This document shows, in pieces, positions 1 to 40,004 of a DNA stretch of 40,004 nt (within the stretch, counting starts at the first letter, position 1; the number at the start of each line of letters is the position of its first letter). Below the pieces are notes generated by a model. The model searched no databases, was not told the DNA's origin, and saw only the letters and a list, made by a program, of their open reading frames with translations. The translations under genes and the position numbers were made by a program. The stretch comes from Herpetosiphonaceae bacterium (GTDB lineage Bacteria > Chloroflexota > Chloroflexia > Chloroflexales > Herpetosiphonaceae). Where the stretch lies: NCBI GenBank assembly GCA_013538855.1, contig JABXJS010000217.1, positions 1-40,004 of the forward strand, in the 5' to 3' direction.

Positions 1-1
1 G

Positions 2-3000
2 CTGGCGACCCACGGCATCAGCAGCGCCTACGTACCGCCGTTTTTTGTCGCCGATCTGGCGCAAGCCGTCGAGCGCGCCGCCCACGACTTGCGCCTGCGC
101 CGACTCCTAGTCGGCGTCGAGCCGATCCCCGAGGAGCTGCTGCAGACAATTGCGGCCCAGCTGCCAGCGCTGACAATCATCAATGGCTACGGCCCCACCG
201 AGACCACCGTGTGCTCGACACTCTACCGCATTGCGCCGACGCCGCGCCGCCGCCGCACCACGCCAATTGGCCAGCCGCTGCAGAACACGCAGATCTATGT
301 GCTTGATCAGCAGCTGCAGCTCGTGCCGCTCGGCGTGCCTGGTGAGATCTACATCGGCGGCGCGGGCCTGGCGCATGGCTACCTCAACCAGCCAGCGCTG
401 ACCGCCGCGCGCTTCATCCCCGATCCGTTCAGCGGCGCGCCCGGAGCCAGGCTGTACCGCACTGGCGACCTGGCGCGCTGGCTGCCGACAGGCGAGCTAG
501 AGTTTCTTGGGCGGCGCGATCAGCAGGTCAAGCTGCGCGGCATGCGCATCGAACTCGGCGAGATCGAGGCGCTGCTGCGCACGCATCCAGCGGTGCGCAG
601 CGCCGTGGCCAGCGTGCGCGAGGACACGCCCGGCCAGCAGCGCCTGGTGGCCTATGTGGTCGCCCAGCCAGACAGCGCCGCGCCCACCCTGCTCAGCGCG
701 CTAGACGACCTCATGGCCCAAACGCTGCCCGCAGCCATGCAGCCGCTGCTGATGCTGCTGGACGCCCTGCCGCTGGCCCCAAGCGGCAAAATCGACCGCC
801 GCGCCCTGCCGCAGCCAGCGGCGGGCACTGCCAGTGCCGACAGCGCCCCGCTCAGCGCGCTTGAGGCGACCATCGCCAGCATCTGGCGCGAGCTGCTCGG
901 CACGCTGGTGACAAGTCGTGAGGCCAACTTCTTCGCCTTGGGCGGCCACTCGCTGCTAGCGGCGCGGCTGGCGCATCGGCTGAGCACGACATTCCAGGTT
1001 GCGCTGCCGATGCAGGCGGTGTTCGCCGCACCGACCATCGCCGCCCAAGCCGCACAGCTCGCCAGCGCGCAGCGCCAAGACCACAGCGCCGACAGCCTGC
1101 CGCTGGTTGATCGCAGCGCGCCGCTGCCGCTGTCCTTCGCTCAACAGCGCATCTGGTTCCTTGACCAGCTGGAGCCGGGCAACCCGGTCTACAACACGGC
1201 GCTGGCAGTGCAGCTGCGCGGGCCGCTCGACGCTGCGGCCATGCGCGCCAGCCTTAGCGCGCTGGTCGCACGCCACGAGGCGCTGCGCACAACGTTCGCC
1301 GTGCAGGATGGCCAGCCGGTTCAGGTCATTCAGCCGCCGTGGGCAGTCGCGCTGCCGAGCCTTGATCTCAGCGCGCTGCCAGCTGAACAGCGCACACAGC
1401 GCGCCGAGCAGGAGATCAGCCTCGCCGTGCGCACAGGCTTTGATCTTAGCCGCGAACCGCTGCTGCGCGCCATGCTGCTGCGCCTGAGCGCCGACGAGCA
1501 CATCCTCACCCTGATCACGCACCACATCGTTTTTGATGGCTCGCACGACCTGTTTTATCAGGAGCTAGCGGCGCTCTACAACGCCCAACTGCGTGGCGCA
1601 AACCTGACGCTGCCAGCGCTGCCAGCGCAGTATGCCGACTTTGCCGCCTGGCAGCGTCGCTGGCTGAGCGGGCCGCGGCTTGAGCAGCAGCTAGACTACT
1701 GGCGGCAGCAGCTCAGCGGCGATCTTAGCCCACTCCAACTGCCCACCGATCATCCGCGCCCGGCGCTGCAGACCTTCCACGGCGCACGCCATAGCTTCCG
1801 CCTGCCCGCTCAGCTCAGCGCCGATCTCAAGGCACTCAGCGCAGCGACTGAGTCGACGCCGTTTATGGTTGGGCTGGCGGCGTTCCAGGCGCTGCTGCTG
1901 CGCTATACCGGCCAGACGCAGATCGCCGTTGGCACGCCGGTGGTTAACCGCAGCCATCCAGCCAGCGTAAGCATGCTTGGCAACTTCGTCAACACGCTCG
2001 TGCTGCGCAGCGATCTTACAGGCAATCCGCGCTTCTGCGAGCTGCTGGAGCACGTGCGCACCGTCGCGCTCGCAGCATTTGCCCATCAGGATGTGCCGTT
2101 TGAGATGATCGTCGATGCCGTGCAGCCACAGCGCGACTTTAGCCGCAACCCGCTGTTTCAGGTAATGTTTGTGTTCCAGCCTGCGCCGCTGCAAGGCCCT
2201 GCGCTGACCAACCTCGACGCCACGATTCTGCCAGTCGATAGCGGCACAGCGCGCTTTGACCTGCTGCTGGCCCTGTGGGACGGCCCCGACGGCGTCACCG
2301 GCATGATCGAGTACAACCGCGATCTCTTTGAGCCAGCGACGATCACGCGCATGCAGGAGCACTATGTCAACTTGCTGGCCTGCGCCAGCGCGCATCCCGA
2401 GCGGCACATCGCCAGCCTCGATCTGCTGGCGGCCGCCGAGCAGCAGTGCATGCTGCACGAGTGGAACGCCACCGCCGCCGCCTATCAGCGTGATCGCTGT
2501 ATGCACGAGCTGTTCGAGCAGCAGGCCGCCAGCACGCCCGACGCCATCGCCGTGCTGGCCGACACAGGCACGCTGAGCTATCAGGCCCTCAACGAGCGCG
2601 CCAACCAGATTGCGCATATGCTGCGCGCGCTCGGCGTTGGACGTGGATCGCTGGTCGGCGTGTATATGGAGCGCTCGCTGGAGCTTATTCCGGCGCTGCT
2701 GGGCGTGCTCAAGGCCGGCGCAACCTACGTGCCGCTTGAGATCAGCTACCCACAGGCGCGCATCGCCTGGATTCTCGACGCCCTCGATGTGCGCTGCGTC
2801 GTCACCTCCAGCGCCTGCCTGAGCAAGCTCCAGGCAGCCTCGCCAGCGCTAGCGGATGTGCTCTGCCTCGACTACGCTGCGCCGAGCGCCGTTATCGGCG
2901 GGCTGCGCATCTGGGGCCAGGACGAGATCGCGCTGCAGCCGCGCAGCAATCCACAGCCGTGGAGCAGCGCCGACGATCTGGCCTACATCATCTTTACCTC

Positions 3001-4477
3001 TGGCTCGACTGGCACGCCCAAAGGCGTGATGGTGCGCCATCGCCCAGCCGTCAACCTGATCGAGTGGGTCAACCGGCGCTTTCACATCGGTCAGGCTGAT
3101 CGCGTGCTGTTCGTGACATCGATCTGCTTCGACCTCTCGGTCTACGACATCTTTGGGCTGCTGGCGGCTGGCGGCTCGATCCGCGTCGTCGGTGAGGCAG
3201 CCCTGCACGACCCAGAGCAGCTGGTGGGCATCCTGAGCAGCGAGTCGATCACCTTCTGGGACTCAGCGCCGGCGATGCTCCAGCAGCTCGCGCCGCTCCT
3301 GCCGACTAGCGCACAGAGCGCACACCCGCTGCGGCTGGTGTTCCTGAGCGGCGACTGGATTCCCGTAGCGCTGCCTGATCAGGTGCGGCGGGCCTTCCCT
3401 GGCGCGCGCGTGATCAGCCTTGGCGGCGCGACCGAGGCCACAATCTGGTCGAACTTCTACCCCATCGACCGCGTCGAGCCAGACTGGACGAGCATTCCCT
3501 ACGGGCGGCCGATCCACAACGCACGCTACTACATCTTGGATGCGCAGCTCAACCCGTGTCCTATCGGCGTGGCGGGCGATCTGTACATCGGCGGCGAGTG
3601 CCTGGCCTCCGGCTATGTGCGCGCGCCAGCGCTGACGGCCAGCAAGTTTCTGCCTGATCCGTTTGCCAGCACCGCAGGCGCGCGCATGTACCGCACCGGC
3701 GATCAGGCGCGCTTCTGGCCCGACGGCACCATGATCTTCCTTGGCCGCGTCGACCACCAGGTGAAGGTGCGCGGCTTCCGCATCGAGCTCGGCGAGATCG
3801 AGAGCGTGCTCTGCGCGCATCCCGATGTGCGCGAGGCCGTGGTGCTGGCGCGCGAGGACACGCCTGGCGACAAGCGGCTGGTGGCCTATGTGGTGCCAGC
3901 AGGCGCGTCAGCGCCGAGCAATGCCGAGCTGCGCCAGCATCTCCAGGCGCGCCTGCCGGAGTACATGCTGCCGTCGGCGTTCATGGTCTTGGCGGCGCTG
4001 CCGATCAGCAGCAATGGCAAGGTTGATCGTAAAGCCCTGCCAGCCGTCGAGCACCAGCGCCCGGCGCTCGCCGCGCAGTACCAAGCGCCAGCCGATCCCA
4101 TCGAGGCGCAGGTAGCGGCGATCTGGGCCAGTGTGCTGGGACTGGACAGCGTCGGCGTACACGATAACTTCTTTGATCTTGGCGGCCACTCGCTGCTGGT
4201 CACGCAGATTATGTTTCAGGTGCGCGCGGCCTTCCAGGTCGAGCTGCCACTGCGCGACCTGTTCGAGAACCCGACTGTGGCCGGGATCGCGGCGCTGCTG
4301 CGCACTGCGCCGAGCCAGCCACCGACAACCATTAGCGCGATTGAAAGCGTGAGCCAGAGCCACAAGACGCTGATCGACCTCCTAGACGAGCTAGAGCAGC
4401 TGCCCGAGGAGGCTGTCGATCTCTCCGACGAGGTGCTGATGCGCATCCTCTCCAGCTCAGACAGCCCTGTTCGCTAG
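2..4477 (+). CDS. Non-ribosomal peptide synthetase, 5'-truncated (A-PCP-C-A-PCP)
   Basis: The reading frame is open from base 2, so the gene enters from the left and its true start is outside the window. Domains in order: the C-terminal part of an adenylation (A) domain (motifs NGYGPTE, GEIYIGG, YRTGDLARW, GRRDQQVKLRG, SGKIDR), to about 820; a carrier protein with LGGHSLLA (Ser codon 950-952); a condensation domain about 1115-2430 with SFAQQRIWFL, the intact HHIVFDG active site (1520-1540), VNTLVLR and HQDVPFE; a complete A domain about 2505-4060 (IIFTSGSTGTPKG, FDLSVYDIFG, NGKVDRK); a second carrier protein (Ser codon 4190-4192); and an acidic C-terminal tail. By alignment to GrsA numbering from memory, the complete A domain has pocket residues DLYDFSLIWK. 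The nearest code I recall is cysteine (DLYNLSLIWK), so Cys or a related residue is inferred. The truncated A domain shows only Y278, L299, G301, G322, V330 and C331, so I make no substrate call. There is no thioesterase, so the chain passes to the next gene. Confident for family, tentative for substrate. Confidence 0.95.
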   Translation: MATHGISSAYVPPFFVADLAQAVERAAHDLRLRRLLVGVEPIPEELLQTIAAQLPALTIINGYGPTETTVCSTLYRIAPTPRRRRTTPIGQPLQNTQIYVLDQQLQLVPLGVPGEIYIGGAGLAHGYLNQPALTAARFIPDPFSGAPGARLYRTGDLARWLPTGELEFLGRRDQQVKLRGMRIELGEIEALLRTHPAVRSAVASVREDTPGQQRLVAYVVAQPDSAAPTLLSALDDLMAQTLPAAMQPLLMLLDALPLAPSGKIDRRALPQPAAGTASADSAPLSALEATIASIWRELLGTLVTSREANFFALGGHSLLAARLAHRLSTTFQVALPMQAVFAAPTIAAQAAQLASAQRQDHSADSLPLVDRSAPLPLSFAQQRIWFLDQLEPGNPVYNTALAVQLRGPLDAAAMRASLSALVARHEALRTTFAVQDGQPVQVIQPPWAVALPSLDLSALPAEQRTQRAEQEISLAVRTGFDLSREPLLRAMLLRLSADEHILTLITHHIVFDGSHDLFYQELAALYNAQLRGANLTLPALPAQYADFAAWQRRWLSGPRLEQQLDYWRQQLSGDLSPLQLPTDHPRPALQTFHGARHSFRLPAQLSADLKALSAATESTPFMVGLAAFQALLLRYTGQTQIAVGTPVVNRSHPASVSMLGNFVNTLVLRSDLTGNPRFCELLEHVRTVALAAFAHQDVPFEMIVDAVQPQRDFSRNPLFQVMFVFQPAPLQGPALTNLDATILPVDSGTARFDLLLALWDGPDGVTGMIEYNRDLFEPATITRMQEHYVNLLACASAHPERHIASLDLLAAAEQQCMLHEWNATAAAYQRDRCMHELFEQQAASTPDAIAVLADTGTLSYQALNERANQIAHMLRALGVGRGSLVGVYMERSLELIPALLGVLKAGATYVPLEISYPQARIAWILDALDVRCVVTSSACLSKLQAASPALADVLCLDYAAPSAVIGGLRIWGQDEIALQPRSNPQPWSSADDLAYIIFTSGSTGTPKGVMVRHRPAVNLIEWVNRRFHIGQADRVLFVTSICFDLSVYDIFGLLAAGGSIRVVGEAALHDPEQLVGILSSESITFWDSAPAMLQQLAPLLPTSAQSAHPLRLVFLSGDWIPVALPDQVRRAFPGARVISLGGATEATIWSNFYPIDRVEPDWTSIPYGRPIHNARYYILDAQLNPCPIGVAGDLYIGGECLASGYVRAPALTASKFLPDPFASTAGARMYRTGDQARFWPDGTMIFLGRVDHQVKVRGFRIELGEIESVLCAHPDVREAVVLAREDTPGDKRLVAYVVPAGASAPSNAELRQHLQARLPEYMLPSAFMVLAALPISSNGKVDRKALPAVEHQRPALAAQYQAPADPIEAQVAAIWASVLGLDSVGVHDNFFDLGGHSLLVTQIMFQVRAAFQVELPLRDLFENPTVAGIAALLRTAPSQPPTTISAIESVSQSHKTLIDLLDELEQLPEEAVDLSDEVLMRILSSSDSPVR

Positions 4478-4528
4478 CCCGCTGCTCTACTGATCGTGAT
4501 AACTAAGTGCAGGAGTACACACACAGCT

Positions 4529-7500
4529 ATGGATAATCTCTCAACTCGGCTGGCCGGTCTATCGCCACAGAAGCAGGCGCTGCTTGAGCGCGCGCTCCGC
4601 CAGCAAGGTGCGGCATTCAACACCTTTCCGCTCGCCTTTCAACAGCAGCGCATGTGGTTTTTGGCCACCCGCGACGCCGACGACGCATCGCAGCATATCT
4701 GCGGAGCCGTGCGCCTGAGCGGGCCGCTCGATCTGGCGGCGCTGGAGCAGAGCCTCAACACGCTGATTCGCCGCCAGGCCACGCTGCGCACCAGCTTTCC
4801 GGCGATCAACGGCCAGCCAGTGCAGATGATCGCCCCAGAGCTGCACATCAGCCTGCCGATTCTGGACCTTCAGCGCCACCCGGCGGCGACACGCACGGCC
4901 GAGGCCCAGCGCATCATCCGCGCCGAGAGCCAGCGCCCGTTTGACCTGACCGCGCCGCCGCTGATGCGCGTCACTCTGCTGCGCCTTGGCCCGGACGAAC
5001 ACATGCTGGTGACGATTCTGCACCACATCATCGCCGACCTGCGCTCGGTCGAGGTGCTGCTCTACGAGATGGCCACGCTGTACGATGCCGCTGTGCACCA
5101 GCAGCCAGCGCCGCTGCCAGAGCTGCCGATCCAGTTCGCCGACTATGCGCGCTGGCAGCAGCAGTGGATGCAGGGCGAGGTGCTCCAGCAGCAGCTTGGC
5201 TACTGGCAGCAGCAGCTGGCCGACGCGCCCGAGCTGCTGGCGCTGCCCACCGACCGCCCGCGCCCGGCCGTGCGTACCAGCGCCGGGGCCAGCCACCGCT
5301 TTCTGGTCGATAAGGCGACCAGCGCCAGCCTCGCGCGCCTGGCGCAAAGCGAGGGCGCAACGCTGTTCATGGCGGCGCTGGCGGCGTTCAAAACGCTGCT
5401 CTACCGCTACACCAGCGAGCGCGATATCTGCGTTGGCACGCCGATCATCAACCGTGGCCGCGCCGAGACCGAGGGCCTGATCGGCTTCTTTCTCAACACG
5501 CTGGTGCTGCGCACCGATCTCGATGGCGCGCCGAGCTTCCGCACGCTGCTCGGGCGGCTGCGCGAGGTTGCGCTCAGCGCCTACGCGCACCAAGACGTGC
5601 CGTTCGACTACCTGATCAACACGCTGCGGCCCGAGCGCAATCCCAGCTACACGCCGCTGTTTCAAGTGCTGTTTATCTTGCGCAACGCGCCGCTGCCGGT
5701 GCGCACAAGCGCCGGACTCACGCTCACGCCGCTGGCGATTGACAATCCGACCGCGCACTTCGACCTGATGCTGGTGATGGAAGAAAGCGCCGACGGCATC
5801 GCCGCCTCGTTCGAGTACAGCACCGAGCTGTTCGATGCCGCTACCATTGAGCGCATGGCGCAGCACTACCTGAATCTGCTCGCCGCCATCTGCGCCGACC
5901 CAGACGCCGCCATCGACGCGCTGCCGCTGCTCAGCGCCGCCGAGCGCCAGCAGATCATCGGTGATTGGAACAGCACCGCCGTCAGCTATCCTGGCCCGGA
6001 GTGCCTGCACACCCTGGTAGAGGCCCAGGCCGCCAGCCAGCCGCACGCCGTGGCGCTGATCTTCGAGGACCAGCGCATGACCTACGGCGAGCTGAACGCC
6101 CGCGCCAACCAGCTCGCGCACCAGCTGATCGAGCGCGGCGTGGGGCCGGAGACGCTGGTGGGCATCTGCGCCGAGCGCTCGCTGGAGCTGGTGGTCGGAC
6201 TGCTGGGCATCCTCAAGGCCGGCGGGGCCTATGTGCCGCTCGACGCCAGCTATCCTGTCGAGCGCCTAGCCTTTATGCTCAACGATGCCCAGCCCGCCGT
6301 GCTGCTAACGGCTCTGCCCGCAGCCGCGACGCTTAGCCCAGAGCTGCGCAGCCTGCTGGAGCAGGGCGACTGGCCGCTGATTGAGCTGACCGAAAGCTGG
6401 AGCAGCAACACCCACGCCCCGATCAGCAATCCTGACGTGGCGGTCAGCGGGGCCAATCTGGCCTATATGATCTACACCTCCGGCTCGACCGGTCGGCCGA
6501 AGGGCGCGCTCAACCAGCACAGCGGCATTCGCAACCGTCTGCTGTGGATGCAGGCGCAGTACCAGCTCACGGCGGATGATCGCGTGCTGCAAAAAACACC
6601 GTTTAGCTTTGATGTCTCGGTGTGGGAGTTTTTCTGGCCCTTGATCAGTGGCGCGCAGCTGGTGCTGGCCCGCCCAGAGGGCCACAAAGACCCGAGCTAT
6701 CTTGCCGAGCTGATTCAGCGCGAGCAGATCACCACGCTGCACTTTGTCCCCTCGATGCTGCGCCTGTTCCTTGAGCATCCGGCCGCGTCAGCCTGCACAT
6801 CGCTGCGGCGCGTGATCTGCTCCGGCGAAGCACTTGGCGTCGATCTACAGGCGCACTTCTTCGAGCGCATGGCCGCCGAGCTGCACAACCTGTACGGCCC
6901 GACCGAGGCGGCCATCGACGTATCATTCTGGCGCTGTGAGCCGCATAGCCAGCTGCCGAGCGTGCCGATTGGCCGACCGGTGTCCAACACCCAGCTGTAC
7001 ATCCTCGACCAGGCCATGCAGCCGGTGCCGATTGGCGTCGTAGGCGAGCTGTACATCGGCGGCGTGCAGGTGGGCCGCGGCTATCTCAATCGGCCGGAGC
7101 TAACGGCGGAGCGCTTTATTCGCGATCCGTTCAGCGCCGCGCCGAGCGCCCGCCTCTACCGCACCGGCGACCTAGCGCGCTTCCGCCCCGATGGCAGCAT
7201 CGAGTTCCTGGGCCGCAGCGACACCCAGGTCAAGCTGCGCGGCTTCCGCATTGAGCTCGGCGAGATCGAGGCCGTGCTCGCCGAGCACCCGGCCGTGCAG
7301 ACCGCGCTGGTCGTTGAGCGCCAGGACCGCAGCGGCGATGCCTACCTGGCCGCCTACGTGGTGCAGCGCAGCGCCGTGCCCGCCGATCAGGCCAGCGCCG
7401 TCGATAGCCAGACCGTCGCGCAGTGGCAGGAGGTCTGGGAGACCACCTACAGCGACGTGGCCGCCAGCAGCGACCCGACCTTCAACATCACCGGCTGGAA

Positions 7501-9853
7501 CAGCAGCTACACCAAGCAGCCTATTCCAGCAGAGCATATGCACGAGTGGCGCGAGCGCACCGTCGCGCGCATTCGCGCCGGCCATCCGCAGCGCGTGCTG
7601 GAGATGGGCAGCGGCACCGGCATGCTGATGTTCCGCATCGCGCCGGAGTGCCGCGAGTATCTGGCCTGCGACTTCTCGGCGGCGGCAGCCAGCTACCTGC
7701 GCCAGCACGCCGCCCAGCGCGGCCTCAGCCATGTTCGCGTTGAGCAGCGGCCCGCCGAGGACTTCAGCGGCATTCCCGACCAGGCCTTCGACGCGGTGGT
7801 GGTCAACTCGGTGCTGCAGTTCTTCCCGACCATCGACTACCTGGCGCGGGTGGTCGAGGGCGCGGTGCGCGTCACTGCGCCAGGCGGGCGCGTGTTCATC
7901 GGCGATGTGCGCAGCCTGCCGCTGCTGGAGGCATTCCACGCCTCGGTACAGCTGGCCCAGGCCGACGGGGCGCTTGAGCAGGATGTCTGGGCCGAGCGCG
8001 TGCGCAGCGCCCTCCTGCGCGAGGAGGAGCTGGTCGTCGATCCGGCCTTCTTTGTGGCCCTGCGCCAGCGGCTGCCGCGCATCGGCCACGTCGATATCTT
8101 GCTCAAGCGCGGCACGCAGCACGACGAGCTGACCAAGTTTCGCTACGACGCGATTCTGCACATCGAGCCGCAGCACGTCGCCCCTGCGCCGACCACGCTG
8201 GACTGGCAGCACGAGCAACTGACGCTGCCACGGCTTCAGCAGCTGCTGCGCGAGCATACGCCCAGTGCGCTCGGCCTCACCAACGTGCCCAACGCTCGCC
8301 TGCTGGCCGATCTCCAGCTCACCACGCACCTGCGCCAGAGCGGCCCAATGACCGTCGCCGAGCTGCGCAGCGCCGTGGAGCCGCTGACGGCCACGGGCGT
8401 CGAGCCAGAGGCGATCTGGCAGCTGGGCGCGGCGCTTGGCTACACCACCGCGATCAGCTGGCCGGGCGCTGCTAGCGCCGCCTGCTTCAACGTCACGTTC
8501 AGCCGCCACAGCGCCGCGCTTGCCAACAGCGACGGTGCCGCCCAGCCCGCCGCGCCAGAGCCACGCAGCGCCCATCGGCCATGGAGCGAGTACAGCAACA
8601 GCCCGCTGCAGGCGCTGTTCGCCCACGAGCTGGTGCCGCAGCTGCGCGCCTGCCTGAGCCAGCGCCTGCCCGACTACATGGTGCCCGCCGCCTTCGTGCT
8701 GCTGGAGCGCCTGCCGCTCACCGCCAACGGCAAGCTCGACCGCCAGGCCCTGCCTGCGCCCTACCAGTTGCGCGCCGAGCTGACCACAGCCTTTGTCGCG
8801 CCGCGCGACGAGCTTGAGCAACAGCTCGTGAGCATCTGGGAGCAGCTGCTCGACGCCCGCCCGATTGGCATCAGCGATGACTTCTTCGATCTTGGCGGCC
8901 ACTCTATCCTGGCCGTGCGGCTGATGGCGCGTATCCAGCAAGACTACGGCGTGCAGCTGCCGGTCGCAGCACTCTTCCAGGGCGCGACCATCGCCGACCT
9001 GGCCAGCCTGCTGCGCGAGCGCGTCGGAGCCAGCGCCAGCACAGCGCTTGTCGGCATTCAGCCCAGCGGCAGCCGCACGCCGTTCTTTTGCATCCATCCT
9101 GGCGGCGGCCACGTGATGGCCTACTACAACCTGGCCCACCTGCTCGGCCCTGATCAGCCGTTCTACGCGCTCCAGTCGATCGGCCTCGATGGGGCCGAGG
9201 AGCCGCTGACGCGCTTCGAGGCCATGGCCGCACGCTACATCAAGGAGCTGCGCGCCGTGCAGCCCACAGGGCCATACTTGATCGGCGGGTGGTGCACCGG
9301 CGGCCGCATCGCAACCGAGATCGCCCGCCAGCTTCAGGCCGACGGCCAGCAGGTGGCGCTGCTCGCCCTGCTCGATGCTACGCCGATCCTCAGCCACCTG
9401 CCGCTCGATGTCGAGACCGCCGACGACGCCCGCCTGCTGGGCACGATGTCGCCAGCGCTGCACGCGATCGAGCAGGCGCTGCCGCCGCTCGCGCCTGACG
9501 CACGCCTGGACACGCTGGTCGAGCGCGGGCGTGCGGCCGGACTGCTGCCAGGCGATGTCGATCTGACCTACATCCTAATGATCCTCAAGGTCTATCGCGC
9601 CAATCTGCGCGCCGAGCGCCGCTGCGTGCCCACCAGCTACCACGGGCGCACCGTGCTGTTCCGCGCCAGCCAGCAGCCGGCGGACGCGCTGCCCGACCTT
9701 GGCTGGGGCGTGTTCATCACGACGGGCCTGGAGGTCGTCGATATTCCCGGCGATCACTTCAGCATGGTCGAGGATGCCGATGATGTGCAGGCGCTTGCGG
9801 CGCTGCTGCGCACGGCCATCGATCAGGCTGGTGCAGTCGCCGCCGGGGCCTAA
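4529..9853 (+). CDS. NRPS terminal module C-A(Ser)-N-methyltransferase-PCP-thioesterase
   Basis: The protein has 1774 aa. I chose ATG 4529 because AGGAG lies upstream (4511-4515). A GTG at 4496 is in frame but has no ribosome site. The gene is 51 bp after the previous synthetase, probably in the same operon. Domains by residue: condensation about 33-470, where the active site reads HHIIADL (165-171; the usual final Gly is Leu); adenylation from about 490 with YMIYTSGSTGRPKG and FDVSVWEFF, pocket residues DVWHISLIDK, which match the serine code; an S-adenosylmethionine N-methyltransferase inserted after motif A8, about 967-1214, with VLEMGSGTG and VVVNSVLQFFP; the A-domain C-terminus with NGKLDR; a carrier protein (Ser1459 in LGGHSILA); and a type I thioesterase with FFCIHPGGG, GGWCTGG (nucleophile Cys1589 instead of Ser), the Asp of LALLDATP and His of GDHFSMVE. 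It should add N-methyl-serine last and release the product by hydrolysis, macrocyclisation or beta-lactone formation. The release mode cannot be decided from sequence alone. Confidence 0.95.
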   Translation: MDNLSTRLAGLSPQKQALLERALRQQGAAFNTFPLAFQQQRMWFLATRDADDASQHICGAVRLSGPLDLAALEQSLNTLIRRQATLRTSFPAINGQPVQMIAPELHISLPILDLQRHPAATRTAEAQRIIRAESQRPFDLTAPPLMRVTLLRLGPDEHMLVTILHHIIADLRSVEVLLYEMATLYDAAVHQQPAPLPELPIQFADYARWQQQWMQGEVLQQQLGYWQQQLADAPELLALPTDRPRPAVRTSAGASHRFLVDKATSASLARLAQSEGATLFMAALAAFKTLLYRYTSERDICVGTPIINRGRAETEGLIGFFLNTLVLRTDLDGAPSFRTLLGRLREVALSAYAHQDVPFDYLINTLRPERNPSYTPLFQVLFILRNAPLPVRTSAGLTLTPLAIDNPTAHFDLMLVMEESADGIAASFEYSTELFDAATIERMAQHYLNLLAAICADPDAAIDALPLLSAAERQQIIGDWNSTAVSYPGPECLHTLVEAQAASQPHAVALIFEDQRMTYGELNARANQLAHQLIERGVGPETLVGICAERSLELVVGLLGILKAGGAYVPLDASYPVERLAFMLNDAQPAVLLTALPAAATLSPELRSLLEQGDWPLIELTESWSSNTHAPISNPDVAVSGANLAYMIYTSGSTGRPKGALNQHSGIRNRLLWMQAQYQLTADDRVLQKTPFSFDVSVWEFFWPLISGAQLVLARPEGHKDPSYLAELIQREQITTLHFVPSMLRLFLEHPAASACTSLRRVICSGEALGVDLQAHFFERMAAELHNLYGPTEAAIDVSFWRCEPHSQLPSVPIGRPVSNTQLYILDQAMQPVPIGVVGELYIGGVQVGRGYLNRPELTAERFIRDPFSAAPSARLYRTGDLARFRPDGSIEFLGRSDTQVKLRGFRIELGEIEAVLAEHPAVQTALVVERQDRSGDAYLAAYVVQRSAVPADQASAVDSQTVAQWQEVWETTYSDVAASSDPTFNITGWNSSYTKQPIPAEHMHEWRERTVARIRAGHPQRVLEMGSGTGMLMFRIAPECREYLACDFSAAAASYLRQHAAQRGLSHVRVEQRPAEDFSGIPDQAFDAVVVNSVLQFFPTIDYLARVVEGAVRVTAPGGRVFIGDVRSLPLLEAFHASVQLAQADGALEQDVWAERVRSALLREEELVVDPAFFVALRQRLPRIGHVDILLKRGTQHDELTKFRYDAILHIEPQHVAPAPTTLDWQHEQLTLPRLQQLLREHTPSALGLTNVPNARLLADLQLTTHLRQSGPMTVAELRSAVEPLTATGVEPEAIWQLGAALGYTTAISWPGAASAACFNVTFSRHSAALANSDGAAQPAAPEPRSAHRPWSEYSNSPLQALFAHELVPQLRACLSQRLPDYMVPAAFVLLERLPLTANGKLDRQALPAPYQLRAELTTAFVAPRDELEQQLVSIWEQLLDARPIGISDDFFDLGGHSILAVRLMARIQQDYGVQLPVAALFQGATIADLASLLRERVGASASTALVGIQPSGSRTPFFCIHPGGGHVMAYYNLAHLLGPDQPFYALQSIGLDGAEEPLTRFEAMAARYIKELRAVQPTGPYLIGGWCTGGRIATEIARQLQADGQQVALLALLDATPILSHLPLDVETADDARLLGTMSPALHAIEQALPPLAPDARLDTLVERGRAAGLLPGDVDLTYILMILKVYRANLRAERRCVPTSYHGRTVLFRASQQPADALPDLGWGVFITTGLEVVDIPGDHFSMVEDADDVQALAALLRTAIDQAGAVAAGA

Positions 9854-9866
9854 GCTTGCCCAGCCC

Positions 9867-9897
9867 GACCGGCGGCGCAAGTGTAGCGCCGCCGGTC
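9867..9897. terminator. Perfect 12-bp hairpin after the NRPS gene
   Basis: GACCGGCGGCGC (9867-9878) and GCGCCGCCGGTC (9886-9897) form a perfect stem with a 7-nt loop, 13 bases after the NRPS stop codon. No T-run follows, so it is not a classical intrinsic terminator. A second hairpin follows at 9930-9949 (GCACCGAG/CTCGGTGC, 4-nt loop). Together they could attenuate transcription into the peptidase gene or protect the upstream 3' end. Confidence 0.5.
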
Positions 9898-10010
9898 ACC
9901 CAGCCCCTGCCGACTGGCGCTGCCAGCCCGCACCGAGTCGTCTCGGTGCGTCCGTGTGTTGACGCTGCGGGCCTCCGCGCCCGCGCTACAAAGCTTGGAG
10001 AATACAGACT

Positions 10011-12341
10011 ATGTCGCATGAGTCGCGGCCAACCCCGCCCGCCGCCGTGGAGCACACCCGTCGCTCTGGCCTCCTTAGCCTGATGACGCTGGTTGTGCTA
10101 ATCGCCCTCAGCTGGCTGAGCCTGGCCAGCTTTCGCCCGCCGCCCGCTGCGCCGATCAGCGCCGCGCCGGATGTGTTCTCGGCTGGCCGCGCAATGCAGC
10201 TGCTGAGCAACATCGCCCAGCGCCCGCATCCCACCGGCACGCCGGAGCAGGCCCGCGTGCGCGACTACCTTGTGGGCCAGCTCAGCGCCCTCGGCCTTGA
10301 GACCAGCGTCCAGCGCACCAGCGTCATCAATGATCGCTGGGGCGTTCCGCTGGCGGGCGCGACCATCGAAAATATCATCGGCCGCCTGCCTGGCAGTGCG
10401 CCCACCAAGTCCATTGTGCTGATGGCGCACTACGACTCGGTGCTGGCTGGCCCTGGTGCCAGCGATGACGGCGCAGCGGTCGCCGCCCTGCTCGAAACCG
10501 TTCGCGCCCTCGGCAGCGGCTACAAAAACGATGTGATTGTGCTGTTAACCGACGGTGAGGAGGCCGGGCTGCTGGGCGCGAAGGCGTTCATGGATGCGAA
10601 TCCGCTGGCCAAGGACGTTGGGCTTGTGCTCAATTTTGAGGCGCGCGGCATCAGCGGCCCGGCGCTGATGTTCGAGACCAGCCCGCAGAACGGCTGGCTG
10701 ATCAAAGAGTTCGCCAGCGTGGCCCCGCGCGCCTTCGCCAGCTCGCTGTTCTACGATGTCTACCGCTACTTGCCCAACGACACCGACTTCACCATGTTCA
10801 AGAGCGCCGGCATCCCTGGCCTCAACTTCGCCTACATCGACGGCCTGACGCACTACCACAGCGCCCTCGATACGCTAGACAACGTGAGCGCGCCCAGCCT
10901 GCAGCACCACGGCGAGTACGCGCTAGCGCTGACCCGCCACTTGGCCAACCGCGATCTGCGCGAGATCAAGCAAGATGATTATGTCTATTTTGATCTATTC
11001 GGCAGGTTGCTGGTACGCTATCCCAACACCTTGGTGCTGCCGCTGGCCATCCTGGCGGCGCTGCTCTGCTGTGGAATGGTCGGGCTGGGGCTACGGCGGC
11101 GGCAGCTCAGCGGGCGGGGGCTGCTAGCGGGCTTTCTGCTCGTACTGCTGCCGCTGATCGCCGCTGTGCTGCTAGCCATCGGCGTCGCCCTGCTAATCAA
11201 GGCTGTCCACGGCGAGGCGGCCTACTACGGCGAGCCATATCAGCGCACCTGGTACCTCGCTGGCCTAGTGGCGCTCATTCTGACCGTCGCCGCCGCGCTC
11301 TATGGCTGGCTGCGGCGCAAAATCCGCCCGGCCAACCTTGCCGTTGGGGCCATGCTCTGGTGGCTGCTGCTGACGCTGCTCACCAGCCTCGCGCTGCCTG
11401 GCGCAAGCTATCTATTCACCTGGCCGCTGCTCTTCAGCAGCCTGGGGCTTGGCGCGGTGATCCTGGGCGGGCCTGCGCTCAGTCCGCTGCGGCGCACCAG
11501 CGTGCTGTTGCTCAGCGCCGTGCCAGCAGTTGTGCTGTTCGTGCCGCTGATCTACCTGATCTCGGTAGCGCTGACACTACAGATGGGCATGGCCGTGGGC
11601 GTCGTCACCGTGCTGCTGCTGGTGCTGCTGCTGCCACTGCTCGAGGTGCTCGCCGCGCCGCGGCCATGGCTGCTGCCAGCCAGTGCGCTGCTGACGGGGG
11701 CGGGCTGCCTCATCGGCGGCGTGCTCAGCGCCGGCTACAGCGCCGCCAGCCCGCAGCTCACCAACGTCTGGTACAGCCTCAACGCCAACACGCAGTCGGC
11801 GGCCTGGGTCAGCGATGCAGCGCCAGACAGCGCCTGGGCGCAGCAGTTTTTCAGCAGCCCAACGACCATGGGCAGCGATGCCGCCAGCGCCGCGCTCATG
11901 CCTGGCACCTTCCACATCGCCGCCGCGCCAGCCAGCGCGCTGCCTGCGCCTGAGCTACAGGTCATCGCCGACAGCACCGACGCTGGAGTGCGCACGCTGA
12001 CGCTCAAGCTGACATCGCCACGCCAAGCGCCCTTCGTCGCGCTCTTCGCCGCCGCCGATACGCCGGTGCTCAGCGCCAGCGTTGCCGACAAGCCCGCTCC
12101 CAGCGTCGCAGGGGCCTGGGGACTCACCTACTGGGGCCTGCCGAGCAGCGGCCTAGAGCTGCAAATCAGCGTCAAGGCCGGGCAGGCGCTCACGCTCCAG
12201 GTGCTCGACCGCAGCGACGCCCTGCCCAACCTCAGCGACGGCGCGCTCATGCCACGGCCTGGCACAATGCAGCCAGCGCCTTTCCTCGGCCCAGCCCGCT
12301 TCGGCAACGCCACCCTCGTGAGCAAATCGTTCAGCTTCTAG
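10011..12341 (+). CDS. M28-family membrane aminopeptidase
   Basis: The protein has 776 aa, with ATG preceded by GGAG (9997-10000). One N-terminal membrane helix is followed by an M28 zinc peptidase domain (about residues 55-310). Visible metal or catalytic positions are His140 in MAHYDS, Asp152 in ASDDGA, Glu183-Glu184 in TDGEEAG, Glu210 in NFEARG and His283 in THYHSALD. A region of about eight hydrophobic segments (about 340-575) and a C-terminal soluble domain follow. The order resembles eukaryotic ERMP1/Pff1-type vacuolar M28 proteases and their bacterial relatives. The active site should face outside the cytoplasm. It lies 157 bp after the NRPS on the same strand. It could trim or inactivate the peptide product, or serve in unrelated peptide scavenging; the link is positional only. 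The peptidase call is firm, the role unknown. Confidence 0.9.
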   Translation: MSHESRPTPPAAVEHTRRSGLLSLMTLVVLIALSWLSLASFRPPPAAPISAAPDVFSAGRAMQLLSNIAQRPHPTGTPEQARVRDYLVGQLSALGLETSVQRTSVINDRWGVPLAGATIENIIGRLPGSAPTKSIVLMAHYDSVLAGPGASDDGAAVAALLETVRALGSGYKNDVIVLLTDGEEAGLLGAKAFMDANPLAKDVGLVLNFEARGISGPALMFETSPQNGWLIKEFASVAPRAFASSLFYDVYRYLPNDTDFTMFKSAGIPGLNFAYIDGLTHYHSALDTLDNVSAPSLQHHGEYALALTRHLANRDLREIKQDDYVYFDLFGRLLVRYPNTLVLPLAILAALLCCGMVGLGLRRRQLSGRGLLAGFLLVLLPLIAAVLLAIGVALLIKAVHGEAAYYGEPYQRTWYLAGLVALILTVAAALYGWLRRKIRPANLAVGAMLWWLLLTLLTSLALPGASYLFTWPLLFSSLGLGAVILGGPALSPLRRTSVLLLSAVPAVVLFVPLIYLISVALTLQMGMAVGVVTVLLLVLLLPLLEVLAAPRPWLLPASALLTGAGCLIGGVLSAGYSAASPQLTNVWYSLNANTQSAAWVSDAAPDSAWAQQFFSSPTTMGSDAASAALMPGTFHIAAAPASALPAPELQVIADSTDAGVRTLTLKLTSPRQAPFVALFAAADTPVLSASVADKPAPSVAGAWGLTYWGLPSSGLELQISVKAGQALTLQVLDRSDALPNLSDGALMPRPGTMQPAPFLGPARFGNATLVSKSFSF

Positions 12342-12347
12342 CCGCTA

Positions 12348-12398
12348 GCGGGCGGGATGCAGGCACCATGTATCCCGCCCGCAGCAGCCAACTTTTTT
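12348..12398 (+). terminator. Intrinsic terminator after the M28 peptidase
   Basis: GCGGGCGGGAT (12348-12358) and ATCCCGCCCGC (12372-12382) form a perfect 11-bp stem with a 13-nt loop. TTTTTT (12393-12398) follows ten bases later. The hairpin starts 6 bases after the stop codon of the peptidase, between convergent genes. The gap between stem and T-run is longer than ideal. Confidence 0.65.
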
Positions 12399-12567
12399 GC
12401 AGAATAGTGCCCCGCTGCCGCCCGCCACGCCTGCTGCACAGCGCGCCTGGCCCTGCTCGCCCAGCGCAGACGGCCAGCCCACGTGCCGCCCAGCCGCCGA
12501 TGCCCAGCGCAGCAGGCTATCCGCCGCCAACCGCCGTAGATTGAACACCCCACCTGCCAAGGGTGCT

Positions 12568-13508
12568 TTAGGCGCTGCGGTAGCGAAAAACCAGCTTGAT
12601 CAGCGCTGCGAGATCGTGGACTTCGAGCTTGTGCATGATGCGCTTGCGATACGTGCTGACGGTGCCGCGCTCGATTGCCAGCAGATCGGCGATTTCAGCG
12701 CTGGTCTTGCCATCGACGATCAGCTGCACCACCTCCTGCTCGCGTGCGGTGAGGCGCTCCAGCGGGTTTTCGTCAGCGCTAGGCTGATCGTCGCTCAGCG
12801 CTGCCGCCGTCGCTGTCTGCTGCAGCAGCGTGTGCAGCAGCTCACGGGCCAGGGCTAGCTCCGGCGCGGTGGCGCTGAGCGTGCCGCGCTCGACCTCATG
12901 CTGAACCGTCTCAAGGCAGGCGCTGACCTGCTCCAGCATCGCGCGCTCGGCGGAGAGCGCCTGATCGTGCTGCTGCTCGCTGGCCAGCGCTGTTTCGAGC
13001 ATCTGGCGCAGGGTTAGCAGCAGCAGCTCTTTCTCCTCCTGGGCTTGGCGGCGCTGCTCGATCTCGGCCTTGAGGGCTGCGGTGCGCTCGGTGACCTGCG
13101 CCTCAAGATCGAGCTGAAGCGCGTGCAGCGCGATGTGTGTGCGCACGCGCGCCAGCAGCTCCACGGCCTCGAACGGCTTGGTGATATAGTCGACAGCGCC
13201 CGCCTCTAGCCCACGCACCTTGTCGGCGGTTTCCGACAGCACCGTCATCAAGATCACCGGGATGGCGGCAGTCTGCGGGTTGGCCTTGAGGCGACGGCAG
13301 GTCTCGATGCCATCGATGCCGGGCATCTGCACATCGAGCAAGATCAGGTGTGGCTGGGTTAGCTCGGCGCGCTGGAGACCGCTTGCGCCATCGAGGGCCG
13401 TCAAGATCATAAAGCTGTAGGCCTCCAGGTGCTCAACGGCGACCTTGAGGTTGGCGATATTATCATCGATGAGCAGGATTTTCCATGGCTGCTGGCGGCG
13501 CGGAAGCA

Positions 13509-13509
<1 letters not shown>
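12568..13509 (-). CDS. Response regulator, REC domain with coiled coil and LuxR/NarL-type HTH
   Basis: The protein has 313 aa. An N-terminal receiver domain (about 10-128) shows the acidic pair D15-D16, phospho-acceptor Asp59 in LILLDVQMPG, the MTVLS switch segment and the conserved Lys in YITKPFE. Residues about 130-215 are rich in Glu, Gln and Leu and look like a coiled-coil dimerisation linker. Residues about 250-313 form a LuxR helix-turn-helix (LTAREQEVVQLIVDGKTSAEIADLL, given in part, then TVSTYRKRIMHKL). Its ATG overlaps the stop codon of the sensor kinase by one base (TGATG), implying translational coupling. It is therefore the probable cognate output of that kinase, acting as a DNA-binding regulator. 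Targets are unknown. Confidence 0.93.
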
Positions 13510-17492
<3,983 letters not shown>

Positions 17493-18025
17493 CACAACAC
17501 CATCATTCCTCAATAGGCGACAGCAACGGTACCAACGCACAAAGCGTGTGCACAGAGCCAGACTGCCGAGAGCTTGGGACGACGCCCCACCCTCGCACAC
17601 AAGCGCTGAGTCTCCAACCTGCATTGGTCTTCGAGAGAACAGCTTGAAGTTTTTAGATGCTTGGACTGATGTGTTAAGTATAGCCGAAATGGCGAATGTG
17701 CATGACAGCATTGTCGGCCTTAGGACCGAGCAATCGCAGAGGATTTGTTAGCATAGAGCGGTGGACCAGCACCGAACAGTCAATAGCCGCGCTTGTGCGC
17801 CTAGCTTTGTCGCCTGTACCTGGTAATAATTCTGCGCACGAGCGCCATAGTGGCGCAGAGGCGTCCGCGCACGCAGCCAGCGTACACAGCGCGCGCTCCA
17901 GCGCCACCTTGAGTCAATAGTTCAGCCAACCTGCGCTCGTGCTCCGCGATCTCATTGTAGAAACCACGCTGCGTGCCGCCAGTGCCACAAACTAGCTCCA
18001 TCAGCTCGCCTGCGGCGCGAGCAGC

Positions 18026-18045
18026 GGGTGGCGCTAGCGCCACCC
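18026..18045. repeat. Perfect 20-bp palindrome
   Basis: GGGTGGCGCTAGCGCCACCC is its own reverse complement. It lies 43 bp from a second strong hairpin, downstream of the minus-strand oxidoreductase gene. It may be a termination or mRNA-stability structure, or a REP-like element. Confidence 0.55.
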
Positions 18046-18087
18046 GGCCGCCACGACGGTTTGCACATGAACACAGTGGTTAAATAG

Positions 18088-18122
18088 GTGGCAGGACGGG
18101 CACGAAACCCGTCCTGCCACCA
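18088..18122 (-). terminator. 14-bp hairpin downstream of the MDR oxidoreductase
   Basis: GGTGGCAGGACGGG (18088-18101) pairs perfectly with CCCGTCCTGCCACC (18109-18122) around a 7-nt loop. On the minus strand it lies about 80 bases after the oxidoreductase stop and is followed by TATTTAA. It is the likely terminator of the leftward transcript, although the tail is not a pure T-run. Confidence 0.55.
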
Positions 18123-18202
18123 TCCGCAGTCAGTCTGCTCGCACATACTTACTCCATAACGCCCAGTGCAGAGTACACACAGCAGCGGCGTGCGCTGCGT
18201 GG

Positions 18203-19186
18203 CTAGGCGGCGGCTCCGTTGACGCTGATCACAACTTTGCCGCGCGCGTGGCCCTCCAGCAGGTAGCGCATGGCGGCGGCGGTCTCGGCCAGCGGATAGC
18301 AGCGATCGATCACCGGCTTGAGCTTGCCAGCCTCGATCAACTCCTTCAGCGCATGCAGGTCCTGCTGATTGGCCTTGGCGGTAAAGCTCAGCACCTTCTG
18401 CTGGCTCGTCAGCCCAACCAGCCAGCCCTGCGTTAGCGCTTGGCGCATCTGCGCCCAGGTGCCGCCGACCATCACGTACTTGCCGTTAGGTCGCAGCGCG
18501 CGCCGATAGTCAGCTAGGCGGCGGTTGCCGTTGGCCGCCAGGATCAGGTCGTACTGCTGCCCGCTGCGGCTGAAGTCCGCCTTGGTGTAGTCAATGACGT
18601 GGTCGGCCCCAAGTGCGCGCGCCTGATCAACGTTGCGCGTGCTGCACACCGCCGTCACCTCCGCCCCTAGCGCCTTGGCGATCTGCACCAGGAAGGTGCC
18701 CACACCGCCGGATGCGCCGTTGATCAGCACCTGCTGTCCAGGCTGGCAGTCGCCTTTGCGCAGCGCCTGCAGGGCGGTCATCCCGGCCAGCGGCACCGCT
18801 GCCGCCTCTTCAAATGTCAGGTTGGTTGGCAGCGGCGCGAGCGCTGTCGCAGGCGCGCAGGTGTACTCGGCCAGGCCGCCCCAGCCGTAGGACGCCAGAT
18901 CGCCAAACACCGCATCGCCAGGCTTCAGCGTCGTCACGCTACGGCCAACCGCCTCGATCACCCCGGCCACATCTGCGCCTAGCACCGCATTTTTGGGCTT
19001 GAACACACCCATGCCCATAAAGCGCACCAAGAAAATGTCGGCGGTGAGCAAGTGGGCATCGGCGGCGTTTAGCGCCACCGCGTGAATCTTAATCAACACT
19101 TCGTCGTCCTTCGGCGTTGGCTTGGCCACCTCGGCCATGTGCAGCACCTCCGGCGGGCCATAGTTGTGATATACCATCGCTTGCAT
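18203..19186 (-). CDS. NAD(P)-dependent MDR oxidoreductase (quinone oxidoreductase-like)
   Basis: The protein has 327 aa. I prefer ATG 19186 because AAAGGGG lies 8 bases upstream; an in-frame ATG at 19204 has no usable spacing. The N-terminus (MQAMVYHNYGPPEVL) and the GroES-like segment VLIKIHAVALNAADAH are typical of medium-chain dehydrogenases. The cofactor fold has GASGGVG followed by IAKALGAEVTAVCST, pointing to NADP(H). The cysteine ligands of zinc alcohol dehydrogenases are absent, so it should be a zinc-independent quinone or enone reductase. It lies 20 bp after the 85-aa gene and is probably co-transcribed with it. Substrate unknown. Confidence 0.92.
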   Translation of the reverse strand: MQAMVYHNYGPPEVLHMAEVAKPTPKDDEVLIKIHAVALNAADAHLLTADIFLVRFMGMGVFKPKNAVLGADVAGVIEAVGRSVTTLKPGDAVFGDLASYGWGGLAEYTCAPATALAPLPTNLTFEEAAAVPLAGMTALQALRKGDCQPGQQVLINGASGGVGTFLVQIAKALGAEVTAVCSTRNVDQARALGADHVIDYTKADFSRSGQQYDLILAANGNRRLADYRRALRPNGKYVMVGGTWAQMRQALTQGWLVGLTSQQKVLSFTAKANQQDLHALKELIEAGKLKPVIDRCYPLAETAAAMRYLLEGHARGKVVISVNGAAA

Positions 19187-19206
19187 CCAAAACGCCCCTT
19201 TCATTC

Positions 19207-19464
19207 CTAACTATCAACGGCAGCAGGCCCGACGCAGACGACCGCCAGCAGCGGCATGCCCAGATCGCGCACCTTGCGCAGCAGGCCGTGCAGCGCCGCC
19301 TGATCGGCAACCGGGCCAGCCAGCAGCGTGCTGCCGTTCGCCTCCAGCGTAATGCTCAGCCCAGCGAACCAGTCGGTCCACTGGCCGCCAAGGTGGCCCT
19401 GAAGCCGAATGCGGTAGATCAGCGGGGTGCTTGCCCATGCAGGGTGGTTGCGCTCGTCTGTCAT
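19207..19464 (-). CDS. Small conserved protein, function unknown
   Basis: The protein has 85 aa and starts MTDERNHPAWAST. ATG 19464 is chosen because GGAGG (complement of 19473-19477) lies 8 bases upstream. In-frame codons further up give an unlikely Arg-rich N-terminus. The core is a short alpha/beta pattern: YRIRLQGHL, WTDWFAGLSITL, STLLAGPVADQAALHGLL and VRDLGMPLLAVV. I recognise this as a common small family in soil bacteria, often encoded next to oxidoreductases and regulators, with no assigned function. It lies 20 bp upstream of the oxidoreductase gene, so the two probably form one operon. Confidence 0.85.
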   Translation of the reverse strand: MTDERNHPAWASTPLIYRIRLQGHLGGQWTDWFAGLSITLEANGSTLLAGPVADQAALHGLLRKVRDLGMPLLAVVCVGPAAVDS

Positions 19465-19551
19465 CGCCATATCCTCCACCATGGCCGCAGCCGCAGTGGC
19501 CACGTGCTCGCTATGCACGCAGTCTAGCGCCGAGCTGGTACTGGCGAACAG

Positions 19552-19563
19552 ATACTTAAGTAT
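19552..19563. promoter_or_regulatory. Palindromic candidate operator ATACTTAAGTAT
   Basis: This is a perfect 12-bp palindrome, AT-rich within GC-rich DNA, in the 121-bp gap upstream of the 85-aa/oxidoreductase operon and just after the LuxR gene. A further TACT half-site occurs at 19540-19543. The position fits a regulator-binding site for the leftward operon. The regulator is unknown, and HxlR- or MarR-type sites of this general form exist. Confidence 0.45.
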
Positions 19564-19585
19564 TGCGGTGGGGTGTGGTATGCGG

Positions 19586-22222
19586 CTATGACTCCAGCAG
19601 GCCCAGCGCACGCGCGCGCGCCACGGCCTCGGTGCGCCGCTGCACCTGGAGCTTGCCAAAGATATTGCGGTTGTGGCCCTTGACGGTGCTTAGCGCCAAA
19701 TACAGGCGCTCGGCGATCTGGCGATTAGAGAGGCCCTGCGCGATCAGCTGGAGCACCTCGAGCTCGCGTGGGTTCAGTTGTTCGATTAATGGCTGGGCTG
19801 TGGGTGGCGGTCGGTGCGCCGACAGTGTCTGCGCTGGTGGTTCAAGCATGGCCAGCAGCGCCGTGCCATGCTCTGGCAGCGTGATACGTGCCGCCGCTGT
19901 GCGCAGTAGATCGGCCAGCGCCGCGCCCTCGTCAAGAAAAGCGCGCACATAGCCGCCAGGCGCTGCCAGCACCAGCGCAGCCCTGAGCACCGCCACCGCC
20001 TGATCGATCTGCCGCTGCGCCTGCAATGCGAGCGCCTGGAGGATCATAGCCCGCAGCCGCTCGTCGTGCCAGCCCTGGGCCGTGAAGCGCTCCAGCGCCA
20101 CGTCGAGCAGCGGTAGCGCCTTGTCTGCAGCGCCCTGCGCCAGATAGATGCGCGCCTGACTCAGCGGCAGCGCCTGACCTTCGACAAGTGCGGCGGCCCC
20201 GGCGACATCACCGTGGCGCAGCCGCAGCAGCACCTGCATAGCGCGCAGCTCTGGCTGTAGGTGCTTGAGATCATGCTTACCTTCGAGCTGTACCGCCTGG
20301 GCTAGAGTCTCGGCAGCGCCTGCCTTGTCGCCCTGCGCCAGCTTGATCTGCACCAGCAGCAGCAGCCACGTGAGCTGGCGATCCGGCATGGGCAGCAGCT
20401 CGGCCAGCTGCGCGCCCTGCTGCCCGTGCTGCGCGGCGGCGTCTAGGTCGTTCCACGCATAGCAGATGCGCGCCAGGCCCAAGTGCACGGCACACACCGT
20501 ATGCGGCACCGCCAGCGTCGCCGTCAGCTCCAGCACGTGCTGAAACGTTGCTGCGGCTGTGCGCAGCTCGGCATCGGCGGCCTGAATCAATCCCAGCCCG
20601 GCGAGCGCCGACACTGTAATCACGGTGTTGCCGGTCTGCTCGCCAAGCGCGCTGGCCTCGCGATAGGCGGCGCGGGCCGCTGCACGGTCGCCCTGCATAT
20701 GATAGGCCATGCCCAACTTCCAGATGGTGCTTGTGCGCACCCACAGGTTGCCTGGGTCTAGCTCCGCCAGCGCACGCTGCGAGAGCGCAATCGCCGCCTC
20801 GGGCTGGTTGTTAACGGCGGCCAGCAGCCCGCGAATGGCCGCAATATGGCCGCGCAGGTTGCGCGCCAGCGCCGCATCCCCCACATGCACTAGCGCAGCC
20901 TCGGCCGACTGGAGCACTGGCTCGACCTGCTGCAGCGGCCCGCCCATCGCCAGCGCCGAGGCGTACATCACCCACAGCTGCGGATGCGCGTCGAGCGTTG
21001 CAGGCGGCAGCGACGCCAGCCAGCGCAGCACCGGAGCCACCGCCCCGCGAAACTGCAGCGGCATGCCGCCGCCAAGCAGCAGCCGCATGGCGCGCTCGAT
21101 GTCCTGCGCCGCCGCCGCGTGTTCAAACGCTTGCAGCTCCAGCCCCTGCTGCTCGTACCACACGCTGGCACGCACATGCAGCGCCGCAATATCCGCCGCT
21201 GTCGCACCGCTCTGCTCAAGTCGCTGGCGCAGCAGGTCGCCGAACAGATGGTGATAGCGATACCAGCCGCGCTCACTGTCCAGCGGCACAATAAACATAT
21301 TGGCGCGCTCGAGCTGCTCCAGCAGGGCCTGGCCTGCGGCTGCCTCCATATCGAGCAGCGCCGCGCACAGCGGGCCGCAGAGCCGATCAAGGATTGACGT
21401 GTGCAGCAAGAATGTATGCACCTGCACAGGCTGCTGCTGCAGCACCTCCTGCACGAGATAATCGAGCACAAAGCGGTGGCTGCCGGTGAAGGACTGGATA
21501 AAATTGGCGCTGTCGGCATGTCCACGCATCGAGAGTGCGGCCAGCTGGAGGCCCGCGATCCAGCCCTCGGTGCGCGCCTCCAGCGCGGCAATATCGGCAT
21601 CGGTCAGGCTAAGGCCCATCACGTGGTTGAGGAAGTCGGCGGCCTCGGCCATGCTGAAGCGCAGATCGGCAGCGCGCAGCTCGGTCAGCTGATCACGGGC
21701 GCGCAGGCGGGCCAGCGGCAGCGGCGGGTCCTCGCGGGTAGCGATGATCAGGCGCAGCTGCGGCGGCAGATGCTCGACCAAAAATGCCAGCGCCTGATCA
21801 ACAGCAGGCGCTTCGAGCGCGTGGTAGTCATCGAGCACCAGCACCGCTGGCCCAGGCAGTGTGGTAAGCTCATTGAGCAGCAGCGTCAGCATAGTCTCGA
21901 CCGGCGGCGGCTGCGGCGACTGCAGCAGGTTGAGCATGGTCGCGCCAAAGCCGGGCAGCAGCGTCTGGAGCGCCGCGATCACATAGCTCAGGAAGCGGGG
22001 CGGCGCGCTATCACCAGCGTCCAGCGCCAGCCAGGCGACAGGCTGCGGCCACACAGCCGCCCACGCGCTCACCAGCGTCGTCTTGCCTGAGCCAGCCGGA
22101 GCCGAGATCAGCGTCAGCGCATGCTGCACACCGGCGCTCAGCCGCTCCATGAGCCGCGGACGAGCGACGAGCTGTGGGCGCAGCGGCGGCAGATACAGTT
22201 TGGTGGTTAACAGTGGTGCCAT
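19586..22222 (-). CDS. MalT-type LuxR transcriptional activator (STAND ATPase, TPR, HTH)
   Basis: The protein has 878 aa and starts MAPLLTTKLYLPPLRP, the usual N-terminus of this family. I chose ATG 22222 over 22237 on that basis. There is a Walker A SAPAGSGKTT at about 40-49 and a Walker B-like VLVLDDYHAL, then a winged-helix and TPR-like helical region of about 400 residues. A C-terminal LuxR HTH is at about 810-870 (LNPRELEVLQLIAQGLSNRQ, then STVKGHNRNIFGKL). Such proteins oligomerise with ATP and a small inducer to activate nearby promoters. It is followed 121 bp downstream by the small-protein/oxidoreductase pair, its plausible target. No Shine-Dalgarno is visible, and a TATAAT sits where leaderless transcription would begin at the ATG. 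Confidence 0.93.
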   Translation of the reverse strand: MAPLLTTKLYLPPLRPQLVARPRLMERLSAGVQHALTLISAPAGSGKTTLVSAWAAVWPQPVAWLALDAGDSAPPRFLSYVIAALQTLLPGFGATMLNLLQSPQPPPVETMLTLLLNELTTLPGPAVLVLDDYHALEAPAVDQALAFLVEHLPPQLRLIIATREDPPLPLARLRARDQLTELRAADLRFSMAEAADFLNHVMGLSLTDADIAALEARTEGWIAGLQLAALSMRGHADSANFIQSFTGSHRFVLDYLVQEVLQQQPVQVHTFLLHTSILDRLCGPLCAALLDMEAAAGQALLEQLERANMFIVPLDSERGWYRYHHLFGDLLRQRLEQSGATAADIAALHVRASVWYEQQGLELQAFEHAAAAQDIERAMRLLLGGGMPLQFRGAVAPVLRWLASLPPATLDAHPQLWVMYASALAMGGPLQQVEPVLQSAEAALVHVGDAALARNLRGHIAAIRGLLAAVNNQPEAAIALSQRALAELDPGNLWVRTSTIWKLGMAYHMQGDRAAARAAYREASALGEQTGNTVITVSALAGLGLIQAADAELRTAAATFQHVLELTATLAVPHTVCAVHLGLARICYAWNDLDAAAQHGQQGAQLAELLPMPDRQLTWLLLLVQIKLAQGDKAGAAETLAQAVQLEGKHDLKHLQPELRAMQVLLRLRHGDVAGAAALVEGQALPLSQARIYLAQGAADKALPLLDVALERFTAQGWHDERLRAMILQALALQAQRQIDQAVAVLRAALVLAAPGGYVRAFLDEGAALADLLRTAAARITLPEHGTALLAMLEPPAQTLSAHRPPPTAQPLIEQLNPRELEVLQLIAQGLSNRQIAERLYLALSTVKGHNRNIFGKLQVQRRTEAVARARALGLLES

Positions 22223-22228
22223 AGCTTG

Positions 22229-22234
22229 ATTATA
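22229..22234 (-). promoter_or_regulatory. TATAAT -10 box of the LuxR gene, suggesting a leaderless mRNA
   Basis: On the minus strand, TATAAT ends six bases before ATG 22222, so transcription would start at or next to the A of the start codon. No -35 match is clear. On the plus strand an overlapping TATACA (22231-22236) could serve the divergent DUF402 gene. The two starts are only 32 bases apart, so the promoters would compete. Confidence 0.4.
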
Positions 22235-22254
22235 CATTCAGAAAGGATTTCAGC

Positions 22255-22788
22255 ATGAGCACACTTCAGCGCAGCAACTGCCCATGCATCGAGGTGCGCG
22301 GCTTCAAGTGGCCAGAGCGACCAACAGCCAATGCGCACGCATGGCTGATCGGCAGCGACGAGCACGGTCGCTGGCTCGGCATTCGCCAGGGCGATCCATG
22401 GGCCGCTGCCGACGGCGCGCAGCGCGGCGTGTTCGACAGCGCTTTCGTAAAGCTGATCCCAAGCGGCACTTACTGGTCGGCCTGCTTTAATCAGACCGGC
22501 TATGTGATCGATGTGGACATCATTCTGCCGGTGCGCTGGCACGGCTCCGTGGTCGCGGAGACGGATCTAGAGCTTGATGTGCTGTGCTCCGCTGACGGCC
22601 GCGTGCGCGTGCGCGACCAGGATACGTTCGCGTCGGTGCGTCGCACATGGCCCATGCCCGATGAGATCGCCGCCGCCGCACTGACCACCTGCGCGCACAT
22701 CCGCCAGCAGCTTGAGCAGCGCGTCGAGCCGTTCGCCAGCCACGGTCGTACGTGGCTAGAGCGCTGGCTTGCGGCCGTCCACCCATAA
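22255..22788 (+). CDS. DUF402 family protein
   Basis: The protein has 177 aa. ATG is preceded by AAAGGA (22242-22247) with 7-base spacing. The C-terminal half carries the DUF402 pattern: TYWSACFN, then YVIDVDIILPVRWHG, DLELDVLCSADGRV and RVRDQDTF. These are closely spaced acidic residues on a small beta barrel that bind divalent metal. Characterised relatives include FomD, a nucleotidyl-phosphonate hydrolase, and nucleoside di/triphosphate phosphatases of Gram-positive bacteria. Hydrolysis of a nucleotide-type phosphoanhydride is therefore a reasonable but unproven guess. It is divergent from the LuxR activator. Confidence 0.8.
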   Translation: MSTLQRSNCPCIEVRGFKWPERPTANAHAWLIGSDEHGRWLGIRQGDPWAAADGAQRGVFDSAFVKLIPSGTYWSACFNQTGYVIDVDIILPVRWHGSVVAETDLELDVLCSADGRVRVRDQDTFASVRRTWPMPDEIAAAALTTCAHIRQQLEQRVEPFASHGRTWLERWLAAVHP

Positions 22789-23222
22789 CTGCGATCCATT
22801 GTTCCAGCTAGCCTTGGTCGCCAAACACCATTCGATCAGTTGTCACGGAGCAGTAGCGCTATGGCGTACGTTCGATGAGGCGCACATTGGCACCCTGGCG
22901 GCGGCGTGGGGCTGCGACCGAAACTGTACGATCCACACACTTCGTCACCCAGCTCACCACTCTCTGTCCCGTGGATTTTGCCGCACCAGAACGGGATGAA
23001 ATCGCTGGGACACGCGGCCATTAAATCAGGGGACGAGGTTTGTGAACAGCACACAGACGGCCGCGCATTGCAGCATACCCAGCGTGAATTGGTGTAACAG
23101 CCTACACATTTACCAGGTTAGTTTACCAGATGGAATGTGCCATCCACGCTCTGAATCTGGGCACCTGAGCGCTGATGCGGGCATGGCTGCCTGCGCTGTG
23201 CATAACACTCGTCAGTTCTATC
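22789..23222. other. Gene-free interval of about 0.43 kb
   Basis: Short open frames on both strands have no ribosome site and no sequence I recognise. The composition is less GC-rich and less coding-like than the flanks. It may be a decayed gene or a long upstream region of the next gene. The only clear signal is the promoter at its right edge. Confidence 0.5.
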
Positions 23223-23251
23223 TTGACAAATGACCGTTGGTCATTTATAGT
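23223..23251 (+). promoter_or_regulatory. Consensus promoter TTGACA-17-TATAGT with a TetR-type operator as its spacer
   Basis: TTGACA (23223-23228) and TATAGT (23246-23251) are exactly 17 bases apart. The whole spacer, 23229-23245, is the palindrome AATGACCGTTGGTCATT (7-bp arms, 3-base centre). Bound repressor would occlude RNA polymerase. Predicted start is near 23258. Confidence 0.75.
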
Positions 23252-23263
23252 ACATCTGCAATA

Positions 23264-23280
23264 ATTGACCGAAAGTCATT
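23264..23280 (+). promoter_or_regulatory. Second TetR-type operator, downstream of the start site
   Basis: ATTGACCGAAAGTCATT matches the spacer operator at 13 of 17 positions (conserved TGACCG...GTCATT), 35 bases centre to centre. It lies at about +6 to +22 of the predicted transcript. Two sites imply tight or cooperative repression. Confidence 0.65.
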
Positions 23281-23303
23281 TATCCAACAAGGAGCATAAC
23301 ACG

Positions 23304-23996
23304 ATGAACGTACTGCTGTTTGGCGCGACCGGCATGGTTGGCCAGGGCGTGCTGCGCGAGTGCCTGCACAGCCCGCTGGTGGAGCGCGTGGTAACAATCG
23401 GACGCAGCCCAACCGGGCAGCAGCACCCGAAGCTGCGCGAGATCGTGCACAGCGACTTCTACGACTACAGCGCTATCGCCGCCGAGCTCGGCGGCTTCGA
23501 CGCCTGCTTCTTCTGTCTCGGCGTGTCGGCGGCGGGCATGAGCGCGGAGCGCTACACCCACATCACCTACGATCTTACGCTCGCCGCAGCGGACGCGCTG
23601 CTCAAGCACAACAACGCCCTCACGTTCATCTACGTCTCCGGCATGGGCACCGACAGCAGCGAAAAGGGCCGCTCGATGTGGGCGCGCGTCAAGGGCAAGA
23701 CCGAGAACGCGCTGCTTAAACTGCCGTTCAAGGCCGCCTATATGTTCCGGCCCGGCCTCATCCAGCCGCTGCACGGCATCACGTCCAAGACGCCGCTCTA
23801 CCGCGCGGTGTACGCCGTGACCGGGCTGCTGCTGCCAGTGCTGCGCCGCCTGCTGCCCAGCGCCATCACCACCACCGAGCAGGTCGGCAAGGCCATGATC
23901 AACGCCGCCAAGTATGGCGCGCCCAGCGCCTTCGTCGAGAGCAGGGCCATCAACCAACTCGCCCAGCTAGAGCTGCCCACCGCCGCCAGCGCCTAG
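23304..23996 (+). CDS. NAD(P)-binding epimerase/dehydratase-like oxidoreductase (atypical SDR)
   Basis: The protein has 230 aa. ATG 23304 follows AAGGAG (23289-23294) with 9-base spacing. The N-terminal dinucleotide-binding motif is GATGMVGQG (residues 7-15), followed by an extended Rossmann pattern: VVTIGRSP, DACFFCLGVSAAGMS, YDLTLAAADALLK and FIYVSGMGTDSSEKG. It resembles the HTATIP2/YbjT-like branch of atypical SDRs, which are NADP-binding and often lack the YxxxK catalytic pair. I do not see a clear YxxxK here. The gene is single, under the double-operator promoter, so it is probably induced by a small hydrophobic signal through a TetR-type repressor encoded elsewhere. Substrate unknown. 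Confidence 0.9.
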   Translation: MNVLLFGATGMVGQGVLRECLHSPLVERVVTIGRSPTGQQHPKLREIVHSDFYDYSAIAAELGGFDACFFCLGVSAAGMSAERYTHITYDLTLAAADALLKHNNALTFIYVSGMGTDSSEKGRSMWARVKGKTENALLKLPFKAAYMFRPGLIQPLHGITSKTPLYRAVYAVTGLLLPVLRRLLPSAITTTEQVGKAMINAAKYGAPSAFVESRAINQLAQLELPTAASA

Positions 23997-24008
23997 CTGC
24001 GGCGGCTA

Positions 24009-24055
24009 GCGCTGGCTCCACGCCTGAAAAATGCGCACATGCTCGAAGCCAGCGC
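24009..24055. terminator. Inverted repeat between convergent genes
   Basis: GCGCTGGCT (24009-24017) pairs with AGCCAGCGC (24047-24055) around a 29-base loop containing CTGAAAAATG. It lies between the ends of the epimerase-like gene and the convergent membrane-protein gene. It could act as a bidirectional termination structure, but the long loop and missing T-run make this weak. Confidence 0.3.
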
Positions 24056-24134
24056 CGGGCTGCGGCTCCAGTGGCGCGCACCTTGCATCTGCCGCCCCAC
24101 GCGCCTGCGCCGCTGCATCGTGGCGGGCATTCAG

Positions 24135-24539
24135 CTAGCGCTCGCCCTGCGTCGCCAAATACGCGCGCACACTTGGGGCCAGCGCCAGCAACCCTGCGCC
24201 CGCAGCGTAGGCCACGGCCAGCAGCAGCCATCCAACCGCAGACCATAGCGCACTCGGCAGCACGGCTAGCGCGCTGAGCATACAGCTCAGCGCGCCAAGG
24301 CCACACAGCAGTACCAACACCCAGCACAGCCACGCTTGGCCGCGAGAGACCAACCACGCCACCACCAAAAAAACGACCAGCCGCCACGCCTCCAGCGGCC
24401 GGAGCAGCTGCGCCCAGTTGGTAAAAAAGCGTGTGCGCAAGGCCAGCTCAAACCCCAGCGCCACTATTAAAATACACACGAACAGCCGCGCACCACGGGC
24501 GACCAGCTCCACATCTGTAGGGGCGGTTTTGCGCGCCAT
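24135..24539 (-). CDS. Small four-helix membrane protein, function unknown
   Basis: The protein has 134 aa. I chose ATG 24539 because GGAG lies about 7 bases upstream. The codon at 24551 has no ribosome site. After a short polar N-terminus (MARKTAPTDVEL) there are four hydrophobic segments: VCILIVALGFELAL, LVVFLVVAWLVS, WVLVLLCGLGALSCML and SAVGWLLLAVAYAAGAGLL. Basic residues lie between the first two. I do not recognise a family. It stands alone, convergent with the epimerase-like gene, with the tandem repeat region upstream of it. Confidence 0.7.
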   Translation of the reverse strand: MARKTAPTDVELVARGARLFVCILIVALGFELALRTRFFTNWAQLLRPLEAWRLVVFLVVAWLVSRGQAWLCWVLVLLCGLGALSCMLSALAVLPSALWSAVGWLLLAVAYAAGAGLLALAPSVRAYLATQGER

Positions 24540-24617
24540 AGTGGTCTCCATTCTGCGGGCCGCAGCGTGCCCACTGCGGTGTGCCAGGTACGCAGAGCAT
24601 AGTTTAAGACTCTTGCA

Positions 24618-24780
24618 GCGGCAAGCAGCAGCCTAGCCCACACTGTCCCCAATCGCACGGCGGCGGTGGGGCGGCGCACCTGGGCGACGGGCCAAACAAC
24701 GCGCGGGCCTGCTTAACCTGACACCACCACAGCCGCCGCAGCGGATCAGCGCACACGTTGTTTCATCAAAAAATAGTGCG
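24618..24780. repeat. Tandem repeat, copy 1 (180-bp period)
   Basis: This begins GCGGCAAGCAGCAGCCTAGC and is repeated 180 bases later. Over about 140 bases the two copies differ at only six positions by eye. Similarity then fades through a tail ending in an A-run (CAAAAAATAG). Neither strand gives a convincing protein. On the minus strand the unit begins with a T-run. Confidence 0.8.
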
Positions 24781-24797
24781 CCTCAGCCTAGCACCCG

Positions 24798-24960
24798 GCG
24801 GCAAGCAGCAGCCTAGCGCACACTGTCCCCAATCGCACGGCGGCGGTGGGGCGGCGCACCTGGGCGACGGGCCAAACAACGGGCGAGCCTGCGTAACCTG
24901 ACACCACCACAGCCGCCGCAGCGGATTAGCCCACACGCACATCAAGCAAAAAAGAGCGCC
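24798..24960. repeat. Tandem repeat, copy 2 (180-bp period)
   Basis: This is the second copy of the unit, ending in GCAAAAAAGAGCGCC. The motif CAAAAAAG...GC.CCTGCATG recurs about 71 bases further on (25020-25037), suggesting a third, mostly lost copy. The block lies between the divergent membrane-protein and AceK genes, so it could contain a repeated RNA or regulatory unit. Confidence 0.8.
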
Positions 24961-25050
24961 TGCATGACGGCCCACCACGGACACACGTGACGTGCGCCTG
25001 ACGCAGCCGCCGCGGCAGCCAAAAAAGCACCTGCATGGCCAGAGAGCAAT

Positions 25051-25084
25051 CTATCGTACAATAGGCGCGCTGGCTCTACGATAG
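25051..25084 (+). promoter_or_regulatory. Inverted repeat and -10 box upstream of aceK
   Basis: CTATCGTA (25051-25058) and TACGATAG (25077-25084) are perfect inverted arms 18 bases apart. A TACAAT (25057-25062) overlaps the left arm and would place a start near 25069. The repeat could be an operator overlapping the promoter or a 5' leader hairpin 16 bases before the ribosome site. No clear -35 is seen. Confidence 0.45.
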
Positions 25085-25111
25085 AGACAACGGCATAGCG
25101 GGAGGCGCACA

Positions 25112-26848
25112 ATGAACGAACGGTTGACGGACAGTCGGTTGGCAAACTTGGCGGCGAGCGCGATCTTCCGCACGTTCGACACGTACCAGCAGGAGTACAA
25201 GGCGCTGACGCGCCAGGCCAAACAGCGCTTCGAGCAGCAGGACTGGCACGGCATCCAGGCCGACATGGCCGGGCGGCTGGAGCTGTACCCGCGCCAGATC
25301 AACGCCGTCGTCGCCGAGATCAAGACCATCTTGGAGGAGCGCGACACCAGTACCATTGTCTGGGCCAGCATGAAGGCGGTCTACTCGGGCCTGATCGCGC
25401 AGCGCGACGACTGGGAGCTGGCCGAGACGTTCTTTAACTCGGTCACGCGGCGCATCTTCACCACCGTGGGCGTGAACCCGCAGCTGGAGTTCATCGCCAC
25501 CGACTTCGAGACGCCGCTCACCTGCGCCAGCGAGCCGATCTTTCGCACCTACCAGCGCCTGCCCACCAGCATCGCCCTGATCGAAAAAATCCTGCGCGAC
25601 TACGCCTTCGCCATGCCCTACCGCGACCTGGAGCGCGACGTGCAGCGCGTGGCCATGCTCATGGAGGCGCATCTCTACGCCCTGGGGGCTAGCCCGCGCT
25701 TCGAGCGGCTGGAGGTGCTGCGGCCGATCTTCTACCGCAACAAGGGCGCGTACATCATCGGGCGCATCATCCACGGCCAGCAGACCATCCCGTTTGTGCT
25801 GGCGCTGCTGTCCAACCCGACCGGCGTGTACGTCGATGCGGTGCTGCTGGAGGAGCACGAGGTGAGCATCCTGTTCAGCTTCACCCGCTCGCACTTCCTG
25901 GTCGATGTTGATCGCCCCTACGATCTGGTGCAGTTCCTGACCACGATCATGCCCAGCAAGCGCATCGCCGAGCTGTACATCGCCATCGGCCACCACAAGC
26001 ACGGCAAGACCGAGCTGTACCGCGACCTGCTGCAGCACCTCGCCACCTCCGACGACCGCTTCGAGATCGCCGTCGGCGAGCGCGGCATGGTGATGATCGT
26101 GTTCACCCTGCCCTCCTACGATGTGGTGTTCAAGCTGATCAAGGATCGCTTCGCGCCGCCGAAGGACACCACGCGCCGCGGCGTGATACAGAAGTACCAG
26201 CTGGTCTTTCGCCACGACCGCGCCGGGCGGCTGGTCGAGGCCTATGAGTTCGAGTACCTCAAGCTCGAGCGCGCGCGCTTCAGCCCCGAGCTGCTGGCCG
26301 AGCTAGAGGCGGTCGCCGCCTCCACCGTCAGCGTCGAGGGCCAGCACGTGGTGATCAAGCACCTGTACGTCGAGCGCCGCGTGCTGCCGCTTGATGTGCA
26401 CCTGCGCCAGGCACCACAGGCCGCTGCCGAGGCGGCCACGCTCGACTTTGGCAACGCGATCAAGGACCTGGCGATCAGCAATATTTTTCCTGGCGACATG
26501 CTGCTGAAGAACTTTGGCGTCACGCGCAACGGCCGCGTGGTCTTCTACGACTACGACGAGATCGACCTGCTGACCGACTGCAACTTTATGCACATGCCCG
26601 AGCCACAGAGCTACGACGAGGACATGGCCAGCGAGCCGTGGTTCGCCGTCGGCCCCCACGACGTGTTTCCTGAGGAGTTCAAGCACTTCCTGGGCCTGCG
26701 CGCCGACCTGCGCCGCATCTTCGACGAGCACCACGGCGAGCTGCTGACCGTCGACTACTGGCGCGACATCCAGGCGCGCCTCAACGCTGGCGAGGTCATT
26801 GACATCTTCCCCTACGACCAGCGCCGCCGCCTCGGCGTGCTATTTTAG
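25112..26848 (+). CDS. aceK: Isocitrate dehydrogenase kinase/phosphatase (AceK)
   Basis: The protein has 578 aa, the usual length of AceK, with ATG after GGGAGG (spacing 6). It is recognisable throughout: N-terminal regulatory helices (ASAIFRTFDTYQQEYKALT), then the kinase-like fold with SILFSFTRSHFLVDV, GHHKHGKTELYRDL, FKLIKDRFAPPKDT, the catalytic segment FPGDMLLKNFGVTRNGR, and YDYDEIDLL, whose acidic residues (near 480) match the metal-binding DYDE of E. coli AceK. The enzyme phosphorylates and dephosphorylates isocitrate dehydrogenase and so switches carbon between the TCA cycle and the glyoxylate bypass. Neither isocitrate dehydrogenase nor isocitrate lyase or malate synthase is in this window, so it is not in the enterobacterial aceBAK arrangement. 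It is followed 11 bp later by a RidA gene. Confidence 0.96.
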   Translation: MNERLTDSRLANLAASAIFRTFDTYQQEYKALTRQAKQRFEQQDWHGIQADMAGRLELYPRQINAVVAEIKTILEERDTSTIVWASMKAVYSGLIAQRDDWELAETFFNSVTRRIFTTVGVNPQLEFIATDFETPLTCASEPIFRTYQRLPTSIALIEKILRDYAFAMPYRDLERDVQRVAMLMEAHLYALGASPRFERLEVLRPIFYRNKGAYIIGRIIHGQQTIPFVLALLSNPTGVYVDAVLLEEHEVSILFSFTRSHFLVDVDRPYDLVQFLTTIMPSKRIAELYIAIGHHKHGKTELYRDLLQHLATSDDRFEIAVGERGMVMIVFTLPSYDVVFKLIKDRFAPPKDTTRRGVIQKYQLVFRHDRAGRLVEAYEFEYLKLERARFSPELLAELEAVAASTVSVEGQHVVIKHLYVERRVLPLDVHLRQAPQAAAEAATLDFGNAIKDLAISNIFPGDMLLKNFGVTRNGRVVFYDYDEIDLLTDCNFMHMPEPQSYDEDMASEPWFAVGPHDVFPEEFKHFLGLRADLRRIFDEHHGELLTVDYWRDIQARLNAGEVIDIFPYDQRRRLGVLF

Positions 26849-26859
26849 GAGCAGCCCGA

Positions 26860-27252
26860 ATGAAAGAGTTTCGCAACCCGGCGACGCTGCACCAGCCGGT
26901 CGCCGCCTACACCCACCAGATCGAGATTCGCGGCCCCGAGCGCATGCTCGTGCTCTCCGGGCAGGTCGGTATGCGCCCAGACGGCAGCGTGCCCAGCGAT
27001 CCGGTCGCGCAGCTTGATGTGGCCTTGGCCAACATTCAGCACAACCTGGCCGCCGCCCAGATGGACGCTGCCGATCTGGTCAAGCTGACCGTGTATCTGG
27101 TTGGAGCCATGGACCCAGCCCAGCGCGCCGCCGTTATCGCCGCACGGCTTGGTGCGCACCGCCCCTGCATGACCCTCGTCTACGTCGTCGCCCTCGCCAG
27201 CCCTGGCTACAAGGTCGAGGTCGATGCCTGGGCCAGCCGCGCCGATGGGTAG
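26860..27252 (+). CDS. RidA/YjgF/YER057c/UK114-family protein
   Basis: The protein has 130 aa. AGGAG (26847-26851) overlaps the aceK stop codon, giving 8-base spacing to ATG, so it is almost certainly co-transcribed with aceK. Family landmarks are VLSGQVGMRPDGS, the helix VALANIQHNLAAAQMDAADL followed by VKLTVYLVG, the Arg101 of HRPCMTLVYVVAL (matching the imine-binding Arg of RidA), and the terminal strand KVEVDAWA with Glu120. Classical RidA hydrolyses reactive 2-aminoacrylate and related enamines. This sequence diverges from archetypal RidA (CMTLVYV instead of the usual ARSxV pattern) and may belong to another Rid subfamily, so the exact reaction is not certain. Confidence 0.9.
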   Translation: MKEFRNPATLHQPVAAYTHQIEIRGPERMLVLSGQVGMRPDGSVPSDPVAQLDVALANIQHNLAAAQMDAADLVKLTVYLVGAMDPAQRAAVIAARLGAHRPCMTLVYVVALASPGYKVEVDAWASRADG

Positions 27253-27280
27253 CCCGCTTTTGTGATGGTATGATTGATCA

Positions 27281-27351
27281 GCGCTGCGCTTAACCGTGCG
27301 TTGCGCGCAGCGTGGCGTGGCACGTGCATATGCGTGCGTTAAGCGCAGCGC
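27281..27351. repeat. 14-bp inverted repeat with 43-base loop
   Basis: GCGCTGCGCTTAAC (27281-27294) pairs perfectly with GTTAAGCGCAGCGC (27338-27351). The loop contains GCACGTGC, itself palindromic. It starts 28 bases after the RidA stop codon, so it may end or protect the aceK-ridA transcript, or be the remnant of a small insertion. No T-run follows. Confidence 0.55.
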
Positions 27352-27416
27352 CGTGCATCACCATACAGCCCCAAGCCCCATGGCCACCGAGCAGGCGCGG
27401 TGCAGCAACCCATGGT

Positions 27417-27455
27417 TGGGGTGGCCGATGGGACTTGAACCCACAACCCCGACCA
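27417..27455 (-). pseudogene. 3' fragment of a tRNA-His gene (candidate attachment-site scar)
   Basis: On the minus strand the sequence reads as a TpsiC arm (GTGGG, TTCAAGT, CCCAT), then acceptor strand CGGCCAC, discriminator C and encoded CCA. Discriminator C with CCAC before it is characteristic of tRNA-His (E. coli ends TTAGCCACCCCA). The matching 5' strand GTGGCCG, the D arm and a normal anticodon arm are missing upstream. Only the 3' part is present, as left by an element that integrates into a tRNA 3' end. A frame that runs across it (GLEPTTPTSL...) is not a protein. Confidence 0.6.
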
Positions 27456-27493
27456 GCCTGATCCGCCATCAGCTGTACAGAGCAAAGGAGTGC

Positions 27494-27784
27494 ATGGTGC
27501 AGATTGAGTTCAACGGCCCAATTTGGTTCTGGAAAGGCCCGGCCCCGTGGTATTTTGTGACCATTCCGGAGGCGCAGAGCAGCGCCATTAAGGCGATCGC
27601 GGGCCTTGTCACGTATGGCTGGGGCGTGATACCGGTTCAGGCGCGCATCGGCCAGACCGCGTGGCGCACCTCGCTGATTCCCAAAGACGGCCGCTATCTT
27701 GTGCCGCTCAAGGCCAGCGTGCGCCAGGCCGAGCAGCTCGCCGAGGGCGACGCGGTGGCGATCACTGTGCACGTTGGGCCGTAG
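27494..27784 (+). CDS. DUF1905 domain protein
   Basis: The protein has 96 aa. ATG 27494 lies 3 bases after AAGGAG (27485-27490). The adjacent GTG at 27497 has better spacing and could be the true start. The sequence has the DUF1905 pattern: an opening strand FNGPIWFWKGPAPWYFVTIP, GWGVIPVQARIGQTAWRTSL, and FPKDGRY-like IPKDGRYLVPLKASVRQAE, ending in GDAVAITVHV. These are small beta-barrel proteins found alone or fused to OmdA/YdeI-type domains, with unknown biochemical role. The frame continues upstream through the tRNA fragment; that extension is not part of the gene. Confidence 0.85.
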   Translation: MVQIEFNGPIWFWKGPAPWYFVTIPEAQSSAIKAIAGLVTYGWGVIPVQARIGQTAWRTSLIPKDGRYLVPLKASVRQAEQLAEGDAVAITVHVGP

Positions 27785-27858
27785 CGCCGCCGAACCAGCG
27801 CTAGCCCGTGCTGTCCCAGCGTGCACACGCGGTGCAGTCGTGCCTAGCACCATAGCGC

Positions 27859-27889
27859 AGGGCCGCCGATCACATGGATCAGCGGCCCT
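27859..27889. terminator. Bidirectional hairpin between convergent genes
   Basis: AGGGCCGC (27859-27866) pairs with GCGGCCCT (27882-27889), with an inner GATC/GATC pair after one mismatch and a 5-base loop. It lies between the ends of the DUF1905 gene and the surface operon. No T-run is seen, but position and strength suit termination in both directions. Confidence 0.5.
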
Positions 27890-27919
27890 TGCAGTCGAGG
27901 TACCTGGACGCGCAGTGGG

Positions 27920-28765
27920 CTACTTGAGCACTACCGGCAGGTACAGCGTGTTTGGCGCTGGCGTGCCAGGCGTCGGCGTGATCGTCGGCGTGCCTGGTGT
28001 TGGCGTGATCGTCGGCGTGCCAGGCGTCGGCGTGATCGTCGGCGTGCCTGGTGTAGATGTCGCCGTCGGCGTGTCGGTGATCGTCGGCGTATCAGTGGCT
28101 GTTGGCGTATCGGTGGCTGTCGGCGTGTCGGTGGCCGTCGGCGTGTCGGCCGGCGTTGGGGTTGGCGTGGCTGGTGGCTGCGGCACACCGACGCCGATCT
28201 CGAAGCTGGCCTGGACGCTCAGATCATCGCTGCTGCCAACACTCAGACTCAAGTGAACCACGGCCACCTCATCCGGCCCCACCAGCAGATCGGCGGCGGT
28301 TGGCGAGAGGCTGAAGTAGCTCCACGCGCCAACCGGTGCGCTCTCGGCGTCAATCGGCGCGCTTGAGGCAGTGCGCAGCAGTGCGCCGGACATATCGCGC
28401 ACCTCAATATCCATTGATGCCGTGCCGGTGTAGCTGCCCGTGCGCGTCACAATCGTGGTGGCCGCCCAGTTGATCGTCATGGTGTAGGCGCTCGACGGGA
28501 AAATATAGTAGATGTCGGACACGCTGCGGTTGGAGCGGAATGAGGCGACGTTGGTGATATCGCGGCCAGCGAGATTGACGTAGGCAGCGTCGCCCTCGCT
28601 GGTAAAGCCCAAGCGCCAAAATTCGTCAAACGGATAGTTTGGGCCGCTGGCGGTGAGCTGCTGGGTTGCCGCCAGCACCACCGAGCGCAGCGGGCGCAGC
28701 GGCAGCAGCAGCACTGCCAGCAGCAGCACGCTGCCAACCAGGGCAAAAACAGGTAATCGTTTCAT
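27920..28765 (-). CDS. Secreted surface protein with Thr-Pro repeats and C-terminal LYLPVVLK
   Basis: The protein has 281 aa. ATG 28765 follows AAAGG with about 7-base spacing, and an N-terminal signal peptide (MKRLPVFALVGSVLLLAVLL) follows it. Residues about 40-190 are a beta-rich domain shared with the gene just upstream: RLGFTSEGDA, NVASFRSNR, VSDIYYIFP, TGSYTGTA, EVRDMSGALL and GSSDDL. A linker of TPTATD and GTPTITPTP repeats follows, then the C-terminus LYLPVVLK. Thr-Pro tracts ending in a YLP(L/V)(V/I) motif recur in Chloroflexota extracellular proteins as I know them, and I infer a role in surface anchoring or sorting. It is the last gene of the leftward operon, 46 bp after the paralogue. 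Function unknown. Confidence 0.85.
   Translation of the reverse strand: MKRLPVFALVGSVLLLAVLLLPLRPLRSVVLAATQQLTASGPNYPFDEFWRLGFTSEGDAAYVNLAGRDITNVASFRSNRSVSDIYYIFPSSAYTMTINWAATTIVTRTGSYTGTASMDIEVRDMSGALLRTASSAPIDAESAPVGAWSYFSLSPTAADLLVGPDEVAVVHLSLSVGSSDDLSVQASFEIGVGVPQPPATPTPTPADTPTATDTPTATDTPTATDTPTITDTPTATSTPGTPTITPTPGTPTITPTPGTPTITPTPGTPAPNTLYLPVVLK
27944..28163. repeat. Coding repeats for the Thr-Pro linker
   Basis: This holds two nested in-gene repeat types: 27-base units encoding GTPTITPTP (at least three near-identical copies in the 3' part) and 18-base units encoding DTPTAT. The units are nearly identical at DNA level, so copy number probably varies by slippage and may be misassembled. 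Confidence 0.8.
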
Positions 28766-28811
28766 GCTGTGGCCTTTCTGTTTGATACAAGTCGCAACGT
28801 CACGGCAAGCG

Positions 28812-29414
28812 TCAGTTGACGTAGACCTCAAACATTGGCCGCGCATTCAGATCATCGCTGCTGCCCAGATCAAACGTGACGTGCACGACAAGCACCTGAC
28901 CAGGATCAACCAGCGTGTCGCTCGGTGTGGTCGAGATTGCGAAAGGCGTCCAGCTGCCAATCGGGGCCGCCTCTAGGTCCAGCGCCGTCGATGAGACGGT
29001 GTGCAGCAGCGCGCCGGACATATCGCGCACCTCCAATGTCACATTCGCGGTGCCCGTGTAGGTACCAGTGCTGGTGATCACGTTCATCTGCGCGCTGATC
29101 ACGTTGAGCGTGTGCGCTGGCGCAGGAAAGATGTAGTAGATATCGGACACGCCGCGGTTGGAGCGAAACGAGGCAACGTTGGACGCGCTGCGCCCAACCA
29201 GGTTGGTATAGCTCGCATCGCCCTCGCTGGTGAAGCCAAGCCGGATCAACTCGGGATAGACGGCACCCTGCGGGCTGCTGGCGGCCGCGCGCACGCTTGA
29301 GCTAGCGGGAGCTGTGTTGGCCAGCACCATCGCCGGCAGAATCACCACCACCGCCACCAGCGCCGCCGTTAGCGCGCTCCACAGCTTGACTTTGATACCA
29401 GAAGATGTATTCAT
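28812..29414 (-). CDS. Secreted paralogue of the LYLPVVLK surface protein
   Basis: The protein has 200 aa. ATG follows GAGGAG with 6-base spacing. A signal peptide or N-terminal anchor (LWSALTAALVAVVVILPAMVLA) precedes a single domain closely matching the next gene: RLGFTSEGDASYTNL, NVASFRSNRGVSDIYYIFP, STGTYTGTANVTLEVRDMSG, APIGSWTPF and DLGSSDDLNARPMFEV. Unlike its partner it ends right after the domain, with no Thr-Pro linker or C-terminal motif. It is therefore probably released, or held by its partner. The two genes arose by tandem duplication. It lies 37 bp after the fibre gene and 46 bp before its paralogue. I do not recognise the domain. Confidence 0.85.
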   Translation of the reverse strand: MNTSSGIKVKLWSALTAALVAVVVILPAMVLANTAPASSSVRAAASSPQGAVYPELIRLGFTSEGDASYTNLVGRSASNVASFRSNRGVSDIYYIFPAPAHTLNVISAQMNVITSTGTYTGTANVTLEVRDMSGALLHTVSSTALDLEAAPIGSWTPFAISTTPSDTLVDPGQVLVVHVTFDLGSSDDLNARPMFEVYVN

Positions 29415-29451
29415 AGTCTACTCCTCTTGAGAAAAAACAGCCCGAGCGGCG

Positions 29452-30938
29452 CTACTTCTGCGCGCCTTTTTCCAGCGCGTTCATGCGCTGCTCCAGCGTC
29501 TGCAGGCGCGTCTCTTGATCGGCGAGGCGCTGCTCTAGCTCGCTGATGTAGGCATCTTTGGCCTGGAGCTGGGTGTACAGCTCTTGGATGGCGGCGAGGG
29601 CGACACCGTTGGTGTCCAGCGGGGCGATGTGGCGGTCATCCTGGCCCAGGCCAAAGGCGCGGTAGAAATCCTGCGCGGTTGGGCCGATGTGGCGCACGCT
29701 GGCACCATCGGCCTTGTAGTTCCAGCTGAGCACCGGAAACTGCATCAGCGCGTCGAGCACGGCGGTCCCATCGACAGCGGCAAAGTTCTCCTTGGCATTG
29801 ACATCGGAGTACTCAACGACGTTGCCCTGCACCAGCACATTGCCGTTGACCTCCAGCTTGGCGCTGGGGCTAAGCGTGCCAATGCCGACGTTGCTGTTGC
29901 TCGCGACCACCAGCGAGGAGCTTGATGCACCTGGCAGGATGCGGAACGGCAGACGGGAGCCACCAGGCACATCGCGGATAAAGAAGCCCGCCTCGTTGCC
30001 GCCAATATCCCAGGTGTAGTCCCCCCAGCCGCCGCCGCTCTGCTCTAGGCGTATGGCGGGCGTATCACCATCATGCAGGTGCAGCTCAAGCACCGGCGCG
30101 TTGGTGTCGCGGCCAATATAGCCGTTGGCGCTCACATAGAGCGAGTTGGTTGGCGCGTTGGCGCGCACGGTAAACGGCACCTTGGCGTTGGTCACGTCCT
30201 CCAGCGAGAACTTATCCTCGCCGCCGCTGGCGTTGTCGTTGGCGGTCAGCTGCCAGTCAACGGCGGGAAACGCGCCAGTGCTGGTGTCCTCGAACTTGAT
30301 GCGCGTGTTGTTCTCCTTGAGGCGCAGCGTGTCAAAGCCAAAGCTTTCGCCGTTCACACAGTCGAGGCCGACGCAGATGCTGCTCTGCACAATCAGGTCA
30401 TCAGCGATCACCTGGTCGTTGATGCCAGGCGTGCCGCTGGTTCCGCTGGCGGCTGGCTGGGCAGCGCCGGAGCGCGTCGGCTGGCCTGTCTGCGGCTCCT
30501 TCAGATCGCCTGCAGCGATGATCGAGCCATTGAGGATGCGGAATGCGCCCGTCTGCACCACCGACTGCAGCGCCGCGCCGCTCGCTTGCGTGCGGCCCTC
30601 AGCGGCGGAGCCGACAGGTGCGCTCGTGGCGGGCACCACGGCGCGCAGCTCGTACACATACGTGCCATCGGCAAGGTGGCTGCCCTTGCTGGCAATATTC
30701 AGCACCACCGGCTGGCCGCCAGCGAAGGTCTGCTCCGTCACCGTGCCATCTGGGCCAGCGATGCGCAGCGTCGTACGCTGGGTCTGCTCCGGTACCTGCC
30801 AGCGCAGCGTCGTCTTGGCTGCCTGGGTCTGGGCGGTCGGGGCCTGCTGCGTCAGCTCGCGCGCCTGCGTTGTGCCCTGGGCGGCAAGCAGCAGCACTGT
30901 CAGCCCAGCATCAGCACTCGATTCGATAGCGTTTTCAT
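29452..30938 (-). CDS. Fibre-like secreted protein with S74 intramolecular chaperone domain (apparent frameshift in signal peptide)
   Basis: This would be about 495 aa if one base is restored. AAAAGGAG followed by ATG 30938 starts a signal peptide MKTLSNRVLMLG that hits TGA at 30902-30900. The -1 frame continues seamlessly as LTVLLLAAQGTTQA and stays open to 29452, so one base appears to be missing near 30903-30906. Without repair the open frame begins only at GTG 30897. The mature protein has an Ig-like N-terminal region, Gly/Ser/Ala-rich linkers, and beta-rich fibre segments (LYVSANGYIGRDTN, SNVGIGTLSPSAKLEVNGN) typical of trimeric tail-fibre-like proteins. The C-terminal S74 domain starts at the self-cleavage point YSDVNAKENF (Ser about 377, Lys about 382), then VRHIGPTAQDFYRAFGLG and a coiled coil ending in QRMNALEKG. 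S74 domains assemble trimeric fibres and cut themselves off. First surface gene of the operon. Confidence 0.85.
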
Positions 30939-31007
30939 GGACTTGCTCCTTTTGCTAGAGGATAAGGACAGCACGGGTGAGGTTTAGCATTGTTGGATGG
31001 GGCGCGC

Positions 31008-31298
31008 TTAGCGCTCAGGCTCCGCCTGTGCTGCACGACCAAGGCTGAGCTGCCATGCGCGCTCGGCCGCAGCCCAGTGCATAGCCGCCTGTCCAGCTGG
31101 CCGCCCCTCGCGCAGCCAGATAAAGTAGGCCGCGTCGCGGATCTGCGCCTCCGTTGGCACGTTTGTAATCCAGTATGCGCAGGTATTGTTAGCAGCGTCG
31201 TAGGGTGGGCGGCCAAAGGCATCGCGGCCGGGGGCGGGATTGGTGTAGCGGTAGCAATCGGCCCGCAGTGGGCAGTCAGTGCCGTAGCAGCGCAGCAT
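31008..31298 (-). CDS. Small Cys-rich protein with DUF2934-like C-terminus
   Basis: The protein has 96 aa. ATG 31298 is preceded by AAAGG with about 9-base spacing. The upstream in-frame CTG is less likely. The N-terminal half carries four cysteines (MLRCYGTDCPLRADCYRYT and, later, NNTCAYW) that could bind a metal or a cluster. The C-terminal half, PTEAQIRDAAYFIWLREGRP followed by AAMHWAAAERAW, matches the short DUF2934 pattern (IR..AY..W..EGRP.G....HW..AE). No signal peptide, so cytoplasmic. It is the first gene after a strong leftward promoter and 69 bp before the fibre gene, so it may be part of that operon. Function unknown. Confidence 0.75.
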   Translation of the reverse strand: MLRCYGTDCPLRADCYRYTNPAPGRDAFGRPPYDAANNTCAYWITNVPTEAQIRDAAYFIWLREGRPAGQAAMHWAAAERAWQLSLGRAAQAEPER

Positions 31299-31609
31299 GC
31301 ACCCAGCCTTTCTGGCGAACAGCACAGACCATCGGCTGCTAGCAAGCGCAGCCGCTCTGTCGGTGTTCGTCGTTTAGCACAATGAATGTTGTGGATGCCT
31401 GCATTATCGGCGGCTCAGCTACGCCTGTCAATAGGGTTTGGCGCAAATGTACGCACAAGAGGGCGACAATCAACCGTTGGGGGGAGCAGCAAGGTGGCGA
31501 TACAACCACATAGGCAGACAATCCCTTCACTACCACAGACTCCTTACATTCTACGATAGCGAGAGAGTCGATCATCTAAAGAGGCTACATGTATAGAAGG
31601 GAAACGACC
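31299..31609. other. Divergent intergenic region
   Basis: About 310 bp separate the leftward DUF2934/fibre operon from the rightward membrane-protein gene. The leftward promoter is at 31403-31431. For the rightward gene I see no convincing -35/-10 pair, only a possible TACGAT at 31552-31557. No gene is seen, and the DNA is less GC-rich than the flanks to the left. Confidence 0.55.
31403..31431 (-). promoter_or_regulatory. Near-consensus promoter TTGACA-17-GATAAT for the surface operon
   Basis: On the minus strand, TTGACA (31431-31426) and GATAAT (31408-31403) are separated by exactly 17 bases. The predicted start near 31396 gives a leader of about 98 bases before ATG 31298. It is the best housekeeping-type promoter seen for the leftward operon. 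Confidence 0.7.
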
Positions 31610-33373
31610 ATGAACGACGTAGCACACATTGTATCAACAACGCTTGTTCTCTCCGACAACGACCATGCTGGCGTGCAGAATATTGCTTCTCCTATCACCG
31701 TCATGGTGGCAGCCGACACCGTCGCCAGCACGCTCACCGCTGAAGCCACGACCGTTTGCCGCTACGAACAGATCGTCATTGTTGGGTCGCTAAACCTGAA
31801 GTATGCGCAGATCCATAGACCAGTCGAGTTCACAGAGTGTGTATTCACTGATGCGGTTGACCTACACTATGCAGAGTTTCAACAACCACTTACGTTTTTC
31901 AAGTGCACCTTTCTGCAAGGGTTCAACAGCGGTGATCGCACAGAGTCGCTGACGATCTACCATAAGGACCTGATCTGCAACCACTCGCACTTCTGTGGGC
32001 CAGCCTCATTTAATGGAGCACAGGTGGACGGCAATGCCCTGTTCAATGATGCGGTCTTTGCCGCCTGTGCCCACGCTGCGGATGTGCCAGATGTCGACTT
32101 TATCGGCTTTACCTGCAAAGGCGGCGTCGAATTTATCTGCACAACGTTCAAAGGCCATGTCACATTCAACACGATTGAGTGCCACGATGCGATGTTCAGC
32201 GGCGCGCAGTTTCTCTCCACCCAAGGCAGTGTTGACTTCAAAGGTGCCGTGATGGCTGGCAATCTTCAATTCGATGAGGCGGCCGTTGGCGCACTGAAGC
32301 AGCCAGCGCGGTTCAAAGCCGGGCTAGACGGCACGGGCATTCGGTGTGGGCGCAAGGCGCTCTTTACAGGCGCACAGTTCGAAGGCCCGCAGCTCGTCAC
32401 ATTTGAGCGCGCTGATTTTGGCTGGAAGTTAGACTGTCGCCACACCCTGTTTGCTGGCCCCGTTAGCTTCAGCGGCGCGCAGTGTGCTGGCGATGGCATA
32501 TTTCGGCGGGCCAAGTTCACGTACAGTCAAGGCCACGACAACGGCGATGTTGATATGCGCTTCTTCCACCTGCAAGGCAACCTTGATATGACGCTTGTGC
32601 GCTGTACGGGGGTTATCAACCTTGGGCAGGCGCTGGTGCGCGGCAAGCTCAAGCTTGAGGGTGCACACTTTAAGTCGAAGGTGCAGCTCTACGACACCAA
32701 CATCAAAATTTTCGAGCTACAGTCATACCACACAACCAGCCGCTTCGAAGGGTTTCCGTTTATACCAGATAGTCTCGACCTGACCAGCTGCACCTTCGAG
32801 CGCTTCCACGCTGGGCGCGAGGGCCAAGAGCAGCAGCTTGCACAGCGCTTTGTCCAATCCCAAGACCCACGCCGCTTCAGCCGTGATCCCTACATTCAGC
32901 TTGAGCACTACTATCAGAACAACGGCCAAGAGCACGCCGCCCGCACGATTCACCTGCTGGGCCATGAGGCCATCCGTCAGAATGCCCTGCGGCCCAACGG
33001 CGGCAGCATTAATTGGTCACGCAGCCAGAAGCTTAAGGATGGGGCCTTAAAATGGCTCACTGCATGGGGCCTGCATACCGAGCGGCTGCTGTTTGCTGCG
33101 CTAGCCTTTATCATTCTGGGGACGCTGGTTTTCCTCCCTGCTGGCAGCCTCCAGCCTGTGGCTGGCAGCGCGCAAGGGCTTAGCCTCACCTCGTTTCAAC
33201 ACTTCGCCTACAGCATTGATCGCTTTGTACCAGCGCTAGACCTGGGCTATGCCAACGCCTGGCAGCCAGTCGGCAGTGGCCGCATCATCTATGCATTTAT
33301 CCACTGTGTGGCTGGATGGACGATTATTCCGCTCTATGTAGCCTCGCTAACGGGCATCATCAAGAGCGAGTAG
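31610..33373 (+). CDS. Pentapeptide-like repeat protein with C-terminal membrane domain
   Basis: The protein has 587 aa. I prefer ATG 31610 (AAGGGA about 8 bases upstream). ATG 31589 in the same frame is possible with GAGG closer by. Residues about 55-400 have many degenerate A(N/D)LxF-like strands with Phe every five residues or so (KYAQIHRPVEFTECVFTDA, SFNGAQVDG, FKGAVMAGNLQFDEA, FEGPQLVTFERADF, VSFSGAQCAG). They fit a right-handed quadrilateral beta-helix. After a helical segment with charged residues, two hydrophobic segments follow (LLFAALAFIILGTLVFLPAG and IIYAFIHCVAGWTIIPLYVAS). Between them lies FAYSIDRFVPALDLGYANAW, a pattern I associate with pentapeptide-repeat membrane proteins of unknown function. 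GC content is visibly lower than in neighbours, suggesting transfer. Role unknown. Confidence 0.8.
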   Translation: MNDVAHIVSTTLVLSDNDHAGVQNIASPITVMVAADTVASTLTAEATTVCRYEQIVIVGSLNLKYAQIHRPVEFTECVFTDAVDLHYAEFQQPLTFFKCTFLQGFNSGDRTESLTIYHKDLICNHSHFCGPASFNGAQVDGNALFNDAVFAACAHAADVPDVDFIGFTCKGGVEFICTTFKGHVTFNTIECHDAMFSGAQFLSTQGSVDFKGAVMAGNLQFDEAAVGALKQPARFKAGLDGTGIRCGRKALFTGAQFEGPQLVTFERADFGWKLDCRHTLFAGPVSFSGAQCAGDGIFRRAKFTYSQGHDNGDVDMRFFHLQGNLDMTLVRCTGVINLGQALVRGKLKLEGAHFKSKVQLYDTNIKIFELQSYHTTSRFEGFPFIPDSLDLTSCTFERFHAGREGQEQQLAQRFVQSQDPRRFSRDPYIQLEHYYQNNGQEHAARTIHLLGHEAIRQNALRPNGGSINWSRSQKLKDGALKWLTAWGLHTERLLFAALAFIILGTLVFLPAGSLQPVAGSAQGLSLTSFQHFAYSIDRFVPALDLGYANAWQPVGSGRIIYAFIHCVAGWTIIPLYVASLTGIIKSE

Positions 33374-33399
33374 CGCTCATCAGTGCGCGAGTCACCGCT

Positions 33400-33433
33400 G
33401 TGCGCCAAGGCTCGCGGTTTAGCCTTGGCGCAC
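33400..33433. terminator. Perfect 13-bp bidirectional hairpin
   Basis: GTGCGCCAAGGCT (33400-33412) and AGCCTTGGCGCAC (33421-33433) enclose an 8-base loop, in the 66-bp gap between convergent stop codons. No T-run, but the stem is strong and the position serves both genes. Confidence 0.6.
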
Positions 33434-33439
33434 GTGGCG

Positions 33440-35095
33440 CTAAATCACCGCCTGCGCCGCGTGGCGGCCTGCAATGCGGCCAGAGAAGATACAGCCGCCG
33501 AGGAAGGTGCCCTCCAGGGCGCGATAGCCGTGCATGCCGCCGCCGCCAAAGCCCGCCACCTCGCCAGCGGCGTATAGGCCCGGCACCGGCTCGCCGTCGG
33601 CCCCGAGCACGCGACTCGCCAGGTCGGTCTGCAGGCCGCCAAGCGTCTTGCGCGTGAGGATGTGCAGCTTGACGGCGATCAGCGGACCAGCCTTGGGGTC
33701 GAGCAGGCGGTGCGGCTTGGCCACGCGAATGAGCTTGTCGCCAAGGTAGTTGCGCGCGCCGCGAATCGCCGTGATCTGCATATCTTTGGTGAAGGGGTTG
33801 TCGATCTCGCGGTCACGGGCTAGCACCTCGCGCTCGATGGCGCGCAGGTCCAGCAGCGGCTCCGGCGTGAGCTGATTCATGGCGCTGACCAGCTCGGGCA
33901 GCGTGCGCTTGACGATGAAGTCGGCCCCATGGCGCTTGAACGCCTCGACGGGACCAGGCGCGCCTGGCCGCACGCGCCCCAGCGTCTGCTTGATGCTCTT
34001 GTTGGTCAGGTCCGGGTTTTGCTCCGAGCCAGAGAGGGCGAACTCCTTCTCGATGATCTTCTGCGTCAGCACAAACCAGGTGTGCTCGTGGCCTGTCTGC
34101 ATTATGTGCTTCAGCGTCCCCAGCGTGTCGAAGCCCGGAAACAGCGGCACGGGCAGCCGATTGCCCGCTGCATCAAACCACAGCGACGAGGGGCCAGGCA
34201 AAATGCGAATGCCGTGCAGGCTCCAGATCGGGTTCCAGTTCTGGATGCCCTCGGTGTAGTGCCACATACGGTCGCGGTTGATGATCGTGCCACCAGCCGC
34301 TTCAGTGATCGCCAGCATGCGCCCGTCCACATGGTCGGGCACGCCGGAGAGCATGTGCTGCGGCGGCGTCCCGAGCCGCTCCGGCCAGTTTTGGCGCACC
34401 AGCTCGTGGTTGGCCCCGATGCCGCCGGAGGTGACGATCACCGCCTGGGCGGTCAATGTGAACTCGCCAACAACGACGCGCGAGCTAGGAGCGCCGCGCT
34501 CGACGCTGCTCGGCTCTAGAATCTCGCCGCGCACGCCATCGACTGCGCCGCCGCTGGTGGTCAGCTCGCTGACACGATGGCGGAACTTCAGCGTGATCAG
34601 CCCGCGCTGCTCGGCGGCGCGCACGCGGCGCACAAACGGCTCGATTACGCCAGGCCCGGTGCCCCAGGTCACATGAAAGCGCGGCACCGAGTTGCCATGG
34701 CCAATCGCGCCATAGCCGCCGCGCTCGGCCCAGCCGACGATGGGGAAGAAGCGCATGCCCTGCGCATGCAGCCAGGCGCGCTTCTCGCCAGCGGCGAACT
34801 CCAGATAGGCCGCAGCCCACTTGCGCGGCCAGTAGTCCTCAGGGCGATCGAAGGCGGCGGTGCCCATCCAGTCCTGATAGGCCAGATCAAACGAGTCGTG
34901 GATGCCGAGGCGGCGCTGCTCCGGCGAGTCAACGAAAAATAGCCCGCCAAACGACCAGAAGGCTTGGCCGCCGAGGCTCTGCTCCGGCTCCTGATCCACG
35001 ATGATCACATGGCGGCCAGCGTCGGCCAGCTCGGCGGCGGCAACCAGCCCGGCCAGTCCCGCGCCAACAACAATGACATCTGCGTCTGTCCCCAT
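33440..35095 (-). CDS. FAD-binding dehydrogenase (fumarate reductase/ketosteroid dehydrogenase-type flavoprotein)
   Basis: The protein has 551 aa, with ATG after GGGGGAA. The N-terminal FAD motif is VVGAGLAGLVAAAELADAG (residues 9-27), followed by VDQEPEQSLGGQAFWSFGG. Central sequence includes QAVIVTSGGIGANHELVRQ. The C-terminal FAD-contact segment is GLYAAGEVAGFGGGGMHGYR, then ALEGTFLGGCIFSGRIAGR. This is the pattern of the succinate dehydrogenase/fumarate reductase flavoprotein superfamily, in a subgroup widespread in actinobacteria and annotated simply as FAD-binding dehydrogenase, sometimes as a 3-ketosteroid delta-1-dehydrogenase relative. A soluble redox enzyme with unknown substrate is the safest statement. 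It stands alone between convergent and divergent neighbours. Confidence 0.92.
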   Translation of the reverse strand: MGTDADVIVVGAGLAGLVAAAELADAGRHVIIVDQEPEQSLGGQAFWSFGGLFFVDSPEQRRLGIHDSFDLAYQDWMGTAAFDRPEDYWPRKWAAAYLEFAAGEKRAWLHAQGMRFFPIVGWAERGGYGAIGHGNSVPRFHVTWGTGPGVIEPFVRRVRAAEQRGLITLKFRHRVSELTTSGGAVDGVRGEILEPSSVERGAPSSRVVVGEFTLTAQAVIVTSGGIGANHELVRQNWPERLGTPPQHMLSGVPDHVDGRMLAITEAAGGTIINRDRMWHYTEGIQNWNPIWSLHGIRILPGPSSLWFDAAGNRLPVPLFPGFDTLGTLKHIMQTGHEHTWFVLTQKIIEKEFALSGSEQNPDLTNKSIKQTLGRVRPGAPGPVEAFKRHGADFIVKRTLPELVSAMNQLTPEPLLDLRAIEREVLARDREIDNPFTKDMQITAIRGARNYLGDKLIRVAKPHRLLDPKAGPLIAVKLHILTRKTLGGLQTDLASRVLGADGEPVPGLYAAGEVAGFGGGGMHGYRALEGTFLGGCIFSGRIAGRHAAQAVI

Positions 35096-35376
35096 ACGGT
35101 GTTCCCCCTGTGCTAGATCCTCTGCGCTTCATCTTAGCATGGCCGGACGCGCCAGCGTGCAGCGCTCGCGCCAGTCGCGCGGGAGCTGCTTGACATAGCG
35201 GTAGTCTGCTGCTACGCTCTGCCTTCAGATTTTAGCGCTGTAGCACAAGCAGCATACCAGCTGTAGCCCAGCAGAGACAGCAGGCTACAATGTGCAACGC
35301 CGCAGCATAGCAGCAGCGTACTGGGAGCATACGTAACGCATACCGCTAACCCCGGCAACACAAGAGGGAGTTTTCA
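35096..35376. other. Divergent intergenic region with promoter-like elements
   Basis: This 281-bp gap separates the flavoprotein and the Ala/Pro-repeat membrane protein. On the plus strand TTGACA (35190-35195) is followed 17 bases later by TACGCT (35213-35218), a partial -10. A second -10-like TACAAT (35286-35291) overlaps the right arm of a 7-bp inverted repeat TGTAGCC/GGCTACA (35262-35289). No gene seen. Confidence 0.4.
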
Positions 35377-36378
35377 ATGGACAATCTGATCGCGCAGGCC
35401 AAGCAGCTGCTCCAGCACCAGCAGCGCGAGCAGGCGCGCCAGCTGCTGATGCGCGCTGTCCGCGCCGCTGGCGGCAAGGTAGACGGCGAAGTGTGGTGGC
35501 TGCTTGGCCAGACGGTCGATGACTTAAATCAGCAGGCCGACTGTGTGGCCCGCGCCAAAGCCGCTGGCTATCAGCCACCGCCGTCTGCGCCGCGCCATGC
35601 CAACACGCCGGCCGCCGCCACTGGCGCAACTGTCGGCCTGCCCGCCGCTGTCACAGGCGCAACTGTCGCCCTGCCCGCCACGCCACAGCCCGCCGCTGCC
35701 ACTGGCGCGACTGTCGCCCTGCCCGCCACACCAAACAGCGCCAGCGCACCCGCCTACACTGCCGCCACGATCACGCTGCCTGCCACACCACCGCCCGACG
35801 CAGTGGCGCTGCCCTGGGAGCAGCCGCAGCCCCCCGCTGCCACTGGCGCGACTGTCGCCCTGCCCGCCACACCACCGCCCGACGCAGTGGCGCTGCCCTG
35901 GGAGCAGCCGCAGGCCCCCGCCGCGCCACCGAACAATGGAGTGAGGCCGCCGAAGCGCGCAAAAGCGCAGCGCCGCGCTGCCGAGACACAGCAGCGCTCG
36001 CCCTACCCGCAGGAGCAGATCGACTTCGTAATCGCCGAGTTTGGCCGCCACGAGGACCGCTACGAGATTGTGCAGAAGGTGATCGCGCGCTACAACGGCA
36101 ACTACAAGGATGCCGAGGCGCTGATCGAATACGTCCAGCATAGCTACAGCGGCTCGATCGCCCGCAAACAGATGCCGCTCATTCTGGTCCTCAGCATCGC
36201 CGGCATCATCGGTGGCCTGTACCTCGTGGGAACATCGGTGTGGTACTGGCAGTCGGCTCCGCTCATCTACTCGCTGCTTAGCCCGCGGCTGATCTTCCGC
36301 TTTGGGAGTGGGCTAGCCATGCTGATCGGCGGCATCGCCGGCATCGTGCGCAATCTCATGCACATCACCCGCAGCTAA
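35377..36378 (+). CDS. Membrane protein with Ala/Pro-rich repeats
   Basis: The protein has 333 aa. ATG follows GAGGGAG with 6-base spacing. Residues 1-65 form a helical, TPR-like segment (AKQLLQHQQREQARQLLMRA, then VWWLLGQTVDDL). Residues about 75-205 are low-complexity linker built from AATGATVALPATP units and two 28-residue copies containing PPPDAVALPWEQPQ. A predicted helical segment follows (YPQEQIDFVIAEFGRHEDRY, IVQKVIARYNGNYKDAEALI). Two C-terminal membrane helices end the protein (MPLILVLSIAGIIGGLYLVG and FGSGLAMLIGGIAGIVRNLM). It is tail-anchored with most of the chain probably cytoplasmic; the TPR-like start with a disordered linker suggests a scaffold. I do not recognise the whole protein. 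Confidence 0.8.
   Translation: MDNLIAQAKQLLQHQQREQARQLLMRAVRAAGGKVDGEVWWLLGQTVDDLNQQADCVARAKAAGYQPPPSAPRHANTPAAATGATVGLPAAVTGATVALPATPQPAAATGATVALPATPNSASAPAYTAATITLPATPPPDAVALPWEQPQPPAATGATVALPATPPPDAVALPWEQPQAPAAPPNNGVRPPKRAKAQRRAAETQQRSPYPQEQIDFVIAEFGRHEDRYEIVQKVIARYNGNYKDAEALIEYVQHSYSGSIARKQMPLILVLSIAGIIGGLYLVGTSVWYWQSAPLIYSLLSPRLIFRFGSGLAMLIGGIAGIVRNLMHITRS
35782..35913. repeat. 84-bp in-gene direct repeat
   Basis: A 48-base block starting GCCACACCACCGCCCGACGC (35782-35829) recurs exactly at 35866-35913, part of an 84-base unit encoding 28 residues with the ALPWEQPQ core. Shorter CACTGGCGC(A/G)ACTGTCG units recur upstream from about 35618. The in-frame unit length keeps the protein open when copy number changes. 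Confidence 0.8.
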
Positions 36379-36384
36379 CGCCAG

Positions 36385-36474
36385 CCACGGCGCTGAGCCG
36401 ACCCAAACGAGCGCGTATGCGCGGCTGCGGATTGCCCCCCGTGGGCCTGCGCCTAACCACGGCGCTCTGGTTCA
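36385..36474. repeat. Intergenic repeat family, copy 1
   Basis: This shares a long near-identical core with copy 2, beginning ACGAGCGCGTATGCGCGGCT and ending CACGGCGCTCTGGTTCA. The unit contains the hairpin GCGCC-TAACCAC-GGCGC. It is non-coding and starts 6 bases after the stop codon of the Ala/Pro-repeat gene. Confidence 0.8.
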
Positions 36475-36507
36475 TACACTGCCGCCGAGCGGACCCTGGC
36501 GCGCCAA

Positions 36508-36598
36508 CCGCGGCGCTGGGCCGTCCCCAACGAGCGCGTATGCGCGGCTGCGGATTGCCCCCCCGTGGGCCTGCGCCTAACCACGGCGCTCTGGTTCA
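36508..36598. repeat. Intergenic repeat family, copy 2 (direct)
   Basis: This is the second direct copy, 123-124 bases after the first. It differs by one extra C in the C-run and a few changes in its left part (CCAACCGCGGCGCTGGGCC). Its left end carries a second version of the hairpin, GCGCC-AACCGC-GGCGC. Confidence 0.8.
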
Positions 36599-36608
36599 AT
36601 AAACAGCC

Positions 36609-36650
36609 GCGCCTGGGTCGCCAACGATGTGACCCAGGCGCATTTATTTT
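36609..36650 (+). terminator. Intrinsic terminator
   Basis: GCGCCTGGGTC (36609-36619) and GACCCAGGCGC (36631-36641) form a perfect 11-bp stem with an 11-base loop, followed by ATTTATTTT (36642-36650). It terminates rightward transcription from the Ala/Pro-repeat gene after both direct repeats. Confidence 0.75.
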
Positions 36651-36750
36651 ATGTCTACTAATTCTCACTGGCGGCGACAGCGTGCAGTTCACGAGCCTGT
36701 TGCGACAACTGTTGGGCTGAATACGTATGCCGCGCTGAGGTTTGGGAAAA

Positions 36751-36850
36751 TACAGCGCCGTGGTTAAAGCGCTGGCCTGCGCGGCGTGGGCAATCCGCAG
36801 CCGCGCATACACGCTCGTCAGGGAGCGATTGCCCAGCGCCGCGCTTAAAT
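36751..36850. repeat. Intergenic repeat family, copy 3 (inverted, diverged)
   Basis: Read on the minus strand it matches copies 1 and 2. On the plus strand it contains GCGCCGTGGTTA, then GGGCAATCCGCAGCCGCGCATAC and GCCCAGCGCCGCG, the reverse complement of the core. It is more diverged than the other two and lies on the other side of the terminator. Confidence 0.7.
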
Positions 36851-36891
36851 CCTATCGGCGAGTGGCAGCCCAGAGCAGCGCGCACACACAA

Positions 36892-36926
36892 CCGCGCCCG
36901 TTGGCGGGAAAGCCAAGCGGGCGCGG
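36892..36926 (-). terminator. Hairpin downstream of the lipoprotein gene
   Basis: CCGCGCCCGTTGGC (36892-36905) pairs with GCCAAGCGGGCGCGG (36912-36926) with one bulged G and a 6-base loop. On the minus strand it starts 25 bases after the lipoprotein stop. No T-run, so probably a factor-dependent or stability structure. Confidence 0.5.
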
Positions 36927-36950
36927 CATGCGTTTAGGGCGGACTAGCGC

Positions 36951-38807
36951 CTACTCGCTGAACTCGTCGGTAACATCGTCGATCTGCAGGGTCTCATCGA
37001 CGCTGCCATCGCTGCCATAATCAACATCGAGCTGCATTGGCTCGCCGTTGCCGGGCCACTTCAGGTAGTCAACATAGACGATATCGTCCGGCTCCAAGGT
37101 GATGCCATCGGCGCCGAAGATCTGCTCGCCCTTGTCGTCGTACTTGAGCACGGCGAGGAAGTAGGTGCCGGTGTCGGCGTTGTCGATGGCGTCGAGGCTG
37201 ACCCAGCCCTCTTTGGTATCGAGCATGAGGTTGACGGCCTCGTCGGGCTGGAGCTCATAGCCCTGGACGGCGAAGAGATAATCGGACGCGTCGGTCTCGA
37301 CGCCGAGCAGCATCAGCGGCGTCTCGCCCATCGAGGTGCGATACGAGAGCAGGCTGCCGTCGGGAGCGATGTCCATGATATCGACCTGGCCAGGCTCAAG
37401 AATGATATCGCTGACCTCCAGCACATAGCCAGGGCCGATGAAGGTCACGGTCGAGGTAGCTGGCTCGGTCAGGCGGCTGCCGTCGATATCGATCGAGAAA
37501 TCGACATCGGTGGGGATGTAGTAGACCGGCTCGGCGGTGGAGTCCCACACATTAACGCCAAACTTATTGGCGTTGGAGCGTGCGCCGGGGATCGTGTTGA
37601 CAAACTGACCGTCTTTGAAGCCGATCTGATTGCCGTCGGCGTCGGTGATCAGCAGGTCGGCATTGCCCTCGAGCCAGACCTCATTGTACTTAACCTCGCT
37701 CTGGGCGCTGTAGCCAATCTGGACATCGCCGCTGAAGGTCGCGCCGCCGGTGCCCTCATCGCAGAAGGGGCAGGCTTGCTCCGACAGGCGCGGCTCGATC
37801 GCCGCCAGCTCCAGGGTGTAGGACTCGGCGTCGCCCTCGTAGTCATCGGCTGGCTCGGCCGGGTTGGTGGAGCCGGAGTAGGACCAGGTGTCGGTGTTGG
37901 TATCGACCTGGATCGCGCGCGCCGCGCCGGGGTAGTTATTGTCGTAGATCATGATCCAGTAGATGCCATCGCCGCGATCCTCGACCGCGTAGGGCGTGAC
38001 CGCGTGGCCGCCGGTCATATCGCGCTTATAGAAGCCCAGGGCGTAGGTCTCGCTGCCCTCGGGGCCAGCGGCGAAGGCGTTGAGCAGCGTGTTGACGATG
38101 CCGCTTGGCGTCTGCTGGACGATGCCCTGGCGAGCGGGCTGGGTGGCCTGCGTGGTGAACCAGTAGGCGATCTCGCGCTGCAGCGGCTCGTTGCCGACGA
38201 TATCGAGCGCGGGCACGCTATCGGCACCAAACTGCGCCGGATCGATGCGCTGGGTGTAGAACAGGTTGCTGAGCACCGCCATGCCCTCGCAGTGGCCGCC
38301 GTTCATGCTATTGTTGACCGACTCCATCCACTGCTGCCCAGCGGGCGTGAGCGTGCACTCATCGCCGCTGATGTAGGAGCAGACCTGATCGCCGAACATA
38401 CGGCGCACCTCGGCGGCGGTGAGGTTGATCTCGCCCTCGCCACCGTAGTTGGGGAAGCTAAAGCCGTTGTAGTCGGGGCGGAAGCCAAAGTCGGAGATAT
38501 ACTGGCCAGTCGTATCGACGGTGCCTTCGCCAGATGCGCCGATGTCGGTGCTGCCGACGAGCGGCGCTTGGGTTGGCTCGTCGATCTCCTCGGTCGGCTC
38601 ATCGACGACCTCCTCGGTTGGCTCGTCGACGATCTCCTCGGTTGGCTCGACATCAGCAACGTCCTCGGTTGGATCGACACTGGTATCGGCAGCCTCCGTT
38701 GGCTGAGAAGCGGGAGTATCTGTGGCGACTGCGCCGCCACATGCCGCCAGCAGCAGCATTAGAACGACGAGGATGTTCAACCGGGCGAAAAATTTAGTGT
38801 TCACCAT
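36951..38807 (-). CDS. Lipoprotein with papain-like Cys-His-Asp domain
   Basis: The protein has 618 aa. ATG follows AAGGA with 10-base spacing. A lipoprotein signal peptide ends LLLAAC with lipid-modified Cys23. Residues about 30-80 are an acidic, Thr/Pro-rich stalk of DEPTEE(I/V)V repeats. The middle domain has GGHCEGMAVLSN (Cys173), GGHAVTPYAVED (His268) and MIYDNNYPGA (Asp289-Asn290). Order and spacing suit a papain-like (C39/transglutaminase-like) fold, so it may be a peptidase, amidase or acyltransferase acting outside the cell. A CPFC pair (near residue 349) could form a disulphide or bind metal. The C-terminal 250 residues look like beta-sandwich domains. No neighbouring substrate is evident. 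Confidence 0.85.
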   Translation of the reverse strand: MVNTKFFARLNILVVLMLLLAACGGAVATDTPASQPTEAADTSVDPTEDVADVEPTEEIVDEPTEEVVDEPTEEIDEPTQAPLVGSTDIGASGEGTVDTTGQYISDFGFRPDYNGFSFPNYGGEGEINLTAAEVRRMFGDQVCSYISGDECTLTPAGQQWMESVNNSMNGGHCEGMAVLSNLFYTQRIDPAQFGADSVPALDIVGNEPLQREIAYWFTTQATQPARQGIVQQTPSGIVNTLLNAFAAGPEGSETYALGFYKRDMTGGHAVTPYAVEDRGDGIYWIMIYDNNYPGAARAIQVDTNTDTWSYSGSTNPAEPADDYEGDAESYTLELAAIEPRLSEQACPFCDEGTGGATFSGDVQIGYSAQSEVKYNEVWLEGNADLLITDADGNQIGFKDGQFVNTIPGARSNANKFGVNVWDSTAEPVYYIPTDVDFSIDIDGSRLTEPATSTVTFIGPGYVLEVSDIILEPGQVDIMDIAPDGSLLSYRTSMGETPLMLLGVETDASDYLFAVQGYELQPDEAVNLMLDTKEGWVSLDAIDNADTGTYFLAVLKYDDKGEQIFGADGITLEPDDIVYVDYLKWPGNGEPMQLDVDYGSDGSVDETLQIDDVTDEFSE

Positions 38808-39156
38808 GGATAATCATTCCTTATGCTATGCTGCGCAAATCGCGCCACGCTCCAAAGCAACAGATCGAACGCATAGGCAATCGACCTTGCAGCAGCGCGG
38901 ACGACTAGCATGGGCAAGGCAGGCACTATCAACCAGCAGCAGTGGCTGCAGGGCGTAAGGCGGACAAGTATTGGGCTACGCTTCACGTGAAGTACACAGA
39001 TAGTACGTTACTTTTGCTGCGGATACAAGACCCACTTTTGGGGGAAGCTGAGCATCCGCCAAGTGACGGAACCGACCATGACCAGCAGCGCCTTTGGCGT
39101 TCGGCGGCAACAGGCGAAACGCGACTCGCTGCACCTCAGATCGCCCGCTGCACAGC
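38808..39156. other. Gene-free interval with a 12-bp palindrome
   Basis: These 349 bp lie upstream of the lipoprotein gene and downstream of the membrane-protein gene, both on the minus strand. CTTCACGTGAAG (38981-38992) is a perfect palindrome and a candidate regulator site for the lipoprotein gene, about 175 bp upstream. I see no gene, and no promoter of consensus quality. Confidence 0.45.
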
Positions 39157-39765
39157 CTAGTGCGTTGCCTGATAGATGCCCAGCGCGATATACACGCTAA
39201 TCCCAAGCACAATCAGCAGCGGCAGCACCACCATACCTGTCAGCAGCAGCGGCGGCTTGCGGCGCATCGACCCGAGCAGCATGAAGCTCAGCACAATCGC
39301 CGCAGCTCCCGGCAGAGAAAACACACCAATCCCGAGCCAACAATCGCCCTCATAGCTATGACACTGAGCGGTAGCGACAATGCCGGACACGACGGCCAGC
39401 AGCCCGCCTAGGCTCAGCAGGCCCAGCCAAATCTGCCAAGGATAGTCATTTGCATCACGGCGCACAGCATCGACAAGCAGCACGACCATGCCGGTGCCAA
39501 ACACCAAGGCGGCCAGGTCTACCAGCGCATCACCGACACTTAGCCGGAGCGCTGGCTGACCGCAGGGTGCGAAATCGTACACCAGCATGCGGTTGGGCAG
39601 GCCATAGTGCAGCTCATCCATGCTTGGACAGCCATGTCGTGGCTGCGCAGAGCGTAGGTGGTAGAGCGACACCAGCGACAGCAGCAGCTGCACCAGCACG
39701 GCAACCAATCCAATCACCCACAGTGGATAGCGCTTGATCAAGGGCGCTGCTGGCTGCGTATGCAT
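39157..39765 (-). CDS. Five-helix integral membrane protein, function unknown
   Basis: The protein has 202 aa. ATG 39765 is chosen because GAGGAGGAG lies 5 bases upstream. A longer in-frame start at 39807 lacks a ribosome site. There are five hydrophobic segments: LWVIGLVAVLVQLLLSLVSL, LVDLAALVFGTGMVVLLVDA, IWLGLLSLGGLLAVVSGIVA, WLGIGVFSLPGAAAIVLSFM and LLTGMVVLPLLIVLGISVYI. The first loop has two cysteines (HGCPSMDEL and APCGQPA) and the third has two more (QCHSYEGDCW), consistent with disulphides on an outside face. I do not recognise a family. Confidence 0.7.
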   Translation of the reverse strand: MHTQPAAPLIKRYPLWVIGLVAVLVQLLLSLVSLYHLRSAQPRHGCPSMDELHYGLPNRMLVYDFAPCGQPALRLSVGDALVDLAALVFGTGMVVLLVDAVRRDANDYPWQIWLGLLSLGGLLAVVSGIVATAQCHSYEGDCWLGIGVFSLPGAAAIVLSFMLLGSMRRKPPLLLTGMVVLPLLIVLGISVYIALGIYQATH

Positions 39766-40004
39766 CGGCTCCTCCTCAATTGTGGCCCATGCTGGCCACA
39801 GAGACACTCAATGGCGAGATAGTTGTTAAAGGTTGTCAAGTATCCACACACATGCGGCATCCTGCTGGGTATACTGATGACATCAACCACGCAGTAGACA
39901 TTGAAACAATACTCAGTAGATCACAGGACTCCCTGGGGCCAGGGTAAACGGTGTGGCGGCCGAATCGTGCGGTATCCTTTGTGGTGCCAACCAAGAAAGG
40001 AACC
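39766..40004. other. Right-edge intergenic region
   Basis: There is no gene here. It should contain the promoter of the leftward membrane-protein gene (an isolated TTGACA, complement of 39834-39839, without a clear -10). At the extreme right, AAAGGAA (39995-40001) could be the ribosome site of a rightward gene beginning just beyond the window. CCCTGG-GG-CCAGGG near 39930 is a small inverted repeat. Confidence 0.35.

Follow-up and report, generated by a model that had tools for sequence, protein, structure and literature searches.

Thioesterase (TE) domains with a cysteine nucleophile include those of ObiF1 (obafluorin) and SulM (sulfazecin), both of which make four-membered rings on last residues with a beta nucleophile (PMC11298585, PMC6668435). 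In these two enzymes the triad Asp is reported to lie after strand beta7 (position II), and the domains group with type II TEs (PMC11298585, PMC6668435). For SulM the published criteria are a QCN motif, an Asp at position II and a 2,3-diaminopropionate (Dap) code in the last adenylation (A) domain, and N-sulfonation is described as preceding ring closure (PMC11298585). AB3403, a nonribosomal peptide synthetase (NRPS) of Acinetobacter baumannii, is a Cys TE with the Asp in the ordinary position (PMC11298585).

The DNA analysed here (the window) is an entire contig (C176) of 40,004 bases from a Chloroflexota genome of 6.3 Mb (G000). It carries two NRPS genes, the second of which ends in a Cys TE directly behind an N-methyltransferase (nMT) module. 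Their features are collected in Table 1.

Table 1. Features of the NRPS genes in the window, and loci of the beta-Ala-type modules
Feature	Position	Strand	Basis
NRPS gene: partial A - PCP - C - A (code DLYDFSLIW) - PCP	2..4477	+	open frame, Pfam, A code; 5' part lost at contig start
Terminal NRPS gene, C-A-nMT-PCP-TE, 1785 aa	4496..9853	+	open frame, Pfam
Condensation (C) domain	4622..5956	+	PF00668
Adenylation core, Ser code DVWHISLID	6011..7390	+	code by alignment, A-core tree
N-methyltransferase, inserted in A domain between motifs a8 and a9	7421..8485	+	Methyltransf_12/11/25 above cut-off
Carrier protein (PCP) domain	8819..9013	+	PF00550
Type I thioesterase domain, Cys nucleophile	9032..9850	+	PF00975, 100.2 bits, above cut-off
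Catalytic Cys codon TGC in GGWCTGG	9293..9295	+	direct reading, alignment
Triad Asp, position I, GAT in LLALLDA	9374..9376	+	direct reading, alignment
Triad His, CAC in PGDHFS	9755..9757	+	direct reading, alignment
Beta-Ala-type Cys-TE modules	L119, L121, L124, L125, L209, L237, L249, L265, L269, L271, L274		

The start of the first gene appears to sit at locus L018 on contig C238: the two contigs overlap by 10 bases, the end of C238 repeating the opening of the window, and the reading frame continues across the join. The break in the A domain is complementary, as C238 stops at profile position 248 and the window begins at 254, and among the 35 AMP-binding matches in the genome C238 holds the one other NRPS A domain cut in a complementary place. 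A weak AMP-binding fragment (profile 248-331, 29.5 bits) was found on contig C90 as well. The proposed join rests on the 10-base overlap and the frame, and this counts against the main reading given below. The C238 gene encodes an AMP-binding domain with a DIP2-like C-terminal domain, then PCP, C and A domains; from this make-up we infer a fatty acyl-AMP ligase (FAAL) starter. The best matches of its first domain, at about 55% identity, are in myxobacterial loci. The predicted order of the line is FAAL-ACP-C-A-PCP-C-A-PCP, then C-A(Ser)-nMT-PCP-TE, and the window would carry the part of a lipopeptide line that releases the product. The first A domain has the code DVY.LGGVC (one position falls in the contig gap) and the second DLYDFSLIW by alignment, and the expected product is fatty acyl - residue 1 - residue 2 (Cys-like code) - N-methyl-Ser. 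An M28 peptidase gene with a hydrophobic N-terminal stretch lies on the same strand 157 bases past the NRPS gene (10011-12341, +); it was set aside as a pathway member, as nothing supports such a role.

The Cys nucleophile and the intact Asp and His, which the first-pass annotation had claimed, were both confirmed. The TE motif was read directly as GPYLIGGWCTGGRIATE, with TGC in the place of the nucleophile codon, and across an 86-row TE alignment the two other triad columns hold Asp in 78 and His in 78 of the rows. The four nearest TEs, which come from three other genomes, have Cys at the same site; the window Cys is therefore not a sequencing error, and the possibility that resequencing might show a Ser codon is contradicted. 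The domain has the features of a type I NRPS TE, namely a PF00975 match, a place C-terminal to the PCP, a nucleophile-Asp-His triad and an Asp after beta6 (position I). In the AlphaFold2 model (pLDDT 95.4) this Asp is residue 115, right after the strand E108-114, and in the aligned window stretch VLFRASQQPAD no acid stands at position II.

Both sequence and structure comparisons lead to AB3403. In a phmmer search of the PDB to E 10, which returned 44 sequences, the best match of the window TE was AB3403 (PDB 4zxh, 2.9e-35), and ObiF1 was absent. A type II TE from the window's own genome matches ObiF1 at 1.8e-5. The AlphaFold2 model of the TE has a fold closest to AB3403 (Z 31.5, rmsd 2.5 over 263 residues, 30% identity), ahead of the second-best match at Z 27.4, and EntF also appears in the list of structural matches (3tej, Z 24.7). 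ObiF1 and SulM are absent among the 50 structural matches listed, which does not amount to their exclusion. AB3403 shares with the window the GGWC nucleophile motif and the Asp at position I, but the TE tree does not place it in the same clade as the window, and its four-domain protein (C-A-PCP-TE) is not known to have an nMT. ObiF1 likewise has a Cys nucleophile and a beta-hydroxy last residue; however, its Asp is at position II and it is type II-like. SulM also has the Cys nucleophile, and sister lines of the window are predicted to end in Dap, whereas SulM combines position II, QCN and a Dap code where the window has position I, WCT and a Ser code. The window TE thus has the Cys nucleophile of the ObiF type, with neither its Asp position nor its type II grouping; it nests among type I Ser TEs in the 86-row tree, which was built without ObiF1 and SulM. 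Cys as a mark of kinship with ObiF was therefore rejected on triad arrangement and homology. The obafluorin analogy of the first-pass annotation did not hold up, and the phylogenetic placement that it had asked for put the domain among type I TEs within a Cys clade, in a tree without ObiF1. The analogy fails on a defining feature, which does not itself decide on ring formation.

The terminal A code DVWHISLID, obtained by alignment, departs from the Ser/Dha codes DVWHLSLVDK/DVWHMSLVDK exactly and only at positions 299 and 330, at which reported variants of these codes differ (PMC12283262). The methyltransferase follows motif a8 within the A domain: AMP-binding_C is split at profile position 38, and the methyltransferase runs from about residue 1030. 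An insert between a8 and a9 is described as the usual backbone N-methylating type (PMC8949500). Code and insert position together make N-methyl-Ser the best prediction, as had been proposed from the sequence. Several modules with a Ser code and nMT were also observed in genomes G021 and G024 (L289-L291, L293, L294, L303), and N-methyl-Ser seems common in the predicted peptides of this genus. A search of the literature on N-methyl-serine lines and on TAN-1057 found nothing decisive.

The TE tree was built on 86 rows, picked for their score, length and nucleophile; the nucleophile column itself was taken out of the alignment. The window TE falls in a Cys clade of five with L017 and L180 (both G021), L181 (G024) and L211 (MAG THP_Bin_29), at an SH-aLRT of 98, and the sister group consists of seven myxobacterial Ser TEs (support 95). 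We describe here as new this supported Chloroflexota Cys-TE clade, every member of which lies directly behind an nMT module. In all five the TE motif is GGWC[TS]GG, directly after nMT-PCP. The last A code is DIWEITADD in L017, L181 and L211; the A domain of L180 lies off its contig, and the window has the Ser code. The SbnA (2,3-diaminopropionate) family TIGR03945 was found above cut-off beside L017 and L180, and an SbnA fragment (66.8 bits) directly after the L181 TE, at the contig end. In genome G305 a Cys TE likewise goes with a code of this kind and with SbnA, next to which lies a gene of the ornithine cyclodeaminase family. On the one basis of this SbnA neighbourhood, we read the DIWE.TADD codes as Dap. 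The window's own genome has no SbnA above cut-off, as expected for Ser; neither has the L211 genome, which counts against the Dap reading. No literature match was found for the codes DIWELTADD, DIWEITADD, DIWEVTADD, DLYDFSLIW and DLYDLSLIW.

Some further loci may be mentioned. At L304:2622-9220 a Cys-TE module with the code DIWEVTADD is followed by SbnA and an SbnB-like ornithine cyclodeaminase-family gene, near polysaccharide genes. L308:1732-3060 is an A domain with the Cys-like code DLYNWSMIW, and its contig carries an SbnA gene too. The L017 line differs from the window in having a PKS protein upstream in place of the FAAL, and in MFS and Lant_dehydr_N genes; the Lant_dehydr_N protein (L017:483-3071, 862 aa) adjoins the Dap-type Cys-TE line. 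PEARL-like ligases are reported to occur in NRPS clusters (PMC11212132), and by analogy an aminoacyl-tRNA-dependent C-terminal extension is possible in the L017 line.

The domains of the terminal module do not appear to share one history. In the A-core tree, the nearest neighbours of the window core are two Ser A domains from one genome of the same family (support 97), and the eight Dap-type A cores all fall together in a clade apart (100); the Dap-clade A cores rank 52, 115 and 232 of 378 matches to the window core. The Dap-clade stretches comprising the post-methyltransferase part and PCP rank 1-4 of 436 for the window, and the Dap-clade TEs rank 1-4 of 225. L017 is second-best of 301 matches to the window C domain, and for the penultimate A domain L017 reaches 63.6% identity, the next match 45%. 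Apparently, the simplest account is that a Dap core was exchanged for a Ser core on an inherited Cys-TE tail; descent of the C domain from the Dap-type line is suggested less clearly. The exchange would have run from Dap to Ser, because Dap-type members outnumber the one Ser member and the Ser core is local to the family. The nMT tree gives the window nMT no resolved position, which counts against this account and leaves the right edge of the swap unplaced. Recombination is reported to shape peptide diversity in NRPSs generally (PMC8097286). As the Cys is common to lines with a predicted Dap end, Ser was probably not the reason for its acquisition.

How unusual the Cys nucleophile is was assessed in a phylum survey of 142 TEs, drawn from matches in 400 phylum genomes (110 places) and 82 genomes of the order (30), plus the window and L017, with weaker or partial rows left out. 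The nucleophile is Ser in 91, Cys in 50 and Gly in one. Cys TEs are hence a minority, as had been stated, though not rare. A second set of 85 TEs was picked by peptide patterns, one of them containing GGWC, and its 14 Cys TEs are no measure of frequency. On the TE tree at least nine Ser/Cys changes are needed, of which the starred branches alone force three. Cys TEs do not form one block: besides the window's clade they include a large group from other Chloroflexota, AB3403 and others, and a cyanobacterial group in which they follow beta-Ala-type codes.

Codes and nucleophiles were compared over 223 TEs, 169 of them with a readable code; L210, L241, L251 and L253 were dropped as duplicates. 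Terminal modules with VDWVISLAD-like codes, which we take to stand for beta-Ala, have a Cys TE in 11 of 11 cases, and these TEs stand at several places in the tree. Since Cys TEs occur in separate groups, including all of these, the Cys alone says little on four-membered rings. Nor does Dap coding require Cys, for nine Dap-coded modules comprise five with Cys, three with Ser (one ortholog group) and one with Gly (Fisher p 0.052, not significant). The idea that N-methylation requires Cys was likewise rejected, as in L207 an nMT module is followed by a Ser TE. Six Cys-Asn TEs with GGFCNGG-like motifs were seen in other Chloroflexota (L104, L105, L106, L122, L128, L149). In place of the Asp at position I they have N, N, S, N, T and A, respectively, and acidic residues follow the later strand; on their sequences these six are candidates for the ObiF/SulM triad arrangement.

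Our joint reading, to which we give a probability of about 0.55, is that of a lipopeptide line with a type I Cys TE, for which hydrolysis is the likeliest release, after a Dap-to-Ser core swap that kept the Cys TE. The PCP-TE tail, the penultimate A domain and, less clearly, the C domain would go back to a type of line ending in N-methyl-Dap. A local Ser A core would then have replaced the Dap core, so that the line now ends in Ser in place of Dap while the Cys TE stayed. By thiotransfer the chain would pass from the carrier to Cys88 of the TE, where it is bound as a thioester, and the acyl lipotripeptide would be released from Cys88 most likely by water, as a linear acid. Hydrolytic release of the lipotripeptide, judged from sequence, is the likeliest outcome, at a little under one half; it is the default because this is a type I TE with no identified nucleophile. 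The Ser mutant of ObiF1 is reported mainly to hydrolyse, the Cys of ObiF1 being linked to suppressed hydrolysis (PMC6668435), and in the microcystin TE a Ser-to-Cys change raised activity (PMC11735501). Cys TEs may therefore favour transfer over hydrolysis, and the Cys can be taken to promote ring closure or aminolysis, which weakens the default.

The main alternative to hydrolysis, though on balance unlikely, is ring closure or coupling through another nucleophile. The thiol of a penultimate Cys-like residue would give a thiolactone, a hydroxyl on the fatty acid a depsipeptide, and an amine from outside an amide. The penultimate code DLYDFSLIW agrees at seven of nine letters with the Cys code DLYNLSLIW, and the A domain that carries it is the one most clearly common to the window and L017 lines. 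Cys TEs form thioesters, which are more open to amines, and the activity gained by the microcystin TE points the same way. Nevertheless, the substrate of DLYDFSLIW is only predicted, no nucleophile was recognised on the starter, and there is no direct sign of a ring.

Attack of the beta-hydroxyl of N-methyl-Ser on its own thioester, giving a beta-lactone as in ObiF, with beta-lactams from N-methyl-Dap in the sister lines, we consider improbable. A Cys nucleophile does meet a beta-hydroxy residue here, as in the four-ring makers ObiF1 and SulM (PMC11298585, PMC6668435), and Dap, the other predicted last residue of the clade, likewise has a beta nucleophile, so that a mechanism common to the clade is conceivable. 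A lactone or unusual ring, which the first-pass annotation held chemically possible, is in this sense conceivable from sequence; its obafluorin-like form is unsupported, given the Asp at position I and no acid at position II. The WCT motif in place of the QCN of SulM and the missing ObiF1 match to E 10 also argue against it, and the proteins that were scanned around three of the Dap-type loci included no sulfotransferase family. In addition, Cys TEs terminate all the beta-Ala-coded modules, where such chemistry is impossible, and the Dap-coded modules are not always of the Cys type.

Slightly less probable still is an iterative TE, in which the N-methyl-Ser hydroxyl attacks the next chain and a cyclic di- or trilactone results, as in enterobactin. 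EntF carries a terminal N-acyl-Ser and is among the structural relatives, but its nucleophile is Ser, it is not close to the window TE, the sister lines end in predicted Dap-type residues, and nothing specific suggests oligomers. The faintest prospect is that four-membered-ring TEs arose in this clade a third time, independently, with the usual type I triad and no need of N-sulfonation; they would make beta-lactams from N-methyl-Dap and, in the swapped window, a beta-lactone from N-methyl-Ser.

The result draws a line between a Cys TE and a strained-ring maker. Cys and Ser have been interchanged repeatedly in our dataset, mostly with an ordinary triad, and the motif alone is therefore no reason to call beta-lactones. 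The window apparently preserves a natural exchange in which the last residue before the same Cys TE went from a beta-amino to a beta-hydroxy one, so that the chemistry and tolerance of the TE would be testable with paired substrates.

Follow-up and report, generated by a model that had tools for sequence, protein, structure and literature searches.

The fibre gene cluster

The window, i.e., the whole analysed stretch of 40,004 bases, is one entire contig of a draft genome (6.3 Mb, 285 contigs) and contains a leftward gene cluster on the minus strand. The four genes that a first-pass annotation had placed there were confirmed by Pfam matches and open reading frames, with one start codon refined. 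A small Cys-rich DUF2934 protein (PF11154, E 1.1e-11) is encoded at 31008..31298 on the minus strand (ATG 31298; open reading frame 31008-31325). The S74 fibre gene follows (29452..30938, minus strand), and its product comprises a signal peptide, an Fn3-like N-terminal domain, a fibre module, an S74 auto-chaperone and a C-terminal coiled coil. Next lies the gene for a plain secreted partner (28812..29414, minus strand), in which a signal peptide precedes one jelly-roll domain, modelled as a beta sandwich and with relatives in four other genomes. The last gene (27920..28765, minus strand) encodes a stalked partner with a signal peptide, a jelly-roll domain, a Thr/Pro stalk of about 85 residues and the tail LYLPVVLK. 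This protein most likely starts at ATG 28765 (281 aa) and not at 28846 (308-aa open reading frame), since a ribosome-binding site precedes ATG 28765. Secretion was judged by eye from the N-terminal sequences.

The intergenic gaps in the cluster are 37–70 nt long, no terminator was found within it on the minus strand, and intact ribosome-binding sites precede all three secreted genes. Upstream lies the site TTGACA-17-GATAAT (31403..31431, minus strand), which had been read as a consensus promoter. Although 11 of its 12 positions agree with the consensus, chance alone would yield 0.8 sites of this quality in the region, and it is described here as promoter-like. The DUF2934 protein is perhaps co-transcribed with the fibre cluster. 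Its earlier inclusion as a part of the system did not survive a motif scan of ten other S74 loci, at none of which a DUF2934-like motif was seen; it is outside the conserved set.

The natural start of the S74 gene is ATG 30938, with AAAGGAG ahead of it, from which the frame reads MKTLSNRVLMLG and then meets a stop (12 codons). The signal peptide resumes in another frame as GLTVLLLAAQG, the break being one base near 30900 in the DNA as sequenced. Downstream of the break, 480 codons are open (open frame 29452-30897, minus strand). The fibre signal peptide is thus recognisable but out of frame in the window copy, and it is intact in a related locus, L006 (HGW-Chloroflexi-10). This one-base break may reflect a misassembly or be genuine.

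The S74 fibre protein

The S74 domain was identified by PF13884 (E 8e-11, 42.5 bits vs. a curated cut-off of 22) and was located at 29653..29808 on the minus strand by a scan of the window's own genome (45.6 bits). S74 domains trimerise and then cut at the Ser of an SDxxxK motif. In the window fibre, this motif is SDVNAK at residues 364–369, accompanied by H403, and S364, K369 and H403 are nearly invariant in the S74 alignment. The S74 part of the structural model adopts a fold like that of the MyRF ICA domain, with MyRF as the best match in both structure and sequence, and structure comparison gave Fn3-like matches for the N-terminal domain. The monomer model is poor in the stem (pTM 0.33), as is expected of an intertwined trimer. 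The motif and the modelled fold are consistent with trimerisation and self-cleavage of the fibre, as the first-pass annotation had predicted. Several Chloroflexota fibres (L006, L164, L166, L174) carry a membrane segment after the S74 domain.

The conserved fibre module spans about 190 residues (SxCVGxDCVNGExFGFDTxRLKENNxRIKF...) and matched no Pfam family. It is encoded at at least 80 bacterial loci in Chloroflexota, Acidobacteriota, Pseudomonadota, Verrucomicrobiota and others, with identity up to 61%. Among the loci listed, part end in S74 and part in a different coiled-coil end, and SDxxxK is found in 22 of 81.

The jelly-roll partners and their linkage with S74 fibres

The plain and stalked partners were correctly recognised as paralogues by the first-pass annotation: they share 57% identity over 152 aa (E 5e-60), within a common domain of about 150 residues. 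This domain had no match among Pfam, NCBIfam or PDB sequence families, and Pfam gave nothing above chance in nine of nine family members. The model of the plain partner is a jelly-roll beta sandwich (pLDDT 79). A Foldseek search with it returned weak matches, the best PDB entry reaching E 1.3e-3 with TM ≤0.5 and the best viral entry E 4e-5 with TM 0.55, and these were too weak for any binding or enzymatic function to be assigned from the fold.

A single-protein search of 41 related genomes detected the partner domain only as the two window copies. Likewise, no relatives outside the own genome were detected by a two-row profile in genome contigs and viral contigs, or by tblastn against phages and plasmids. 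Most relatives emerged only once the profile had been broadened with L006, which was found via its S74 gene. In 400 Chloroflexota genomes, two profile searches yielded one further genome with the domain, and among 396 genomes from the class to which L006 belongs, a search returned L006, two additional clear cases and a single marginal match. The marginal match (genome G450, E 0.003) sits in a cytochrome-type locus and was discounted. The domain is rare, occurring in about five of roughly 800 Chloroflexota genomes searched, a rough frequency because the samples were drawn from larger groups.

Co-occurrence of this domain with S74 proteins had been named in the first-pass annotation as the point to check, and the domain indeed adjoins an S74 fibre gene in all four genomes that hold two copies, the window included. 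In L006, a plain copy, a divergent copy ending in AIFLPLIMK and the S74 fibre stand in a row. In L106, where the contig end truncates the S74 gene, a plain copy comes next and then a longer one that carries a membrane segment at its C-terminus, while in L107 the S74 gene is followed by one protein that has both domains in tandem and ends in IYVPIFAK (open reading frames in these related loci were called mechanically). The fifth case, L004 in genome G272, has a single jelly-roll domain in one chain with the YQG module that Herpetosiphon-type S74 fibres carry N-terminally (E 3e-17); this fusion gene is not beside an S74 gene, and the S74 gene of G272 looks phage-like. The common arrangement pairs a plain copy with one that is anchored or tailed, and the role of anchor that had been proposed for the stalked paralogue would fit its membrane-anchored or tail-bearing counterparts elsewhere. 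The fibre and its partner set recur in distant relatives and look like a real and as yet undescribed surface system, not a leftover virus.

The YLP-type tail and the partner heads

Partners of S74 fibres in other Chloroflexota loci were compared through their C-terminal ends. A tail pattern was defined on DNA as YLP[LV][VIL][VIL][KR] before a stop, also admitting a few other last residues. It was found 77 times in the 41 related genomes, vs. 5 times for the reversed pattern, and 12 times vs. 0 in the own genome (6.3 Mb). LYLPVVLK of the stalked partner fits the pattern directly before its stop and has 11 other tail sites beside it in the own genome, so that the Thr-Pro stalk with LYLPVVLK is not special to this system. 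The tailed proteins of the own genome are mostly large, several look exported, several have Thr-Pro stalks, and many are unrelated to one another.

Among Chloroflexota loci with an exported S74 protein, 8 of 13 have a tailed neighbour, i.e., a same-strand open reading frame within two positions of the S74 gene and with a YLP-type end (the window, L006, L107, L166, L168, L015, L179 and L180), vs. 0 of 91 background open reading frames in those stretches. The enrichment (Fisher p 5e-9; 4e-8 without the window) is flattered by the spurious frames that the background includes, but the strict tail is itself uncommon across the own genome, at 12 sites. No tailed neighbour was found at the S74 loci L174 and L176. 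L164, from a Herpetosiphon-like genus, falls outside the strict count only because extra residues follow its tail: its S74 gene is followed by a partner in which a long Thr-Pro stalk joins a GGFW head to the end IYLPQTMRG, a build like that of the window's stalked protein with another head. Besides the jelly roll, the heads observed on partners are FG-GAP and GGFW, the latter either by itself or combined with cadherin-like or other parts.

No membrane segment follows the YLP tail, none of the NCBIfam sorting-signal models matched the stalked protein, and a search of open-access papers found nothing on a YLP-type sorting signal in Chloroflexota or on Herpetosiphon S74 fibres. We regard the tail as a good candidate C-terminal signal for sorting or retention.

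In a tree of S74 domains, the fibres linked to GGFW partners form one supported group (96/92) and those linked to jelly-roll partners lie outside it, suggesting that partner type and fibre type go together. The fibre of the window falls outside the GGFW group even though its host and the Herpetosiphon-like genomes are members of one family. This tree, which is built on 100 columns and has many open forks, says no more than this pairing of partner and fibre.

Proposed mechanism and alternative explanations

The reading that we favour, with somewhat better than even confidence, is a chromosomal two-component surface fibre, in which a self-processed trimeric adhesin is held or capped by tailed partners. 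The S74 protein would be exported and would trimerise via its C-terminal S74 chaperone and coiled coil, after which the trimer would cut itself at Ser364 of SDVNAK to give the mature fibre. Such a cut would separate the fibre from everything downstream, including the C-terminal membrane segment present in Herpetosiphon-like genomes and L006. Because the tether would be removed with the downstream part, the mature fibre would need another protein to hold it, and the need for a tailed partner to keep the freed fibre on the cell would explain why fibre and partner are so frequently paired. The plain copy may cap the fibre or bind its target, and the stalked copy may fix the fibre to the envelope, with the YLP-type tail acting as a sorting or retention signal. 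The likely use would be adhesion to cells, surfaces or polysaccharide. More tentatively, the locus may represent an undescribed display route, in which a YLP signal lacking a membrane segment serves stalked partners with swappable heads that capture self-cleaved S74 fibres.

A somewhat unlikely alternative is that no joint structure exists: fibre and partners would each be a secreted adhesin or matrix protein in its own right, linked by a common regulon or genomic neighbourhood. In other phyla, genes with the S74 module adjoin other secreted proteins (among the loci listed, FG-GAP/ASPIC proteins at 14 of 81 and DUF7933 repeat giants at 12 of 81), a variety that fits a general surface-protein neighbourhood, and the tail itself sits on many unrelated proteins. 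However, independent proteins would account less readily for a rare jelly-roll domain that adjoins S74 in four of four two-copy genomes, in a common pair of plain and anchored copies that is once fused, or for a partner type that follows the fibre type in the S74 tree (GGFW group, 96/92). Decay of the locus, with the S74 gene as a pseudogene and either the partners acting alone or nothing acting at all, is improbable. It is suggested by the broken frame of the signal peptide, but the remaining 480 codons are open with the catalytic residues intact, all three ribosome-binding sites are preserved, and a single-base break in a draft of 285 contigs is plausibly an assembly error.

Far less probable still is a remnant of a prophage or of a phage-tail-derived particle. 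In its favour, the S74 domain is a typical component of tail fibres in phages, the fibre matches a PHROG tail-fibre family (E 1.1e-9), and many phage proteins show a weak resemblance to the jelly-roll fold. However, as the first-pass annotation had noted, no phage structural genes occur in the window, where the neighbours are AceK, RidA, NRPS, two-component and metabolic genes, and a PHROG search of six further open reading frames gave no match. Phage records match only about 80–100 residues around the S74 domain at below 45% identity. A search of viral contigs did not detect the fibre module at the sensitivity used, whereas many bacterial chromosomes have it (≤61% identity), and signal peptides are present. 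A prophage origin was rejected on the absence of phage structural neighbours, the failure to find the module in viral contigs and the restriction of phage matches to the S74 region. Because the module resides in bacterial chromosomes and the phage match lies only around S74, the fibre is better regarded as a member of a cellular family that shares the S74 domain with phages.

Comparison with known systems

To our knowledge, few non-phage S74 fibres have been studied experimentally, and these come chiefly from one predatory bacterium. The mosaic adhesive trimer (MAT) fibres of Bdellovibrio bacteriovorus are exported, chromosome-encoded, trimeric and displayed on the surface, and an autoproteolytic S74 chaperone with SDxxxK forms the C-terminal end of 13 of the 21 (PMC10769870). 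The first-pass annotation's statement that no described system is alike was therefore too strong, since the MAT fibres are S74 fibres secreted to the cell surface (PMC10769870). The fibre described here matches the MAT protein bd2133 in a PDB sequence search (E 2.5e-4), and the best reading, by analogy, is that it works like a MAT fibre. An N-terminal domain of about 130 aa, for which no PDB homologue is said to exist, is common to the MATs, which carry in the same chain a variable tip, including beta-sandwich and TNF-like domains, with S74 or non-S74 ends (PMC10769870). In contrast, the N-terminal domain here is Fn3-like, a distinction from the MAT domain drawn from its description only, and the partner is a separate gene, a dedicated tailed partner not being found in the MAT description (PMC10769870).

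Phage S74 tail spikes and fibres, e.g., endosialidase and the T5 fibre, likewise place a C-terminal S74 auto-chaperone after a trimeric beta-structured stem, but the present fibre differs from them in its signal peptide and chromosomal setting, and its module was not found in viral contigs. MyRF offers another parallel, as a membrane-tethered S74 protein from which cleavage frees a trimer, and it resembles in this respect the fibres of Herpetosiphon type and of L006 that end in a transmembrane segment. MyRF frees a transcription factor inside the eukaryotic cell. The YLP tail recalls the sortase LPXTG and exosortase PEP-CTERM signals, which are likewise short motifs at the C-termini of many secreted proteins with stalks. 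However, the YLP tail occupies the final few residues, and no transmembrane segment follows. If the tail is indeed such a signal, its presence on many secreted Chloroflexota proteins would make sorting testable in a poorly studied envelope. Against these known systems, the new element is the separate, paired, head-swapping partner; if the proposed two-component fibre is correct, a phylum very different from that of Bdellovibrio builds its S74 fibres as a fibre plus such a partner.

S74 partner proteins and their C-terminal tails

In the window as sequenced, the signal peptide of the S74 fibre gene (29452-30938, minus strand) is interrupted by a single-base frame break within 30895-30938. The head of the S74 partner in Chloroflexota is repeatedly a small domain of GGFW type (DWSTIDGGG..STGG.Y.L.GTIGQ.DA...GGFW), present in the related loci L179 (4243-4929), L180 (5977-6585), L181 (5273-5542), L164 (4690-5532) and L166 (4691-5101), and no Pfam model matched this domain in the members scanned.

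The window's stalked partner (27920-28765, minus strand) ends in LYLPVVLK. A search of its own genome and 40 related genomes for the DNA pattern preceding a stop codon, admitting a few other last residues, found YLP[LV][VIL][VIL][KR] at 77 sites, compared with 5 sites for the reversed pattern. In the order of the window's host, many proteins carry this short C-terminal tail; they are often large, and the tail often follows a Thr-Pro stalk. The tail is a candidate sorting signal.

Other genes of the window

Two nonribosomal peptide synthetase genes lie at 89-9853, the second of which carries methyltransferase and thioesterase domains. A full-length AceK, i.e., isocitrate dehydrogenase kinase/phosphatase, is encoded at 25112-26848 (both domains matched, E < 1e-100); to our knowledge, AceK is not expected in Chloroflexota. 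The gene at 31589-33373, in a patch of lower G+C (0.54-0.58), encodes a divergent protein of pentapeptide repeats that has hydrophobic segments at its C-terminus.

The fibre-module family across bacteria

No Pfam model covers the fibre module, the conserved part (~190 residues) of the S74 fibre protein, though the family is widespread in bacteria. Among the 81 loci listed (the window and 80 bacterial relatives), which span several phyla and include L009-L107, fibre-module genes adjoin FG-GAP/ASPIC proteins in 14 and giant DUF7933 repeat proteins in 12. A wider cluster of surface proteins may therefore include the fibre family. The SDxxxK motif of S74 is present in about one quarter of the 80 bacterial loci listed, and many of the proteins there that lack it end in another coiled-coil tail. 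These alternative ends, S74 or another coiled coil, resemble the S74/non-S74 split of the mosaic adhesive trimer (MAT) fibre proteins of Bdellovibrio bacteriovorus (PMC10769870).
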